Assembly (NCBI GenBank): GCA_009777535.1
Contig: WRLP01000005.1
Location: 62,001 to 126,000 of the forward strand
DNA length: 64,000 nt
DNA from: Treponema sp.
GTDB taxonomy: Bacteria > Spirochaetota > Spirochaetia > Treponematales > Breznakiellaceae
Direction: 5' to 3'
Each line of letters opens with the position of its first letter. Position 1 is the first letter of the stretch. Shown one piece after another: positions 1 to 64,000 of the stretch. The notes beneath the pieces were generated by a model. The model saw only the letters and a program-made list of their open reading frames with translations, was not told the origin of the DNA and searched no databases. The translations under genes were made by a program, and so were the position numbers.

Positions 1-430
1 GATCGCCGTTATCATCTGTTTTGAATAAATAAAACTCGCACTCTGCGCCGACTTTACAGGTGTATCCCATTTTGTCCGCCCTTGCAGCGGCATTTTTCAG
101 AATGGTGCGCCCGTCGTTGGTAAAAAACGTTCCATCAGGATTTTTTATATCGCAGTAAAACCGCGCGACTCTGCCGGGCCCCGCGCGCCACGGCAGAATA
201 TTCAGCGTTACGGGATCCGGATACAGCAACAAATCCGAATCTGTTACATCCTTAAATCCTTTAATGGAATGTGCGTCGAAAGAAACTCCGCCCTCAAATG
301 CCGATTCGAGCTCTTCCGCCATGATTGCTATGTTTTTTTGCATGCCGAATAAATCGCAAAATGCCAAACGAATAAATTTTACATCATTCTCTTTTACGAA
401 ATCCAGGACTTCCCTTGCCGTGGTAGTCAT
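1..430 (-). CDS. glnA: Glutamine synthetase, N-terminal part (runs off the window)
   Basis: Reading the minus strand from the ATG at 430 gives about 143 residues of the glutamine synthetase N-terminal beta-grasp and the start of the catalytic domain. They include a FIRLAFCDLFG segment, SFDAHSIKGF, the DSDLLLYPDP stretch, a PGRVARFYCDI segment, and GAECEFYLF, the region that supplies a metal-binding glutamate in this family. The enzyme makes glutamine from glutamate, ammonia and ATP in the cytoplasm. A GGAGG ribosome-binding site at 436-440 lies five bases upstream and fixes the start. The rest of the gene lies left of the window, so the subtype (GSI or a shorter GlnA-like form) cannot be decided. 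Confidence 0.88.
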   Translation of the reverse strand, partial: MTTTAREVLDFVKENDVKFIRLAFCDLFGMQKNIAIMAEELESAFEGGVSFDAHSIKGFKDVTDSDLLLYPDPVTLNILPWRAGPGRVARFYCDIKNPDGTFFTNDGRTILKNAAARADKMGYTCKVGAECEFYLFKTDDNGD

Positions 431-568
431 GCGTGCCTCCAAACGAAAAAAAGCGCCCATCTGCCGCACACCGGGGTGAACCCCGCGCGCCATAGATGAA
501 CGCCTTTGTTCAGCTTGGTTACAGTATATAAACATGGCTTTTATTGGTCAACAGGGAGGTGATATACT

Positions 569-589
569 ATGAAGCAATGCAGAGGCTAA
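569..589 (+). CDS. Possible six-residue leader peptide before the histidine kinase
   Basis: The frame ATG to TAA encodes MKQCRG and is preceded by the strongest Shine-Dalgarno sequence in the neighbourhood (AGGGAGGTGAT, 553-563). The kinase GTG follows only four bases after its stop. Translation of the leader could therefore deliver ribosomes to the weaker GTG start. This is inference from spacing alone. The alternative is that the ATG is accidental and the Shine-Dalgarno is simply distant. Confidence 0.3.
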   Translation: MKQCRG

Positions 590-593
590 TTCC

Positions 594-1883
594 GTGAAAA
601 AACTTTTGATGAGATTCCGCAGCGCTTTTTTTGCCCCCCATTTCGACCTACGTGTAAGGCTGTTCCATGTACTGGCCTTGGGCGGGACTCTTATCAGCCT
701 GCTTATGATGATTTTGGGGATCATCACCAACAGCGGCTTCGTCAATATTGCATTCAATCTGGGCAGCGCCGTACTTTCTTATACCCTGTTGACATACTCA
801 CGTCTGACACGGCGTTATAAAATTTGCTACCTTATTACAGTCATAATTATATTTATGGGGCTGTTTCCCGTCCTGTTTTTCTCATCGGGGGGCTACCACA
901 GCGGGATGCCGGCTTTTTTTGTGTTTGCAGTGGCCTTTACCGTTTTTATGCTGGAAGGGAAAAAAGCGATATTCTTTTCTCTGGCGGAACTCCTGCTGTA
1001 TACTGCTATCTGCCTTATCGCCTATTATTATCCCGAAACAGTCAATGCCTTTGCCAGAGAGCAGGAAGTTCTCCTCGACATTATTATAGCCTTTATCTCT
1101 GTGAGCCTGGTGTTAGGTGCCAGCCTCTTCCTGCACTTCCGGCTCTACAACGAGCAGCAGAAAAAACTTGATGAGCAAAATACAGTGCTTGACCATGCCA
1201 GCCGTGCCAAAACGGCGTTTCTTGCAAACACATCACACGAAATGAGAACGCCGTTAACGATTATTTCTGTTAATGTGCAGACAGTGATGGAAATACTTGA
1301 AGATATGGGCGGGGTACTGAAAGACAAGGAGGCCGGAAAACTGCTGGAGACTGCACAGGATGAAATCATGCGGCTTGCACGAATGGTTGGCGGAATGTTG
1401 AATTTAACATCAATGAGCGAGAGCGCCGAAAAGGAGATGGTAGATTTTACGGCTCTGCTTACAAGCAGCGCTGAAATGCTGCGGCTCTCGCTGCAAAGGT
1501 CGGGGAACTCTCTTGTTACCGGCATAGAAGCGGGCTTAAGTGTTTTCGGCAGCGCAGATTTGCTGGCGCAGGTCTTGACTAATTTAATACAAAATGCGGG
1601 CCAGCATACAAAGGACGGGACAATCAATCTATCTGCGGCAAGAAACAGCGGAGTAATTACCGTAACAATTGCAGATAACGGCAGCGGGATTCCGGAAAAT
1701 CTGCTGTCGCAAGTATTCGAGCGCGGTGTGTCTGATGGCGGGACAGGTTTTGGGCTGTACCTGTGCAGGACAGTTGTAGAATCACACGGCGGCAGGATAT
1801 GGATCGAGAGCAGGTATGGCAGCGGCACATCAGTGTTTTTTACCCTGCCTGTGTATGAAGGACAGTATGGAGGGCAGAAATGA
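594..1883 (+). CDS. Membrane histidine kinase
   Basis: Sensor histidine kinase of 429 residues. The first half is a block of about six hydrophobic segments (roughly residues 20-185) with little periplasmic loop, so it probably senses a membrane-embedded or intracellular signal. A short linker leads to the HisKA domain with the phospho-accepting H-box FLANTSHEMRTPLT (His215). The ATPase domain follows with N box LTNLIQNAGQH, G1 box ADNGSGIPE and G2 box GGTGFGLYLC. The start is GTG at 594. It overlaps the response regulator by four bases (ATGA at 1880-1883), so the pair is co-translated and surely works together. The signal is not evident from the sequence. Confidence 0.9.
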   Translation: MKKLLMRFRSAFFAPHFDLRVRLFHVLALGGTLISLLMMILGIITNSGFVNIAFNLGSAVLSYTLLTYSRLTRRYKICYLITVIIIFMGLFPVLFFSSGGYHSGMPAFFVFAVAFTVFMLEGKKAIFFSLAELLLYTAICLIAYYYPETVNAFAREQEVLLDIIIAFISVSLVLGASLFLHFRLYNEQQKKLDEQNTVLDHASRAKTAFLANTSHEMRTPLTIISVNVQTVMEILEDMGGVLKDKEAGKLLETAQDEIMRLARMVGGMLNLTSMSESAEKEMVDFTALLTSSAEMLRLSLQRSGNSLVTGIEAGLSVFGSADLLAQVLTNLIQNAGQHTKDGTINLSAARNSGVITVTIADNGSGIPENLLSQVFERGVSDGGTGFGLYLCRTVVESHGGRIWIESRYGSGTSVFFTLPVYEGQYGGQK

Positions 1884-2554
1884 GCGCCACGATCTTGTTA
1901 GTTGAAGATAACGAACAGATACTGCGGGGCAATGAGCGTATGCTCAAACGCCGGGGCTATACTGTCGCAACAGCGCTCACTCTGGCCGAAGCGAGATTCT
2001 GCATTGAGAAGCAAATACCGGACGCAATTGTGTTGGACATCATGCTGCCGGATGGAAGCGGGCTGGACTTCCTCAGAGAATTGAGAATTGAGAATAATAA
2101 ATTATCCGACATTCCCGTATTGCTCCTGACAGGCCTTACCACACCGGAAGATGTTATTCGAGGGCTTTCCGAAGGCGGCGATGATTACCTTGCCAAGCCC
2201 TACGACTTCGGCGTGCTGCTGGCGAGGATAGAAGCGCTTCTGCGCCGGGCGGCGCAAATTCCCAAAACCCTGACAAAGGGCGCTTTGCAGCTTGATATTG
2301 TCGCAAACCGGGCATTCTTAGACGGCAATGACATGCTGCTTTCTCCCAAAGAATTTGCCCTGCTGCTTTTGATGGTTCAAAACGAGGGAAGGGCGCTCTC
2401 CGCAGCTTCACTTTTTCAGGCCATTTGGAAACTGCCGCAGGCTGACAACAGCGCAGTAAAAACCACAGTAAGCCGGCTTCGGGGCAAGTTAGGCGACAGA
2501 TTTACTATTGATAATGATAGAACAGAAAGCGGTTATGTTCTAAAGCAAATTTAG
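1880..2554 (+). CDS. OmpR-type response regulator
   Basis: The protein has 224 residues: an N-terminal receiver domain (ILLVEDNE acidic pocket; phospho-accepting Asp53 in IVLDIMLPDG; conserved lysine in DDYLAKPYDF) and a C-terminal winged-helix DNA-binding domain ending in TESGYVLKQI. It is the partner of the upstream kinase. One odd point is the loop after the third receiver helix, lengthened by LRIENNKL, which is encoded by a low-complexity GAGAATT direct repeat at 2076-2104. Such repeats recur elsewhere in this genome segment inside coding sequence. Confidence 0.92.
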   Translation: MSATILLVEDNEQILRGNERMLKRRGYTVATALTLAEARFCIEKQIPDAIVLDIMLPDGSGLDFLRELRIENNKLSDIPVLLLTGLTTPEDVIRGLSEGGDDYLAKPYDFGVLLARIEALLRRAAQIPKTLTKGALQLDIVANRAFLDGNDMLLSPKEFALLLLMVQNEGRALSAASLFQAIWKLPQADNSAVKTTVSRLRGKLGDRFTIDNDRTESGYVLKQI

Positions 2555-2569
2555 ACTGCCGGCGGCAAC

Positions 2570-2591
2570 TTTCCGGTTACAATTCTGCAAC
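2570..2591 (+). repeat. Left copy of 22-bp direct repeat bounding the decayed toxin-antitoxin locus
   Basis: A 22-base sequence starting TTTCCGGTTACAATTCTGC is identical to 4464-4485. The two copies enclose 1.87 kb of duplicated and decayed genes and lie just after the response regulator and just before the envelope operon. Confidence 0.75.
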
Positions 2592-2668
2592 GATCGCACT
2601 TTTCATTTTCCATTCCTGCTAAAATCAAGTGTTTCTCATGCACTCTATAAAGGTACAGGAGTCTTTTC

Positions 2669-2878
2669 ATGAAAAACCAACAAATAGACACAAATCATTC
2701 AGATGTCCTCCCCTCTGTTCTTTGTTCTTTTGAAAAATCCCCCAAACAACGGCATTTCTCCATTCTCCTTTCCATGTTCATTGTATCTGCAACACCGCCG
2801 TCCATGGCGGCTAAAGCAGGTATCAATGAAAAGGTAATAGGGAAAAGGGAGATAAATGACAAGATTATACAGAAGTGA
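2669..2878 (+). pseudogene. Detached lipoprotein leader fragment
   Basis: An open frame of 69 codons starts with 22 polar residues and then SPKQRHFSILLSMFIVSA. The second part matches, with an 18-bp deletion, the signal peptide of the broken lipoprotein at 3922-4430. The remainder does not resemble a mature protein and overlaps the antitoxin-like gene on the other strand. I read it as a leftover third copy of the lipoprotein start rather than a working gene. Confidence 0.4.
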
Positions 2879-3119
2879 GAGTAAGTTCCTTGCTGACAAG
2901 TTCATCAATGATCTGAACCGGGCTTTTGCTGGTGGCTTTAGCCTTGGTCAAAAGATAGTTGACCGTCATATTTTGCAGCCCCAAGTGCCGCATTTGCCAT
3001 TGGATCAGCCAACCAACGCCATTAGTATTGATTTTTGGTGGATTGCGGGCAAATTCATCAGAGAGAGCTTCATATTCTTCATCAGTCATGTCGGTATAAA
3101 TGCCGTTTTGGTATTCCAT
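2865..3119 (-). CDS. Antitoxin-like protein (copy 1)
   Basis: Small protein of 84 residues starting MEYQNGIYTDMTDEEYEALS. It is a paralogue of the protein at 3611-3853: both have a (L/M)TxxEYxAL segment, then PPK or TPK, and a G-rich turn before a C-terminal helix. It follows a BrnT/DUF4258-like small toxin by 15 bp on the same strand, the usual toxin-then-antitoxin order of such pairs. The role is inferred from context and size. I see no clear DNA-binding motif. Confidence 0.6.
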   Translation of the reverse strand: MEYQNGIYTDMTDEEYEALSDEFARNPPKINTNGVGWLIQWQMRHLGLQNMTVNYLLTKAKATSKSPVQIIDELVSKELTLTSV

Positions 3120-3134
3120 AAATTTATTATACTC

Positions 3135-3386
3135 CTATCGTTTGATTTGATCAATTGTTTTGTTTTGGCAATCCATAGCGTGAAACACTTTAATAGTATT
3201 TTCGCCAATGGGATTGTAAAACACCTCGATTGGATTACCTGCACAGTTAAAACCAATGAAAACCCATTTGTCAACATGGACTTCCAGTGGGAAATCATAA
3301 ATCAAAGTTTTGTAGGCATGGAAAATATCAGCTTCCGTTACCCCATGCTTAAACGCCGAAGGCACATAAATAATTTCTGGCCCCAT
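3135..3386 (-). CDS. Small toxin-like protein of a toxin-antitoxin pair
   Basis: Protein of 83 residues from the ATG at 3386, beginning MGPEIIYVPSAFKHGVT and ending in KVFHAMDC. The open frame extends further upstream, but the homologous region and the second copy of this locus both begin here. The pattern KHGVTEADI, then IGFNCAGNPIEVFYN, then IKVFHAM fits a family of short mRNA-interferase-like toxins encoded beside a small antitoxin (BrnT/DUF4258-like fold). The toxin faces away from a lipoprotein fragment starting at 3401, with only 14 bp between the two starts. No Shine-Dalgarno sequence is visible. Activity is not shown by the sequence. Confidence 0.6.
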   Translation of the reverse strand: MGPEIIYVPSAFKHGVTEADIFHAYKTLIYDFPLEVHVDKWVFIGFNCAGNPIEVFYNPIGENTIKVFHAMDCQNKTIDQIKR

Positions 3387-3480
3387 AAGGAAAATATAAT
3401 ATGAAACCACTAAAAAATCAATTAAACCAACACCCCGCCCGGCAGCAAAATCCCAAATCCCCCAAACAACCGGGTACGCA
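3340..3480. repeat. Duplicated divergent start region, copy 1
   Basis: This stretch holds the first codons of the toxin, the 14-bp divergent spacer and the first codons of the lipoprotein. It is repeated at 3860-4000 with close identity over the spacer and the lipoprotein start (AAACCACTAAAAAATCAATT and onward to the proline-rich codons). It marks a tandem duplication of the whole toxin-antitoxin/lipoprotein unit. Confidence 0.75.
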
Positions 3481-3562
3481 AAGGTGTCAGTCACCGAATT
3501 TCCCTAGTGTCGTTAGTCGCAACGGTACACCAAATGTGGGGGTGGGGAGCAGGGAGCAATGA
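3401..3562 (+). pseudogene. Truncated lipoprotein start (copy 1)
   Basis: ATG at 3401 opens MKPLKNQLNQHPARQQNPKS, matching the start of the broken lipoprotein at 3922 for about 23 codons. It then diverges before the hydrophobic signal core and stops at 3562. It can encode only 53 residues with no signal peptide, so it is a remnant of the first unit of the tandem duplication. Confidence 0.55.
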
Positions 3563-3610
3563 GGAAAAATTAACAATGAAAAATGAACTCAAAAAGTTAA
3601 ATCGCTGCCG

Positions 3611-3853
3611 TTATGCCTTGTCGAATAAGCCGGGTAACAAACTCGGTCCTTTGCGAAGCAAAGGCGGGGTCTGATGAACAGCCTTGGCCCGTGCGTCAAG
3701 AATACGGATAGTCGCCTCGTCAAGCAGCAGCATCCGCGCACGGTTTTCGGTGAAAACACCGCCTGTGCCAGGCTTTGTTTTGGGAGTAGTCTTTGTCCAC
3801 AGTTCGTCCAATGCAGCGTATTCATCATTAGTCAAATCTTTATATTCGGCCAT
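3611..3853 (-). CDS. Antitoxin-like protein (copy 2, toxin partner lost)
   Basis: Protein of 80 residues beginning MAEYKDLTNDEYAALDELWT, paralogous to the 2865-3119 protein. Its start codon follows directly on the stop of the 17-codon toxin remnant (TAAATG). The intact reading frame beside a destroyed toxin suggests that the antitoxin has been kept, or simply has not decayed yet. No partner remains in this copy. Confidence 0.55.
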   Translation of the reverse strand: MAEYKDLTNDEYAALDELWTKTTPKTKPGTGGVFTENRARMLLLDEATIRILDARAKAVHQTPPLLRKGPSLLPGLFDKA

Positions 3854-3907
3854 TTACCTAACATCATGCCTAAACGCCGCTGGATTGAAATTAACCTCGG
3901 TGTACAT
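3854..3907 (-). pseudogene. Toxin gene reduced to 17 codons
   Basis: ATG at 3907 reads MYTEVNFNPAAFRHDVR and then stops. The peptide aligns with the start of the copy-1 toxin (MGPEIIYVPSAFKHGVT), including the F(R/K)H core. The rest of the toxin is missing and the antitoxin ATG follows immediately. The simplest reading is an internal deletion that removed about 65 codons while leaving the translation signals and the antitoxin. Confidence 0.6.
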
Positions 3908-3921
3908 AAGGAAAGTATAAT

Positions 3922-4430
3922 ATAAAACCACTAAAAAATCAATTAAACCAACTCTTCACCCGGCAGCAAAATCCCAAAGCCCCCAAACAACGGCATTTCT
4001 CCTTTCTCCTTCCTACTTTCTCCATTCTCATTTCCTTGTGCATTGTATCTTGCGACCTATTCAACGCTACAACCGATTCCGACTTACTGGCTAAAATAGA
4101 CGAAGAAATAGCCTGGGCAAATGCCGACAAGCTGGCGGTAACCTTCCATGCGCCAGAAGGGTGGATAAGTTCCAGTACCCCTTCTTTGAGCCTGGCAGCC
4201 ATACCGGGCAATGTGATTGATATACGCAAGGGATCTACAAGTGCTTTTGGGTTCTATTTATACAAAAAAGGAGTGATATTGTTGATGATGAAATTTTTGT
4301 CTAGATTGATCACGACGGCAAAAACCCTGTTTACCGTGTTACGATTGACCGTGCAAGCAATGGCACTTTAAGCGTTTCTGCTCCTACATGGCAAAGCGGC
4401 ACGCCGTCTACGTTCCTCTATAATCCGTGA
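3922..4430 (+). pseudogene. Broken surface lipoprotein gene (copy 2)
   Basis: A single frame runs from 3922 through a polar leader, a hydrophobic core and the lipobox-like LCIVSC to about 4270. The mature start reads DLFNATTDSDLLAKIDEEIA. The start codon is ATA where copy 1 has ATG. Near the A-run at 4264-4269 the frame shifts. The continuation, ending in SGTPSTFLYNP and TGA at 4428-4430, sits in another frame and also contains a TAG at 4302-4304. With a lost start, a frameshift and a stop, this is a pseudogene of a short exported lipoprotein. Confidence 0.6.
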
Positions 4431-4463
4431 AAATTCACTTAATTCGCGGACACCTGTACTAGT

Positions 4464-4485
4464 TTTCCGGTTACAATTCTGCAAC
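4464..4485 (+). repeat. Right copy of 22-bp direct repeat
   Basis: Identical to 2570-2591 and located about 50 bp upstream of the next gene. It closes the decayed toxin-antitoxin segment. Confidence 0.75.
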
Positions 4486-4532
4486 CTTTGGTAAAATTTC
4501 CTTCCCGTTTCGCCATAATAGTAGAAATCAAT

Positions 4533-5000
4533 ATGAAATTTACAACAAAAAATTTTACAAACGGGTTGAAGCTGGGTTTTTTCCTGCTTATTATCCCCGT
4601 TTTTCTCCCCGCCCAGACTGCTGGGCCCTCGTTAAATGAACTGGAAGCTGTTCTGGCAAGCCCTGCCCTTACCTGCGCACAGGCAGCCAGGTTTGTCGCG
4701 GCTTCAGTAGGCAGCGGCGGTACAGACGCCTTTGAACGGGCTTTGGCAAATGGCTGGTTTCCAAGGGAGACGGTATCGGATGATCCCATAACATTGGGGA
4801 AACTTTCATTCCTTGTCATGCAGGCTTTTGACATAAAGGGCGGCTTACTCTACACCATTTTTCCAAGCCAACGCTATGCTTTCCGAACCATGGTAAGCCG
4901 TTCCCTTATACAGGGCGCTACCGATCCGGCAATGACAGTATCCGGACAGCGGTTCCTTCATATCTTGGGAAACACACTCAGCCTGACAGGAGGGGAATGA
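4533..5000 (+). CDS. Exported hypothetical protein, first gene of an envelope operon
   Basis: From the ATG at 4533 this encodes 155 residues with a typical signal peptide (MKFTTKNF, then a hydrophobic stretch ending near PAQT). The mature part has about 120 residues and contains AQAARFVAASVGSGG, a segment of the type seen in spirochaete exported proteins of unknown function. An upstream in-frame start at 4488 would add residues before the signal peptide and is less likely. The gene overlaps the following beta-barrel gene by four bases, so they are co-expressed. Confidence 0.65.
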   Translation: MKFTTKNFTNGLKLGFFLLIIPVFLPAQTAGPSLNELEAVLASPALTCAQAARFVAASVGSGGTDAFERALANGWFPRETVSDDPITLGKLSFLVMQAFDIKGGLLYTIFPSQRYAFRTMVSRSLIQGATDPAMTVSGQRFLHILGNTLSLTGGE

Positions 5001-6187
5001 TGAAACGAATTTTGTCAGCGGCTGTTTTGCTGCTCTGTTCAGCGGGCATTATTTTTTCCTTTGACTTCGGTCTTCTTGCGGATCAGCGGGCGGAGGCGGA
5101 AAACGAACTATTCACCTACAGCTCCGCCCTTACACCATGGTTTTCGTATAACGGCGGACAGGGTCTTACTGTTTATCTTTCCGGCCTTCTTTCCATGGAT
5201 TATAAAAAATATACTGATGAAAACAGCGGTGATGGCTGGAACAATCCGGTTGTTCTGCCGGAACTTTCCCGTTTTGCCATTGGCTATAGAGCCGGCCGTA
5301 ATTTATTTGTTGAAGCCGGCCGTGTCGGCTATACCGATACAACTGGGCTTGCGGCCGCCGGTCTTTTCGATGGTTTCCGGCTGGAAGCGGATTTGCCTGC
5401 TGGCAGCATGAGCGCAGGCCTTTTTTATACGGGTCTTCTTTACAAGAAAACAGCGGAAATAATTATGACAGCAGATGATGTCAACAATTATGCCCAGCCA
5501 TGGGACTGGGACACTTATGGCGCATCACGGCGGCTTCTGACAGCCCTGCGCTGGAATATACCCCTGGCTGAATACCATGCCCTGTCCTTCGAAGCCCTTG
5601 CTCAGTTTGATTTAAATGGCAGTGAGGAAACCCTTCATTCCCAATACACAGAAATTCAGGCGGAATTCTATCCGCAGAGCAGGCTGGGAATTATCCTCGG
5701 CGCTCTTTTTGAAACAATGCAAAACAGCGACGGTGGTTTTAGCGCAGCCTTTGGCGCCGCAGGGCGTCTTAAAACAGATCTTCCCGGTACGTTAAACCAT
5801 GGGCTGAATGTTACGGTGAAATATACTTCCGGTAACTGGAATGATACCTTCGCCGCCTTTACTCCCATAAATTCACGAACTCAGGGGCTTATCTTTCCCG
5901 GTTCGATTTCCGCTCTGGCATTACTTCGCGCGGATTATGAGGCAAGGATTCTTAGTACCCTGGCCGCGGAAGGAACTATGTGCTATTTTTTCCGGACTTT
6001 TGAGGACCCAGGCGAAAGCGGCAGTGTTTATGGCGGCGAACTTTGGGCTTCCCTTGCATATCAGCCCTTTGATGATGTCCGCATAACTTTAGGAGGCGGC
6101 GCATTTTTTCCCGGTCTGGGAAATATTTATCCCGACGATACCGATACCATGTGGAAGGTAAGAGCCGGTCTTGCCATTTCTTTTTAG
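4997..6187 (+). CDS. Outer-membrane beta-barrel protein (hypothetical)
   Basis: Protein of 396 residues with a signal peptide (RILSAAVLLLCSAGIIFSF). It has many alternating amphipathic strands rich in aromatic and glycine residues and a C-terminal phenylalanine (RAGLAISF), all typical of outer-membrane barrels. I do not recognise the family. It is the second gene of a four-gene operon with a FecR-domain protein and a large GLUG lipoprotein, which suggests a role in displaying or exporting the surface protein. That role is inference. Confidence 0.65.
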   Translation: MMKRILSAAVLLLCSAGIIFSFDFGLLADQRAEAENELFTYSSALTPWFSYNGGQGLTVYLSGLLSMDYKKYTDENSGDGWNNPVVLPELSRFAIGYRAGRNLFVEAGRVGYTDTTGLAAAGLFDGFRLEADLPAGSMSAGLFYTGLLYKKTAEIIMTADDVNNYAQPWDWDTYGASRRLLTALRWNIPLAEYHALSFEALAQFDLNGSEETLHSQYTEIQAEFYPQSRLGIILGALFETMQNSDGGFSAAFGAAGRLKTDLPGTLNHGLNVTVKYTSGNWNDTFAAFTPINSRTQGLIFPGSISALALLRADYEARILSTLAAEGTMCYFFRTFEDPGESGSVYGGELWASLAYQPFDDVRITLGGGAFFPGLGNIYPDDTDTMWKVRAGLAISF

Positions 6188-6206
6188 CGTTTCAATAGGA
6201 GAAAAA

Positions 6207-6884
6207 ATGAAAAGTTTAGCAGTATTAATAATTATGTTACAGACGGCTGCTGCCGCCTTTGCACAAAACGGCGAAGCCTTTATCCGTGAATTAACCGGAA
6301 CGGTTGGAGTAAAGCCGCCGGGAGCGGCAGAGTGGACGCAGGCAGCAGCAGGGGATCGTATTGTGAAAGAGGCAAGCATATCCACAGGATTCAGAAGCAT
6401 GGCCATTCTTGTAGTTGGCAGTTCCGTCATTACGGTGCAAGCACTTACAAGCCTGACCCTGGAAGAAATTATTAACATGAGCAATACCGAGACAGTCAAC
6501 CTTGAACTGCGAACCGGAAGAATAAGAACTGATGTAAACCCGCCTGCCGGAGTCAGAACCAGTTTTGTCGTCAGAACCCCCATGGCAACAGCCTCTGTGC
6601 GGGGAACATCTTTCGAGCTTGATGCATTGAACATTCGGGTGAGTGAGGGAATGGTTAAATATGATCCCATAACGACTGCCGGCGCACGGCCAATACTGGT
6701 AAATGCCGGGCAAAGCTCCTGGATAGATGCCGATACCGGAAAAGTGGCGAATCCGTTCACCGCAGCGCAAGCAAACCGCGCCCTTCCCGAGCTGCCCGGG
6801 CAGAGCGACGGCGCCGGAGACAGTGCAGGCCTGGAAATTTCCCAGGGGTCTGTCTCGATCGAACTAAATTTTTCCGGTGAATAA
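6207..6884 (+). CDS. FecR-domain exported protein
   Basis: Protein of 225 residues from the ATG at 6207, which has an AGGAG ribosome-binding site at 6197-6201. An earlier in-frame start at 6171 lies inside the barrel gene. A short signal peptide ends near AFAQ. The following residues match the FecR beta domain: VGVKPPGAAEW, a GDRI turn, a VQALTSLTLEEI strand, the hallmark VRTPMATASVRGTSFEL and a final GQSSWID. In spirochaetes such free-standing FecR proteins are periplasmic and not tied to iron uptake. It lies between the barrel and the GLUG lipoprotein genes. Confidence 0.85.
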   Translation: MKSLAVLIIMLQTAAAAFAQNGEAFIRELTGTVGVKPPGAAEWTQAAAGDRIVKEASISTGFRSMAILVVGSSVITVQALTSLTLEEIINMSNTETVNLELRTGRIRTDVNPPAGVRTSFVVRTPMATASVRGTSFELDALNIRVSEGMVKYDPITTAGARPILVNAGQSSWIDADTGKVANPFTAAQANRALPELPGQSDGAGDSAGLEISQGSVSIELNFSGE

Positions 6885-6899
6885 GAAAAGGAGTTATCA

Positions 6900-9689
6900 A
6901 TGAAAAAACATATTCTAGCATGGTTATTATTATTTGTAATTTGTTCTTTATTCTTTTTATCCTGTAATGATCCTTTTGCGGAAGACACTGGAATTATCAT
7001 TATAAATTTGGGCGGAGGAACCAGCCGTTCTGCTCTTCCCTGGCCGCCGGACGAAGATATCCTTGATAAACTTATATACGATATTGGGATCTCCGGCAAT
7101 GGAGATACCATATCAATTAAAGGAAAAAGATACGGCGACGGCATAAAGGCAAATGTTGCCGCAGGCCGCTGGAATGTTTCCGTAGAAGCCCGGTATGAAG
7201 GTGAACTGTACGCCGCAGGCTCCGGCAGCGTGAATGTAATAGCCGGACGGGAAAATGCGGTAACGATAAATATGATGGATGCACAAGATTCCCTACCCGA
7301 TGATGACCCGCCGCCTGTTTCCGTAATTGTAAGCCCTGCTCTGGCTGCGGTTACCATAGGCCAAACTCAGCAATTTACCGCCTCGGTAAGCGGGACTGCC
7401 GACCAGAGCGTTACATGGTCGGTGTCTGGCTCTACGATTGAGTTAACTGATACCAATATTGACGAGACCGGCCTTCTCTATGTCGCCCTTGATGAAATTC
7501 CCGGCACAATCCTGACAGTTAGTGCAACATTAGCAGCCGACCCGTCAAAGACAGGCACTGCAACAGTGACAGTTTTTGAAAATGTCAATGCGATAACACC
7601 ATCCCTGGAAGGACTGTCTGCTGAACTAAGTTACGCCGAAGGCAGCGCAGCCACAGCTTTGCAGATAACAGTCGCCAACAACGCCGCTATTCTGGAACAG
7701 GGCGGAATGCTTTCGTACCAGTGGTACAGCTCGACTGTCGATCCCGGCTTTTCTTTAACAGGCGATTTGTTGGATACAACCAGCGGCAGCTTTATTCCCC
7801 CGACTACTGCGGCAGGAACATCTTATTACTGGGCAGTCGTTACCAATGAGATTGCCGACAACGGCGATGGCGGTGTCAAATCTGCCACTGCGCCGAGTAA
7901 TGTGGTAAGGGTGGTGGTTACGTTAAATGCAATCAAGCCTGTACTCAGTGGGCCTGCCGCATATACTTACACTATAGGCGATACGGCAACAGCTTTACAG
8001 ATAACAGTCGCCAACAGCGCCGCCATTCTGGAACAGGGCGGAATGCTTTCATACCAGTGGTACAGTTCAGCCAGCAATCCCGGCCCTTCTCCAACAACAG
8101 GTACTCAGGTTGGCACAAACACCAACAGCTTTACTCCGCCCACAGGTACATATGGAGCAATGTACTACTGGGTCATTGTTTCTAATGATATTGAAGATAA
8201 CGGCGACAGCGGAAGAAAGACCATCACTACAACCAGCGATGTTGTAAGAGTGGGTGTAGGAGGAGGCGACGGCTCTATGCTGAATCCCTTTATTGTCTAC
8301 GATTCGGTTTCCTTGAAAAATGTCGGCAGCGGCGGACCAGGCGGGCCGGGATCGGGAGCATGGCAAATGGATGATAATTACAAAATGGAGAAAGACATAG
8401 ATCTAACAGATATCGGTAACTGGGAACCCCTCTTACTCAATGCCGGAGCTTTTGATGGTAACGGTAAGACCATCAGTAATCTTACAATAAGTGCTACAGA
8501 CATAGAGACAAATTTCGGTCTGTTTGGTTATATAGGCCCGGGCTCAGAAGTGAAAGACCTAACCCTGTCCGGATTGACCGTCAATGCCCCAAGATCCCTA
8601 AATGTTGGCGGTCTGGCGGGCTACAATGAAGGTGGTACAATAGAGAACTGTATTGTTATAGGCGCTGTTTCAGGCAATGAATATGTCGGCGGCGTGGTAG
8701 GGAACAATGACGGCGGTACGGTGCAGGACTGTAAGGCCCAGGGAAATATCAATGGCTTTGATATACCCAGTAATAATTCCATGTCAATTGGCGGCGTAGT
8801 GGGGTACAACGACAATAGCGGCACAGTGCAGGGATGCTCCTACACCGGAGGTACTGTTACAGGAGACTCCTACTATGTAGGCGGCATAGTAGGGCTTAAC
8901 TGGAATGGTACTGTGGAATATTGTTACGCCACGGGAAATGTTACAGGCGGCGATGATAATGTCGGCGGCGTGGTAGGGTGGAATACCGATATTTCCGTAA
9001 CTAATGCTGTGCGATACTGTTACGCCACAGGCGATGTTATAGGCGGCAATAATGTAGGCGGCGTGGCAGGTGACAACATCGGCACGGTAGAGTACTGCTA
9101 TGCTACAGGCAGTGTAACCGCTACCAGCCCTATTTCGCCCACTGTAGGCGGTGTGGTGGGGAATGTGTCCAATGGCAGTATAGTGCGGCATTGTTATTCC
9201 ACAGGCGATGTTACAGGCGGAGCTGTTTCCGGCGGTATAGCAGGGCGGATTTTTCATAGCGCCATTATTGAGTATTGTTATGCTACGGGTAATGTAAATA
9301 GCACCACCGAGTATTCCGGCGGTATTGCGGCGTCTCAACTGGGGAGTAATCAAGGCAGTGTAAGATTCTGCGTGGCGCTGAACCCGAGCGTCCGTGCAGC
9401 ATCGCCGGCTACTTATTTGGGACGTATACTTGGGTTCAATGGCGGGAGTATCCCTCTTACCAACAACTATGCGCGAAGTGACATGGATCTGTATGAAAAT
9501 ACCACACTAGTATTCCCAACCGAAACCACAGCCTCCGGCAGAGACGGCCTGGATGGATTTAGTGGCACAGGCACTGGGCAATACAACAACCAGACATTTT
9601 GGACTGGGATTGATACAGGCTGGGATTTCAGCACAATTTGGGAATGGGACTCTGCCATTAATTTGCCGGTTTTAAGAGGTATGCCGTAG
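6900..9689 (+). CDS. GLUG-repeat surface lipoprotein with Ig-like domains
   Basis: Protein of 929 residues. A lipoprotein signal peptide ends at Cys22 (LFFLSC). Then come a bacterial Ig-like domain (about residues 140-230, with VTIGQTQQFTASVSG and SVTWSVSG), two close copies of a roughly 100-residue module containing ALQITVAN, AAILEQGGMLSYQWYSS and YYWxxVxN, and a C-terminal half of GLUG motifs (VGGVVGNNDGGTV, VGGIVGLNWNGTV and others) that should form a beta-helix. Domains of this kind occur in surface adhesins and IgA-peptidase-like proteins. A GGAG site precedes the ATG. It is the last gene of the operon and the likely displayed product. Confidence 0.8.
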   Translation: MKKHILAWLLLFVICSLFFLSCNDPFAEDTGIIIINLGGGTSRSALPWPPDEDILDKLIYDIGISGNGDTISIKGKRYGDGIKANVAAGRWNVSVEARYEGELYAAGSGSVNVIAGRENAVTINMMDAQDSLPDDDPPPVSVIVSPALAAVTIGQTQQFTASVSGTADQSVTWSVSGSTIELTDTNIDETGLLYVALDEIPGTILTVSATLAADPSKTGTATVTVFENVNAITPSLEGLSAELSYAEGSAATALQITVANNAAILEQGGMLSYQWYSSTVDPGFSLTGDLLDTTSGSFIPPTTAAGTSYYWAVVTNEIADNGDGGVKSATAPSNVVRVVVTLNAIKPVLSGPAAYTYTIGDTATALQITVANSAAILEQGGMLSYQWYSSASNPGPSPTTGTQVGTNTNSFTPPTGTYGAMYYWVIVSNDIEDNGDSGRKTITTTSDVVRVGVGGGDGSMLNPFIVYDSVSLKNVGSGGPGGPGSGAWQMDDNYKMEKDIDLTDIGNWEPLLLNAGAFDGNGKTISNLTISATDIETNFGLFGYIGPGSEVKDLTLSGLTVNAPRSLNVGGLAGYNEGGTIENCIVIGAVSGNEYVGGVVGNNDGGTVQDCKAQGNINGFDIPSNNSMSIGGVVGYNDNSGTVQGCSYTGGTVTGDSYYVGGIVGLNWNGTVEYCYATGNVTGGDDNVGGVVGWNTDISVTNAVRYCYATGDVIGGNNVGGVAGDNIGTVEYCYATGSVTATSPISPTVGGVVGNVSNGSIVRHCYSTGDVTGGAVSGGIAGRIFHSAIIEYCYATGNVNSTTEYSGGIAASQLGSNQGSVRFCVALNPSVRAASPATYLGRILGFNGGSIPLTNNYARSDMDLYENTTLVFPTETTASGRDGLDGFSGTGTGQYNNQTFWTGIDTGWDFSTIWEWDSAINLPVLRGMP

Positions 9690-9762
9690 GGGGGGTGGTT
9701 CGTGTCAATTATAATACTGGTGAGTTTAGTTTTTATCGAATTAACGAAAGTCACGTTATTCT

Positions 9763-9786
9763 CCCCGTTCGGGCGTTTTAACGGGG
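9763..9786. other. Hairpin downstream of the GLUG lipoprotein gene
   Basis: CCCCGTT (9763-9769) and AACGGGG (9780-9786) form a seven-base stem with a ten-base loop. No T-run follows on either strand, so it is not a classical terminator. It may stabilise or help end the operon mRNA. Confidence 0.4.
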
Positions 9787-9854
9787 AAAAAGGCCCGTGG
9801 GGGGTAATGGTTCAGGCAAATTCAGCACATATCAAACGGTTTTCTTTATTAGGA

Positions 9855-9873
9855 TAGCTATAACGTTATGTGC
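9855..9873 (+). repeat. Isolated cassette-type junction (R' end)
   Basis: The sequence AGCTATAACGTTATGTGC matches the right end of the repeats of the 23-33 kb array (AACGTTATGTGC). As in that array, an AT-rich gene with a TTGACA promoter follows within about 50 bp. No left arm is visible upstream, so it is a partial site. Confidence 0.45.
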
Positions 9874-9907
9874 ATATTATGTTTATTTTAATAATAAAAG
9901 TATTCTA

Positions 9908-9936
9908 TTGACAAAAAATCGAAAGAATGATAATTT
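9908..9936 (+). promoter_or_regulatory. Sigma70-type promoter
   Basis: TTGACA at 9908-9913 and TAATTT at 9931-9936 are spaced 17 bases apart. A GATAAT at 9929 with 15-base spacing is the alternative -10. It drives the two-gene unit starting at 9967. Confidence 0.5.
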
Positions 9937-9966
9937 GGCTATAGATAATGTCTAAGGAGGACAGAA

Positions 9967-10326
9967 ATGAAAAGATATTCATTTTTTGCGGGATTTATCA
10001 GTTTATTGCTGGTTATTGGATTTATAGTTGCAAGCTGTGGTGGCGGGAGCAGTCCTACAAATGTGGTCAAACAACTCCATACAGCCATTGAAAAGGGAGA
10101 TGCTAAAAAGATTGGTGAATTAATGACCCCTGAGGCGGCAGGAATGGTAGCCATGATGGGTGATAAAGCAAAAGGAATGCTTGCTTCCTACGGCGAAATA
10201 ACTAATACTGAAGAAACCATTGATGGAGATACAGCTACTGTATTGGTAACTTACAAAAATGGAGAAACAAGTAATTATGACCTTGTGAAAGTAGATGGGA
10301 AATGGAAAGTTTCAGTGGATAAATAA
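9967..10326 (+). CDS. DUF4878-type lipoprotein
   Basis: Protein of 119 residues: lipoprotein signal peptide ending in VASC (Cys24), a GGGSS linker, then a compact NTF2-like fold. The DUF4878 pattern is visible: VVKQLHTAIEKGDAKKIGEL in the first helix and the closing strands DYDLVKVDGKWKV-like (here YDLVKVDGKWKVSVDK). It has an AAGGAGG ribosome-binding site at 9953-9959. The function of the family is unknown. It is AT-rich compared with the upstream operon and overlaps the next gene by 32 bp. Confidence 0.75.
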   Translation: MKRYSFFAGFISLLLVIGFIVASCGGGSSPTNVVKQLHTAIEKGDAKKIGELMTPEAAGMVAMMGDKAKGMLASYGEITNTEETIDGDTATVLVTYKNGETSNYDLVKVDGKWKVSVDK

Positions 10327-10951
10327 AGTTCATAATCGTAAAACTTATGTGTTATCAGGCATTGTAATAATTATTATTTTGATTGCATCAGTTTTAATTT
10401 ACGTACTGATGCCCAGAGGCAGACCCGTCATATTACAAAAATCAGACGAATTATTTGAAATTGTAAATGACGGGGATATAATTTGTCGTCTTGGGGACAG
10501 GTTTTGGTCGCAGGTTTTTAAAGATACATCAGTAACAGATAAACGATATTCACATATGGGTATAATCAGAATTGTAGATGGCACGGTTACTGTAGTACAC
10601 GCAGAAGGCACATTGGATTCCGGAAAAGATTTTGTAAAGGAACAGTCGTTTAATGATTTCATTAAAATTGCCAGAGCAATTGGAATTTACAGGACGAAAA
10701 ATATTGACGGAATTCAAATATCAAATACATCAGTTGAATATTTAGGTGCACCTTTTGACTGGAAATTTGACATGGATAATGAATCGGAAATATACTGTAC
10801 GGAATTATTATATTTGGTATTTAAGCAATTAATGCCTGAAATTGAATTAAAAACAATTTATATCAAAGAATTGGGAAAAGAAATAATACCGCTCGAGGCA
10901 ATTTCAAATTCAGAATATTTTTCTGAAATTTATTACAAGGATAACTGGTAG
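10295..10951 (+). CDS. YiiX-type permuted papain-like cysteine hydrolase, membrane-anchored
   Basis: Protein of up to 218 residues with one membrane segment (about residues 19-38) and an extracytoplasmic domain. GDIICRLGDRFWSQVF and YSHMGIIR carry the catalytic-type histidine, and EIYCTELLYLVFKQL carries the cysteine, in the permuted order of YiiX/YebB-like NlpC/P60 enzymes. These act on amide bonds in cell wall or lipid substrates; the substrate here is unknown. The start is uncertain because the ATG at 10295 lies inside the preceding gene. An internal GTG or ATG would shorten or remove the anchor. Confidence 0.7.
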   Translation: MGNGKFQWINKVHNRKTYVLSGIVIIIILIASVLIYVLMPRGRPVILQKSDELFEIVNDGDIICRLGDRFWSQVFKDTSVTDKRYSHMGIIRIVDGTVTVVHAEGTLDSGKDFVKEQSFNDFIKIARAIGIYRTKNIDGIQISNTSVEYLGAPFDWKFDMDNESEIYCTELLYLVFKQLMPEIELKTIYIKELGKEIIPLEAISNSEYFSEIYYKDNW

Positions 10952-11122
10952 CATTATTCTAAAAACAGTTTTACGGCACATTACGAACGTGCCTGTTGCG
11001 TAAAATTTAAGATGAGTCAGACAAGGGTAGCCTGACTGCCACTCGGCAATGCTCCTGTTGCAGACAGGATTTCCTGTTCAGCCGGTATTATAAGCATTCA
11101 TTACAGGTTATAATATTACCTA
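10952..11122. other. Intergenic region with short hairpins and a -10 box
   Basis: Contains GGCAC...GTGCC (10975-10993), TCAG...CTGA and CAGGATTTCCTG pairings but no good terminator T-run. TATAAT at 11109-11114 lies eight bases before the next ATG, with only a weak TATTAT at the -35 position. Confidence 0.35.
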
Positions 11123-12337
11123 ATGAACGGGAGATTGTTTGCAAAAGGTGCCGGTAAAATAACCACTCTTACTGTCGGTTTTCTTTTTCTATTTATTCTT
11201 GTTTTTCCTCTTGTGCCTCAAACGAACGGCGACAGCGGTGAGGACATTCCTTTTTATGATGATATCCCCTTTGCTGAAAATTTATTATTTTTTGAGGAAC
11301 TTTTTATTTTCGATGATGCCTTTTCGTTTGCAGAGACTCTCATGGGCGAAGAAATTACCCTGGACGAGGAGGTCCTTTTAAGTGAAGAAATTTCCCTCGA
11401 ACCGCAAGACGACGGCGAAGGCACTCCGGCTGCCGATGAAGTTTTGCTCGGTGAAGATACCTCTCTTGTTGATGAAACCCTTCTAAGCGAAGAAGATCTG
11501 TATGATAACGATGATTTCCTTGATGATGACACCTTATTTTTTGAGGCTCCTCCCCTGATTTTTGAAGTTCCCATGTTCGAGATGCGCTCCCTTGCCGAAA
11601 TATTCCCGGATATTTCGTGGAGACAAAGAATTCTAGCAAGGAGCAGCGAAGGGCTAAGAAATTATTTTTTAAGCAATGAATCCCCGTCTCTTGTTGCAAA
11701 TCCCGATTTGGAAATTGATCTTCTTGGCAGCGTGATGGAGAAAAATCCTTCTCATCTTATCGAAGCTCTGGTGGTAGTGCCGTATAACGAAAGAGAGTTC
11801 GATCTGCTGGATATTTACAATGCGCTGGGAAGGATCGAAAAAATTAAAGATCAATCGGTTATTCTGAACGGCAATGATTTCTATGTTTTTACCGATTCCA
11901 CCAGAATTGAAAGCAGCCGCAACAGAAGGGTTGTGTCCGATCCTCCGCCGTCAGTTACACTCCCTTTTTCGGAAACAATGTTTCTTCGCCTGCGGGAAGT
12001 TAATTTTGGAAATCTATTTATTCGCGGAGAAATATCCATAAGTCTGTATGGCATAACTTACAGTATGACTAATTTCACAGACGTTCGTTATCTTCTTATT
12101 CCGGTTATGAGAGCGGAAAGATATATAACGGTAATCTATCTTGAACCTGTTAGGGAAGGAATGCTTATCTACAGTGTGACCGGGTTTTACTTACCTGGCT
12201 TTATCGCCGACAGAGTAAATCTGACTCCGAATATAAACAGACGGATTGAAATATTCATGAATTGGATTATCGAAGGCTTAAGGGAACAGGAATTCCGGGC
12301 ATTGGAGCAGGAAGAAACCGGTAACTATCAATACTGA
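11123..12337 (+). CDS. Exported hypothetical protein with an acidic repeat region
   Basis: Protein of 404 residues. An N-terminal membrane or signal segment (VGFLFLFILVFPLV) is followed by about 115 very acidic residues built from repeats of the type LLxEExxLxEE. The C-terminal domain is a globular region of about 230 residues starting near RSLAEIFPDISWRQ. I do not recognise the family. There is no Shine-Dalgarno sequence, and a TATAAT box lies eight bases before the ATG, so translation may be leaderless. An in-frame start further upstream is not available. Confidence 0.6.
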   Translation: MNGRLFAKGAGKITTLTVGFLFLFILVFPLVPQTNGDSGEDIPFYDDIPFAENLLFFEELFIFDDAFSFAETLMGEEITLDEEVLLSEEISLEPQDDGEGTPAADEVLLGEDTSLVDETLLSEEDLYDNDDFLDDDTLFFEAPPLIFEVPMFEMRSLAEIFPDISWRQRILARSSEGLRNYFLSNESPSLVANPDLEIDLLGSVMEKNPSHLIEALVVVPYNEREFDLLDIYNALGRIEKIKDQSVILNGNDFYVFTDSTRIESSRNRRVVSDPPPSVTLPFSETMFLRLREVNFGNLFIRGEISISLYGITYSMTNFTDVRYLLIPVMRAERYITVIYLEPVREGMLIYSVTGFYLPGFIADRVNLTPNINRRIEIFMNWIIEGLREQEFRALEQEETGNYQY

Positions 12338-12369
12338 TGCCTTTAGCCCTGCCGCTTTTAAAACAAAAT

Positions 12370-13425
12370 CTACTTGTATTCTTCTGATATTTCCCTGAAT
12401 TGATCCTGAACCGAAATAAGCGCGTCGGTGATAACCGGATCGAATTGGGTTTCCCTGCCGTCATAAATAATTTCAATCGATTCATCGTAGGGAATGGCGG
12501 CTTTGTAGACGCGGGCGCAGACCAGGGCATCGTAGACATCGGCAAGTGAGGCAAGCCTGGCAACCAGGGGGATTTCCAATTCCTTCAGTCTCTGCGGGTA
12601 ACCATTGCCGTCCCACCGCTCATGGTGCCCGTAACATATATTTTCACAGTGCTTTAGATACAGGGAAGAGTTTACATCCCCCAATTCGCCTATTATTTCC
12701 TTGCCCCTGGTGGTATGAGTTTTCATAATCTCATATTCTTCGGCGGTAAGTTTACCGGGTTTTAGCAGAATTCTGTCGGGTATGGCAATCTTGCCGACAT
12801 CATGGAGGGCCATGGATTTCATGATAATATCCGGCTTGAGTTTCATAAGTTCTTCAGCATAAACCGAATTGGACGCCACAAGGTAATAGGTCAGCGTTTT
12901 CATATAAAGCTGCGTCCGTTTTACATGCTCGCCGGATTCAAGGTCGCGGTGTTCAATTACGTTTGCAAGACCCTGCAGGGCATTGTCCAGCGTATTTGTC
13001 GCTTCGGCGGTTTTTTCGGCGACCATCTGCTCCAGGCTGTCGCTGTAGTTTTTAAGTTCAATCTGATTTCTGACCCGCAGTTTTACAATCTCCGGAAGAA
13101 AGGGTTTATTGATAAAATCTACCGCTCCGGCTGCCAGCAATTCGCTTTCCGAATCGTTCTCCGCCGTAATAAAAATAACCGGAAGCCGCATTAAAGCCTT
13201 GTCATTTTTCATTATTTCAAACATCTGGCGTCCGGTCATTTCCGGCATCAAAACATCCAGAAGAATAATCTTTGGAAGTGGATTCGCGTTACGGAGTACC
13301 TGCAGAGCTTCTTTGCCATTGGTGGCGGTTATAATATTATATTCGTCTTTTAGTATTTCCTCGAGAATCATAACATTCAAGTCAATGTCATCTACAACAA
13401 GCACAGTCTGTTTTTTATTATCCAT
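12370..13425 (-). CDS. Response regulator with HD-GYP phosphodiesterase domain
   Basis: Protein of 351 residues. A receiver domain (VLVVDDID acidic pair; phospho-Asp in KIILLDVLMPEMTG; lysine in FINKPFLPE) is followed by a coiled linker and a C-terminal HD-GYP domain. The metal-binding pair reads ALHDVGKIAIPD and the GYP motif GHHERWDGNGYP. This class degrades cyclic di-GMP when phosphorylated or bound to partners. It overlaps the upstream Hpt gene by eight bases, so phosphate may arrive through that Hpt protein from a hybrid kinase encoded elsewhere. Confidence 0.93.
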   Translation of the reverse strand: MDNKKQTVLVVDDIDLNVMILEEILKDEYNIITATNGKEALQVLRNANPLPKIILLDVLMPEMTGRQMFEIMKNDKALMRLPVIFITAENDSESELLAAGAVDFINKPFLPEIVKLRVRNQIELKNYSDSLEQMVAEKTAEATNTLDNALQGLANVIEHRDLESGEHVKRTQLYMKTLTYYLVASNSVYAEELMKLKPDIIMKSMALHDVGKIAIPDRILLKPGKLTAEEYEIMKTHTTRGKEIIGELGDVNSSLYLKHCENICYGHHERWDGNGYPQRLKELEIPLVARLASLADVYDALVCARVYKAAIPYDESIEIIYDGRETQFDPVITDALISVQDQFREISEEYK

Positions 13426-13762
13426 TTTGCGCTATCACCTTTTCTACTTCTTTAATGGTTTGGGAAAAAACATTTTTTAACACGTTCAGTTGATCAGGTT
13501 TTACATCATTTGCTTTTATCTGTGCTTCAATCTCCTGAATTTGCCTGCACAACTCAGGAAGTGAGAGATTTGCGACCACTCCTTTAATCATGTGGGCGGT
13601 ACTATGTGCTTTTTCCATGTCACCTTCGGCAAGCGCGGTTTCCAGATCATTTAGATTTGTACCATCTTTGAATTTTACAAGCAGTTTGACATAGAGGTTC
13701 TTGTTATTCATAACCCTTCCTATGCCTTCTTCGAGATTTAATAAAACGACATCATCAGCCAT
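13418..13762 (-). CDS. Histidine phosphotransfer (Hpt) protein
   Basis: Helical protein of 114 residues with the Hpt motif AHSTAHMIKGVVANL, in which the histidine before MIKG is the phospho-acceptor. It stands alone rather than fused to a kinase, and its stop overlaps the start of the HD-GYP regulator. The two should form part of a phosphorelay to cyclic di-GMP degradation. Confidence 0.88.
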   Translation of the reverse strand: MADDVVLLNLEEGIGRVMNNKNLYVKLLVKFKDGTNLNDLETALAEGDMEKAHSTAHMIKGVVANLSLPELCRQIQEIEAQIKANDVKPDQLNVLKNVFSQTIKEVEKVIAQNG

Positions 13763-13774
13763 TATTAACCTCTC

Positions 13775-13999
13775 TTATCGTTCACGGTAAATGATCCGGC
13801 CTCTGCTTAAATCGTATGGGGAAAGGGCGATCTTGACCCGGTCGCCGGGTACTATACGAATGTAATGCTTGCGCATTTTACCGGAAAGGTGAGCAAGAAT
13901 GAGGTGTCCCTTTTGATTGTCAAGCTCGACCCTGAACATGGTGTTGGGAAGAGCTTCCTTTACAATACCTTCTACCTCAATAGCTTCTTCTTTCGCCAC
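13775..13999 (-). CDS. infA: Translation initiation factor IF-1
   Basis: 74 residues, the normal length. It has the OB-fold signature of IF-1: [56 protein letters not shown] and a basic end. It binds the ribosomal A site during initiation. An AAGGAGAT ribosome-binding site precedes the ATG at 13999. It is not in a ribosomal protein cluster here but sits upstream of the Hpt/HD-GYP pair, 12 bp away. Confidence 0.97.
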
Positions 14000-14088
14000 A
14001 TAATCTCCTTAATTACATATTATGCAGAAATTATCTTTATGTCAATCTTGTCTGCCGTGCGATCCGTAGCTATAATTTAATTAAGCAT

Positions 14089-14958
14089 ATGAATCCGCAA
14101 ATGCGACTTGCCAGCATGCACACACATACTCTTTTTTGTGATGGCAAGGACGATATAGAGACGATGTGCCGTGCGGCGCATGCAAGGGGTCTTTATGCCA
14201 TTGGATTCAGTTCTCATGCGCCGGTTTTTAGGCATACGGGTTTTAAGACGGACTGGCACATGAGCGATGAAAAGTTGAACGAATATGCGGGTGAAGTGCT
14301 TGCCGCACGCAGCCGCTGGCATGGGAAACTGGCGGTTTTCCTTGGCCTTGAGCTTGATTATATCAAGGGGCTCAGATCGGCCATGGACAGCGACATAAAG
14401 GCTTTTAATTCCGATTTTATTATTGGCTCAATACACTATGTTGTTCCGCCCAATGGCGCACAGCCTTTTACAGTAGACGGGCCGCAGGAAGAGTTTGAAA
14501 ATGGCATTCGCGAAGGTTTTGGCGGAGACCTGGAAGCTTTTCTGCAATGCTACTGGACCGCAATGGCGGAAATGGTTGCCCTTGGGGGAATTGATATTAT
14601 TGGACATATTGATCTGGTTAAAAAAAATTTGCTGGGTTTATATGCAGAAAGGGATTTTTTGATTGCAGCCGAAATAGCCCGTACCGCCGCCTGCGCCGGA
14701 GTCGCAGTCGAAGTAAATACGGGCGGTCTTAACCGGGCTTACATTAATGAGACCTGTCCCTCCGCCTTCCTTTTACGTATTTTTAATGAGCATAAAGTTC
14801 CGGCGATAATAACAGCCGATGCTCACCGTGCCGCAGACATTAACGGAAATTATGATATTGCGCGGCAAACACTCATTGAAGCCGGCTATACCGAACACGC
14901 GCTCTTTTCGGGGAAACAGAACGGAAAACCCACCTGGCACATTGAAAAACTAATTTAG
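14089..14958 (+). CDS. hisK: PHP-family histidinol-phosphatase
   Basis: Protein of 289 residues of the PHP phosphoesterase superfamily. Metal-binding motifs in order are MHTHTLFCDGK, GFSSHAP, LGLELDYI, IGSIHYV, IDIIGHIDLV, VEVNTGG and TADAHRA. This matches the HisJ/HisK histidinol-phosphatase group, which removes phosphate from L-histidinol phosphate in histidine biosynthesis. Other PHP phosphatases are possible. No other his genes are near. It is divergent from infA. A TATAAT box at about 14071 lies close to the start, and no clear Shine-Dalgarno sequence is seen. Confidence 0.8.
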   Translation: MNPQMRLASMHTHTLFCDGKDDIETMCRAAHARGLYAIGFSSHAPVFRHTGFKTDWHMSDEKLNEYAGEVLAARSRWHGKLAVFLGLELDYIKGLRSAMDSDIKAFNSDFIIGSIHYVVPPNGAQPFTVDGPQEEFENGIREGFGGDLEAFLQCYWTAMAEMVALGGIDIIGHIDLVKKNLLGLYAERDFLIAAEIARTAACAGVAVEVNTGGLNRAYINETCPSAFLLRIFNEHKVPAIITADAHRAADINGNYDIARQTLIEAGYTEHALFSGKQNGKPTWHIEKLI

Positions 14959-15043
14959 TTTCTCTGCCAGTAATGCATAGTTTTGCAGAGTATCACTGGA
15001 CTAATATTTTTATTTATATTATTATTTATTTTAAGGAGTAATC

Positions 15044-15340
15044 ATGGCAAAAACAAAACAATCACCGGGATCCCTTCTTTTGGGATTACTCGACAAGCAT
15101 GGCCTGAACTGCAACAGACTTGCGAGGGAAATTAAGTGCAGTCAAACAGCATTAAGGCTTATAAGCCTGGATCAAAGCCGGATAACAACGTCTGTTGCAA
15201 TGCGTCTTGCAAAAGTATTCAGCACAAATCCTGAATTCTGGCTTGTTGCACAGATGAAATATGATATTGATCAGGCTGCCGGGGACAAAAAATTAAATAA
15301 AATACTAAAGGGCATCTCAAAAGCCGGAAAGAAAAGGTAA
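15044..15340 (+). CDS. HigA-type helix-turn-helix antitoxin, no toxin beside it
   Basis: 98 residues with an XRE/HigA helix-turn-helix (NRLAREIKCSQTALRLISLD, then MRLAKVFSTNPEFWLVAQMKYD). The second segment is the usual dimerisation motif of HigA and VapI antidotes. An AAGGAG site precedes the ATG. The usual HigB toxin gene upstream is absent: the preceding gene is the histidinol-phosphatase. It may act as a solitary regulator or control a distant toxin. Confidence 0.8.
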   Translation: MAKTKQSPGSLLLGLLDKHGLNCNRLAREIKCSQTALRLISLDQSRITTSVAMRLAKVFSTNPEFWLVAQMKYDIDQAAGDKKLNKILKGISKAGKKR

Positions 15341-15423
15341 GAACTGCAGCGCCTGATATCGTGCCAATGCCCGCATATTAGGCGCTAAGGTTACTTCCAA
15401 TATTATACTGCCTGGCTGTTCCA

Positions 15424-16131
15424 TCATCTTGAGGTTCCAACATCGATTCGGGCACAGTGGTTTTTTATTACACAGCTTGAACAAAAAGGGCTAATGGGGC
15501 GGCAGAGTTTTTGGCCGTACAGAACCAGCATGGCATTAATGCTTTTCCAGTATTTTCGGGGGAGTATTTCGCGCAGGATCATTTCCGTATCGTCGGGGGT
15601 TTTTGTGCGCAGCCAGCCGGCCCTGTTTGTTATGCGGTGGACGTGGATATCTACGCAGACGCCTGGTTTCCCAAATGCTTCGATAAGCACCAGGTTTGCG
15701 GTTTTCCTTCCCACTCCGGGCAGGGCAAGCAGGGCGTCCATGTCCGCAGGTACTTTACCGTTGTATTGCTCAATCAGGATTTTTGCAATTTTTTTCAAAG
15801 AGGCTGCCTTGTTTCTGTAGAAACCCGCCGGATAAACAAGGCCGGCGAGTTTTTCCTCCTTCATGGCTGCCAGTTCAGCGGGGCTGCCGGCTTTATCGAG
15901 TAGTTTTTTTGAGACCACGAGAGTTACCTCGTCCTTGGTGCGCAGACTCAGTATTGTAGATACTAAAACAGCCCAGGAATCTTTGCTGTAAATTTCTGCA
16001 ACGGTGCTTACCGATGGATCTTTTTCACTCAGATTCTTGCGCCATGCCTGAAGGCTGCGAAAAATTGCATCCCATTCTGGCCGGTGAGCCGGTGCATTCA
16101 AAACTATTCCCCGTCTTTTTCCAGCAGGCAC
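15424..16131 (-). CDS. nth: Endonuclease III (DNA glycosylase/AP lyase)
   Basis: Protein of 235 residues. The helix-hairpin-helix motif ALPGVGRKTANLVL carries the catalytic lysine, VDIHVHRI the catalytic aspartate, and the end has the four cysteines of the [4Fe-4S] cluster (CRPISPFCSSCVIKNHC). It removes oxidised pyrimidines from DNA. It overlaps the end of ispF by 28 bp and is the last gene of the nth-ispF-binding protein group. An N-terminal extension of about 20 residues is present, so a later start near MRR-type codons cannot be excluded. Confidence 0.95.
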   Translation of the reverse strand: MPAGKRRGIVLNAPAHRPEWDAIFRSLQAWRKNLSEKDPSVSTVAEIYSKDSWAVLVSTILSLRTKDEVTLVVSKKLLDKAGSPAELAAMKEEKLAGLVYPAGFYRNKAASLKKIAKILIEQYNGKVPADMDALLALPGVGRKTANLVLIEAFGKPGVCVDIHVHRITNRAGWLRTKTPDDTEMILREILPRKYWKSINAMLVLYGQKLCRPISPFCSSCVIKNHCARIDVGTSR

Positions 16132-16586
16132 AGGGCGAGGGCTTCAATCGCCCTGCCCTTGCCAACAGGTCCCATGCTCTCTGCAGTTTTCCCTTTAAGA
16201 AAAATCTTTTCCGAAGATACTTCAAGGGCAGATGCAAGGGAATCCCTTATCGCCTGGCGATGTGGGAGTATTTTTGGACTTTCGCAGATTATTACGCAAT
16301 CAAGGTTTACAAGACGCCAGCCGGCTTCCTTTACTCTGGAAAAAGCGGCGCGTAACAGCTCCATAGAATCGGCGTTTTTCCACGCAGGGTCTGACGGCGG
16401 GAAAAATTCGCCGATGTCCCCAAGGCCAGCCGCGCCCAGAACAGCATCCGTTACAGCGTGCGCAAGTAAATCGCCGTCTGAATGTCCCAGTTCTCCCTTT
16501 GGAGCGGGAATACTTACACCGCCCAGCAGGAAAGGGCGTCCCCTTTTAAGGCGGTGCAAATCCTGTCCAAGACCGGTGCGGATCAT
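16104..16586 (-). CDS. ispF: 2-C-methyl-D-erythritol 2,4-cyclodiphosphate synthase
   Basis: 160 residues, full length for IspF. Metal-binding GLGQDLHRL, the GGV(S/T)IP segment, HSDGDLLAHAVTDAVLGAAGLGDIG with the conserved DxH-type ligands, and the C-terminal KGKTAESMGPVGKGRAIEA nucleotide-binding part are all present. It makes the cyclic diphosphate of the MEP isoprenoid pathway. It overlaps both neighbours by a few bases, so the three genes form one operon even though their functions differ. Confidence 0.96.
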   Translation of the reverse strand: MIRTGLGQDLHRLKRGRPFLLGGVSIPAPKGELGHSDGDLLAHAVTDAVLGAAGLGDIGEFFPPSDPAWKNADSMELLRAAFSRVKEAGWRLVNLDCVIICESPKILPHRQAIRDSLASALEVSSEKIFLKGKTAESMGPVGKGRAIEALALCLLEKDGE

Positions 16587-18262
16587 TTTGCCATCACGAC
16601 CCCAGGCAGGGGGCGGAACGCTTTAAAAGAAATATATTTGAATGGGTGTATGTCCAGGGCATTGAGGAACCAGCCGTCAAGCTCATCAGTATCTACAATA
16701 TTTACTGCCGGACTGTAGGAGATGGGCAGTACAGAACCGCGGTCCAATAACAGTTTTTCAGCCTCGGCGAGGGTGGCAAGCCTTTTTTCTCCTTCTTCGC
16801 CCATGGATTTTTCCATCAGTTTTTCATATTCTTCATCATTAAGACGGGCATCATTCAAATTGGAGTCCTTCCTCCACATTTGCAGAAAGGTATAGGGGTC
16901 GGCGAAATCTCCGATCCAGGTTGATGAACCAACTCCATAGCCGCTTTCTTTCATTGACTGAAAATACCGGTTGTATGGAATGACCTCTACACGCACAGGT
17001 ACCCCCAGTTTTTCTTTCCAGGTGGTTGCCATTAGTCCGCCGATACGGGCCGCTTCCTGCGAAGGCGTCAGGCGTATTACCATCTCCGGCAGGCCATATC
17101 CGCCGGAATATCCGGCCTGGGCAAGGAGTTTTTCAGCTTCTTCGATGTCGGTCTCGGAAATTCCCTCGATTTCTGGATAGCCGGAGATTGGGTAAATTAA
17201 AGTTTTTGCCGGCAGAAAATGCCCCTGCCGGATTTCTTCCCAGGGCAGAACAAGCATAAGGGCGCGGCGAATTCGATGATCGTTCCATGGTTTTTCCGCT
17301 GAACGGATAAAATAATAGTGCGTGGCAAACATGGCGTTCACCTGAATGCCCGAACGGTCGGTCAGGGCGTCGAAGTTGACGTCGCCCGAAATCCAACGGG
17401 CTTCTCCGGAGTTCCACATGCCGGAGGCTTCGTCCCCGGTTTCGGTATATCTAAGCGTTAGTTTGTTCAGCGATACCCGCCTTGCATCCCAGTATTGATC
17501 GCTTTTTAACAGAACGATGCGCTCTTCATTCATTTCGGTTATGCGAAACGGGCCGTTGGATATCGGCGGCTGCCAGTTCCTTTCGTTTCCCCTGGGCGAC
17601 CATTCTTCCCTGTTCAGCATTGAAGAATGAATTGGGCTGAAAGAATGGTGACAGAGCATGGCAGGAAAAAAAGCTGCCGGTGAATTTAGCTTAACTGTCA
17701 ATGTTCTTGGACCCGATGCTATTATGCCCACCTTTTCCGGATTCCTTTCCAGTCCGTTGCGGTAATCCCTGGCGCCTTCGATCACATCGAACAGGCTTGA
17801 GTAGGGGGAATCCCGTTCAGGAGAAATCAGTGAAAGCCAGGCCGCCCGGAAATCTTCTGCGCGTAACGGGTCGCCGTTCCAAAACCTCGCATTTTGCCTT
17901 ATTGTAAATGTCCATTGTTTTTTATCTTCTGAAATATCCCATCTTTCCGCCGCGGCGGGGATCGGCTCCATTGTGCTGGGGTGGTACGAAAAAAGCCCCT
18001 CGTAAATCGCGGTAAAAAGCTGGGCCTCGCTTGCCAGAAAAGATTTGCGGAAATCAAGTTCCACATCGCCCCTGGAAAAAACCACTGTAAGTTCGTCCCT
18101 GCTCTCAACCCTTGGGCGGATTTCAGCATAATCCGGAACTCCCGGGGATTCATTTTCCTGTGCGGAGGAAACCGGTTCTTTATATGTTCCTGAACTCCGG
18201 CATCCGCCGACAACAAACATAAGGGCAAAAAGAGGAATTATTTTTAATCTGAAATTAGTCAT
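16583..18262 (-). CDS. Peptide ABC transporter substrate-binding lipoprotein
   Basis: Protein of 559 residues of the extracellular solute-binding family 5 (OppA/DppA). It has a lipoprotein signal peptide ending in VVGGC (Cys21). The body starts ELTVVFSRGDVELDFRKSF and has the family segments IYEGLFSY, YEFTIRQ-like WTFTIRQNARFWNGDPL, and YNRYFQSMKESGYGVGSSTW. It delivers oligopeptides to a permease, but no permease genes lie next to it. The stop overlaps ispF by four bases. Confidence 0.9.
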   Translation of the reverse strand: MTNFRLKIIPLFALMFVVGGCRSSGTYKEPVSSAQENESPGVPDYAEIRPRVESRDELTVVFSRGDVELDFRKSFLASEAQLFTAIYEGLFSYHPSTMEPIPAAAERWDISEDKKQWTFTIRQNARFWNGDPLRAEDFRAAWLSLISPERDSPYSSLFDVIEGARDYRNGLERNPEKVGIIASGPRTLTVKLNSPAAFFPAMLCHHSFSPIHSSMLNREEWSPRGNERNWQPPISNGPFRITEMNEERIVLLKSDQYWDARRVSLNKLTLRYTETGDEASGMWNSGEARWISGDVNFDALTDRSGIQVNAMFATHYYFIRSAEKPWNDHRIRRALMLVLPWEEIRQGHFLPAKTLIYPISGYPEIEGISETDIEEAEKLLAQAGYSGGYGLPEMVIRLTPSQEAARIGGLMATTWKEKLGVPVRVEVIPYNRYFQSMKESGYGVGSSTWIGDFADPYTFLQMWRKDSNLNDARLNDEEYEKLMEKSMGEEGEKRLATLAEAEKLLLDRGSVLPISYSPAVNIVDTDELDGWFLNALDIHPFKYISFKAFRPLPGVVMAK

Positions 18263-18266
18263 CAGT

Positions 18267-19673
18267 TTATCCTGTGGGTTCGCCCGTGCTGATTCCCAGG
18301 CGCTTCATCTGCTCTTCCTCTTCTTTCTGGGCGGTATATTCAAATTTTAGCTGATTTGCCCTGATAATCGAATTTTTTAATGTCGCTAGCTCCGGTTTTA
18401 TGCCCTTAATCTTGTGCCGGTCAGTTGCGGGAATTTTTGATTTGAAGAATTCGTCCAGGGCATTCAGGGTTTTGAAAAAATTCTGAACATCCCTTATATT
18501 TCTTTCGAGATAGACGATGATATTTTCTTCTGTCATGGAAGCCAGTTTCGCTGTTGCCTGGCTGCCGCGGGCAAAGCCGATCAGGATTTTTGATTTTTTT
18601 TCCATGTCTTCACGGAACCGGCGGTACGCAAGCTGCTCTTTAACTGTTATACCCTTGGTGGAGTCCAGATATTCCAAATCATAGAACACCTCTTCGGGCT
18701 CACTGTTTGTCATCTGCCGGATCAATAACCTTAGTTTTTCAAAAAAACTTTTTTTCTGGTTTGCAAAGACTTCCGCATTTTCATCAAGTTTCATTCCTAT
18801 TTCTGATAATGCGGTATTCGTGCCGCCGATGACCTGCATTCCATCCAATAAAATATTTTTAAAATTGACCGGCGCTTTTGCCTGTTTGGGTTTTTCCGCC
18901 GCAACCTTCAGGGATTTTAATATAGCATCTTTCATTGCCTGCCCGTCGCCGGAGTAGTCTTCTTTAATGATCTCTTCTATTAACTCATGATAAAACGGGG
19001 TTTTGGGCATGACGGCAGAAAACTTCTTTCTAATATTTGCCAAATTGGCATCGCCGGCAGCCATATCATGGGTAACGGTAAGCCGGACATTAAGCTTGTA
19101 GTTTTCCTTGTGGTAGGCTGTTAATTCCCTTAAAATGCCCATCACAGCGGATGTAGCTTTTGGAAGCCTTGTAAGGCTTTCGCCTATGATGCTGAGGGTA
19201 ATTTGATCAACGCCGCTCTTCGACTGGCTGGTTATTTCTGCAACCGCCTTTGTAATCGGCGATTGGGAATCCGGCGTCAGATTAGCCCAGTCGATGAATC
19301 TAATAAGACCAATAATTTTTTTTATTTGTTCAATATTTAGCGAATCTACTGTTAGCTGGTAAAAGTTAACAAGAAAGTCAAGCTGATTGTCAAGATTGGC
19401 CAGCCTGATAGAAATTTGTTCCATTCGTTTTGCTTCATTAAAAGAGCTGGTTTCCGGCACTTCCAGTTCACTTATTTTTGCTTCCTGCTTGTAGGGGTCT
19501 TCGTTTATCAATTTCTTTTTTAAGAAGATATTGTACAACGAGGAAAAAGAGCTTTGAAAAGAACGGAGAGCTTCCTTGAATGTCGCCAGTTCCGATTTTT
19601 CCAGCCAGTTTTTTCGGGCGTCAAGAACCTGTGAGAGAATATCGGTATAGTTGGCAGTGTCCTTGTCGGCCAT
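18267..19673 (-). CDS. Conserved hypothetical cytoplasmic helical protein
   Basis: Protein of 468 residues without signal peptide or membrane segments, rich in long helices and lysine/glutamate. I do not recognise a named domain. It ends in EYTAQKEEEEQMKRLGIS. The gene starts at 19673 and its stop lies four bases before the peptide-binding lipoprotein start, so it heads that operon. It may be a spirochaete-specific protein, but nothing in the sequence gives a function. Confidence 0.55.
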   Translation of the reverse strand: MADKDTANYTDILSQVLDARKNWLEKSELATFKEALRSFQSSFSSLYNIFLKKKLINEDPYKQEAKISELEVPETSSFNEAKRMEQISIRLANLDNQLDFLVNFYQLTVDSLNIEQIKKIIGLIRFIDWANLTPDSQSPITKAVAEITSQSKSGVDQITLSIIGESLTRLPKATSAVMGILRELTAYHKENYKLNVRLTVTHDMAAGDANLANIRKKFSAVMPKTPFYHELIEEIIKEDYSGDGQAMKDAILKSLKVAAEKPKQAKAPVNFKNILLDGMQVIGGTNTALSEIGMKLDENAEVFANQKKSFFEKLRLLIRQMTNSEPEEVFYDLEYLDSTKGITVKEQLAYRRFREDMEKKSKILIGFARGSQATAKLASMTEENIIVYLERNIRDVQNFFKTLNALDEFFKSKIPATDRHKIKGIKPELATLKNSIIRANQLKFEYTAQKEEEEQMKRLGISTGEPTG

Positions 19674-19766
19674 CGTCTAATTATGCACTAAATGACAAAA
19701 GTTGGCAATTGAGGCTTTTTCCAAAAATGGCTAAAGCAAACGGGCGGGGCTGCGCCATTAATAGGT

Positions 19767-20552
19767 ATGAAAACACGATTTTTTGTGCCGGCACTGATCT
19801 GTTCCCTGACGCTGCCGCTAATTTCCTGCGATGAGGCTGGTTTTAATTCGCCTTATGTTCTCTCCCTGCCCAGGCCGCCCGGTGCCTGGATCTCCTTGCT
19901 GGGGCAGCCGCACTGGCGGATAGAATGGGTTAATGAAGGCGGCGAAAAACAGCAAAAAAATGTTTATTCCGCCGAAAACATGGAAATAGCGCTGCCCCAG
20001 ACATGGGCGACCGCCGTGTCCGCCTGGCCGTACTGGCCGGAAAAAGGTATTGCCCCGGGCATTTTCCGGCCTGCCGGCGCCATTTTTCCCTATGATGTTT
20101 CCGGAAACCGCATTTATCTTAGCTGGCGGGCAGGGCCGGATGCGGTTTTTTATTGGGAGCTTGCCCTTGCCGACCGCCAAGATGCGACTTCTTCAGCGGT
20201 TCCAAGGCTGCCCCACTATTTTAACTGGCCCCGTTTTAGGGAGCTTTTTAAAACAGGCGCAATTAACGAAAACATTTGCCGGGATCCCTGGCTGGCAGAT
20301 TGGCGATCAATAGCGGAAAGAACGGTAAAAACCGGTTTTGACCGCCGCCGCATTGAGCCCGAACCGGTGGTAGAAATGAACATTGCGGTGCCTTCGGGCG
20401 TATGGTATTGCGGCTCCCCCTTTGCGGCCCCCTTAACATTTCCAGAAAATGAAATGCCGGTTTTTCCTCTGCGTAAATCAATAGAAATATGGGTTTCCGC
20501 AAAGGGAATTCTACGCTGCAATCAGGACGCCTGGTTGTTTTCTGCCTGGTAA
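19767..20552 (+). CDS. Hypothetical lipoprotein
   Basis: Protein of 261 residues. The signal peptide ends in PLISC (Cys21). The mature part is rich in tryptophan, proline and aromatic residues (PRPPGAWISLLGQPHWRIEW, AWPYWPEKGIAPG) with predicted beta strands. I recognise no family. It is divergent from the 468-residue hypothetical. The frame is open and has typical lipoprotein features, so it is likely real. Confidence 0.6.
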   Translation: MKTRFFVPALICSLTLPLISCDEAGFNSPYVLSLPRPPGAWISLLGQPHWRIEWVNEGGEKQQKNVYSAENMEIALPQTWATAVSAWPYWPEKGIAPGIFRPAGAIFPYDVSGNRIYLSWRAGPDAVFYWELALADRQDATSSAVPRLPHYFNWPRFRELFKTGAINENICRDPWLADWRSIAERTVKTGFDRRRIEPEPVVEMNIAVPSGVWYCGSPFAAPLTFPENEMPVFPLRKSIEIWVSAKGILRCNQDAWLFSAW

Positions 20553-20673
20553 GGGGCTTCTTGTACCCGGCCCTTGTAATTATTTTACGGCCTTTTGCGG
20601 TTTTTTCTTGCTCCATATACTCAGCTTTGCTATAATCTATCTTATGGAAATTTAAAATTAACAGGAGGTCGTT

Positions 20674-22806
20674 ATGGCTAGTGAAGTCATGGGCAGTATC
20701 AGTAAACAAAACAATTCGTGGAAAGACAAATCCGGCGTGCTGGCCAGGCGGATTATGATCTTGTTATTATCACTGACTCTTGCAATTGCTATTGTCTTTA
20801 CGGCGGTTTCACTGATAAACCTGTCCAGGACCGCTAAGCAGAACATGGTGTCAACTGCGGAATTAACCATGAAAACCCTCAGCGTCAGCATTAAAGAATC
20901 GATACTTCCGGCAATTGATTTGATAAACAGCGCCGCCGTGGTAATCTCCCAAATCGATGATTTTGATCAGTTGTACAGACTTACAAACGAAATGGCAAAA
21001 ACGGTGCCGAATGTTCATGAAATTTTTTATGGTACTATTGAATCCCGTTTTGCCGGAGGCCGTTTTATGGCTTCCACCGGCTTTGACTATTACGCCTCGA
21101 ACCCGGCGTGGGATCAATTACTAAGACCATGGTTTATTGCCGGCAGAGACAATCCGGGAACTCTCCAGATTATTAACCCTTATGTTGATACCCAGACATT
21201 CAGGGTGGCTGTGGCAATGTCGCGTACCATACACGACAGCAATGGCAGAATATTGGGCGTCGGCGGAACCAACATCTTTCTTGATGATCTTATCGAAATC
21301 GTCGGCAATCAAAAGGTAACCAGCGATGGCACAACTTTTATTGTTAGCAAGGAAGGCCTTTACCTTATACATGAGAATACAGACTTGATATTGAATCAGA
21401 ACTTTTTTGAAGCCGAAGGGGCGACCCTTGACAGCAGCTTTTTGTCAGGACTGCAGGTTAAGATTGAGGGAAATACCTACTGGGCTACCATACCTGTTTC
21501 GGACACCAACTGGCATATTGTATCTATAGGTTCCACGGACGAGATGAATGAAAGTTTCATGCGGGTTTTAAGAATTACCATTATCCTGGGCGTGGTAACG
21601 GCGCTTACGGCGATTTTCATATCTCTGCGCTTTAGCACGATTCTTACAAGGCCGGTGCGCCGCATGGTTGCGGCAATGAAGGATATTGCCCACGGCGAGG
21701 GGGATCTTACCCGGCAGATAGATATTTCTTCCAAAGACGAACTCGGCGATTTAGCCTATTACTTCAATTTAACTCTGCGAAAAATTAAAGAGTTTGTCGT
21801 CAATATTAATAAAGAAGCCGCGATGCTTTCAGGAATCGGCTCCGACCTTGCCGTTAAAATGAATGAGACTGCCGTCTCGATGAATGAAATTGCCGCCAAT
21901 ATTCAAAATATGAAGGAGCGTGTAATAACCCAGAGCGCCACTGTAACTGAAACCTCTGCAACAATGGGACAGGTTGTTAATAATATTAATAATCTGAACG
22001 GACATGTTGAAAATCAGAGTTCCAATATATCGCAGGCTTCTTCGGCCATCGAAGAAATGGTAGCGAATATTCAATCTGTTACGGATACGCTTGTTAAAAA
22101 TGAAGGAAACGTAAAAACCCTGATGGACGCTTCCGAAGTGGGGCGTACCGGTTTGTCGGAGGTAGCTTCGGATATTCAGGAAATAGCCAAGGAATCTGAA
22201 GGTCTTTTGGAGATTAACTCGGTAATGGAAAACATCGCCAGCCAGACCAATCTGCTTTCGATGAACGCCGCAATTGAAGCTGCCCATGCAGGAGAGGCTG
22301 GCAAGGGTTTTGCCGTAGTGGCCGATGAAATTCGCAAGCTGGCGGAGAGTTCCAGCGAACAGTCCAATACCATTGGCTCCGTATTGAAAAAAATAAAAAG
22401 CTCCATCGACAAAATTACCATTGCGACCGATAAAGTGCTGGCGAGGTTTGAAGCCATCGACACCAGCGTCAAGACTGTCGCCGAACAGGAAGGAAGAATC
22501 CGCAATGCGATGGAGGAGCAGGGAATTGGAAGCAGGCAAATTCTTGAAGGAGTCAGCAGTGTGAATGAAATAACCAGTATGGTAAAAAATGATTCCAACG
22601 AAATGCTGACAGGTTCCAAAGAGGTGTTAAAGGAAAGCCAGGAATTGGAAATGATAACCCAGGAAATTGCGTCCGGCATAAACGAGATGACCACAGGAGC
22701 GCAGCAAGTCAACTCCGCCATAAATCAGATAAATGAGATTAGCGGCAAGAACCGCGACGGCATTGAATTTTTAATTCGGGAAGTGTCGAAGTTTAAGGTG
22801 GAGTAG
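20674..22806 (+). CDS. Methyl-accepting chemotaxis protein
   Basis: Protein of 710 residues. It has an N-terminal transmembrane helix (about 32-55), a periplasmic dCache-type sensor (about 60-300, with the FYGT and RPWFIAGRD segments typical of Cache ligand pockets) and a second membrane helix near 310. A HAMP domain follows, then a long coiled signalling domain with the hairpin tip [38 protein letters not shown]. It passes ligand binding to CheA/CheW. AGGAGG stands nine bases before the ATG. It is a single gene and the ligand cannot be told from the sequence. Confidence 0.95.
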
Positions 22807-22828
22807 GGGCGCTTTCCACGGCTACGGC

Positions 22829-22948
22829 GATGCCAAAATGCATTTGTAAATATTTCTGGGGTCCCGTCCGGTGAACTCGCGTCCCTCGTTCGAGGGCCCG
22901 CAGTTCACCGGACACCCCGTGTTACATTTTCTAATGCATTTTGGCAAT
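22829..22948. repeat. MITE-like nested hairpin element
   Basis: Outer arms GCCAAAATGCATT (22832-22844) and AATGCATTTTGGC (22933-22945) are perfect inverted repeats of 13 bases. Inside lies a second perfect stem, GTCCGGTGAACT (22866-22877) with AGTTCACCGGAC (22902-22913), whose loop holds CCCTCG..CGAGGG. GGGGT and ACCCC extend the inner stem. One outer arm with its flank recurs at 50863-50890. The element follows the chemoreceptor stop by about 25 bp and may also stop transcription. Confidence 0.65.
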
Positions 22949-23050
22949 ACCGCAGCAGTGTAGCGCTGGGGGAAAAGGAAGGAAAAGATAAAAGTTAAAA
23001 GCTATAAAATTTTTGCCGTCCTCTTAGAGAATTTCTTGCATATACTTATA

Positions 23051-23060
23051 GTTATGTGCA
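23051..23060 (+). repeat. First junction of the cassette array (R' end only)
   Basis: GTTATGTGCAATA at 23051 equals the right end of the complete repeats (compare GTTATGTGCAATACG at 23772). No left arm precedes it, as expected where the first cassette of an array abuts non-cassette DNA or an attI-like site. No integrase gene is nearby. Confidence 0.55.
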
Positions 23061-23079
23061 ATATGGGCAAAATATGTAC

Positions 23080-23108
23080 TTGACCTAATAAATTATTTAA
23101 TGTAAAAT
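23080..23108 (+). promoter_or_regulatory. Promoter of cassette 1, near-leaderless
   Basis: TTGACC (23080-23085) and TAAAAT (23103-23108) are spaced 17 bases apart. The start codon at 23117 comes eight bases after the -10 box, so transcription should begin at or next to the ATG. Confidence 0.6.
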
Positions 23109-23116
23109 ATAAGATA

Positions 23117-23467
23117 ATGAAAGAAGATTTATTTTCTGATGAAAATCTATTAAAAACATGGAAGGAATTAGAAGTAAGCAGTAGAACAAAAGTTAATTTA
23201 CTACTTACTGTTGGACATAAATTGTTTGTTATTTCTCTATTTATTCCAAATTTATGGCCTTGGAAAATAATAGATACTGTAATTTATCTTTCAGTTTATT
23301 TTATATGGATTATATCGGTATATATTATTTTTAGTAGTAGAAATGAATTAAAAAAAGGATTAGGAAAGCCTTTTAACATTATTTGCATTGTAATTGAAAC
23401 AATTTATTTGTTTTTGCATTTTGTGATTGGAATAATTTATTTGAGATTATGGCAAATTGGAATTTGA
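23117..23467 (+). CDS. Small membrane protein, cassette 1
   Basis: Protein of 116 residues. A charged N-terminal segment (about 33 residues) is followed by three or four hydrophobic segments, with FVISLFIPNLWPWKIID and SVYFIWIISVYIIF among them. No family recognised. The coding sequence is very AT-rich and unlike the chemoreceptor upstream. There is no Shine-Dalgarno sequence, and the promoter abuts the ATG. It is flanked by a junction at 23051 and a repeat at 23591. Confidence 0.55.
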   Translation: MKEDLFSDENLLKTWKELEVSSRTKVNLLLTVGHKLFVISLFIPNLWPWKIIDTVIYLSVYFIWIISVYIIFSSRNELKKGLGKPFNIICIVIETIYLFLHFVIGIIYLRLWQIGI

Positions 23468-23590
23468 AAATTATAAAAGTTCATGAGAATATTAGGAATC
23501 TAAAAGTTATTATTATGTAATAAATTTAGAAAAACAATTATTTCAAAAAATTATGTGGAAAAAAGGAAATGAATATGAAAAATTTAATTA

Positions 23591-23780
23591 AAGGAACCTC
23601 CTGTTTAAGCTACGCCGCCTGTTCGGCCTTTAACCTGACAGGGGTGGAGGGGTTCAGTCGGCTGGGTCATGGCTACGCCATTCCCACGCCAGCCTTCACC
23701 CACAGTTTGTCAGCCCTGCAAATGCTACGCATTTGTTTATTCGGGCTGCCAAACTGTCGCCAACCTAGAACGTTATGTGC
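23591..23780 (+). repeat. attC-like cassette repeat R1
   Basis: GC-rich repeat of about 190 bp between AT-rich genes. It has a degenerate left end (AAC at 23595), the constant segment TACGCCGCCTGTTCGGCCTT, the inner stem AGTTTGTCAGCCC (23704-23716) with GGGCTGCCAAACT (23743-23755; 12 of 13 pair), and a terminal hairpin CAAATGC/GCATTTG (23719-23725, 23729-23735) around TAC. Next come the L'-like GTCGCCAACC and the right end GTTATGTGC (23772). The layout is that of an integron attC site, unusually long. Confidence 0.7.
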
Positions 23781-23815
23781 AATACGTACTAAATTGAATT
23801 AAAAAAATGAAATAA

Positions 23816-23844
23816 TTGACTTAAAGAAAAAAGTATAGTATAAA
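23816..23844 (+). promoter_or_regulatory. Promoter of cassette 2
   Basis: TTGACT (23816-23821) and TATAAA (23839-23844) are spaced 17 bases apart, located 44 bases after the junction. A 45-50 base leader with a GGAGGA site (23885-23890) follows. Confidence 0.6.
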
Positions 23845-23895
23845 ATACAAAGAAAGCATACTAATGTAGTAAATAAGTCCTTTTGGAGGAATTTT

Positions 23896-24126
23896 ATGGA
23901 AGAATTGGTTAAAATCGTTACAAAATTCTCGGAATCAGGCTGGGATTTAATTGAAGCCCCCTCAAAAGCATGGCTAGTGGCAAATAAAGACAATGGAAAA
24001 TATTTTAATTCTACCAAAGAATTAATCAAAATAATTGAGCGGGCAGATGCAGAATGTGGAAATTGCGGGTGTGAATTTGACCCTTTGTATAAAAAAGCTT
24101 TAGAATTATTAAATACTGTAGTATAA
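23896..24126 (+). CDS. Hypothetical 76-residue protein, cassette 2
   Basis: A short soluble protein with a helix-rich start (MEELVKIVTKFSESGWDLIE) and a Cys motif CGNCGCEF near residues 54-61 that could bind a metal. No family recognised. It has its own promoter and a GGAGGA ribosome-binding site. It is the first of two frames in this cassette; the second is broken. Confidence 0.55.
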   Translation: MEELVKIVTKFSESGWDLIEAPSKAWLVANKDNGKYFNSTKELIKIIERADAECGNCGCEFDPLYKKALELLNTVV

Positions 24127-24134
24127 ATAAACAC

Positions 24135-24299
24135 ATTCCAATAAAAGTTAAAAAAGAAATAAAGAAAAAATTATCAGTTAAAGGAAAGAAGTATCCAAAT
24201 TGTGGAATAAATAATCCAAATTATTGTTTATTAAAATTTACCGCTAAAAATGGTAGGTATTATTATTGATTCAAGACAGAAATACTTGAAATTGAATAA
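24135..24299 (+). pseudogene. Remnant of a second gene in cassette 2
   Basis: One frame encodes HIPIKVKKEIKKKLSVKGKK and KYPNCGINNPNYCLLKFTA and ends GRYYY, a TGA at 24267-24269, FKTEILEIE and TAA. There is no start codon and the TGA stands where a sense codon such as TGG would keep the frame open. The CxxxxxxC spacing and basic start are faintly HNH-like, which I would not press. It looks like a decayed downstream gene. Confidence 0.4.
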
Positions 24300-24357
24300 T
24301 GCTGAGTAGTTGTTTAAATTAATATATTACAAAAGAAATAATGAACGCTCGTACTTC

Positions 24358-24537
24358 ACATAATAAACGGTTAACGCTTCGCCGCCTAATCGGCGGCTCC
24401 GGGTTTACGTTCGCCTAGGTCATTGCGCTTAGCTCCATTCCCACGGCTCACCTCAAGCACATTTTAGCAGTCCTGGTATTTCTACGCGAGCGCTTATTCG
24501 GGCTGCAAAAATGTCGCTAACCTAAAGAGTTATGTGT
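24358..24537 (+). repeat. attC-like cassette repeat R2
   Basis: Left end CACATAATAAACGG, L'' GTTAACGC, then a hairpin GCCGCCTAATCGGCGGC in place of the constant segment of R1, R3 and R5. The inner stem ACATTTTAGCAGTCC (24459-24473) pairs with GGGCTGCAAAAATGT (24500-24514) in 13 of 15 positions. The right side has GTCGCTAACC (L') and GTTATGTGTAATA (24529, R'). The left and right ends are complementary except for the last base of the left core. Confidence 0.75.
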
Positions 24538-24576
24538 AATAAACATTAAAAAAATAAAAATAATTGAATATAAATA

Positions 24577-24605
24577 TTGACACAATAGAATAAATGGAAT
24601 ATAAT
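24577..24605 (+). promoter_or_regulatory. Promoter of cassette 3, leaderless
   Basis: Consensus TTGACA (24577-24582), 17 bases, consensus TATAAT (24600-24605). ATG follows after five bases, so the start codon is at or next to the expected transcription start. No ribosome-binding site is possible. Confidence 0.75.
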
Positions 24606-24610
24606 GGATT

Positions 24611-25174
24611 ATGAATTTACCAAAGACAAAAAAGGAATTATATGATACTTATTATTTAAAAAATGAACTGGTAAAATTATGTAAAAATTATGGTTTACCA
24701 ACAACAGGTTTAAAAGAAAATTTATTAGAATATATTTGTGGTTTTATAGAGAAGAAAACTGTAAAAAAGATAATTGGAAAACAGAAAAAAGTAAATAGTA
24801 ATTTTGAACCTTCATTGAAAAAAATAATTGATATAAATTATTCAAATAATGAAATTCATAGAGCCTTTTTTAAAGAAACAATTGGGAAATATTTTAAATT
24901 TAATGTTCAATTTATGAATTGGATGGAAGAAAATAAAGGTAAGAATACATACAATGAAGCAATAAAAATATATAATAAAATTGCATTTGAAAAAAAATCT
25001 GGTAAAAAAAATATAATTAGAAAACAATTTGAATATAATCATTATACAAGAGATTTTTTTGAAGATAATCCAAATTTAAGTAAAAATGATTGTATAAAAT
25101 GTTGGAATTATAAAAAGAAGCAAATTGGAAAACATAAATATGAAAAAGAGGATATAAAAATTTTAGAAATGTAA
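24611..25174 (+). CDS. SAP-domain protein (SAP plus DUF6434), cassette 3
   Basis: Protein of 187 residues. Residues 1-45 form a SAP-like helix-extended-loop-helix (TKKELYDTYYLKNELVKLCK, then GLPTTGLKENLLEYI), a fold that binds DNA. The C-terminal part has two matching segments, KYFKFNVQFMNWMEENKGK and KQFEYNHYTRDFFEDNP, each followed by a helix, as in the DUF6434 proteins that accompany this SAP type. The function is unknown. The gene is strongly AT-rich, has no Shine-Dalgarno sequence and should be translated from a leaderless message. Confidence 0.75.
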   Translation: MNLPKTKKELYDTYYLKNELVKLCKNYGLPTTGLKENLLEYICGFIEKKTVKKIIGKQKKVNSNFEPSLKKIIDINYSNNEIHRAFFKETIGKYFKFNVQFMNWMEENKGKNTYNEAIKIYNKIAFEKKSGKKNIIRKQFEYNHYTRDFFEDNPNLSKNDCIKCWNYKKKQIGKHKYEKEDIKILEM

Positions 25175-25193
25175 AACAAGTAATATTTACTTT

Positions 25194-25388
25194 GCCTAAC
25201 AAACGGTAGATGTTACGCCGCTCATTCGGCCTTCAACCCGACAGGGTTGGAGGGGTTACGCATGGCTAAGTCAGTCGCCCTGCGAGCTCGCTCCCATGCC
25301 ATGCTCCACTCACATTTGGGGCAGGGGTCAATGTTACGCATTGTCCTATTACCTGCCCCAAACGTCGCTAACCTCGAACGTTATGTGC
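25194..25388 (+). repeat. attC-like cassette repeat R3 (most complete)
   Basis: Left core GCCTAAC (25194-25200, matches RYYYAAC), then the constant segment with the hairpin CAACCCGACAGGGTTG (25234-25249). The inner stem TTTGGGGCAGG (25315-25325) pairs perfectly with CCTGCCCCAAA (25352-25362); the loop contains TTACGC. L' is GTCGCTAACC and the right core GTTATGT (25380-25386). Length about 195 bp, GC-rich between AT-rich genes. Confidence 0.78.
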
Positions 25389-25429
25389 CATTTGGTTTAA
25401 AACGAAAGAGACATTATTAAAAATTGATG

Positions 25430-25456
25430 TTGACAAATGGTGAAAAATAATATAAT
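25430..25456 (+). promoter_or_regulatory. Promoter of cassette 4
   Basis: TTGACA (25430-25435) and TATAAT (25451-25456) with 15-base spacing, or TAATAA two bases later with 17. The ATG at 25466 follows nine bases after TATAAT, so any leader would be only a few bases. Confidence 0.6.
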
Positions 25457-25465
25457 AATGATTGT

Positions 25466-25975
25466 ATGAATGTATTAGAAAATAAAATCACATTAAAACC
25501 TCTCAAAAAAGAAGATGTAAACACTTTTATTAAATGGTTGAATAAAGAATATATTTACAAAAGACTTTGTCCAGGTGGAGAAGAAGAAAAACAAGCATGG
25601 TTGCATGAAGTAAATAATACTGATGGAAAATATAATCACTTCAAATATTTTATAGTAAATTATAATGGTATAAAAATTGGTTGCGGACTTTTTGTGGATA
25701 TTTATTATGAACAGGAATATTTAGAAAAAAATTATGGGATTATTGTTAATAAAAATTCTGTTTATGAAATAGGTTATTTTATTGGGGAAGAGGAATTTCT
25801 TAATAAAGGGATTGGTAAAATTATTGTAAAAAAATTAGAGGAAAAAATTGTAGAAATTGAAGGAAAGGAAATACTTGCAGATCCTGAACCAGTAAATATA
25901 CCATCAATAAAAGTATTGTTGAGTAACGGGTTTGTAAAAATAAAAGATTGTGATTATAGAAAAAAATTAAAATAA
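25466..25975 (+). CDS. GNAT-family N-acetyltransferase, cassette 4
   Basis: Protein of 169 residues of the GNAT fold. It begins ITLKPLKKEDVNTFIKWLN, has the core beta strand YEIGYFIGEEEFLNKGIGK with the acetyl-CoA pyrophosphate loop (N-K-G-I-G-K), and ends with IPSIKVLLSNGFVKI, typical of the family. It resembles aminoglycoside 6'-type and ribosomal-protein acetyltransferases, but the substrate cannot be told. It has no Shine-Dalgarno sequence. It shares its cassette with the PNPOx-like gene 31 bp downstream. Confidence 0.82.
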   Translation: MNVLENKITLKPLKKEDVNTFIKWLNKEYIYKRLCPGGEEEKQAWLHEVNNTDGKYNHFKYFIVNYNGIKIGCGLFVDIYYEQEYLEKNYGIIVNKNSVYEIGYFIGEEEFLNKGIGKIIVKKLEEKIVEIEGKEILADPEPVNIPSIKVLLSNGFVKIKDCDYRKKLK

Positions 25976-26006
25976 ATTTTATTCAACACTTTATTCGGAG
26001 GACGAA

Positions 26007-26423
26007 ATGACGGGAAAAGAAATGTTAGAAGGTCTAATATCAGAACAGACAGTAAGTTTTATTAGTTCAGTGGATGAAAACGGGTTTCCAAATACCAAGG
26101 CTATGTTGCCCCCTTGTAAACGGGATGGGATAAAAACGTTTTATTGGCATACCAATACTTCCTCAATAAGGACAAAACAATATCTAAAGAATCCTAAAGC
26201 ATGTATTTATTTTTGTAATGGACCTGCTTTTAAAGGAGTCATGTTACTTGGGGCAATGGAAGTTATTGATGATATGAAGGTAAAAAAGGAAATATGGAAA
26301 GATGGTTTTACCATGTATTATCCAGAGGGAATAAATGATCCTGATTTTATATTATTAAAATTTACGGCAAAAAGTGGTAGATACTATGGTGACCTTAATA
26401 CAGGTAATTTTGAAATAGACTAA
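26007..26423 (+). CDS. Pyridoxamine 5'-phosphate oxidase-like flavoprotein, cassette 4
   Basis: Protein of 138 residues of the split beta-barrel PNPOx-like family: SFISSVDENGFPNTKAMLPP, then FYWHTNTSSIRTKQYLKNPK, then ACIYFCNGPAFKGVMLLGAM. Members bind FMN or related cofactors and are usually small reductases or stress proteins. The substrate here is unknown. A CGGAGGA site (25995-26001) precedes the ATG. It is the second gene in its cassette and precedes a partial repeat end. Confidence 0.8.
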   Translation: MTGKEMLEGLISEQTVSFISSVDENGFPNTKAMLPPCKRDGIKTFYWHTNTSSIRTKQYLKNPKACIYFCNGPAFKGVMLLGAMEVIDDMKVKKEIWKDGFTMYYPEGINDPDFILLKFTAKSGRYYGDLNTGNFEID

Positions 26424-26440
26424 TAATGTAAAAAGCCCAA

Positions 26441-26475
26441 TGTCATCAACCTATAACGTTAAATGACATACGTCC
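26441..26475 (+). repeat. Partial cassette junction (right end only)
   Basis: GTCATCAACCTATAACGTTAAATGAC matches the right end of the complete repeats (GTCGCTAACCTCGAACGTTATG) but carries the variant core GTTAAAT (26458-26464), a perfect GTTRRRY. The left arm and inner stem are missing. ATGACAT and ATGTCAT around 26462-26486 can pair. The following cassette holds the fatty acid transporter. Confidence 0.6.
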
Positions 26476-26621
26476 AAAAAATGTCATAATAAAAGCATAA
26501 ATTTTAGAAGAAAAATATTTTATTAAAATTATTGTATGCAAGCTACATCCTTGGCACATGAAATAAAAATTAAAATACAATACATATGGGTGTATTAATA
26601 ATTGTACAATATAAAGATTCT

Positions 26622-26640
26622 GTGTCAGGCACTCTTTTTT
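26622..26640. terminator. Short palindrome with T-run
   Basis: GTGTCAGGCAC (26622-26632) is followed by TCTTTTTTTG. A near copy, GTGCCAGGCAC with T7, lies at 61393. It may end transcripts from cassette 4 or be a dispersed repeat; the stem is very short. Confidence 0.3.
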
Positions 26641-26732
26641 TGTCAAATTTATAAAAATACTTTATCCGTTATCTTGTAATAACATAAATTTAAGTGTATA
26701 ATAGCTAAACGATTCTTACATAGGAGGTGTAT

Positions 26733-28115
26733 ATGTTTAGAAAGTTTACAAATGCGTGCGTTGCCCTGGTTCAACGCTTCCTTCCGGATCCTTTCCTCTT
26801 TTGTATTATCTTAACGATAATATGTTTCCTCCTGGCCATGCCCCTTACGAGTCAGGGCCCGGTTACCATGGTAATGCATTGGGGAAATGGAATGTGGGTA
26901 CTCTTGGCATTCTCTATGCAAATGGCCCTGGTTTTGGTTCTGGGTTCGGCTATGGCGAACTCGCCGCCAATGAAAAAATTCCTTAAAACTCTGGCATCAA
27001 TTCCAAAAACAGCGGGCCAGGCCATTGTGCTGACCACCGTCGTTTCACTTGCCGCATGCTGGCTAAACTGGGGTTTTGGGCTCATAGTCGGCGCGCTTAT
27101 TGCCAAGGAAATCTCAAAGACTGGCCTTAAAGTGGATTATCCTCTGATAATTGCTTCCGCCTATACGGGCTTCCTTATCTGGCACGGCGGTTTTTCCGGC
27201 TCTATTCCTTTGGGTGTCGCTACAGCGCCCGCTGCGGGAGCAGCCATCCCAAGTACCGGCGGCGTGCTTACGGAAGCTGTTTCTACCAGTCAGACGATAT
27301 TCGCATGGTGGAACCTGTTAATCTGCGCCGGTTTATTTATCCTGTTGCCCATTGTTAATCGCGCCATGCATCCAAAGGGAGATGATATAAAACTCATCAA
27401 TCCGGCGCTGCTTACCGAAGACCCGGAAGAACAATTTAAATCGGAAACCCCTGCGGAAAAACTTGAAGCCAGCCGTATTCTTCAGTGGATTGCCATTGCT
27501 TTTGCAGTGATATATCTTTTCCGGCGAATGACTGCGGCAAATTTCTCCCTAGACCTCAATATTGTTAACCTGATCTTCCTTACCCTGGGACTTATTTTTT
27601 ACGGAAGACCCATACTTTACGTGCGGGCCATTGCAAAGGCCGCAAAAGAAGCGGGCCCTATTCTGCTTCAGTTCCCCTTCTACGCTGGTATTCAGGGCCT
27701 CATGGTCGGCGCGACAGCTGTAGCCGCGGGCGGTACGGGTTTAAGCCTTGCCGCTGTAATCAGCAATGCCTTTGTTGCAATATCCACGCGGGTAACTTTC
27801 CCGCTCTTTACCTTCCTTTCAGCCGGAATTGTAAATTTCTTTATCCCGTCAGGCGGGGGTCAGTGGGCGGTACAAGGTCCCATCATGATGCCCGCGGGCC
27901 AGGCCCTGGGAGTAGACCCGGCGCTTTCTGCCATGTCCATTGCTTGGGGAGACGCATGGACCAACATGATACAGCCTTTCTGGGCACTACCGGCCCTTGG
28001 AGTTGCCGGTCTTAGCGCGCGGAACATCATGGGTTACTGCGTCATGGCTATGCTTGTATCAGGCCTTCTGATTTGTGGGGGATTCATCCTCGCAGGTGTT
28101 GTAATTTACGGTTAA
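26733..28115 (+). CDS. atoE: Short-chain fatty acid transporter
   Basis: Integral membrane protein of 460 residues of the AtoE/short-chain fatty acid:H+ symporter family: MFRKFTNACVALVQRFLPDP at the start, FLIWHGGFSGSIPLGVATAP, and FFIPSGGGQWAVQGPIMMPA with GDAWTNMIQPFWALPALG near the end. It should move butyrate or acetoacetate-type acids across the inner membrane. The start is the ATG at 26733 with AGGAGGT just before it. The gene has higher GC than the other cassette genes and is large for a cassette, yet it lies between a GTTAAAT junction and a repeat whose left core is the exact complement. Confidence 0.9.
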   Translation: MFRKFTNACVALVQRFLPDPFLFCIILTIICFLLAMPLTSQGPVTMVMHWGNGMWVLLAFSMQMALVLVLGSAMANSPPMKKFLKTLASIPKTAGQAIVLTTVVSLAACWLNWGFGLIVGALIAKEISKTGLKVDYPLIIASAYTGFLIWHGGFSGSIPLGVATAPAAGAAIPSTGGVLTEAVSTSQTIFAWWNLLICAGLFILLPIVNRAMHPKGDDIKLINPALLTEDPEEQFKSETPAEKLEASRILQWIAIAFAVIYLFRRMTAANFSLDLNIVNLIFLTLGLIFYGRPILYVRAIAKAAKEAGPILLQFPFYAGIQGLMVGATAVAAGGTGLSLAAVISNAFVAISTRVTFPLFTFLSAGIVNFFIPSGGGQWAVQGPIMMPAGQALGVDPALSAMSIAWGDAWTNMIQPFWALPALGVAGLSARNIMGYCVMAMLVSGLLICGGFILAGVVIYG

Positions 28116-28182
28116 ATAAAAGAGGGTGTCCGAGAGTACACACATTAGTGACTGACACCAGATTTTCATGGTGCCGTATTAG

Positions 28183-28222
28183 TCAGCCCACGCTATATCT
28201 AGTGTGGGCTGATTCTTTTAAT
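28183..28222 (+). terminator. Terminator after the fatty acid transporter gene
   Basis: TCAGCCCAC (28183-28191) and GTGGGCTGA (28204-28212) form a perfect nine-base stem followed by TTCTTTTAATTT. Confidence 0.8.
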
Positions 28223-28281
28223 TTAGTGCTATAAAAAATGTAGACGTTAAAATTAAGAAAAAAATTATTGTATGGGCGCAC

Positions 28282-28390
28282 GTCATTTAACAGGACTGTT
28301 AACGCTACGCCGCATATTCGGCTTTCAACCCGACAGGGTTGGAGGGGTTCAGTCGGCTAAGTCATCCCACACTTTTCTTAGGCTAAGTGT
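28282..28390 (+). repeat. attC-like cassette repeat R4, left half
   Basis: Left end GTCATTTAAC (28282-28291; core ATTTAAC fits RYYYAAC), L'' GTTAACGC, constant segment with the hairpin CAACCCGACAGGGTTG (28326-28341), GTTCAGTCGGCTAAGTCAT, and then divergence. The inner stem and right end are missing. The left end is the exact reverse complement of the junction GTTAAATGAC at 26458, so both belong to the same cassette. Confidence 0.65.
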
Positions 28391-28402
28391 GCCTTCTTGG
28401 TG

Positions 28403-28819
28403 CTAATATTTTTTATAATTATCCATAATATCCTGAATAGTAATGTTATAAAGATACTCATTAATAATATTTTCCAACCCTTGCCAAAGCGGTAAGGTTT
28501 TACAAAATATATTGCGTTCGCAGCGATTTGGCTCATCTTCAAGGCATGAAACAGGACTTAAACTTCCTTCGGTAATTGTCAATATTTCCCCAACTATATA
28601 TTGGTTTGGCTCTTTTGCCAGCATATATCCGCCTTTATTTCCACGATTTGACCGTAATATATCAGGGTTACTCAATAAAGTAACAATTTGTTCTAAATAT
28701 TTCCTTGAAATACCTTGCCGCTGTGAAATATCCTTCAAGGATATAAACCCAAGTGATTTATGCTCTGCTAAATCAATAAGCATACGCAGTGCGTACCGCC
28801 CTTTTGTCGATATTTTCAC
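28403..28819 (-). CDS. Rrf2-family transcriptional regulator
   Basis: Protein of 138 residues: MKISTKGRYALRMLIDLAEH, the helix-turn-helix ISLKDISQRQGISRKYLEQI, and NKGGYMLAK of the wing. Three cysteines lie in CLEDEPNRCERNIFC (C-x7-C-x5-C), as in Rrf2 proteins that bind an Fe-S cluster (IscR, RsrR type), though CymR-like members sense sulfur status without one. It is divergent from the cysteine/methionine genes at 28965 and 30265 and is very probably their regulator. Confidence 0.88.
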   Translation of the reverse strand: MKISTKGRYALRMLIDLAEHKSLGFISLKDISQRQGISRKYLEQIVTLLSNPDILRSNRGNKGGYMLAKEPNQYIVGEILTITEGSLSPVSCLEDEPNRCERNIFCKTLPLWQGLENIINEYLYNITIQDIMDNYKKY

Positions 28820-28884
28820 AGTTTTCCTACCTAATTATATTATCATATATATACCATAGGCATACTATGTTTTCAAGCAGCCTA

Positions 28885-28913
28885 TTGACAAGTTCTACAA
28901 TTTTTGACAATAT
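28885..28913 (+). promoter_or_regulatory. Promoter of the sulfhydrylase-cysteine synthase operon
   Basis: TTGACA (28885-28890), 17 bases, CAATAT (28908-28913). AT-rich partly palindromic sequence at 28836-28866 (ATATATATACCATAGG and CATACTATG) between the divergent starts is the likely site for the Rrf2 protein. Confidence 0.5.
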
Positions 28914-28964
28914 CATACTTAACACATAGGAATAATGTGCATACTAAGAGAAAGGAGTATATCC

Positions 28965-30257
28965 ATGGGAAAAAAACACAAATTTGAAACGCTCCAGCTT
29001 CACGCTGGACAGGAAAAGCCAGATTCGGCTACAGATGCAAGGGCTGTGCCAATTTATGCCACAACTTCTTACGTATTTAAGGATTGTGCACAAGCTGCCG
29101 GAAGGTTTGCTTTGACGGAAACGGGGAACATCTATACCCGCCTGATGAACCCAACCTCAGATGTATTTGAACAGCGTATAGCGGCTCTTGAAGGCGGCGT
29201 GGCAGCTCTTGCGACATCTTCGGGAGCGGCGGCAATTACATACGCAGTACAAAATATCGCTACGGCAGGGCATAATATTGTATCTGATAAGCGTATCTAT
29301 GGCGGTACATACAACCTTTTCGCCAACACCTTGCCCGATTTTGGTATTTCTACCACATTTGTAGATGGCAGTGACCCGAAAAACTTTGAAAACGCAATTA
29401 ATGAAAACACGAAGGCGCTATTTGTGGAAACGTTGGGAAACCCCCACTCCACTATTGTTAATATTGAAGCTCTGGCAACTATTGCCCATGAACATGGCAT
29501 TCCCCTAATTGTGGACAATACATTTGCAACCCCATATCTATTTCGCCCCATTGAACATGGTGCAGATGTAGTTGTTCATTCAGCAACAAAGTTTATTGGA
29601 GGGCATGGAACTGCTATTGGCGGTGTGATAATTGACAGCGGCAAATTTGATTGGGCAAAAAATGACAAATTCCCCGGTCTTTCAAAACCAAACGCAAGTT
29701 ATCATGGCGTTGTGCTTACTGAAGCAGCGGGAAATCTTGCGTATATTATAAAAATCAGGGTAACACTTATGAGGGATACCGGTGCGACAATAAGCCCTTT
29801 TCATTCTTTTCTTTTTCTTCAAGGTCTGGAAACTTTGTCGCTTCGCGTAGAACGTCATGTAGAAAATGCCCTTAAAGTGATTAAATTTCTCTGCCAACAT
29901 CCACAGGTAGAATCGGTGAATCATCCGTCCCTGCCAAGCCATCAGGATCATGCTTTATATCAAAAGTATTTCCCGAATGGCGGAGGATCAATTTTCACTT
30001 TTGAGATTAAGCAAACCTCCGGTTTGAGTAATACCGAAAAGGCGAAAGATTTTATCGACAGGCTGGAGCTGTTTTCCCTGCTTGCCAATGTTGCAGATTC
30101 CAAATCGCTGGTTATTCATCCGGCTTCTACAACGCATTCCCAGCTTTCTATAGAAGAATTGCTGGATCAGGGGATTAAGCCGAATACTGTACGGCTTTCT
30201 ATAGGGACAGAACACATTGACGATATTATCGCCGATTTAGAACAGGCTTTGAGGTAA
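28965..30257 (+). CDS. metY: O-acetylhomoserine sulfhydrylase
   Basis: PLP-dependent enzyme of the Cys/Met metabolism family, 430 residues from the ATG at 28965 (GAAAGGAG lies before it; the frame is open ten codons further). Motifs: [32 protein letters not shown], the PLP-lysine segment [20 protein letters not shown], and [18 protein letters not shown] at the end. It joins sulfide with O-acetylhomoserine to give homocysteine. It forms an operon with cysK and is controlled by the divergent Rrf2 gene. Confidence 0.95.
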
Positions 30258-30264
30258 TAGTTTT

Positions 30265-31203
30265 ATGGAAAAAATCGCAAGCACTTTATCAGAACTCATT
30301 GGGAAAACGCCATTATTGCGTTTAAATGGGTACGAAAAGAATTTTGGTCTTGAAGCTGAAATATTTGGCAAACTGGAATATTTTAACCCTACCGGAAGTG
30401 TAAAAGATCGTATCGCATTGGCAATGATCAATGAAGCAGAAAAAAACGGTACATTAAAAAATGGTTCGGTTATTATTGAGCCAACCAGTGGAAATACGGG
30501 CATTGGCCTTGCTTCTATAGCTGCAGCACGAGGGTATCGCATAATACTTACTATGCCTGAAACAATGAGCATAGAACGCCGTAAATTGTTAGCCGCTTAT
30601 GGTGCGGAACTTGTACTAACAGAAGGAACAAAAGGGATGAAAGGTGCAATTGCCAAAGCAGAAGAATTAATTGCAGAAATTCCTAATTCATTAATTCTCA
30701 AACAGTTTAATAATCCAGCCAATCCACAAATCCACTATGAAACTACCGGACCTGAAATTTGGAATGACACAGACGGTAAAATTGATATTTTTGTTTCAGG
30801 TGTTGGAACTGGCGGAACAATTACAGGCGCAGGAGATTTTCTTAAATCAAAAAATCCCTTGATAAAGATTGTTGCAGTTGAACCATTTGATTCTCCAATG
30901 CTTTCTGAGGGAAAAGCGGGGGCACACAAAATCCAAGGTATTGGCGCAGGTTTTGTACCGAAGATATTAAACACAAGTATTTACGATGAAATAATCACTG
31001 TAAAAAATGATGATGCATTTGAAACAGTGCGCAATCTTGCTCGTACTGATGGACTGCTTGTTGGTATATCATCAGGTGCGGCATTATGGGCTGCAGCACA
31101 AATTGCCAATCGAACAGAAAACAAAGGGAAAAGAATTGTGGTTATTCTTCCCGATACAGGCGAAAGGTATTTGTCTACGCCATTGTTTGAGGCAAATATT
31201 TGA
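30265..31203 (+). CDS. cysK: Cysteine synthase (O-acetylserine sulfhydrylase)
   Basis: Protein of 312 residues. The PLP lysine lies in [15 protein letters not shown], the substrate loop in [19 protein letters not shown], the phosphate-binding loop in [12 protein letters not shown], and the C-terminal serine loop in [15 protein letters not shown]. It makes cysteine from O-acetylserine and sulfide. It follows metY by seven bases. A complete cassette repeat begins 53 bp after its stop, so the operon sits at the right edge of a cassette-like unit. Confidence 0.96.
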
Positions 31204-31255
31204 AACAAATATTTATAAAATATAAAGTAAAAATAATAATAAAAGGCGCAACCTT

Positions 31256-31460
31256 CACATAACAAACGATTAACGCGCCTGTCCTATGGACAGGACGCCG
31301 CCTGTTCGGCCTTCAACCCGGCAGGGTTGGAGGGGTTCAGTTGGCTAGGTCATGGCTAAAGCCACTCCCACGCCTCCTTCACCCACATTCCAGCCCACCG
31401 CAAACCCACGGTTTGCTTTATAAGGTGGGCTGGAACGTCGTCATTCTGGAACGTTAGGCG
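31256..31460 (+). repeat. attC-like cassette repeat R5
   Basis: Left end CACATAACAAACG (31256), L'' ATTAACGC, an added small hairpin CCTGTCC/GGACAGG, and the constant segment with CAACCCGGCAGGGTTG (31314-31329). The perfect 12-bp inner stem TTCCAGCCCACC (31388-31399) with GGTGGGCTGGAA (31424-31435) is continued by GCAAACC/GGTTTGC (31400-31406, 31410-31416). L' is CGTCGTCATTC and the right core GTTAGGC (31453-31459) is a perfect GTTRRRY. Confidence 0.78.
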
Positions 31461-31624
31461 TAATTAGACATATTTTGACTGATACATCGTTAATATATTT
31501 AAGCTAAAATTAAGGCACTCAAAGAGTTAGGGAGGAGCCTGTTATATGGTTTAAAGAGGTCAATATCATGTATTTGAAGAAGAAATGTTATAAAATTCAA
31601 TTGATAAAAAGATTGGCTGCAGAC
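31461..31624. other. Spacer of cassette 7 with remnants
   Basis: Between repeat R5 and the next promoter lie a weak TTGACT promoter (about 31476), a GGGAGGAGC ribosome-binding-like site at about 31530 followed by ATGGTTTAA, and a 23-codon frame starting ATGTATTTGAAG at about 31569. None looks like an intact gene. The spacer probably contains a decayed first gene of the cassette. Confidence 0.35.
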
Positions 31625-31654
31625 TTGACACAATATTAAATATAAATGTATAAT
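31625..31654 (+). promoter_or_regulatory. Promoter of cassette 7, leaderless
   Basis: Consensus TTGACA (31625-31630), 18 bases, consensus TATAAT (31649-31654). The ATG at 31660 follows after five bases. Confidence 0.75.
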
Positions 31655-31659
31655 ACACT

Positions 31660-32238
31660 ATGAAAAAGTATCAACAAATTATTGTTATTTCTATTACTGT
31701 TCTTTTTTTGATAATTTTTATTATTCCTGGATTTTGGGGAGCATCTTTTGCACCATGGGTAGATACAAAATATGAAAGTATTGAATTAAGTGATATTCCA
31801 GTTTATTCACAAATTTGGCTTAGTAATTATGAAAAACTAAATGATGTATATAAAAAATATTATTTTAATGATTCCCTGATATTAGTACATTGTTCTAAAC
31901 CATACAAAAAACAATATAAAATATATGTAAGTGCATATTCAAGAAATGAAGAAAAAGCAGAATATTTTATTAATGAATATAATATAATGGCGGGAAATTT
32001 TATGAGCTATGATAAAATGATTTATGAAAAGCCAATCATTATACCTGAAAATTTAAGTCATAGTAATAGTGCACCATTTAAAGCAGATTTTGATATAGGT
32101 AATTATTCCTTAAAGGATAAAACAATAATAGTTTTAATAAATATAACAATTAAAAGGATTGATAATATTGAAACAAAAGTTTTGAAATATAGTTTTCAAA
32201 GAAAGTCTACATTTGGATTATATAGAGGTGGAGTTTAA
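31660..32238 (+). CDS. Membrane-anchored hypothetical protein, cassette 7
   Basis: Protein of 192 residues with one N-terminal membrane segment (IIVISITVLFLIIFIIPGFW) and an outward domain of mixed strands. No family recognised. The coding sequence is very AT-rich, without Shine-Dalgarno sequence, directly behind a consensus promoter. The stop lies 33 bp before repeat R6. Confidence 0.6.
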   Translation: MKKYQQIIVISITVLFLIIFIIPGFWGASFAPWVDTKYESIELSDIPVYSQIWLSNYEKLNDVYKKYYFNDSLILVHCSKPYKKQYKIYVSAYSRNEEKAEYFINEYNIMAGNFMSYDKMIYEKPIIIPENLSHSNSAPFKADFDIGNYSLKDKTIIVLINITIKRIDNIETKVLKYSFQRKSTFGLYRGGV

Positions 32239-32270
32239 ATATTGAAGGTTAAAAATATAGGTCCAACTGC

Positions 32271-32461
32271 GCTTAACAGGTCTGTTTACGCTTAGCCGCC
32301 TAACGGCGGCTTGGACTCCGAAAAACCGCTGTCGTGCTTCGCCCTTTGTGCGGTTTTGTCTCTGCCACAGTTTGGGCATGGGGTTGCGTATCTTCGATAC
32401 GATGCTTCGCATTGCCCTTTTGCCTGCCCAAACCGTCGCATACAACCGGAGCGTTATGTGC
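32271..32461 (+). repeat. attC-like cassette repeat R6
   Basis: Left core GCTTAAC (32271-32277, fits RYYYAAC), L'' GTTTACGC, hairpin GCCGCCTAACGGCGGC as in R2, then unique sequence. Inner stem GTTTGGGCA (32370-32378) pairs with TGCCCAAAC (32425-32433), with a GTATC/GATAC hairpin in the loop. L' is GTCGCATACAACC and the right core GTTATGT (32453-32459). Confidence 0.75.
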
Positions 32462-32488
32462 CAATATTCAATTCATTAAAAATATGTA

Positions 32489-32517
32489 TTGACATTAAAG
32501 CATTAATGTGAAAAAAT
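32489..32517 (+). promoter_or_regulatory. Promoter of cassette 8
   Basis: TTGACA (32489-32494) with AAAAAT (32512-32517) at 17 bases. The -10 box is weak. A ribosome-binding site AGGGGGA (32522-32528) precedes the ATG at 32536, so this cassette is not leaderless. Confidence 0.5.
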
Positions 32518-32535
32518 AGTTAGGGGGAGATATTT

Positions 32536-33453
32536 ATGAAAGTTATAGTTTCATTTTTGGTTTTTTTCTTTATGGTATTTTCAGTATATTCTAATGGTAA
32601 TAGAGAAATACCTTTAGTGAATGAACAGAATATAGCATTTGAAAAAATTACAAATATAGAAATTTCTTATAGATCAGATGAAATTATTTTATTAACTAGT
32701 AGAACTAATTCTGTTATTATTAAAGAATATATGAGCATAAATAATAGCAATTATTATTCAAATATAAATAATGATGGCAATAGATTATCAATAAGAAGAG
32801 GAAATAGACCAATTTTTTTAGGATTGTTTAATTCATTTTATGCTCGCATTGAAGTTTATATTCCAGAGCATCTTATTCAAGATGTCACTTTAACAACAAC
32901 AAGTGGGAGAATAATTGTTTCTGATAATTTTACTTTATCTCGATTAAACTTACAAACAACAAGTGGAAGCATCAGTAATAATTCAGTAACTGGAAATATT
33001 ATTGCTAAATCAACGAGCGGTAGTATTAATTTGGGTATTATAGTCGGCAATGTTTCCATTGAATCTACAAGTGGACGTATTACAATAGATCAACTGTCAG
33101 GATCATTGAAAGCTAAGTCTTCAAGTGGTTCAATTAATGCTGGAACGGTAAATGGAGATGTTTATGCAGAAACAACAAGTGGAAGAATTTATAGTTCTTT
33201 TATAGAAATTAATGGAAATATATCATTAACTTCTACTAGTGGCAAGATTGAACTTATTATACCACAAAATAGTGAATTTAATTTTACTGCAAGAAGAACA
33301 AGCGGAAATTTATCTACCCCATTTTCTGAAAGATTGTTTTCCCCTGTTTCTGACAGAAGGTTAGCACAAGGAATTATTGGAGAAAACAATCCAAATAATA
33401 ATATAAACATAAGAACAACTTCTGGTTCAATATCAGTACAATGGAAAATTTAA
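32536..33453 (+). CDS. Exported beta-helix DUF4097-type protein, cassette 8
   Basis: Protein of 305 residues with a signal peptide (VSFLVFFFMVFSVYS). The body is built of at least nine repeats around (T/S)(T/S)SG(R/S/K)I spaced about 18-20 residues, typical of the DUF4097 putative adhesin beta-helix. In other bacteria such domains occur in envelope-stress and surface proteins; the role here is unknown. AT-rich, with its own promoter and ribosome-binding site, and ending 30 bp before repeat R7. Confidence 0.8.
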   Translation: MKVIVSFLVFFFMVFSVYSNGNREIPLVNEQNIAFEKITNIEISYRSDEIILLTSRTNSVIIKEYMSINNSNYYSNINNDGNRLSIRRGNRPIFLGLFNSFYARIEVYIPEHLIQDVTLTTTSGRIIVSDNFTLSRLNLQTTSGSISNNSVTGNIIAKSTSGSINLGIIVGNVSIESTSGRITIDQLSGSLKAKSSSGSINAGTVNGDVYAETTSGRIYSSFIEINGNISLTSTSGKIELIIPQNSEFNFTARRTSGNLSTPFSERLFSPVSDRRLAQGIIGENNPNNNINIRTTSGSISVQWKI

Positions 33454-33482
33454 ATAAAAAATAGTGGTAAAAGAAAAACGTC

Positions 33483-33565
33483 GCCTAACAAGCGATTAAC
33501 GCTACACCGCCTGTTCAGCCTTCAACCTGACAGGGTTGGAGGGGTTTAATCCAGATCGTTAAATG
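33483..33565 (+). repeat. attC-like cassette repeat R7, internally deleted
   Basis: Left core GCCTAAC (33483-33489), L'' ATTAACGCT, constant segment with CAACCTGACAGGGTTG (33523-33538), then directly the right core CGTTAAATGAC (33558). The variable stem and L' are missing, leaving 83 bp. The bases after the core (ACATAAGATCCAAAA) resemble those after the 26458 junction. This is the last repeat of the array. Confidence 0.65.
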
Positions 33566-33598
33566 ACATAAGATCCAAAATTGTGGAAAAGTAAATTA

Positions 33599-34159
33599 TT
33601 AAGCATTACCTATTGTAATTAATTCTGGTAAGGTATCAACTAGTATTCTAATAATTTCATCCGGTGTTTTATTGGCACCTTCTGAAAGCCATTTATTTAA
33701 AACATTCCAAAATCCACCGGTATGATAAGCTAACATATATTTTGTTTCAGTTAATTCAATTGTTGGATCAATTTTTTTGTGCTTAATGAAATATATTTCA
33801 AAAAGAGTTTCAAATTCCCTCAACAGCAAAAGGAGCAAGTTGTTCTTATATAAACATAACAAGAATTCTTTTTCCTTTTCGCAAATGGTATAAAACGAGA
33901 TTAAAACGGCTTTTGTTTTAAAATTTTTGTGTGATATAATTAACTTTTCATAATCCTTTGCTAATTTATTAATTTTAAATTGTATAATATCTTCTTTAGA
34001 AGAAAAATGACGGTAGAATGTTCTTCTGTCGATTCCGGCTTTTTGTGCAATATCAGATATGGTAATACTCCTGAATTTTTTTCTTTTCATAAGGAGAAGC
34101 AGCGAGTCTGCCATCCATTCTTTAGAGTTGTCAGCTTTCTCTGTTTGACTTTTTGACAT
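33599..34159 (-). CDS. TetR-family regulator
   Basis: Protein of 186 residues. The N-terminal helix-turn-helix reads ITISDIAQKAGIDRRTFYRHFSSKEDII, and an all-helical ligand domain follows (AcrR/DhaS-like C-terminal). It is divergent from the hydrolase at 34296. The spacer contains inverted TCTGAGACA/TGTCTCTCAGA half sites over the hydrolase promoter, so it probably represses that gene. Confidence 0.88.
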   Translation of the reverse strand: MSKSQTEKADNSKEWMADSLLLLMKRKKFRSITISDIAQKAGIDRRTFYRHFSSKEDIIQFKINKLAKDYEKLIISHKNFKTKAVLISFYTICEKEKEFLLCLYKNNLLLLLLREFETLFEIYFIKHKKIDPTIELTETKYMLAYHTGGFWNVLNKWLSEGANKTPDEIIRILVDTLPELITIGNA

Positions 34160-34190
34160 TATTCTTTCCTTCTGTCACAAATCGATGCGA

Positions 34191-34245
34191 TCTGAGACAT
34201 TTATGAAAATTTATTTGACCAAAGTACTGTCTCTCAGAATATAAT
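34191..34245 (+). promoter_or_regulatory. Probable TetR operator and hydrolase promoter
   Basis: TCTGAGACA (34191-34199) and TGTCTCTCAGA (34228-34238) are inverted half sites with a two-base slip. The second lies in the spacer of a promoter with TTGACC (34215-34220) and AATATA or TATAAT (34238-34245). Confidence 0.45.
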
Positions 34246-34295
34246 CAAGAGGGATTTATTACAATACATTAAAAAAATAAAAGGAGAATACTCCC

Positions 34296-35258
34296 ATGAT
34301 TGACAAAAAGCAAAAGATCAAACTAAACAGCGTAGAGCAGAAAATCCACATTCGCGGCACAGCGGACAAGCCTGTGATTCTGTTCGTGCATGGCGGCCCG
34401 GGTTTGTGCAATCGCCACGAAATAATGGTACAGGACGATTTGGCGAAAAACTTCATCCTTGTAGCTTGGGATCAGCGCGGCACGGGAGGGTCGTATATTG
34501 CAGATCAATCGCACTTAACTAACGACAAATTAGTCGAAGACACGCACGAATTGATACTGTGGCTGATCAAAGAATTCAAGCAGAAAAAGATCATCGTTGC
34601 CGGCATATCGTGGGGTTCGGTATTGACTAGCCTCTTGGCTGATCGCCATCCTGACACAATCGCCGCCGTCATCAATTACGGCCAAGCCGTGTCGAGCCAT
34701 GGCGAAAAGTTGTCGTATGATTTCGCACTGAAAGCCGCTCGCGATGCAAACAATCAGAAATCAATCCGGGTTTTAGAAGAAATTGGTGCACCGATCGACG
34801 GCAAAATGTACCGCGGCGGGTTGGAAGATCTAATGAAACAGCGACGAATCCTGTGCAAGTACGGCGGCTGGTCACCCAATCCAAAACGCCAGAGTTACTA
34901 TTCTGCGATTTTACGCCCGATATTAAAAGGTTTATTGTCTGGCGAATATTCCATCGGCGACGTAATCGGCATCGCCAAAGGTTCGTCCGAATCTGTTAAA
35001 AAGCTGATTTTAGAAGAATACCCGGATTTTGACTTAGCTAAAACCAATACCAGATTTAACGTACCATATTTTATTTTTCAAGGCCGCGAAGATTGGGTTT
35101 GCCCATCTGGGCCAGTAGAAGAATATTTCAATCTCGTTCGCGCGCCAAAGAAAGAATTGGTATGGTTCGACAAATCCGGTCACGATCCGATGGCGGATGA
35201 GCCGGCGAAATTTGCCGATGGAACACTGCGTGTGTCACGAAAAATTTCTTTCTCATAA
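34296..35258 (+). CDS. Alpha/beta hydrolase, proline iminopeptidase type
   Basis: Protein of 320 residues. Oxyanion-hole motif FVHGGPGLCN, WDQRGTGGSY, nucleophile elbow GISWGSVL with the catalytic serine, acid-region GREDWVCP and histidine in FDKSGHDPMADEP. The HGGPG and WDQRG motifs place it with proline iminopeptidase/peptidase S33 enzymes, which release N-terminal residues or hydrolyse small amides and esters. An AAGGAG site is present at about 34280. Regulated in all likelihood by the divergent TetR protein. Confidence 0.88.
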   Translation: MIDKKQKIKLNSVEQKIHIRGTADKPVILFVHGGPGLCNRHEIMVQDDLAKNFILVAWDQRGTGGSYIADQSHLTNDKLVEDTHELILWLIKEFKQKKIIVAGISWGSVLTSLLADRHPDTIAAVINYGQAVSSHGEKLSYDFALKAARDANNQKSIRVLEEIGAPIDGKMYRGGLEDLMKQRRILCKYGGWSPNPKRQSYYSAILRPILKGLLSGEYSIGDVIGIAKGSSESVKKLILEEYPDFDLAKTNTRFNVPYFIFQGREDWVCPSGPVEEYFNLVRAPKKELVWFDKSGHDPMADEPAKFADGTLRVSRKISFS

Positions 35259-35334
35259 TTATTCACGGCGATCTTACTAAAATAGCGGCTGTTATGACCG
35301 CTCGTACAACAACTTCTGATTAGAGGTCTTAAGA

Positions 35335-36036
35335 ATGAAAGTTACAATAATTAACGGTAGTCCAAGAAAAAATGGATCGACTTTTAAAATATTAAAATTT
35401 TTTAAGGAATCACTGGAAATTGCTTTTTCTGGCATAAATATAGAATTTTTCAATTTAATTGATTTTAATATAAAATATTGTATAGGTTGTCAAAATTGTT
35501 ATAGAACTGGCAAGTGTGTTTTTTTGGAGGATGGTATCGAAGAGATACATGATATTATAAAAAATAGTAATGCAATTATTTTTGGAAGTCCTACATATGC
35601 AAGTAATGTATCCGGATTGTATAAATCGTTTCATGACAGGATACATATTACAATGGAGCATTTATTGTATAAAAAGCCCTGTATTAATATTACTACGTAT
35701 GAAAATGCAATGGGAAACAAAACATTGGGAATAATGAAGGAAATGGTAATGAATGCAGGTGGGTATAATGTAGGATCAATAGCAATTAAAAATACCTTCA
35801 ATAAAGATCCATTAAGTGATAAAAATAAAATCAAAATAAAAAAATTGGCACTTAAATTGATTCATAGAATACAGATAAATAAACATCCTATGATTTCAAA
35901 AATTTATTCAAAAATCGCAATAAATATATTTTTGAAGCCATTTGTATATAAAAATAAAGAAAACAATCAAGGAATAATTAATAGTTGGAAAGAATTAAAA
36001 ATAATTGAAAATACCCCGGCACCAGATAAAAGATAA
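35335..36036 (+). CDS. NADPH-dependent FMN reductase / flavodoxin-like protein
   Basis: Protein of 233 residues. The FMN phosphate loop is INGSPRKNGSTFKILKFF. A cysteine pair lies in CIGCQNCYRTGKCVF, as in iron-sulfur flavoproteins, and the FMN ring loop reads IFGSPTYASNVSG. The three-cysteine pattern C-x2-C-x5-C is common in this NADPH-quinone/iron-sulfur flavoprotein class, which reduces small molecules or quinones. AT-rich like the cassette genes but not bordered by repeats. Confidence 0.87.
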   Translation: MKVTIINGSPRKNGSTFKILKFFKESLEIAFSGINIEFFNLIDFNIKYCIGCQNCYRTGKCVFLEDGIEEIHDIIKNSNAIIFGSPTYASNVSGLYKSFHDRIHITMEHLLYKKPCINITTYENAMGNKTLGIMKEMVMNAGGYNVGSIAIKNTFNKDPLSDKNKIKIKKLALKLIHRIQINKHPMISKIYSKIAINIFLKPFVYKNKENNQGIINSWKELKIIENTPAPDKR

Positions 36037-36083
36037 AGGTTAAGGAGGGGACTGAAAAGCCTGCAGGGTTGTTAATTTTCTTC

Positions 36084-36111
36084 TTGACAAGTCCCTTGCC
36101 TGGCATATAGA
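36084..36111 (+). promoter_or_regulatory. Promoter of the Cys-rich miniprotein gene
   Basis: TTGACA (36084-36089) and TATAGA (36106-36111) are spaced 16 bases apart, 42 bases upstream of the ATG. Confidence 0.6.
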
Positions 36112-36153
36112 ATTTCCACAATATTACTGCTGATAAATGTTTTGGAGGTAAAT

Positions 36154-36405
36154 ATGGCTTATACATGCGGAGATTGTAAATTATTTGAAGGTGCCGGCAA
36201 GGTGTGCGGTGCCGGTGTATCCAATCGTAACCCTACTACAACTTCCTGTCTCAACGGTTTTAAGGGGCCAACACGCCTTTTTACCGGCAACAGATGCGGC
36301 TGCTGTGTCCTTTTTGAGGGTCCTGAAAAAAAATGCGGCGGAGAGTTGTCCGGCCGCCGCTCCGGTACTGCTGCCTGCGGCAGTTACACGCCAATTGCGG
36401 GTTAA
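36154..36405 (+). CDS. Small Cys-rich protein with a duplicated four-cysteine motif
   Basis: Protein of 83 residues starting at the ATG at 36154, five bases after GGAGG (36144-36148); an upstream TTG frame start is unlikely. It consists of two repeats: CGDCKLFEGAGKVC with a fourth cysteine in TTTSC, and CGCCVLFEGPEKKC with one in GTAAC. The spacing C-x2-C-x9-C-x13-C is the same in both. Two metal or Fe-S sites, or two disulfide-linked knobs, are likely. I do not know the family function. It has its own promoter. Confidence 0.75.
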   Translation: MAYTCGDCKLFEGAGKVCGAGVSNRNPTTTSCLNGFKGPTRLFTGNRCGCCVLFEGPEKKCGGELSGRRSGTAACGSYTPIAG

Positions 36406-36504
36406 ATACAGCATAGCTTCCCTTGATCGTCTTCTTTGGCTCTCGTTCATAATATTTTCTCCCTGCCACTAATGCAAAACAGCGCCTGCGCGCCATATAT
36501 ATGC

Positions 36505-38073
36505 ATGAAAGAAGATCAAATTATTTCGCTGGGCAGGGAAGTCTTTCCGGCAGATGATCCCCTGGGCAATGCGGTAAAGAGCCTGTTCGGGCTGTCGTAC
36601 CTGTTCCCCTACCAGCGCCTTGTTATTGCCAATATTCTTGAAGCGGCGGCAGCTTCAGGAATTCGGCTGCGCTGGCCGGAACCTGAAACCGCCGCAGCGG
36701 ATGAAACAATCCCGGAAGGAGATGAAGACACCGATCGCTTTTCTTCGGGGAAACAGATTGTGATTCTTCCCACAGGCGCCGGAAAATCACTTTGCTTTCA
36801 GCTTCCGGCAATGCTGATGGAAGGGCCGACCCTGGTTATCTACCCAATTCTTTCGCTGATGGCCGACCAGCAGCGCCGCCTTAGCGAAAATGGTTTTTCC
36901 CCGGTAATTCTAAGGGGAGGGCAAAGCAGGGAGGAGCGTGATGCGATTTGGGAAAAACTCGCAAGCGGTAAAAGCAAATTCATAATCGCAAATCCCGAGG
37001 TTCTGCTGACGGCCCAGGTAAAGGCAGCCCTGGAAAAAATTAAGGTGGTTCACATTGTTATAGACGAGGCACATTGCGTAAGTGAGTGGGGGGAGAGCTT
37101 TAGGCCCAGTTACCTGGAAATAAATTCCATAATAAAAAATGTTAATCCGCCGCTTGTTACCGCTTTTACCGCAACTGCCAGCGCACCTGTGCTGGAAAAA
37201 ATTAAAAAATACATTTTCGGCGATATGGAAGCGATGCAGATTGTGGGAAGCCCAGACAGGGCCAACATCAGTTACTGGGCAAGGCCCTGCATTGACCGCG
37301 ATTTGGCTGTGCGGGATTACCTCTTAAAAAACAACCGGCCTGCGATTGTATTCTGTTCGTCGCGGAAAGGAACCGAAAAAATTGCACGGTATCTTAGAAA
37401 TGAGTTAGGCGACATGGGTATGGATTGGCACGGAGAAATACGGTTCTACCACGCCGGTTTAAGCAGGGAAGAAAAGGCCGGTGTGGAAAAATGGTTTTTG
37501 AATAATAGCGAAGCTGTGTTATGTGCAACATGCGCTTTTGGAATGGGCGTCGATAAATCGGACATCCGCACCGTGATACACAGGGACTGTCCCCCTTCAG
37601 TGGAGGCATATCTGCAGGAAGCAGGCAGGGCGGGGCGTGACGGGGCTCAGTCAAAGGCAATACTGCTGTGGGGGCCGGAAGACGAGGGCGCTCTTTGCCG
37701 CGCCAAAACCAAAGAAGAACGCAGCCGCATTGCGGCGCTGCTGAATTATGCCAGGGAAACAGGGCGCTGCAGGAGACATGAGCTTTTGGCCATGCTTAAC
37801 TACGACAGTGGAGGCCTTGTTCCCGAGAGGCAGTGCTGTGATGTCTGCGAAAAGGAATCGATGGCGGAGTTTAGGGAAGAAGCGAGCCTGAAAGATTTTT
37901 TCCATAAAAATAAACGCCGTTATACGGCAGGGGAGGCTTCTTTGGTTTTGGCAGAGAGCGAAACAGTCAGAATATCCGAGGCACAGGCGCGCCAAGTGAT
38001 ATTTGGCCTTGTAAAAGAGGGCAGACTGAAAAAATTAAAATATTTCCCCTGGAAAAATAAAATCACTGTATAA
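36505..38073 (+). CDS. recQ: RecQ-family ATP-dependent DNA helicase
   Basis: Protein of about 522 residues from the ATG at 36505; the frame is open from 36436. Motifs: Walker A LPTGAGKSLCFQLPA, DEAH-type IDEAHCVSEWGESFRPSYL, TAFTATAS, the RecQ motif FGMGVDKSDIRTVIH, QEAGRAGRDG, and the zinc-binding end CRRHELLAML...QCCDVC. It unwinds DNA 3' to 5' in recombination and fork repair. An acidic insertion of about 35 residues separates the Q motif from Walker A. No HRDC domain. Convergent with the lhr gene. Confidence 0.92.
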   Translation: MKEDQIISLGREVFPADDPLGNAVKSLFGLSYLFPYQRLVIANILEAAAASGIRLRWPEPETAAADETIPEGDEDTDRFSSGKQIVILPTGAGKSLCFQLPAMLMEGPTLVIYPILSLMADQQRRLSENGFSPVILRGGQSREERDAIWEKLASGKSKFIIANPEVLLTAQVKAALEKIKVVHIVIDEAHCVSEWGESFRPSYLEINSIIKNVNPPLVTAFTATASAPVLEKIKKYIFGDMEAMQIVGSPDRANISYWARPCIDRDLAVRDYLLKNNRPAIVFCSSRKGTEKIARYLRNELGDMGMDWHGEIRFYHAGLSREEKAGVEKWFLNNSEAVLCATCAFGMGVDKSDIRTVIHRDCPPSVEAYLQEAGRAGRDGAQSKAILLWGPEDEGALCRAKTKEERSRIAALLNYARETGRCRRHELLAMLNYDSGGLVPERQCCDVCEKESMAEFREEASLKDFFHKNKRRYTAGEASLVLAESETVRISEAQARQVIFGLVKEGRLKKLKYFPWKNKITV

Positions 38074-38084
38074 GGCTGTTCACG

Positions 38085-41000
38085 CTACCAAAAACACAGA
38101 CGCCCGCGGTCGGTGGTAAAACCTGCTTCTCTAAAACCCGGCGCGTACACACTGTTAGCTGCAACTTGGCCGTTTATCTTTTCTATTATCACATTTTTTT
38201 CGCTTAGAACCTTTCTTGTACGTGGTATTTTGAACATATTAATCAACTGCGGTAAGTTCGGATCTGTATGATCGGGAAAAAGCTGAATGTCTCTGGCGTT
38301 TTTATTACTGATGGCGATAAGATCGGCGCCCCTGAAATAGAGCCTGTTGGCTGCATTCCTGGCGCATGGCTGGTATCCAAGGCCTTCGATTGAAAGGCCG
38401 CATGGGCTTGCCGGATCGATAGCATTCATCCAGTAAATTTCCCGCATTGCCTCGGCCTCTTCCAGTTCGCGTGCAATGGCGGGGGAAGCGAACTGCAGGG
38501 AGTTAATTCCATCGAAAAAACGGCCTGCGACCAGTTCGCCGGCAAGCTCCATGCGGCGGATTGTCGGCAGCAGTTTTGACCAGCCGAAAACAGGCGCCTC
38601 GTGTTCCAGCAGCGGGCGGCAGAGGATACCCCAGCGATCGAGAAGCAGGCGCACCCGCTCCCGGTTAAGGCTTTCTTCTTCCAGGGGTGTGCCGGGACTT
38701 TCTGCACCGTCCATCAACAGCGAAAACCAGTTTCCGGTAACGGGTGCGCCGGAGCGCCAGCGATCACGCAGGGCCCTTGGAACGCGGGGGCGGCGGCCAA
38801 AGGGGACGCTTTCTGTATCTAACTGAAAATTAATTTCTTTTGGAACAAAACCGAATTCAATTCCCCTTCTTACAGGTTCAAGGGTATCCGCCGACAATCC
38901 GCCGAGCCATACTTCGCGCCATAAATCTTCGGCGCAGGTGCGGGTGTCTGTATCATTTTCGCTGCGTGTTAGCTCATCTTTTATTTCCCAAAAATTCCTT
39001 AGTTTGTCAAAAAATCCCGATGTCAAAAGCCGCTCCATGCCGCCCGCATCTTTGCGTAAATCGCCGACAAGCGCTAAATCCAAATCTTCGGGCGAACAGA
39101 AGCCAATTTTCTCTTTTTCTGTTCCGTACCAAACAAGGCGGCCTTCGCGGATTTCCCGGTCGATGGCTTCTGGCTCGAGGGACTTGTTTCTGGCGCAGAG
39201 AATTTCTGCCTCCCAGAGTTTTGCCGGCGCTGTCCAGGCATACAGTTCTTTTCTGAAAGCCGCATTTGTGGCAGTGCGGGAAACTATTCCCTGGCGCAGG
39301 GCAAGAAAGGGGACAAGCATGGAAGCAGGCTGTTCCTTTATAACCGGCCTGGCTTTTTTCCGCGACAGGCGCAGCAGCATGTCGAGGTTTTCTCTGTCGC
39401 AGACAAGTCCGTCTTTTTGCCCTGTTTCATCGCCGAGGGCAACATCGCGAACCGCTTCGTCAATTTCAACTAACGCACTTACAGCGTCGTCAGCTGCGCT
39501 TTCCTTAACGCCAAATACTTCGCAAATTCTTTTGATCGATACAGGCCCCTCGTAACGCAGCCACGGCCCAAGCAGGCTCAGGGCTTCATTCTCCCATGTT
39601 TCTTCCCATTCTATGTGAACCACAGATGCAATCATCGCACCGCTGCGTTTAACAATTTTGATTTTACCGCTTGTATCCGGCTTTTCAGCTAATGCCCCTG
39701 TAAGAGCTTCCCATTCGTCGATGGGAATGGCGATTCGTTCTTTTACCCATTCTGTCAGCGCAATGTCGTTTTCGGGAGCCCAGCCTGTTTTTTCCCTGCG
39801 CAGTTTTTCGGTAAAATCATTTACGATACCGGCCTTTAGAACCGGCCTGAGCGCTGAACTGCCCAGAGCTTCCTCTATGACCCTGTCCGAAAGGGAAGCG
39901 CTAGAACCGGCGAGGTCTTTGCGCTCATCAGTTTCGTATATAAGCCCGTTTATTTCCTGGTTGACAATATCACCGGAAAAGGGGCTTGGGGTTTTGCTGT
40001 GAAAAAACAGGAGATTAACGGTTCCATTGTTAATCGAAGCCAGCAGTTCCCGAAAGCCGTCAATATCAAAAATATCGACAAGGCAGCTCCGCCAGGCTTC
40101 GGCAATTGCCGGAAAACCGTCTTCGGCGGCGACTGCGTCGAAGAGCCGCCTCGATCGCTGTCTCATTATCCACAGCGGCGTGCGTTTGCCGAAACCTGCT
40201 TTTGGCAGCAGAAGGCTGCGTTCGGCGGCTTCACGGAAATTTGCGCCGAAGACGCCTGATGTTTCAAGGCGGTCTCTGAACAACCGCTCTCCACGGCACA
40301 ACCCGCCGCTGCCGGCAGTCTCCAGGGCGGCGAGGGCGCGGCGGAATAAATCCTGTAACTTGAATGTATTTTCATTTTCGACGCCAAGGCGCGGCAGAAA
40401 AAAGAGAATGCTGTCATCATTGGAAAAAGTTTCGACGCGCACTTTAAGTGTTTCTTCCAGTTCCTGGCACAGGGCCAGGGAAAGCGGATAATTTACCGCG
40501 CCGCCGCGGAAACTGTGAATTAATACCGAACAGAAGTCCCTGCTGAATTCCCTGTTTAATTCAGTGCCTTCCGTTATTTCAACAACTATTGTTTTATTGT
40601 CGGTAAGGGGGATGCCGCCCTGGGCTCCTTTTTGGGAATCGAGAAAGGCCTTCAGCGATTTTTGTGCCGTTCCTTCGAGGCAGTCAACCGATGCCGTCCT
40701 GTTGTAAGATGCGAGAATTGCCAAAACTCGTTCTGTAAGGTTGCCGCTGCGAAAAACGGCATCCGCCTTCCAGAACGGGATAAAATCTACCCTCGTTTCC
40801 AGGGGAACGGCCTCCACGGATTCCGGCCCTATGTTTGTTATGCGCCACCCGCGTGAGCCGAAATCAAAACAGTCCCCCAGGCGGCGTTCATAAACAAATT
40901 CTTCGTCAAGCTCTCCGATTTTCGTGCCGTCGGCAAGTCTTAGGGAATACATTCCGCGGTTTGCAATCACGCCGCCGGACGAATAAAGCAGGGTAAGGGT

Positions 41001-42524
41001 GCTGTCTATGGCTCCTATTTCCCCCAATGTTTTATCCAGCCAAATCCTCGGTTTTATTTCTCTAAGCCTGGATTTTGCACCCAGCCCTGCCAACATTCTG
41101 ACGGTGCGATTATAAGAATCCCTGTTAATATTTCTGAATGTATAAAAGCCCCTTAGATGGGCGTACAATTCATCAATATTCCATTTCTTTTCTACACACA
41201 GGGCAAGTATGATCTGGGCAAGTATATCCAGAGGATTTTCTATCGGACGTATTTTTTCTATATCCCGCTCATCTACCGCATCTTTCAGGGCGGCGCCCAT
41301 CAATAGATCCATTCCGTGAAATGCAAATAGTTTTCCCCTGCTTGTCCTTCCCACTCCATGACCGGAACGGCCTATGCGCTGCAAAGCCTGGGAAACATTG
41401 GCCGGGCTTCCGGCAAGCACCACTTCGTCTACGCTGCCTATGTCGATTCCAAGTTCCAGAGACGCAGTGGCAACGACGCAGGGAAGGCTTCCCTCGGCGA
41501 GACCTTTTTCGACGCTGCGCCTTAATTCCTTTGACAGCGAGCCGTGATGCGTAAAGGCAATTGCGCCACCGAAAGTTTGTCCTGCCAGCCGGCCGGCGGC
41601 GCTGTTCAGAAAATAGCAGAGCCGTTCCGCCCTGCGCCGGGATTCAACAAAGACCAGTAAATGCGCGCCTTCATCAATCCGGCGTAAAATATAATTGATT
41701 AATACCGTGTAGCGTTTTCCGAATTTATCAATGCGGGCAAAAAGTTCATTCTTTATTTCCGGCGTCGCTTTTTGATCAATATCATTTTCGATATCAGGAT
41801 ACTCAACACTAAACTCAATTTTCTTTTCCGACGGGGGCGCAACTATTTGAACTGTTCTGGCACGGCCGTCCGCCAGAGCGCCGACAAATTCCGCCGCTAT
41901 TTGCGGGTCACGAACTGTTGCCGAAAGGCTTATCCTCTGGAACTCTCCGGCGGCTTCGGCCAGGCGGTCAATCTGGCAGGAAAGAAATGCGCCCCTCTTG
42001 TTTCCAAGCACCGAGTGAATTTCATCAATGATAAGATATTTTACATCTGACAGTACCTGCCTTGCTTTTGGGTTTAGCAGAAGTATCGCAAGGCTTTCCG
42101 GCGTAAGAGCGAGAATCGAAGGGGGGCGGATTAGGAAGCGCCGCCGCTCCGATTGGGGCGTATCGCCCGACCTTGTTTCCACGTGCACAGGCGGGAAGAT
42201 AAGCTCCTCTTTTTCAAAACGCTCCCTGATGGCAGTCAGCGGTTCAAGAAGGTTGCGTTTAATATCTTCGTTTAACGCTTTAAGAGGTGAAACATACAAC
42301 ACTGAAAGTTTGTCTGCCGGGTAGGCGGTATCATCGCCTGCGCAGAAGCGGGAGATTGCCGATAGAAAGGCTGTAAGAGTTTTGCCGCTGCCGGTTGGCG
42401 CAAGGGCAAGGACATGTTCGCCGCGCTCGATTAACGGCCATGCTTCGGCCTGAACAGATGTCGGCTGCCCGTAAGTTTCGGCGAACCAGTTACGGATTAT
42501 GGGGTGGAAGGATTGGGGCAACAT
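38085..42524 (-). CDS. lhr: Lhr-type large ATP-dependent helicase
   Basis: Protein of 1479 residues. The helicase core is at the N-terminus: FAETYGQPTSVQAEAWPLIE, Walker A LAPTGSGKTLTAFL, DEIH box LIIDEIHSVLGNKRG, ATASLELGIDIGSVDEVVLAGSP and QRIGRSGHGVG. It is followed by the winged-helix and beta-barrel Lhr core (DUF4145-independent, with the VVEITEGTELNREF region) and a long C-terminal extension as in bacterial Lhr and Lhr-like proteins. Lhr acts in DNA repair, translocating 3' to 5'. It overlaps the upstream ATPase gene by 28 bp. Confidence 0.93.
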   Translation of the reverse strand: MLPQSFHPIIRNWFAETYGQPTSVQAEAWPLIERGEHVLALAPTGSGKTLTAFLSAISRFCAGDDTAYPADKLSVLYVSPLKALNEDIKRNLLEPLTAIRERFEKEELIFPPVHVETRSGDTPQSERRRFLIRPPSILALTPESLAILLLNPKARQVLSDVKYLIIDEIHSVLGNKRGAFLSCQIDRLAEAAGEFQRISLSATVRDPQIAAEFVGALADGRARTVQIVAPPSEKKIEFSVEYPDIENDIDQKATPEIKNELFARIDKFGKRYTVLINYILRRIDEGAHLLVFVESRRRAERLCYFLNSAAGRLAGQTFGGAIAFTHHGSLSKELRRSVEKGLAEGSLPCVVATASLELGIDIGSVDEVVLAGSPANVSQALQRIGRSGHGVGRTSRGKLFAFHGMDLLMGAALKDAVDERDIEKIRPIENPLDILAQIILALCVEKKWNIDELYAHLRGFYTFRNINRDSYNRTVRMLAGLGAKSRLREIKPRIWLDKTLGEIGAIDSTLTLLYSSGGVIANRGMYSLRLADGTKIGELDEEFVYERRLGDCFDFGSRGWRITNIGPESVEAVPLETRVDFIPFWKADAVFRSGNLTERVLAILASYNRTASVDCLEGTAQKSLKAFLDSQKGAQGGIPLTDNKTIVVEITEGTELNREFSRDFCSVLIHSFRGGAVNYPLSLALCQELEETLKVRVETFSNDDSILFFLPRLGVENENTFKLQDLFRRALAALETAGSGGLCRGERLFRDRLETSGVFGANFREAAERSLLLPKAGFGKRTPLWIMRQRSRRLFDAVAAEDGFPAIAEAWRSCLVDIFDIDGFRELLASINNGTVNLLFFHSKTPSPFSGDIVNQEINGLIYETDERKDLAGSSASLSDRVIEEALGSSALRPVLKAGIVNDFTEKLRREKTGWAPENDIALTEWVKERIAIPIDEWEALTGALAEKPDTSGKIKIVKRSGAMIASVVHIEWEETWENEALSLLGPWLRYEGPVSIKRICEVFGVKESAADDAVSALVEIDEAVRDVALGDETGQKDGLVCDRENLDMLLRLSRKKARPVIKEQPASMLVPFLALRQGIVSRTATNAAFRKELYAWTAPAKLWEAEILCARNKSLEPEAIDREIREGRLVWYGTEKEKIGFCSPEDLDLALVGDLRKDAGGMERLLTSGFFDKLRNFWEIKDELTRSENDTDTRTCAEDLWREVWLGGLSADTLEPVRRGIEFGFVPKEINFQLDTESVPFGRRPRVPRALRDRWRSGAPVTGNWFSLLMDGAESPGTPLEEESLNRERVRLLLDRWGILCRPLLEHEAPVFGWSKLLPTIRRMELAGELVAGRFFDGINSLQFASPAIARELEEAEAMREIYWMNAIDPASPCGLSIEGLGYQPCARNAANRLYFRGADLIAISNKNARDIQLFPDHTDPNLPQLINMFKIPRTRKVLSEKNVIIEKINGQVAANSVYAPGFREAGFTTDRGRLCFW

Positions 42525-43516
42525 GGGTTAAAACACCGGATTAAATGTCCGGCGGTTGTTTCGCTAAAATCGGGATGCTCGTTAAAGCATCGATCTATAG
42601 CTTGCGGGCATCGCGGCGCAAATTTACACGATATTTCAGATATTTCCGGAAGCCGCTCACTATTACTTTCTTCATTATCTTTGCGTCTTTGCGCCTTTGC
42701 GTGAGACTCTTCTGCGGAATTTGCCGCCGAAGAAAACAAAAGCTGTGTATACGGATGCAGCGCTTCCCTGTACAATTGGGCTGCCGGCGCTTCTTCCATC
42801 AGTTCACCGTTGTACATAACGCCGATACGGTCGCAGAAGTAGCACGCTACTTTTAGATCGTGCGCAATAAACAAAAATGACATATCACGCTTTTCGCGTA
42901 TATCAAGCAATAAGTTCAGTATCTGCCCCTGGATCGATACATCAAGCGCCGAGACTACTTCGTCGCAGATTAAAAGCTCCGGCTCCATCAACAGCCCGCG
43001 TGCGATTGATATCCGCTGCCGCTGGCCGCCGGAAAACTCCGACGGCCGTTTTTCCAAATCCGCCGCCTGGAGCCCGACCTCTTCCAAAATTGCGGCTGCT
43101 TTTTTATAGAGTTCTTTCTCGCTTATACCCTGCCTGCGCAGCGGCCGGCGGCAGCCGGAAACAAGAACCTCGTACACGCTCAATCTTGGGTTAAGGGAAC
43201 GGGCGGGGTCCTGAAACACATAACGTACTTTTTCCCGGTATTGACGCAGCTCATCTTTTTTCAGGCTTCCAACCTGGATTGGTGTTCCATTGCGGTAAAA
43301 TAAAATTTCACCTGCATCAGCTTCGTACATTCGAACAAGCAGCCTGGCTGTTGTTGTCTTTCCGCAGCCGGATTCGCCTGCAAGGCCATAGGACTCGTTT
43401 CTGCCGATGGAAAAGGACACATCGTTTACAGCGTTTACAAAACGCCCAAAACGGGCAAAGAAACCCGCTTCCAGGTTAAAGCGTTTTTTCAGATTGGAAA
43501 CAGTCAGAAGGCGCAT
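42497..43516 (-). CDS. Oligopeptide ABC transporter ATP-binding protein (OppF type), alone
   Basis: Protein of 339 residues from the ATG at 43516, four bases after the ribokinase stop; the frame is open upstream but begins with the same MRLLTVSNLKKRF. Walker A is GESGCGKTTTARLLVRM, the signature FSGGQRQRISIARGLL and Walker B LLICDEVVSALDVS. A C-terminal cysteine-containing oligopeptide-type tail follows. No OppD or permease gene is near. Residues of the linker, SHAKAQRRKDNEE, come from a CTTTGCG repeat at 42678-42705, a mobile-looking insertion in frame. Confidence 0.9.
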   Translation of the reverse strand: MRLLTVSNLKKRFNLEAGFFARFGRFVNAVNDVSFSIGRNESYGLAGESGCGKTTTARLLVRMYEADAGEILFYRNGTPIQVGSLKKDELRQYREKVRYVFQDPARSLNPRLSVYEVLVSGCRRPLRRQGISEKELYKKAAAILEEVGLQAADLEKRPSEFSGGQRQRISIARGLLMEPELLICDEVVSALDVSIQGQILNLLLDIREKRDMSFLFIAHDLKVACYFCDRIGVMYNGELMEEAPAAQLYREALHPYTQLLFSSAANSAEESHAKAQRRKDNEESNSERLPEISEISCKFAPRCPQAIDRCFNEHPDFSETTAGHLIRCFNPCCPNPSTP

Positions 43517-43520
43517 TTTA

Positions 43521-44408
43521 TCAGTATACACCAACTTCCCTGTAATGCGGAATTGATTCCAGCGCACCTTTGCGGGAAACGGTTATTGCAGCCGCCTTGC
43601 ATGCCGCTTCAAGAGCTTGATCAACAGGCAGTTGTTTTTCCCTTGCGGCGATAAAATATCCGGTAAAAGCGTCGCCCGCGCCCACGGTATCCACCACAGG
43701 CACATCAACGATATCACTTTTTTTTCTTATGTCTTTATAGCCGTAATAAGCTCCATCTTTTCCGGCTGTCAGAATTATTTCTGCATTTGGAAAACGCGCG
43801 ACCAGCTTTTCCAAAACTTCGTCCAGCGGAGTGCCGGGCGGTAATTCGGCAAGAGCCGCGCCCTCAATTTCGTTAATAAAAAAAATATCTGCAATGTCCA
43901 GGGGAAGTTCAGTTATTTTACTGTTAAAAGGCGAGGGGTTAAGGCAAATGCGCAGCCCCTGTTTTTTTGCGCACTCCATTATCTCTTTCAGATAAACAAT
44001 TTCGTTTTGTAAGACGATCATATCCCCGCTGCTGAAACCGGCCATTGCCGGAGCGATCTCTTCCGGAGTTATCGCGCCATTGCCGCCGGAGAATAAAATA
44101 ATCGAGTTCTGTTTGTTTTTATCAAGCTGAATTAACGCCTGGCCGGATGCCCCATCATATTGAAGAACCCTGCCGGTGTCCACGCCGTAAGATTCAAGGA
44201 GCGTTAAAATAAACTGCCCGTCCTGCCCTATTTTTCCGGCCATGTAAACCTGCATTCCGGCCTTTGCCAGCGCCGCCGCCTGATTCGCTCCCTTTCCCCC
44301 GGCGCTTTTTACAAGGGCGGAACTGGAGATAGTTTCCCCGGGAACCACAATATGATCCACCGAAAAAACCAAATCAATGTTTATCGAGCCAAAAACAAGT
44401 ACCTTCAT
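43521..44408 (-). CDS. rbsK: Ribokinase (PfkB family)
   Basis: Protein of 295 residues. PfkB motifs: substrate-binding start FGSINIDLVF, GGKGANQAAALAKAG and the C-terminal signature DTVGAGDAFTGYFIAA with the catalytic aspartate. GGKGANQAVA-type spacing is that of ribokinase. It phosphorylates ribose at O5. It is divergent from a nucleoside hydrolase, which releases ribose from nucleosides, so the two probably act together in nucleoside salvage. Confidence 0.9.
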   Translation of the reverse strand: MKVLVFGSINIDLVFSVDHIVVPGETISSSALVKSAGGKGANQAAALAKAGMQVYMAGKIGQDGQFILTLLESYGVDTGRVLQYDGASGQALIQLDKNKQNSIILFSGGNGAITPEEIAPAMAGFSSGDMIVLQNEIVYLKEIMECAKKQGLRICLNPSPFNSKITELPLDIADIFFINEIEGAALAELPPGTPLDEVLEKLVARFPNAEIILTAGKDGAYYGYKDIRKKSDIVDVPVVDTVGAGDAFTGYFIAAREKQLPVDQALEAACKAAAITVSRKGALESIPHYREVGVY

Positions 44409-44487
44409 GAGTGTGCCTCTACAAGCATACTACTCTTAGAAGGATAAATAAACTACAATGGCAAACAGCGGTCTTTAAGGAGGCACA

Positions 44488-45417
44488 ATGAAAAAGATTC
44501 CCATTATTATGGATTGCGATCCCGGTCATGACGATGCCATTGCCCTGATACTGGCCTGCTCCAGGGAAGAGCTGGATCTGAAGGCGGTTACAGTTGTTGC
44601 CGGAAACCAGACCCTGGACAAGACCCTTGGCAATGCAAAAAAAATTCTAAGTTTTATCGGCAAACATCCGCCTGTGGCGGCCGGAGCGGCGAAACCCATG
44701 TTCCGCGAACTGCAAACGGCCCCTTCGGTACACGGCGAAAGCGGCCTGGACGGGCCTTCCATTCCGGAGCCTGATTTCCGGGAAGAAAGGATGCATGCAG
44801 TGGACTTGTTACGCGAAATTATCACCGGTAGTCCGGAGCCTGTAACGCTTGTTCCGACCGGTCCGTTGACCAACATCGGTATTTTATTTACGACCTATCC
44901 GGAGGTTAAGAAAAATATCCAAAGAATCTCCCTTATGGGCGGCGGAATTGAAACCGGCAACTGGACATCCGCAGCGGAGTTTAATATTTTTGTTGATCCG
45001 GAAGCGGCAGATATTGTTTTTCGTTCGGGTATTCCCATCATCATGTCGTCCCTTGATGTTACTCACCGGGCTTTTTTCATGCAGGAAGACATTGACCGGC
45101 TGCGAAACAGCGGCGGCAGAGTATCGGTACTGGTAGCGGAGCTGATGGATTTTTATTACAACTACTATAAAAAGCGCGGTTCAACAGGCGCGCCGCTTCA
45201 CGACCCTTGCGCGGTTGCGTATCTTGTCAAACCGGAGCTGTTTATTACAAAGCCATACCATATTGATATTGAGTGCGCCGGAAAATTTACTGCCGGAATG
45301 ACTCTTGCCGATCGCCGCCCCTGGTCAGATGCGGAGTTTAATGTGACTGCAAACATCGATCTGGATCGTGAAGGTTTTGTTAATATGATAATAAAGGCTT
45401 GCGAATCCTATAATTGA
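44488..45417 (+). CDS. Inosine-uridine-type nucleoside hydrolase
   Basis: Protein of 309 residues with the family's calcium-binding start IIMDCDPGHDDAIALILA, the VVAGNQTLDKT loop, LVPTGPLTNIG, and AEFNIFVDPEAADIVF. It splits ribonucleosides into base and ribose. AAGGAGG lies about eight bases before the ATG. The neighbouring, divergent ribokinase supports the salvage role. Substrate preference (pyrimidine or purine) is not fixed by the sequence. Confidence 0.93.
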   Translation: MKKIPIIMDCDPGHDDAIALILACSREELDLKAVTVVAGNQTLDKTLGNAKKILSFIGKHPPVAAGAAKPMFRELQTAPSVHGESGLDGPSIPEPDFREERMHAVDLLREIITGSPEPVTLVPTGPLTNIGILFTTYPEVKKNIQRISLMGGGIETGNWTSAAEFNIFVDPEAADIVFRSGIPIIMSSLDVTHRAFFMQEDIDRLRNSGGRVSVLVAELMDFYYNYYKKRGSTGAPLHDPCAVAYLVKPELFITKPYHIDIECAGKFTAGMTLADRRPWSDAEFNVTANIDLDREGFVNMIIKACESYN

Positions 45418-45455
45418 CGGTTGTTTGCCGTTTCTTTTTTCGATAAACTGATCTT

Positions 45456-48239
45456 ATGATCGAAAAAATTATCAAAGCTCTGTTCGGTTCCAAACATGAA
45501 CGGGATCTGAAGGCTTTGCTGCCCATACTGCATGCGGTAAATGAAAAAGAAGCCTGGGCGGCGGCCCTGCCTGCTGAAGAATTTCCAAAGATGACGGCTG
45601 TTTTCCGCGAGCGTTATAACAACGGAGAAAGCCTGGACGACATTTTGCCGGAGGCCTTTGCCGTTGCACGGGAAGCAGCCCGCCGGAATTTGGGCGAGAG
45701 ACCCTACGATGTGCAGGTGCTTGGCTCCATTGTATTGCATCAGGGAAAAATCGTAGAAATGAAAACCGGCGAAGGCAAGACCCTGATGTCTGTTGCGGCC
45801 GCCTACCTGAACGCAATACCGGGCAAAGGTATTCATATCGTTACGGTTAATGATTATCTGGCAGGCCGCGATACGGAGTGGATGAAACCCATTTTCAGTT
45901 ATCTGGGAATGACTGTCGGGACAATTCTTTCCGACATGGATCCTGCGCGGCGCAAGGAAAATTATGCCTGCGACATCACTTATGGTACAAATAACGAATT
46001 TGGTTTTGATTATCTGCGCGATAATATGCACCGTGAAAAGGAAAGCTGTGTTCAGCGCGGGCACAATTTCTGTATTGTTGACGAGATCGATTCGATTCTA
46101 ATTGATGAAGCCCGCACTCCGCTTATCATTTCCGGAGCGGCGGAGGACGATACGTTCAAGTATGCCGAAGTTGACAAGCTGCTGGGCAAACTGCGGGAAG
46201 TAACAAAAAAAGAGAACGGCGATTATCCTGATGAAACCCAGGGCGAGGAAGTTATCGGCGATTATAAAATAAACGAAAAAAATAAAAATATTTCTTTTAC
46301 CAATCAGGGGCTCGCCAATATCGAGGAAATTCTTAAAAGGCGCAATTTGATTCAGGGCGCAATTGTTGACGAGGAAAATTTCGAGTACATTCATTATTTT
46401 ACCCAGGCGATGAAGGCGCATAAACTGTTTCATATTGATGTTGACTATGTCGTTCAGGACGGACTTGTTCAGATTGTCGATGAGTTTACCGGCCGTATTC
46501 TGCATGGCAGGCGTTATTCGGACGGGCTGCACCAGGCGATTGAGGCCAAGGAAAAAATCAAGATCGCCCAGCGCAACCGTACCCTGGCGACCATCACTTT
46601 TCAGAATTATTTCAGGCTTTATAAAAAAATATCCGGCATGACCGGAACCGCCGACACCGAGGCTGTTGAGTTCAGTAAAATTTATAAACTTGATGTTGTG
46701 GTTATCCCGACAAACCTGCCCGTTGTGCGCCAGGACGATGATGATTTGGTCTATTTGAATGAATCCGACAAGTACAAAGCGTTATGCGACGAGATTGCCG
46801 AGGCGCATAAAAAAGGGCAGCCCATGCTTGTAGGGACTGTCTCCATCGAAAAGTCGGAGACAGTTTCCGCCATGCTTACCCGCAGGGGCGTAAGGCACGA
46901 AGTGTTAAACGCAAAAAACCACGAACGGGAAGCGCTGATTATCTCCGAAGCGGGCGCAAAGGGCTCTGTTACCATTGCGACAAACATGGCGGGGCGGGGG
47001 ACTGACATTAAGCTGGGAGGCAATCCCGAACACCGTGCCCGCAGGCGCGCCGGAACGAATGCAACGCCGGAACAGTACGCGGCTATTTTCCGTGAAGAGT
47101 ACGAAAAGTGGAAAAAAGACTATGAAGAAGTAAAATCCATCGGCGGACTTTATGTAATCGGCACCGAGAGGCATGAGAGCCGGCGTATTGACAACCAGCT
47201 TCGCGGACGTTCCGGCCGCCAGGGCGATCCCGGGAAGAGCAAGTTCTTTATTTCCATGGACGATGAGCTGATGCGCCTTTTCGGCGGCGAAAAGATGAAG
47301 CGTATTATGGGCAGGATTGGCATGGAGGGGGGCGAGCCTATTTTCCACCCGATGCTGAACCGCAGTATCGAAAACGCGCAGAAAAAGGTAGAAGAACGGA
47401 ATTTTGAAATTCGCAAGCACCTTCTGGAATACGACGATGTTCTTAACCAGCAGCGGAAGTTTATATATGAACAGCGTGATGCGATAATGACGGATCAGGA
47501 ACTGAAAAAGCGGGTAAACGATTCAACTGCCGCCATGGTTGGCGACTTTATCGATGAATTCGGTTCAGCCCAGAGGCATGACTCGAATTTGGCGTTTAAA
47601 GAATTGGCTGAACAACTGCGCACAAAATTCGGCTATCAGCCGGATTTGGCGCCTGGCAGCGCCGAATTGAAAGGTACGGAACTGCTGGAAAAGCGCATTA
47701 TCGAAGACCTGGAAAAGGATATGAATGATAAGGAAACCCTTATCGGCCTTAACTATCTTAACCTGATTATTCGGGATAACTATCTTTTAGCCGTGGATCG
47801 CAAATGGCTGGATCATCTGGAAAACATGGAAGCCCTTAGGGAGGCCGTATACCTGCGCCATTATGCGCAAAAAAATCCGCTTACCGAATACAAGGTCGAA
47901 GGTTTCCAGATTTTTGAAAAAATGATCGATGAAATAAGGCAGGAGATCGCTTCCAGGATGCACCTTATTCGCATACAGGTAGCGGACGGCGGCCAGGCAC
48001 GCAGGCCGGCCAGCCGTTCCATAAGTGCACAATCGGCAAGCCACAGCAGCATTGGTTCCTTCGGAACCTCGTCCCCCGGAGGCCCGCCCCGCGGCATTCC
48101 GCCGGCCGGCGCTTCGCCGATGAGTGAGGCATTAAACCGCCGGGGAGTAACTGTAGTCCGCAGCCAGCCCAAGGTCGGCCGTAACGATCCCTGCCCCTGC
48201 GGCTCAGGCAAGAAGTACAAGCACTGCCACGCCCGCTGA
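45456..48239 (+). CDS. secA: Protein translocase ATPase SecA
   Basis: Protein of 927 residues, full length. Walker [13 protein letters not shown], the DEAD-type box [46 protein letters not shown], and the C-terminal zinc-binding SEC-C motif [15 protein letters not shown]. It drives export of preproteins through SecYEG. No Shine-Dalgarno sequence is seen before the ATG at 45456. The linker before the zinc domain is rich in Ser, Gly and Pro. The gene's 3' end abuts a 31-bp direct repeat copy. Confidence 0.97.
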
Positions 48240-48241
48240 TA

Positions 48242-48272
48242 CTCACTCAACGGCAATTACCTTGACATTAGA
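48242..48272 (+). repeat. 31-bp direct repeat, left copy
   Basis: The sequence starts CTCACTCAACGGCAATTACC and equals 48971-49001 base for base. It contains TTGACA (48262-48267). It duplicates the 3' end of the gene at 48972-49310, and the two copies enclose the BrnT/BrnA module. Confidence 0.9.
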
Positions 48273-48290
48273 TACAAAACGTATTACAGT
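48262..48290 (+). promoter_or_regulatory. Promoter of brnTA, -35 box inside the direct repeat
   Basis: TTGACA (48262-48267), 17 bases, TACAGT (48285-48290). The ATG at 48297 is six bases further, so a leaderless message is expected. TATAAT at 48290-48295 is too close to the ATG to serve it. The BrnT start region could bind BrnA for autoregulation. Confidence 0.45.
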
Positions 48291-48296
48291 ATAATT

Positions 48297-48617
48297 ATGC
48301 TCGGAGCTGATGTTGAATGGGACGATGAAAAAAATGAGATCAACAAACTGGAACATGAAGGCTTGGGCTTTGAATTGGCTCAACTTGTTTTTGCAGACCA
48401 GAACCGTCTTGAGCGCATGGATCGGAGTGAAAATAATAAATTCGGGGAAGAACGGTGGCAGACCCTGGGTATGGTAGGAAAGGTTCTTTTTGTGGTCTTT
48501 ACAGAACGCGAAGAGAGGAAGCGAATAATATCGGCACGCTTGGCCAACAAGGCAGAACGGAGAAGCTATCATGGGAATTACCAGATCGACGGTAAGGGTT
48601 GGGCAAAAGCCAACTAA
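48297..48617 (+). CDS. brnT: BrnT-family toxin
   Basis: Protein of 106 residues. It begins with the BrnT signature VEWDDEKNEINKLEHEGLGF, has FVVFTEREERKRIISARLAN, and ends in a short tail. BrnT is an RNase-like ribonuclease toxin that stops translation. The stop overlaps the antitoxin by 47 bp. The start at 48297 gives a MLGAD extension before the usual F-x-W-D start. Confidence 0.92.
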   Translation: MLGADVEWDDEKNEINKLEHEGLGFELAQLVFADQNRLERMDRSENNKFGEERWQTLGMVGKVLFVVFTEREERKRIISARLANKAERRSYHGNYQIDGKGWAKAN

Positions 48618-48888
48618 AGAACAATTAAAACAGATTCGGGAAATCGCAAAAAAGCCTGTTCATTATACAGAAGATTGTCCAGAATCCACACCGGAAGCCC
48701 TTGCAGAATTCGCAGCAATGGCGCGGGCCAGGAGGAAAAAGAGAATTAAGCCCATGGTAGCCCTGCGTGTTGAACCGGAAGCTCTGGAAAAATACAAAGC
48801 TTTGGGAAGCGGCTATACCGGTATTATGGCTGATGTATTAAATTATGTTGCAGACAACCCTGACGTACTTGTCAAGGCAATAGGGTAA
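48571..48888 (+). CDS. brnA: BrnA-family antitoxin
   Basis: Protein of 105 residues with the BrnA layout: an N-terminal toxin-binding segment (KQIREIAKKPVHYTEDCPES) and a C-terminal ribbon-helix-helix (RIKPMVALRVEPEALEKYKAL). It neutralises BrnT and represses the operon promoter. The pair lies between two copies of a 31-bp repeat, so it appears to have been inserted as a unit. Confidence 0.92.
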   Translation: MGITRSTVRVGQKPTKEQLKQIREIAKKPVHYTEDCPESTPEALAEFAAMARARRKKRIKPMVALRVEPEALEKYKALGSGYTGIMADVLNYVADNPDVLVKAIG

Positions 48889-48970
48889 GTACAATAATAT
48901 CGAATTAACCGTTGGTGTCGTTGGTGAGGTTCGTGGTTAGATTATTTACTTTGTCAAGTGTTACAGGATG

Positions 48971-49001
48971 CTCACTCAACGGCAATTACCTTGACATTAG
49001 A
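48971..49001 (+). repeat. 31-bp direct repeat, right copy (gene 3' end)
   Basis: Identical to 48242-48272. Read on the minus strand it is the stop and last ten codons (LSNVKVIAVE) of the exported protein at 48972-49310. This is the original copy, the left one being the duplicate. Confidence 0.9.
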
Positions 49002-49310
49002 CAGGGTGCGCCGGCGGCCGGCGGGTTGGCCGTTTGCGAATCTCAACTCCACTACGGTTTCCTCGCCCTGCACGGTTACTGTCTGCTGCTGTAAGTCGAT
49101 CAGCTTGTTTTCTTCCTCTTTTGCAACATACCAGTTCCCCTCTTCTGCGGAAATTATAATTTCATTGAAGTTACCGCTTCCGACCATGCGCACCCTTCCG
49201 GTAACCTGCACGGTTGTTACATCGGGTGCCGCCTCTTTTTTACCCCCGGCAGGCAATGCCGCCGCAAGGCAAAAAAGAGGCAACAGTAAAACAAATCGAA
49301 ATCTATCACT
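48972..49310 (-). CDS. Small exported protein, OB-fold-like
   Basis: Protein of 112 residues from the ATG at 49310 (MSDRFRFVLLL). The signal peptide ends near PAGG. The mature part has beta strands of the bOB type (VTGRVRMVGSGNFNEIIISA, GNWYVAKEEENKLIDLQQQT). No name recognised. It follows the metalloprotease by 14 bp on the same strand. Its last ten codons form the right copy of the 31-bp repeat flanking brnTA. Confidence 0.7.
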   Translation of the reverse strand, partial: SDRFRFVLLLPLFCLAAALPAGGKKEAAPDVTTVQVTGRVRMVGSGNFNEIIISAEEGNWYVAKEEENKLIDLQQQTVTVQGEETVVELRFANGQPAGRRRTLSNVKVIAVE

Positions 49311-49324
49311 CATTAACACAGACA

Positions 49325-50815
49325 CTACCTGCGCTTATTGATCCTTATCATATCTGTCAGGCTGATTGGGTACGGGCCGGAAAGCGAAGACTGCGCCGAA
49401 CGGCTGCCGTTAGTGTTTTTCCTGACATCAAAACCCGGCGAAACCAAGCTGGCGACGATTGTACCGTTTTCACCGATACTTTGCTCACTTCCATCACTGT
49501 TTTCGGGTTTTACTGTATTAATGTTATAAGTAAGTAGATAATCGTTATTTGAAATATTTGTATCACTTACGGCTCCGGAAGAAGGATTCAATCCTGCATA
49601 TCTTATATTGCCGCTCCTTGTGGGCATGCTATATCCCGGGCCTGCTATGCTGTAAACTGCTTCACCCTGATAAAGCCGAATCGACGTAGCGCCGTATAGT
49701 GTGCAAATCTCAATAGCGTTTAGTTCTGCATCAGTCTTGTAACCATAGATAGTGCTTGAAGAACCAATGGCATTGGCCGCCATCCAGGTTTTTAACAGGG
49801 TTCCCCAGTTGTCAAGCCCATTGCCGGGAATATATTTATCGGCGGCCGCTGTAACCGCTGTGTAATCGGAATTAGTCGAAGTTATTATTTCCTGCAATAT
49901 ATTGTTGCCGCCTGCCTGAAGCCTCAGCCAATGGAAAAAAAGATAGGTTGTGGCATAATCGTCCAGAACAGCCTGGTCGTCCTCATCTTCACGGTTACCC
50001 CATACAAAAAAATTATTACCAAAGGGAATCAAGCCCTGATCGACCTGACCGTTGTACCATTCAATTCTTCCTTCGTTATGCTTACCGCTGTATATATATT
50101 CAGCGGAAGCCGAAAGGCCTTCGTCGATCCAGGTATCCATTAATAGGATATCATCAGGATCGCCGTTGGCATCGTATGTAGTTCTGAGTGCCAGAGTTGT
50201 AATAAAATTCATAAGATGTTGTGTTTCATGGGCAATAGTGGAGTACATATCTTCAAAATCGACATATGGATCTTCACGCGGGTTGTTCTGCCTGTAGAAT
50301 ACGGGAAAATTAATATAGATTATGTTGTTGTGATTTGAATGGGCGCCTGGAATAAGTCCATCTTCAAATAAATCCACAGGGTAAAAGTATCCGGCGATGT
50401 AGACTCCGGCAGAAGGATCGGTGCCCTTGATACTTAACAAAAGAATATTGAGTTTTCCATCTCCATCGACAAGATGACCTGCCAGCTCCATGGTGCTGTA
50501 TGTTCGTCCATCGAAAGGAAGATTACCGCTGAATACCGGCCTTAATTTCTGGTAGATATTGCTATCAAATTCGGTTGCTATTTTTTTGGAATATTCTCTT
50601 GCAATTTCACGATTATTTCCAACATAACTTTTTTCAAACCAAATCCTGCAATAAATCCCCTCTTCATATAATTCCGCATCTACCCTGTAGTCGCGGCCGC
50701 TTGTGTCCTGCGCCCAAAAATTTCCGCCCCCTGAGCCTCCGCCACTGCCGCCTCCTCCTGGGCAGGAAATAAATAACAAGGCTAAAACGCTAAAAACCAA
50801 CAGTAATTTCTTCAT
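49325..50815 (-). CDS. Secreted zinc metalloprotease lipoprotein (M30/hyicolysin-like)
   Basis: Protein of 496 residues from the ATG at 50815, which has GGAGGC just before it. The signal peptide ends in LLFISC, followed by a glycine-serine linker (GGGGSGGGSGGG) that tethers it to the membrane. The zinc motif HETQH stands in YSTIAHETQHLMNFI, and a downstream glutamate ligand in TWIDEGLSASAEYI, as in the M30 family of secreted proteases. The long upstream frame extension is not used. It lies beside a brnTA insertion and a small exported protein, which may be its partner. Confidence 0.8.
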   Translation of the reverse strand: MKKLLLVFSVLALLFISCPGGGGSGGGSGGGNFWAQDTSGRDYRVDAELYEEGIYCRIWFEKSYVGNNREIAREYSKKIATEFDSNIYQKLRPVFSGNLPFDGRTYSTMELAGHLVDGDGKLNILLLSIKGTDPSAGVYIAGYFYPVDLFEDGLIPGAHSNHNNIIYINFPVFYRQNNPREDPYVDFEDMYSTIAHETQHLMNFITTLALRTTYDANGDPDDILLMDTWIDEGLSASAEYIYSGKHNEGRIEWYNGQVDQGLIPFGNNFFVWGNREDEDDQAVLDDYATTYLFFHWLRLQAGGNNILQEIITSTNSDYTAVTAAADKYIPGNGLDNWGTLLKTWMAANAIGSSSTIYGYKTDAELNAIEICTLYGATSIRLYQGEAVYSIAGPGYSMPTRSGNIRYAGLNPSSGAVSDTNISNNDYLLTYNINTVKPENSDGSEQSIGENGTIVASLVSPGFDVRKNTNGSRSAQSSLSGPYPISLTDMIRINKRR

Positions 50816-50862
50816 GTAAGTGCCTCCAAACTGTACTATTTTAATCATTATACAGGCTTTTC

Positions 50863-50890
50863 CGCTGCTGTGGCAATGCCAAAATGCATT
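50863..50890. repeat. Solo arm of the MITE-like element
   Basis: GCTGCTGTGGCAATGCCAAAATGCATT matches the outer arm and flank of the element at 22829-22960 (there GCTGCGGTATTGCCAAAATGCATT on the minus strand). No partner arm is present nearby. It lies between the divergent protease and DeoR genes. Confidence 0.6.
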
Positions 50891-50999
50891 GTATCTTTTT
50901 CTTACCTGTATAAAGATACCATACCTCCTCTTTACAATATCTTTTATTTCGATGTATAATCGGAAGTGAAATGAAAGAATATCGTAAGGAAATTGCAAG

Positions 51000-51761
51000 A
51001 TGATTACTGAATTGACAGAAAGGGAAAGGGTCATTCTTGACCGGCTTTCAGTTGACGGCTCGGTTTCCGTGGGCATTCTTGCCAGGGAACTGGAGCTTTC
51101 GGAGGTTACTATCCGTGGGGATCTCAAAGTCCTGGAAGAAAAGGGCTGGTTGAACCGCAAATGGGGCGGGGCAGCGCCGGCCCTGCACAGGGACATTCTG
51201 GAACGCCAGCGGATTTACACCGAACAGAAGAACGCCATTGCAAGGGCGGCGACGGAGCTTATCCGGGACGGGGACGTAATCATGATCGAGGCCGGTACAA
51301 CCACGGCTTTGATTGCCCGTTATCTGACCGGAAAGCGGGACATTCACATCGTTACAAATTCAACCCTGGTCTTTTCCTACGCCCGGATGCATCCCAATTT
51401 GCTGATTACGATGACCGGCGGCGAATTCCGCAGGGCGACCGAATCCCTGGTCGGCCCCATTGCCCTGGAAACCATCGGCCGTCTCAACGTCCGGCTCGCC
51501 TTTGTTGGGACAGACGGCTTCACGCTGGAAAGGGGCATGACGACCCACCTTATGGAAGGCGCGGAAATTGTTAAAGCCATGAAGTCTCACGCCCAAACAA
51601 CCGTCCTTACAGCGGATTCCAGCAAGTATGGCAGGGTAGGTTTTTCAAATGTCCTCCCGCTTTCGGCCATGGATATGGTTTTGACCGACGGGGGTTTGAG
51701 CGGCGAGGCAGAAGCTGAATTGCTGGAAGCGGGGATTAATATCATAAAGGCAGGGGGATAA
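51000..51761 (+). CDS. DeoR-family transcriptional repressor
   Basis: Protein of 253 residues. The N-terminal helix-turn-helix is VSVGILARELELSEVTIRGDLKVLEEKGW. The effector domain of the DeoR/GlpR type starts at KNAIARAATELIRDG, with the sugar-phosphate pocket motif GTTTALIARYL and AFVGTDGFTLERGMTT. It stands directly before and one base from the E2 gene of the dehydrogenase operon and may control it. The sugar phosphate that lifts repression is unknown. Confidence 0.92.
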   Translation: MITELTERERVILDRLSVDGSVSVGILARELELSEVTIRGDLKVLEEKGWLNRKWGGAAPALHRDILERQRIYTEQKNAIARAATELIRDGDVIMIEAGTTTALIARYLTGKRDIHIVTNSTLVFSYARMHPNLLITMTGGEFRRATESLVGPIALETIGRLNVRLAFVGTDGFTLERGMTTHLMEGAEIVKAMKSHAQTTVLTADSSKYGRVGFSNVLPLSAMDMVLTDGGLSGEAEAELLEAGINIIKAGG

Positions 51762-51762
51762 T

Positions 51763-53199
51763 ATGGCTCATATACTGATAATGCCCCGGCAGGGAAACAC
51801 AGTTGAATCATGTGTTATCACCGGCTGGAAGGTAAAAGAAGGCGATACCGTAACCGCCGAAACCGCAGTCTGCGAAGTGGAAACCGACAAGGCTGCCTTC
51901 GAGGTTCCTGCCGGCGCCGCCGGTACGGTTCTGAAAATTCTTCACGCGGCAGGTGATGATGTGCCGGTTCTGGAACCGATAGCAGTTATCGGCGCAGCCG
52001 GCGAAGATTGGGAAAAATTAATCTCGCAAGAAATTTCACACGGAGACACAGAGGCACGGAGAGAAAAGGAAGAAGAAAGAGATAAAAAGGAAAAGGTAGA
52101 AGGTAAAAGAGAAGAGGGAAGAGATAAAAAGGAAAAAGTAGAAGATAAAAGAGAAGACTGTCGAGATGACGGTGATCGCGATCTTCAATCTCCAGTCCCC
52201 GATCCCCAGTCCCCATTAGTTCTCTCCCCGAGGGCGAGGAAGCTGGCGGAAAAAGAAGCTCTGTCCCCGGAAAAGGTGCCAGGCACTGGTCCGGGCGGCA
52301 GGATCATCGAGAGAGATGTGTTGGCGGCGTTGGAAAACCGTCCCGCCCTGACAGCAGCGGCAAAAGCGGCGGCAGGCTCGGTTCCAGCGGCCGGTACCGG
52401 TATCGGCGGGCGGGTAACCGTGGCTGACCTGGCTGCCGCTCCACAACCCCAGGTCCCAATACCCCAGTCCCCAACCCCCGAATACACCGAAACAGCCATC
52501 AAGGGCATACGCAAAATCATCTCTGATCGTATGCATCAATCCCTGGCGGAAACAGCCCAGTTTACCCTTAATGCATCGGCTCCTGCGCAAAGGCTGCAAG
52601 ACATTCGTTCCCGAATTAAAAATTCAGATGAGGCGCTCGGGCTTTCAAAGATTACGGTAAACGATCTTATCCTCTTTGCTGTTTCCAGGGTTCTTCCCCA
52701 ATTCCCCTACATGAACGCACGCAAAACCGGCGATATCCTTAAAACATATAGTAGCATTCATCTGGGCGTCGCTGTGGACACTCCCAGGGGACTGATGGTT
52801 CCTGTTATACGAAACGCAAATCTGCTTTCGTTGGGGCAGATATCACAGGAGGCAAAACGGCTGGTCGCCGCCTGCCAGAGCGGTACGGTTAGGCGTGATG
52901 AGCTTTCGCTCTCAACTTTTACTGTTACAAATCTGGGGAGTTTTGGGATCACGGGTTTTACGCCGGTACTCAATTTTCCCGAAGTGGCAATCCTCGGCGT
53001 TTGTAATATTGAATTGAAACCAGTCCCATCTGACCACTCTCCATTCCGCATCGAACCCCACATTGGTTTAAGTCTGACAATCGACCATCAGGTTGTGGAC
53101 GGCGCTCCGGCAGCACGTTTTCTGAAGGCCCTGTGCGAGGCGTTAGCTGATATTGATCTTCTTCTGTTAACAGATAATCAGGGGGCGCAGCATGTTTGA
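51763..53199 (+). CDS. Dihydrolipoyl acyltransferase (E2) of a 2-oxoacid dehydrogenase complex
   Basis: Protein of 478 residues. The lipoyl domain (residues 1-80) has ETDKAAFEVPA with the lipoylated lysine. A charged linker follows, with tandem 14-residue repeats (RDKKEKVEGKREEG) and SHGDTEARRE from repeat-derived DNA. Next come a peripheral-subunit binding domain (LSPRARKLAEKEAL, GTGPGGRI), a second PQSP-rich linker and the catalytic domain with the active-site histidine in TIDHQVVDGAPAARF. It transfers acyl groups to CoA. The linkers of such subunits are often low-complexity, but here they look repeat-invaded. Confidence 0.93.
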   Translation: MAHILIMPRQGNTVESCVITGWKVKEGDTVTAETAVCEVETDKAAFEVPAGAAGTVLKILHAAGDDVPVLEPIAVIGAAGEDWEKLISQEISHGDTEARREKEEERDKKEKVEGKREEGRDKKEKVEDKREDCRDDGDRDLQSPVPDPQSPLVLSPRARKLAEKEALSPEKVPGTGPGGRIIERDVLAALENRPALTAAAKAAAGSVPAAGTGIGGRVTVADLAAAPQPQVPIPQSPTPEYTETAIKGIRKIISDRMHQSLAETAQFTLNASAPAQRLQDIRSRIKNSDEALGLSKITVNDLILFAVSRVLPQFPYMNARKTGDILKTYSSIHLGVAVDTPRGLMVPVIRNANLLSLGQISQEAKRLVAACQSGTVRRDELSLSTFTVTNLGSFGITGFTPVLNFPEVAILGVCNIELKPVPSDHSPFRIEPHIGLSLTIDHQVVDGAPAARFLKALCEALADIDLLLLTDNQGAQHV

Positions 53200-54601
53200 T
53201 ACAATTATTATCGGCGGAGGCCCCGCCGGCTACCTTGCCGCAGAACGGCTTGGACACAATGGAAAAAAAGTTCTCTTAATAGAAGAAACGCAAATGGGCG
53301 GGACATGCCTTAACTGCGGCTGCATTCCTACAAAAACCCTGCTCAATTCGGCAAAGCAGTATGTCCACGCCAAAGAGGCAGAAAAATTCGGCGTAAAGGC
53401 TGCCGGCGTTTCATTCGACTGGGCTGTTATGCAGGGCTGGAAAACCGAGGTAGTCGCAAAACTGCGCTCCGGCGTAGAAGGCCAGATGAAACGTTTCGGC
53501 GTGGAAGTAATCAAGACAAGGGGCGAAATTGTCGGGGCCCCTTCCGGTGAAACGCCGGCAAGGGTTCGCTCGATTGCACATAACGGAAGCGCAGAACACG
53601 AGGGGAAGACGATTCTTGTCTGCGCCGGCTCGGTTCCGTCCCTGCCGCCGATTACGGGTGCAAAAGACAATCCCTTTGTTATGGACTCAACCGGCCTTTT
53701 GGCAGTCGAAAAAATGCCGAAACGCCTGGCCGTAATCGGCGGCGGAGTAATCGGCGTGGAGTTTGCGGGGCTTTTTTCGAGCCTGGGGGCGGAAGTCGCC
53801 GTTATCGAAATGATGGACGAGATTATCCCCTTTATGGACAGGGAGCATGCGCCGGTTCTTCGCAGGGCAATGAAGGATGTAAAGTTTCACCTTGGCTGCA
53901 AGGTGGAAAAAATCGAAGGGGCGGCGGTGCATTTTACTGCCGGCGAAGGAAAAGCCGGAGTGGTGGAAGCGGATGTAATTCTTATGGCGGCCGGGCGGCG
54001 TCCGCTGTTAGACGGCTGGGGCGGGCAGGCTGCCGGTTTGGACATCAGTTCAAAAGGTGTTGCCGTAGACGACAGAATGAGAACAAATGTCCCCGGCATT
54101 TGGGCGGCGGGAGACATTACCGGCAAAAGCCTTCTGGCACATTCAGCCTACCGCATGGCGGAAGTTGCCGCCGCCGACATTCTTTCGGTACTGGACGGCG
54201 CCGCCCCAGGCAGAGATCGTATGCGCTACAACGCCGTCCCCTGGGCAGTGTACGGTATTACCGAGGCCGCCGGCGTCGGCATTACAGAGCAGGAAGCCGG
54301 CTCAAAGGGGCTTGCCATTCTAAAGGCAAACCTGCCAATGAAGGTATCGGGGCGTTTTGCGGCGGAAAATTCTTTTTCTGCCGTTGGGGCGGTTAAAGTG
54401 ATTGCAGATGCGAACAACCGCCGGATTCTTGGCGTTCATGCAGTCGGCGCTTATGCCTCGGAATTCATTTGGGGCGGCGCCGCCCTGATAGAGCAGGAAT
54501 TCAGAACAGATGAAGTAAAGCAAATAATTTTTCCGCACCCGACGGTGAGTGAACTGATTCGCGAAGCGGTGTGGGAAATAAAGGAGATTACAAATGCCTA
54601 A
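53192..54601 (+). CDS. lpdA: Dihydrolipoyl dehydrogenase (E3)
   Basis: Protein of 469 residues. FAD site [15 protein letters not shown], redox disulfide [19 protein letters not shown] site [15 protein letters not shown] and the catalytic histidine-glutamate pair HPTVSE near the end. It reoxidises the lipoyl groups of E2. It overlaps E2 by eight bases and E1 by eight, so the complex is made from one message. Confidence 0.96.
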
Positions 54602-57071
54602 ATCAATTATTGTTGATCCAAAAGAAGTGCGCAAGCCGCAGATTCTGAAATTAAAAGATATTCCAATAAATCAGTATAAGAGTGATTTCAAAAAGGAAGC
54701 CGCCCTTTATGGAAAGGAAAGGCTGAAGCGGATTTGGTACGACATGGCGGTTATCCGTGAATTCGAAACAATGCTTCACAATTTCAAGACGCAGGGAACG
54801 TGGAACGGGATTGAATACAACCACAAGGGGCCGGCACATCTTTCCCTGGGGCAGGAAGCATCGGCTGTAGGACAGTGCGTAAATCTTGATACCGACGACT
54901 TTATCTTCGGCAGCCACCGCAGTCACGGGGAAATTCTCGCCAAGTGCTTCTCCTCCCTTTGGCAGTTGTCGCAGGATAGCGAAGGTGAAAAAAAACTCGA
55001 AGCCATTATGAAAAATTTTCTTGACGGCGAAACGCTTTTAATGGCGGAAAAAATCCCTTATAAAAACTTAAGGGACCTTGCGGAAAATTTTGTCCTCTAT
55101 GGAACCCTGGCCGAAATTTTTGCCCGCAGGGCTGGTTTCAACCGCGGGCTCGGCGGATCGATGCACGCTTTTTTTCCGCCGTTCGGCTCCATGCCAAACA
55201 ACGCCATTGTCGGTGGTTCGGCTGATATTGCCGCGGGGGCTGCCCTTTACAAGAGGATAAACGGCAAGCCGGGGATTGTCATCGCAAATATCGGGGACGC
55301 ATCAATGGGCTGCGGCCCGGTCTGGGAAGCGATGATGTTATCCGCCATGGATCAGTACCGGACGCTCTGGCCGCAGAAAACCGGCTGTTCGGGGGCTCCG
55401 CCGATCCTTTTTAATTTTTTCAATAATTTCTACGGAATGGGCGGCCAGACTGCCGGCGAAACAATGGGATACGGCGTCATGGCCAGGGTTGGTGCGGGCG
55501 TCAATCCCGAAAACATGCATACCGAGCGCGTTGACGGATACAATCCCCTGGCTGTCGCCGACGCAATAGCCCGCAAAAAGGAAATTCTGCTTGCCGGAGA
55601 AGGGCCGGCGCTGCTTGATGTCCTTACCTACCGGATTTCCGGCCATTCCCCCTCCGACGCTTCCAGTTACCGTACCAGTGACGAGGTCAAGCTCTGGCAG
55701 GAAGCGGATTCCATCGAAGAATACGGCGCCTACCTTGTTCAAAACGCGGCCGTAAAGGAAGCCGAACTGGAAGCGTTACGCGAAGAAATAAGGGCGAAAC
55801 TTATTGATGTGGTAAAACTGGCGGTGAATGACGAAGCCTCTCCAAGGCTGGGCGGGGCCTTTATAGAGTCCGTAATGTTCTCGAACGGCAATGCTGAAAA
55901 AACCAGTGATCGCCGGCCGGAACTTTTACAGCCGCTTTCAGAAAACCCCAGGATCAAGGCACTGGCCGGAAAAGTCCGCTATGGCTTTGATGCAGAGGGC
56001 AAACCTGTTTCCAGGAACAAGGCTTTCCAGTACCGTGATGCGCTATTCGAGGCTCTTGCCCACCGCTTCAGTGTCGATCCGGCAATGGCCGGCTGGGGCG
56101 AAGATGTCCGCGACTGGGGCGGCGCCTTTGCCGTTTACCGCGGGTTGACCGAGCTTTTGCCGTATAACCGTCTTTTTAACAGTCCGATTTCCGAAGGTGC
56201 AATAGTCGGAGCCGGTGTTGGTTATGCGCTATGCGGGGGACGCGCAGTAGTGGAATTGATGTACTGCGATTTTATGGGCAGGGCAGGGGACGAAATATTC
56301 AACCAGGCGTCCAAGTGGCAGGCTATGTCGGCCGGCCTCCTTAAAATGCCGCTGGTTGTCCGTGTTTCAGTTGGAAACAAGTACGGCGCCCAGCACAGCC
56401 AGGACTGGTCGGCCTTAACCGCCCACATTCCCGGCCTAAAAGTGTTCTTTCCCGCCACCCCCTACGACGCCAAGGGCATGCTCAACCTGGCGCTGCGCGG
56501 CACCGACCCTGTTATATTCTTTGAAAGCCAGCTTCTTTACGATATGCCGGAGCAGTTTGAAAAAGGCGGAGTTCCAGCCGGCTATTACGAAATCCCCGAA
56601 GGGGAGCCTGTTGTCCGCAGGCAGGGCAGGGACATTACAATCGCTACAATCGGCGCCACCCTTTACAAAGCCATGGAAGCGGCGGAAATTATCGAGAGCC
56701 GCTTTGGCCTTTCAGCAGAAGTTATTGATATCCGGTTTATCAACCCCCTTAACTATGATAAAATCGTAGAATCGGTAAAGAAAACCGGTAAACTGCTCCT
56801 GGCCAGCGATGCTGCCGAACGCGGCTCTTTTCTGCATACGATAGCCAGCAATATTCAAACACTTGCCTTTGACTATCTTGATGCTCCTGTCGCAGTCGTG
56901 GGAAGCCGCAACTGGATAACTCCGGCGGCGGAAATGGAAGAACTGTACTTCCCGCAGACAGAATGGATAATTGATACGATTCATGAGCGTATTTTGCCTT
57001 TTTTGTGCTATAATGTAATTACCAATCAAACAACCGGTGATCTGTTAAGGAGGAGCCGTTTGGGGGTGTAA
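54594..57071 (+). CDS. Fused E1 alpha-beta subunit of a 2-oxoacid dehydrogenase
   Basis: Protein of 825 residues, equal to an alpha plus a beta subunit. The alpha half (about 1-450) has the THDP-binding segment [18 protein letters not shown] and downstream [13 protein letters not shown]. The beta half (about 470-825) has [37 protein letters not shown] and [20 protein letters not shown]. It decarboxylates a 2-oxo acid and loads the lipoyl arm. Substrate (pyruvate, acetoin or branched-chain type) cannot be fixed by motifs. Most bacteria keep these subunits separate, so the fusion is noteworthy. Confidence 0.92.
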
Positions 57072-57074
57072 ATT

Positions 57075-59327
57075 GTGAAACAGAGGCAGTTAAAAACCAG
57101 GGTATTGTTCCCGATAGGAGCCAAGCTGGTTACTATCATTTCGATTTTATTTATGGCTTCGCTGGGAGCAGTGATCCTTATGGTTTCGATACTCAGCACC
57201 CAGGAAGTCCGGAAAACCGCGGAAGACAATAATTTTACAGTAAACCACAGGGCAGCATCACAGGCGGAAGGCTCCCTTAAATCTGTTCAGACAGCGGTAT
57301 TGCTCTACCTTGAAATGACGGACATGGTTTCCCCGGTGTTTGACCGCAATCCCGAAATGGAAAGGTACTTTTTCAGCCGCAACCGAAACATAGCCGCCAT
57401 CGGAATTACGGGGAATTTGCCAGGCGGCGAAAGCAATACCGGCTTTATCCCCAATACGGATTTCTTAAATTCAAACGGCATAAGCGCCGCCGATGCACAG
57501 TCGTATCTTTCTTCATATTTTCCGGTAACTGAAGATAAAATGCGGGTCTTTAACGCATCGCCTGTTTTTCAGCTTTCGCTGGTTAATGTCGCCTTTATCC
57601 GTCAGGGCAGGGCGGGGGCCGAGATGGTAAAGGTGCTTTTTACTCCCGATGAACTTTCAGAATCATTCGGCACAGGTACAAACACCAGTTTTCTTATCAA
57701 TAACTCGGGCGATCTTCTGCTCCACCCGGAAAATGATCTGGTTATCGGGGGCGCCAATTTTTCCGCCCTGCCCATAGTGGCAATTATGCAGCAGCGCGGG
57801 GACAATAACAGGCAGGTTTCGTATAACGATGATGGATCGGAATATTTCGGCGCCTACTATCGTCTTGCCGAAGTTGATGCCGCTGTAATTACCACCATAC
57901 CCCATGATATTGTATTCGAGGCAGTGCAGGGCATTACAAGGCAGAATATGTATCTTGCCGCCACTGTTCTTTTTATCACCATTATTTTTATCTGGTTTTT
58001 TTCAAAAACGATCACAAGCCCTGTGCGCGTTCTGGCAGATGCGGCGCTTAGAATCGAGGGAGGGGAATTCGATTTTAACCTTCAGCCGAGGACACGGGAC
58101 GAAGTGGGGCTGCTGACCGAAAGTTTCGATAACATGTCCAGAGCCCTGAATATTTTCGGCCGCTTTACCAATAAGGACATCGCAGTCCGTGCCATGCGGG
58201 GCGAGATCAAGCCGGGCGGCCTTCCTAAGAATGCCACGATTTTATTTTCTGATATCCGCGACTTTGCCGAAAAATCCGAAACTTTTAACAGATTTTTCGG
58301 AGACGATGCGCCCGACCGTCTTATTTCATGGCTCAACCATTATTTTACCCAGATGATTCGCTGTGTGGAAAAAACCGGCGGGGTGGTAGATAAATTTATG
58401 GGCGATGCTTTAATGGCGCACTGGAGTACACCGGTTAATGCCGGAAATCCGGCGGACGATGCATATAACTGCATTAAGTCTGCCCTGTTGATGCGGGAAA
58501 CCCTGATAGAGCTTAACGCCCGGCGGGACAAAAATGATCCGGGGAATCCTGAAATACGCGTAGGGTGCAGCATTAACACAGGGCTTGTTATTGCCGGACA
58601 AATCGGTTCCGAGCGGCGAATGGAGTACACCATTATCGGTGATCCTGTTAATCTGGCCAACCGGATAGAGGCGCTGAACAAGGCTTTTGGAACCGATATT
58701 TTAATTACCGAGGAAACATGGCGGCTAACTGGCGATAAATTTATCACCGAGGAAATGCTTTCTGTAAAGGTAAAGGGAAAGGAAAAACCGGTAAGGCTGT
58801 TTGCTGTGGTAAATTTTATCAATTCAGACGGGCCGCAGACAATGGCGCAGGTAAGAAAACTTCTTGGTATTGATGCTCCCGATATAAATAAACTTGATGT
58901 GGAAGCGGAAGAAAAGAAGTACGCGATTTACGGCGGCAGAAAAAACGAGGTGGAAAAGACCGGCGGCGAAAAACCGCCGACATGTCCGCAGATAAACATG
59001 ACTTCGTTCGGTTCTTCCGCCTGGGTGCAGGGATCGGCGGATGAGGCCATTCCGGTTTTCTTTTCATGGAACGAGACAGGTTTTAATTCCGACACCCATG
59101 TAATAATTGAAGTGGCTTCGGATATGTATTTTGGTAATATAGTGGCGGAACGGGATGTCGTAAGCGGCATATCGGTGTCCGTTCCCCTGGCGGAGGGTCT
59201 GTATTGGTGGCGCGCCTATCCGGCAAACGGCGGCAGCAGAGATCCGGTAGACCAGGACTTTCCTTCCGGTACTTTGGCGGTAAATTCAAATGACAGAGAA
59301 AAGAAAAACAAAGTTCAAAACGATTGA
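57075..59327 (+). CDS. Membrane adenylate/guanylate cyclase with a sensor domain and extra C-terminal domain
   Basis: Protein of 750 residues starting with GTG at 57075. It has a membrane helix near residue 20-40, an extracellular Cache-like sensor (about 45-285), a second membrane helix near 300, and HAMP (SPVRVLADAALRIEGGEF). The class III cyclase domain follows, with metal aspartates in LFSDIRDFAEKSE and DKFMGDALMAHW and a GCSINTGLVIAGQIGSERRMEYTIIGDPVNLANRIEAL core. The last 110 residues (about 635-745) form a separate beta-sandwich-like domain that is nearly repeated in the next protein. The four-base spacing suggests it is coupled to the E1 gene. Confidence 0.93.
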   Translation: MKQRQLKTRVLFPIGAKLVTIISILFMASLGAVILMVSILSTQEVRKTAEDNNFTVNHRAASQAEGSLKSVQTAVLLYLEMTDMVSPVFDRNPEMERYFFSRNRNIAAIGITGNLPGGESNTGFIPNTDFLNSNGISAADAQSYLSSYFPVTEDKMRVFNASPVFQLSLVNVAFIRQGRAGAEMVKVLFTPDELSESFGTGTNTSFLINNSGDLLLHPENDLVIGGANFSALPIVAIMQQRGDNNRQVSYNDDGSEYFGAYYRLAEVDAAVITTIPHDIVFEAVQGITRQNMYLAATVLFITIIFIWFFSKTITSPVRVLADAALRIEGGEFDFNLQPRTRDEVGLLTESFDNMSRALNIFGRFTNKDIAVRAMRGEIKPGGLPKNATILFSDIRDFAEKSETFNRFFGDDAPDRLISWLNHYFTQMIRCVEKTGGVVDKFMGDALMAHWSTPVNAGNPADDAYNCIKSALLMRETLIELNARRDKNDPGNPEIRVGCSINTGLVIAGQIGSERRMEYTIIGDPVNLANRIEALNKAFGTDILITEETWRLTGDKFITEEMLSVKVKGKEKPVRLFAVVNFINSDGPQTMAQVRKLLGIDAPDINKLDVEAEEKKYAIYGGRKNEVEKTGGEKPPTCPQINMTSFGSSAWVQGSADEAIPVFFSWNETGFNSDTHVIIEVASDMYFGNIVAERDVVSGISVSVPLAEGLYWWRAYPANGGSRDPVDQDFPSGTLAVNSNDREKKNKVQND

Positions 59328-61188
59328 CCTGATTATCGTTATTCTCTGTCTTGCCGGCGCGGTTTTTTCCGGGGCGGGGTTTTGGAGGGAATTCAACCAG
59401 ACTCTTTATAAACTGAATGATGATCCGGTGGGATTAATAATATTCAAAAAACGCACGGCCCAGCGCAGATTTATTGAACGCGTCGTTTGGGACAGGTTAA
59501 AGCGGACTTCGCCTGTTTACAACGGCGACACGATCCGTACCACTGAACAGGCCGAGGCAATAATTATTTTTCAGGATGAAACTACCTACCTTAGCATGGA
59601 TGAAAGTACGATGATTCAGGTTTATTATAATAACCGCAGCGGCGCCAGGATCGATTTTTCAGGCGGGAATCTGGAAGTGGTTTCTGAAAACAAAAATGTA
59701 GTAATTTCCATCGGAGCGTATACCGTGGTTCTCGACGGAAAAGCCAGGTTGAATAAAAATGATGAAGAGTTCATACTTTCTGTTTTCGACGGTATCGCCA
59801 GTTTTGACGGAAACAGAGTTGATGCCGGCAATATTTTGGCAGTCGACTCAAACGGGGAGATCAGCACAAAGCCGATCATTACAATGACATCGTTTGGATC
59901 TTCCGCCTATGTTATGGGTTCGCAATCACATAACGCGGCGGAAGCGGTGCCTGTTGTTTTTTCCTGGAAGGACATAAACTTTGACGCCGATACCGCCGTG
60001 ATTGTCGAGATAGCCGCAGACCGCAGATTTAACCGCATTATTCAGACAAGGGATATAACCGGCGCATCGTCAGTTTCAATTCCGCTGGAAAACGGAAGTT
60101 ACTGGTGGCGGGCATATCCGGTAAGCGGCGGCAGCCGGGAGCCGGAAACTGTTTTGTTTCCCGTTGGTTCACTGGAAGTGCTTCCCGCCGCCGAGGCGGT
60201 TCTTATCTCCCCCGCGCCGGCTGAAGAATTCACTCTTTCAGGAGAAGCTCCCATTCCCCTTTCCTGGACGGCCGTGGAAAACGCTTCGGCCTATCTCCTG
60301 GAAATTTCGGCCAGTGAGGATATGCGAAATCCGTTTATTTCCCGCCAGGTTGAGGAAAATTCCATTAATCAAACAGGGCTGGATTTTGGCCGTTGGTACT
60401 GGCGTGTAACGCCGGTATTTCCGTATCAGATAACGGGCTCTGTGCAGCCCTCGGTAACAGGGCAGTTTTCCGTAACCCGAGGCAATCCGGTTATCGCCGC
60501 ACCGGCTCTTGCTTTCCCATTGCAGAACGGAAAAATGCACATTGATTCCGGCGTTAATCTTCTGTCGTGGGCATACGATTCAAAAATAGATTCATGGCTT
60601 GTTGAAGTGGCGGATAACCCCGGTATGCTTAATCCGATAGTAAGGCAGGATACGGCTGTCAATTTTTTTGCCATTTCGCCTGACATGCTAAAGGAAGGTG
60701 AAACCCTGTACTGGCGGGTAACCTCCAGGGGAGGTACAACAGAGGCAATTTCGCCGGTGCGGAATTTTGAGGTCAGTCCGGGAACTACGCCTGCTGCAAG
60801 ACCCGTGCTTACAGCGCTCCCGTATTTGCCGCCCATTGTTTTTGGGGCCGATACTGCCGAACCTGCTGCCGGCAATGAGCAGACTCTTTCGCGCATTGTC
60901 CTGACGTTAAGTGATAACGATGAATACAATCTTAGGGTCGAAGGCCATGCCAACCCGACGACCAATCCGCGCGATACAGCCGGACGCCGGCGTGAACAGA
61001 TTCAGGAACTTTTGCCCCTGAGCGAAAGCCGGGCAAGAGTCATTGCCGAGCAGTTGGTGGAGCTGGGCGTTGCCCGGAACCGTATCGAAGTTCACGGCCT
61101 TGGCGGCGAATACCCCGTTGCAGCATGGGAAGACGTGGGCAACTGGTGGAAAAACCGCAGGGCAGAGTTTGTTTTGGTAAAGCGCTAG
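59290..61188 (+). CDS. FecR-domain/OmpA-domain envelope protein
   Basis: Protein of 632 residues overlapping the cyclase gene by 38 bp. One N-terminal membrane helix (LIIVILCLAGAVFSGAGFW) is followed by a FecR-like domain (about 60-180, TPVYNGDTIRT-like SPVYNGDTIRTTEQAEAIIIF) and three beta-sandwich modules. The first contains ITMTSFGSSAYVMGSQ and YWWRAYPVSGGSREP, shared with the cyclase C-terminus. An OmpA C-terminal peptidoglycan-binding domain (LRVEGHANPT, LSESRARVIAEQLVELGV, NRRAEFVL) closes the protein. It should tether the envelope to the wall in the periplasm. Confidence 0.85.
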   Translation: MTEKRKTKFKTIDLIIVILCLAGAVFSGAGFWREFNQTLYKLNDDPVGLIIFKKRTAQRRFIERVVWDRLKRTSPVYNGDTIRTTEQAEAIIIFQDETTYLSMDESTMIQVYYNNRSGARIDFSGGNLEVVSENKNVVISIGAYTVVLDGKARLNKNDEEFILSVFDGIASFDGNRVDAGNILAVDSNGEISTKPIITMTSFGSSAYVMGSQSHNAAEAVPVVFSWKDINFDADTAVIVEIAADRRFNRIIQTRDITGASSVSIPLENGSYWWRAYPVSGGSREPETVLFPVGSLEVLPAAEAVLISPAPAEEFTLSGEAPIPLSWTAVENASAYLLEISASEDMRNPFISRQVEENSINQTGLDFGRWYWRVTPVFPYQITGSVQPSVTGQFSVTRGNPVIAAPALAFPLQNGKMHIDSGVNLLSWAYDSKIDSWLVEVADNPGMLNPIVRQDTAVNFFAISPDMLKEGETLYWRVTSRGGTTEAISPVRNFEVSPGTTPAARPVLTALPYLPPIVFGADTAEPAAGNEQTLSRIVLTLSDNDEYNLRVEGHANPTTNPRDTAGRRREQIQELLPLSESRARVIAEQLVELGVARNRIEVHGLGGEYPVAAWEDVGNWWKNRRAEFVLVKR

Positions 61189-61271
61189 GGACCGGACGGC
61201 AGCTGCTTGACAAGCTGCCGCTGTTTGTGATAAAAAAGATGCATGGGCCTGGCTGCAGGCCCTTCCGTTTC

Positions 61272-61343
61272 GCGGGAATAGCTCAGTGGTAGAGCGCGAC
61301 CTTGCCAAGGTCGATGTCGCGGGTCCGACTCCCGTTTCCCGCT
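61272..61343 (+). tRNA. tRNA-Gly (anticodon GCC)
   Basis: Acceptor stem GCGGGAA/TTCCCGC, D arm TAGCTCAGTGGTAGAGC, anticodon stem CGACC/GGTCG around loop TTGCCAA (anticodon GCC), T arm GGGTCCGACTCCC. The discriminator base is T, as usual for bacterial tRNA-Gly. No CCA is encoded. A terminator follows at 61349. Confidence 0.97.
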
Positions 61344-61348
61344 CTAAG

Positions 61349-61389
61349 GCTTATATAGCAAGAAACTTTGCTGTATGGGCCTTTTTTTT
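61349..61389 (+). terminator. Terminator after tRNA-Gly
   Basis: GCTTATATAGCAA (61349-61361) pairs with TTGCTGTATGGGC (61368-61380) with two mismatches or wobbles, followed by eight T residues. A near copy of the 26622 palindrome (GTGCCAGGCAC, 61393-61403) with seven T residues lies just after. Confidence 0.75.
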
Positions 61390-61423
61390 ATGGTGCCAGG
61401 CACTTTTTTTATCATTATTGTTT

Positions 61424-62539
61424 TTAATCTGACTGAAATTTTAGGCAATTGCTGATACTGATCGGTTTATTCATGGCCTCCCCGGCAGGAGCCCCCAACT
61501 CTCTGGCGGCATTTTCCTGCGCCGCTATGACCTTATCGCACCATAAATCAAATTCCGGATCTTCGGTCTGACACTCCTTGTGGGCAAGCACATAGTCGAT
61601 GGTTTTTCGTATTCCCTGATCGAGGCGGATGCGGGGATAAAAACCGGGTACAAGCCGCTTTAGCTTGGTGTTATCAAATACTACGGTGTTCGCCTTGTCG
61701 CCGATTATGCTGCCTGTAAAATCATACGGAGAGCATTTTGCCAGAAAAAAACTGGAAATATAAAAAGGCTTAAGCTGCACATTAAGGGCATCGGCGATAA
61801 TTTGATAAATTTGATTCCATGTTACGCTTTCATCGGACGTAATCTGCACCGCTTCTCCTATGGCGTGGATATTTCCCATAAGACCGGTAAAGCCCAGGGC
61901 AAAATCACTGTTATGTGTCATTGTCCAGAGGCTTGTGCCGTCGCCCTGAATTATAACGGGCTTGCCGCCGATCATGCGCTTTATAACCTGCCAGCTTCCG
62001 TTTTTCCCATGAATGCCCAGCGGAACACTGCGCTCATCGTATGTATGGCTGGGGCGGATTATTGTTACGGGGAAGCCGTTTTCGCGGTGCTTCGCGACAA
62101 GAAAATCTTCGCAGGCTATTTTATCCCTCGAATACTGCCAGTAGGGATTTGCCAGCGGGGTGCTCTCTGTTATTAGATACGAAGAAAGGGGCTTTTGGTA
62201 TGCGGATGCCGAACTGATAAAGATGTACTGTCTGCATAAATCCCTGAAAATCGAATAGTCTTTTTGGACATGCTCAGGCGTATAAGCTATAAAATCTGCG
62301 ACAACATCAAAAAACGGTTTCCCGCCCGCCGCCTCTCTGATTTTTTTTAGAATTGTTTCGGGAGCATCTTCCCTGATGTTACAGGCAACTTCAACCAGTT
62401 TCCCGCCCTTTCCCTTTGTGTCAATGGCATTATTCAGGTTTCCGCGGTTTAACAGAAATAATTCCCACCCCTGTTCAAGAATTTGCCTGGATATCGCCGT
62501 GCTTATCGTACCTGTTCCGCCAATAAATAGCGCCTTCAT
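61424..62539 (-). CDS. NAD-dependent epimerase/dehydratase-type protein
   Basis: Protein of 371 residues of the extended short-chain dehydrogenase family. Cofactor loop ALFIGGTGTISTAISRQILEQG near the start, the YxxxK-type centre replaced by KIACEDFLV (a typical Tyr appears in NPYWQYSRDK before it), and an epimerase-like C-terminus. It resembles nucleotide-sugar epimerases and dehydratases, but the substrate cannot be named. An AGGAGG site lies before the ATG at 62539. It follows the glycyl radical enzyme gene by 15 bp on the same strand. Confidence 0.83.
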   Translation of the reverse strand: MKALFIGGTGTISTAISRQILEQGWELFLLNRGNLNNAIDTKGKGGKLVEVACNIREDAPETILKKIREAAGGKPFFDVVADFIAYTPEHVQKDYSIFRDLCRQYIFISSASAYQKPLSSYLITESTPLANPYWQYSRDKIACEDFLVAKHRENGFPVTIIRPSHTYDERSVPLGIHGKNGSWQVIKRMIGGKPVIIQGDGTSLWTMTHNSDFALGFTGLMGNIHAIGEAVQITSDESVTWNQIYQIIADALNVQLKPFYISSFFLAKCSPYDFTGSIIGDKANTVVFDNTKLKRLVPGFYPRIRLDQGIRKTIDYVLAHKECQTEDPEFDLWCDKVIAAQENAARELGAPAGEAMNKPISISNCLKFQSD

Positions 62540-62553
62540 AAAAAACCTCCTTT

Positions 62554-64000
62554 TTATAAAACCTGTTCGGTTCGTTCAATTATATCATCTTGGGTTTGAC
62601 GGGAAAGGGCGTTAAAAAACGCGCTGTAGCCGGCAACCCTTACAATAAGATCCTGATGTTTTTCCGGGTGCGCCTGGGCATCCAGCAGGGTTTCGCGTGA
62701 CACCACATTAAACTGAACGTGGAAACCTGCAAGCCTTATAAAGAAGGCATGGAGCAGGAATACCAGTTTTTCGCGGTTTTCTTCGGATTCCAGGATTGCC
62801 GGCGTTACCTTCTGATTCAAAAGAACGCCGCCTGTTATCTCCTTTGTCGGCAGCTTGGCCACGGACTTAAAGACCGCCGTGGGGCCGAGTTTATCCATCG
62901 CATGAGACGGGGAACAACCCTCGGCAAGCGGCTCGCCGGCCCTGCGTCCGTCGGGTGTTGCCGTAGTGCCCGCTCCCTGCGGGACGTTAGCCGAAATGGA
63001 AGAAGTTCCCGCGTAGTACAGTCCGCCGATGGGCCCGCGGCCAAAGCGGGTGTTGCGGTGCTTCTTCATTTCATCAATGTAAATGTCGTAGGCCTGGCGG
63101 ACAAGAGAATCGACATAGTCGTCATCGTTACCGTATTTGGGGGCGGCAATCAGAAGTTCCCTGATACGCTCGTTTTCGGCGCCTTCAAAGTTTTTCTCCA
63201 GCGCCTGCCAGAGTTCTGTTGTTGTAATCGACTTGTCCTCGAAGACGCATTTTTTTATCGCCGACAGCGAATCGGCGAGGTTTGCAATACCCACCTGCAA
63301 GTCGCTGATAAAATCGTAGACAGCGCCGCCTTCCTTCAGGTTAAGGCCGCGCTCAATGCAGTCATCGCAGAGGGCGGAGCAGAGAATGTCGGCGGTATCT
63401 TTTTCGAGAACTGTGTCGCAGACAGAATCGATTATCACGCACTGGCGGGTAAACTCCCGTATGATTTTGTCCCAGGCTTCCATCACCTCATCAAAGGACT
63501 TCATTCCGGTAAAGGGGCCGGCCCCTTCGCAAACCTTTATGCCGGAAGCGATATCCACGCCGTCGTTAAGTGCAATCAACAGGGATTTGGGGAAGTTCAG
63601 AAAACTCATGCCGGTGCAGCGGTATCCCCACTTGCCGGGAACAGCCACTTCAACGCAGCCGATGGCGCTGTAATTGTAAGCGTCCTCTTTTTTTACGCCC
63701 TTTTCCATAAACGAGGGAATGATGATTTCGTCGTTGTTAAAGGCCGGCATTCCGAATCCCAGCCGAACCACTTCGATGCATTCTTTTATAAATTTTTCGT
63801 TAAGCGTTTTGTGGTACCGTACCGTCAGGTTCGGCTGGGGAAGCTTGGTCTGAGCGACACTGCGCAGAATAATGAATGACAGCGGGTTTACGGCGTCTTT
63901 GCCGTCCGTTGTCTGCCCGCCGATGGTAACATTCTGGTACAGGGGGCTTCCGGCGGAAAAACGTGTATGTGTCCAGCTTCTTATTTTGTTAATCGTAAAA
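62554..64000 (-). CDS. Glycyl radical enzyme, C-terminal part (runs off the window)
   Basis: About 480 residues of the C-terminal part of a pyruvate formate-lyase superfamily enzyme; the frame stays open to the window edge. The active-site segment YSAIGCVEVAVPGKWGYRC carries the thiyl cysteine followed by V-E, which fits the dehydratase/lyase branch (glycerol, choline or hydroxyproline type) rather than the C-C pair of true pyruvate formate-lyase. The glycyl radical loop is IVRVAGYSAFFNALSRQTQDD near the end. It is activated by a radical-SAM enzyme not in the window. The substrate is undetermined. Confidence 0.9.
   Translation of the reverse strand, partial: FTINKIRSWTHTRFSAGSPLYQNVTIGGQTTDGKDAVNPLSFIILRSVAQTKLPQPNLTVRYHKTLNEKFIKECIEVVRLGFGMPAFNNDEIIIPSFMEKGVKKEDAYNYSAIGCVEVAVPGKWGYRCTGMSFLNFPKSLLIALNDGVDIASGIKVCEGAGPFTGMKSFDEVMEAWDKIIREFTRQCVIIDSVCDTVLEKDTADILCSALCDDCIERGLNLKEGGAVYDFISDLQVGIANLADSLSAIKKCVFEDKSITTTELWQALEKNFEGAENERIRELLIAAPKYGNDDDYVDSLVRQAYDIYIDEMKKHRNTRFGRGPIGGLYYAGTSSISANVPQGAGTTATPDGRRAGEPLAEGCSPSHAMDKLGPTAVFKSVAKLPTKEITGGVLLNQKVTPAILESEENREKLVFLLHAFFIRLAGFHVQFNVVSRETLLDAQAHPEKHQDLIVRVAGYSAFFNALSRQTQDDIIERTEQVL

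Follow-up and report, generated by a model that had tools for sequence, protein, structure and literature searches.

A gene for a predicted short-chain fatty acid transporter of the atoE type lies within an attC array in the Treponema sp. DNA analysed here (64 kb, hereafter called the window), between two short sequences that match each other in reverse complement. The question raised by this locus is whether these ends define a single cassette and, if so, how such a gene came to be carried in it. A preliminary description of this DNA reported that GTTAAATGAC at 26458-26467 and GTCATTTAAC at 28282-28291 are exact reverse complements over 10 bases, and took them to be the ends of one cassette that would pair in the excised circle. 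The ten-base match is confirmed, and the two sequences prove to be the inner parts of two longer, 18-nt arms.

Repeated attC sites with RYYYAAC...GTTRRRY cores are found between genes in the window, as in an integron cassette array. Those upstream of atoE, all on the plus strand and scored with model R1, are located at 23595-23779 (139 bits, with a degenerate R'' core), 24358-24536 (142 bits) and 25194-25387 (138 bits). Those downstream, also on the plus strand, are located at 31257-31460 (142 bits), 32271-32460 (121 bits) and 33483-33565, the last being a short site (60 bits) that terminates the array. The junction at 33558-33570 begins with GTTAAATGACATA, which resembles the start of the atoE cassette, and no end-arm partner for it was found downstream to position 40000. 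Within the cassette at 23772-24357, the segment 24204-24300 shares 72% identity with the 3' end of a PNPOx-like gene (26328-26424) and is possibly the remnant of a second copy.

Both attC sites that should flank atoE are damaged. The upstream cassette (payload 25466-26423, plus strand) carries genes assigned by domain matches to a GNAT acetyltransferase (25466-25975) and the PNPOx-like protein (26007-26423). Of its attC only the right half is present (26439-26464, plus strand, by-eye alignment with intact sites); the left half and the end arm are both gone, and the arm scan yields no end-arm partner for the cassette start at 25380. On the other side, the atoE cassette retains the left half of its attC (28285-28365, plus strand), which the attC model matches at 49.5 bits with the right arm aligned only by force, the right half being absent. 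The downstream unit (28403-31203), whose start arm has been lost, encodes an Rrf2-type regulator (28403-28819, minus strand), a MetY-type enzyme (28935-30257, plus strand) and CysK (30265-31203, plus strand). Neighbouring cassettes in the window are also decayed, with poorer arms at 24529 and 32453. The GNAT gene resembles AAC(6') aminoglycoside acetyltransferases only weakly (43 bits versus a cut-off of 340); spirochaete-type attC sites are reported on AAC(6') resistance cassettes (PMC8352920).

The predicted atoE-type transporter (26733-28115, plus strand) matches Pfam SCFA_trans (PF02667) over residues 1-452 of 453 (E 2e-160) and scores 521 bits against TIGR00366, below the cut-off of 575.75, and its relatives lie in an ato-operon context. 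Its ATG at 26733 is preceded by the Shine-Dalgarno sequence AGGAGG at 26722-26727, and a terminator-like element read from the sequence (28183-28219, plus strand) comprises a perfect 9-bp hairpin followed by TTCTTTT. The GC content is 51% in the gene, 24% in the leader and 37% in the tail. The initial description of a higher-GC gene with a Shine-Dalgarno sequence and a terminator is thereby confirmed. Part of the terminator falls within a stretch of about 50 bp (28147-28198) that recurs at 607-659 and 918-969 of contig C25 with 87% identity. A further sequence beside atoE, TGTCAGGCAC, was considered as a mobile-element end and rejected, its 10 copies versus 4 in the control being too weak a signal.

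Copies of the transporter gene lacking flanking cores, which the preliminary description had proposed to seek in related genomes, are present in three of them. Genomes G011 and G020 carry the operon order atoE-atoD-atoA-atoB, while in G027 atoE is flanked by a symporter-type gene and by other genes, with a thiolase end upstream; the attC model gave zero matches on the atoE stretches read in these genomes. The genome studied here has a single copy of atoE, and its atoDAB genes are located on contig C29 without atoE, after dehydrogenase and permease genes (these two assigned by inspection only); a cassette whose arms match perfectly (C29:287-1752) lies about 7 kb away. DNA similarity to the relatives is limited to the atoE gene, beginning at 26720-26733 and ending at 28063-28130. 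Because the identity of atoE to these relatives (74-77%) equals that of atoDAB (74-78%), the gene was not imported from a distant donor. Judged by these sequence comparisons, atoE is a genus-typical gene of native type, and its capture from the chromosome into a cassette is supported. Capture may have taken place in this lineage, or the gene may have come from a congener already in cassette form.

The proposal that a chromosomal gene was captured is therefore supported, given the operon without attC in G011 and G020 and the atoDAB genes on C29. The further claim that this occurred recently is not supported: atoE has diverged to a degree usual in the genus, its arms have two mismatches beyond the common one, and each of the attC sites beside it is incomplete. 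Nor is the use of the locus as a test case for excision supported. The atoE unit has no complete attC on either side, although the known reaction requires two, and excision by attC x attC recombination looks impossible because both flanking sites are half-sites.

With a covariance model for attC built from ten sites of this genome, 33 of the 40 genus genomes contain matches, and so do the window and contigs C26 and C29. Both ends could be set for 37 genus cassettes; three others, with an ill-defined end or an intervening truncated site, were omitted. In these 37, the first 18 nt are mostly the reverse complement of the cassette's own last 18 nt, so the R' and R'' ends of one cassette match over a length greater than the usual core, and the pairing of ends proposed for the atoE cassette is a relation common to the whole set. 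With arms scored as matches over positions 5-18 without 11 (13 positions), the mean is 11.6/13 within a cassette versus 6.1/13 between cassettes, and the observed sum of arm matches was reached in none of 20,000 permutations. At positions 13-18 the match is 84-95% within cassettes versus 23-46% between them, and it drops to baseline at nt 19. The arm match is not merely a shared consensus, because the sequence at positions 14-17 varies almost freely from cassette to cassette. Position 11 is an exception to the complementarity: 35 of the 37 cassettes have A there in the start arm and C in the end arm.

Arm pairs scoring at least 12/13 were found in the genus and in two further genomes, G056 (five pairs, with mismatches concentrated at positions 10-11) and G039 (one pair), both of family f4 and both with a recombinase lacking the I2 insert. 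None were found in the scanned stretches with an I2-bearing IntI, including those from Pseudomonas and Stutzerimonas, where the DNA was scanned and single cassettes were not annotated; some of these control stretches are short. Reversed sequences likewise gave no pairs at this score, and a threshold of 11/13 admitted single pairs in L198 and L249. The fetched flanks of I2-less recombinases from other families, namely those of G048 (L245), G037 (L248) and G057 (L249), contain no pairs of at least 12/13. In one cassette (L216:4748-5892, G022:C16) the arms look swapped, with G at start position 11 and A at the end, and the flanking GTA/TAA are also exchanged, as if the cassette had been inverted between its attC sites.

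The atoE arms conform to this pattern in a weakened form. The start arm (26458-26475, plus strand), comprising the R' core GTTAAAT and 11 nt, and the end arm (28274-28291, plus strand), comprising 11 nt and the R'' core ATTTAAC, match in reverse complement at 15 of 18 positions, with mismatches at 11, 13 and 16. The exact run ends at nt 10 because nt 11, an A in the start arm, is the nearly fixed mismatch of genus cassettes, and the mismatches at 13 and 16 are additional to it. Anchored scanning across all 64 kb finds these arms as the sole pair of at least 11/13 at positions 5-18 without 11, and the same scan of the reversed window gave zero pairs at this score. The next-best partner of either arm within the window matches at 10-11 of 17 positions, versus 15 of 17 for the two arms with each other.

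Contig C26 of the same genome encodes a tyrosine recombinase of about 390 aa, followed by three attC sites and then the contig end. The attC-like DNA beside this enzyme speaks against the alternative that an integrase for the window array is absent from the genome. The first C26 cassette begins at L179:6342 with arms of 13/13, and the first cassettes downstream of the enzyme are those at L179:6342 and L247:6491. The recombinase and the window array (C5) are on separate contigs of a metagenome assembly, and the genus assemblies are fragmented. Among 18 recombinase loci of the genus, nine have an attC match at E 4e-12 or better no more than about 2 kb away, and of these nine loci seven are in the T. 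denticola-like orientation and two divergent; the other half have no attC in the flank examined, and most of these are near contig ends. Two other features were observed: a cassette on C26 (L179:7041-7547) with no obvious ORF and with internal imperfect repeats, and an attC-like site on the minus strand of C13 (L180:5159-5328) near a tRNA gene and a phage-type integrase-like ORF.

The I2 insert, a helix, is thought to define integron integrases. In the genus recombinases the catalytic residues Arg, Lys, His, Arg, His and Tyr form invariant alignment columns. A profile alignment with spirochaete IntI proteins (364 columns) shows gaps at the I2 insert, and the full profiles align through a homologous N-terminal extension. 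The C26 enzyme scores 196.6 bits against TIGR02249 (IntI), below the cut-off of 265, and does not classify as an I2-bearing IntI; proteins above this cut-off occur in 0 of 37 genus genomes versus 10 of 23 other genomes of the order. Its best NCBIfam and PDB matches are to XerA / NF040815 (205 bits against NF040815, cut-off 220), and its predicted fold (mean pLDDT 80) is nearest to XerA and IntI4. A phylogenetic tree places the genus recombinases with IntI, apart from XerC/XerD (support 100/99), with the root and several inner forks unsure and long branches meeting. Tips L241 and L242 of this tree were labelled 'no' for the insert by a text pattern; both carry it and fall in the I2 clade.

We hypothesize, with a probability of roughly 60%, that the atoE segment is a partly broken cassette of a genus-wide integron variant that uses long-stem, Xer-like recognition, and that atoE was captured and later stranded. 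Once a cassette is free and circular, its arms, together with the attC between them, would fold on the bottom strand into a hairpin whose outer stem of 18 bp might imitate a double-stranded recombinase site. The I2-less recombinase could then recognise this hairpin much as XerCD uses the CTX-phi hairpin, with the long stem replacing the role played elsewhere by I2 and extrahelical bases. By thermodynamic estimate, a free cassette that pairs its own two arms forms a bottom-strand hairpin of -59 kcal/mol on average, versus -49 kcal/mol at an array junction, where the arms are those of neighbours and do not match, a difference of about 10 kcal/mol in stability. Such a mechanism implies that circles should integrate more readily than cassettes leave the array. 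Computed folding favours the bottom strand over the top in 23 of 23 circles, and in 22 of 23 for the arms alone; the same preference was computed for array junctions and is thus not special to the arms. The position-11 pair would form a G-T wobble on the bottom strand and an A-C clash on the top, and may thereby favour the bottom strand. For the window, the corresponding history would be that atoE, a native-type gene normally found with atoDAB, became a cassette payload and that later deletions in both flanking attC sites stranded it.

The arms might instead record how cassettes are formed, for example by fold-back synthesis that copies one end and is followed by decay, and have no part in recognition. 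This would account for the finding that most intact genus cassettes have perfect arms while others are decayed, for the sharp limit at 18 nt and for the almost free sequence at positions 13-18. We nevertheless consider it improbable, since plain copying would not be expected to give the nearly fixed mismatch at position 11. It is also unlikely, somewhat more so, that atoE was never taken up by an integrase and entered a small pre-existing cassette by another route, such as repeat-mediated insertion. An exact 14-bp direct repeat, AAAATTATTGTATG, lies just within both cassette ends (26525-26538 and 28261-28274), with no other copies in the window, and the leader and tail are AT-rich, as in other cassettes. 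However, a repeat of 14 bp carries little weight where the DNA is AT-rich, and no transposase or clear insertion ends were seen around atoE.

A 7-nt match between the cores of the cassette ends is the textbook rule, and the atoE unit could in principle be an ordinary cassette with an R'/R'' match of about 7 bp, the remaining matches being due to chance. Cassettes of this ordinary kind exist in the same order. In 34 cassettes from two T. denticola-like genomes with a normal IntI, the ends match at no less than 94% over nt 1-7 and at 74% at nt 8, and then fall to baseline. In the genus, by contrast, the match extends to nt 18 far beyond what permutation yields, and the atoE pair is unique at its score in 64 kb, which makes chance a very poor explanation. 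The notion that the two half-sites are one attC, through whose loop a circular atoE cassette inserted, fits their order (right half 26439-26464, left half 28285-28365) and is scarcely credible. The L' at 26439, whose reverse complement is GGTTGATGAC, and the L'' near 28297 (CTGTTAACGC) are not complementary, although the corresponding parts of intact C26 sites pair well, and the idea was rejected on this mismatch.

If attC arrays are indeed served by an I2-less enzyme, the need for I2 becomes directly testable. The 18-nt arm rule and its nearly fixed mismatch provide exact, checkable cassette boundaries, and the atoE case would exemplify an operon gene as cassette payload while its former operon partners stay in the genome. 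We can offer only as a doubtful conjecture the idea that these recombinases are a lineage surviving from before the gain of I2, running arrays on hairpins made from cassette ends, and hence a living intermediate between Xer and integron systems. Secondary loss of I2 is an alternative to primary absence because spirochaete IntI and the I2-less enzymes share the N-terminal extension. One study describes I2 as the acquisition that enabled integrases to recombine folded single strands and names the lack of intermediates as an obstacle (PMC7790495); as of 2016, cassette genesis still lacked a reliable model (PMC4792948).

Wu et al. (2013) reported Treponema integrons and found none in the two termite-gut species examined (PMC3607928), and the spirochaete attC model of Ghaly et al. 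(PMC8352920) may already cover some of the sites described here. In the accessible parts of the open-access literature, neither cassette arms of 18 nt nor an attC array served by a recombinase without I2 is described, which is weak evidence, and Rfam returned chance microRNA matches only. The closest known systems are the Treponema chromosomal integrons (T. denticola, T. vincentii, T. succinifaciens, T. brennaborense), which share with the genus system attC-bounded arrays, an integrase mostly transcribed towards the array and a homologous N-terminal extension (PMC3607928). They differ in that their integrase has I2 and in that, among the T. denticola-like genomes tested, the match between cassette ends stops at nt 8, whereas the genus enzyme lacks I2, the ends match to nt 18 and the attC sequences are different. 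The window array resembles a CALIN in having no adjoining integrase, yet attC sites of this type also occur in the genome next to the recombinase on C26. XerA / NF040815 is the nearest family by database match, but the C26 enzyme falls under its cut-off and has the N-terminal extension common to spirochaete IntI. Finally, CTX-phi integration by XerCD, as described in PMC4792948, also employs an I2-less recombinase and a folded single-stranded site whose stem imitates double-stranded DNA, as proposed here for the genus system. CTX-phi differs in using the host XerCD and having no cassette array, whereas the C26 enzyme groups with IntI and not with XerC/XerD.
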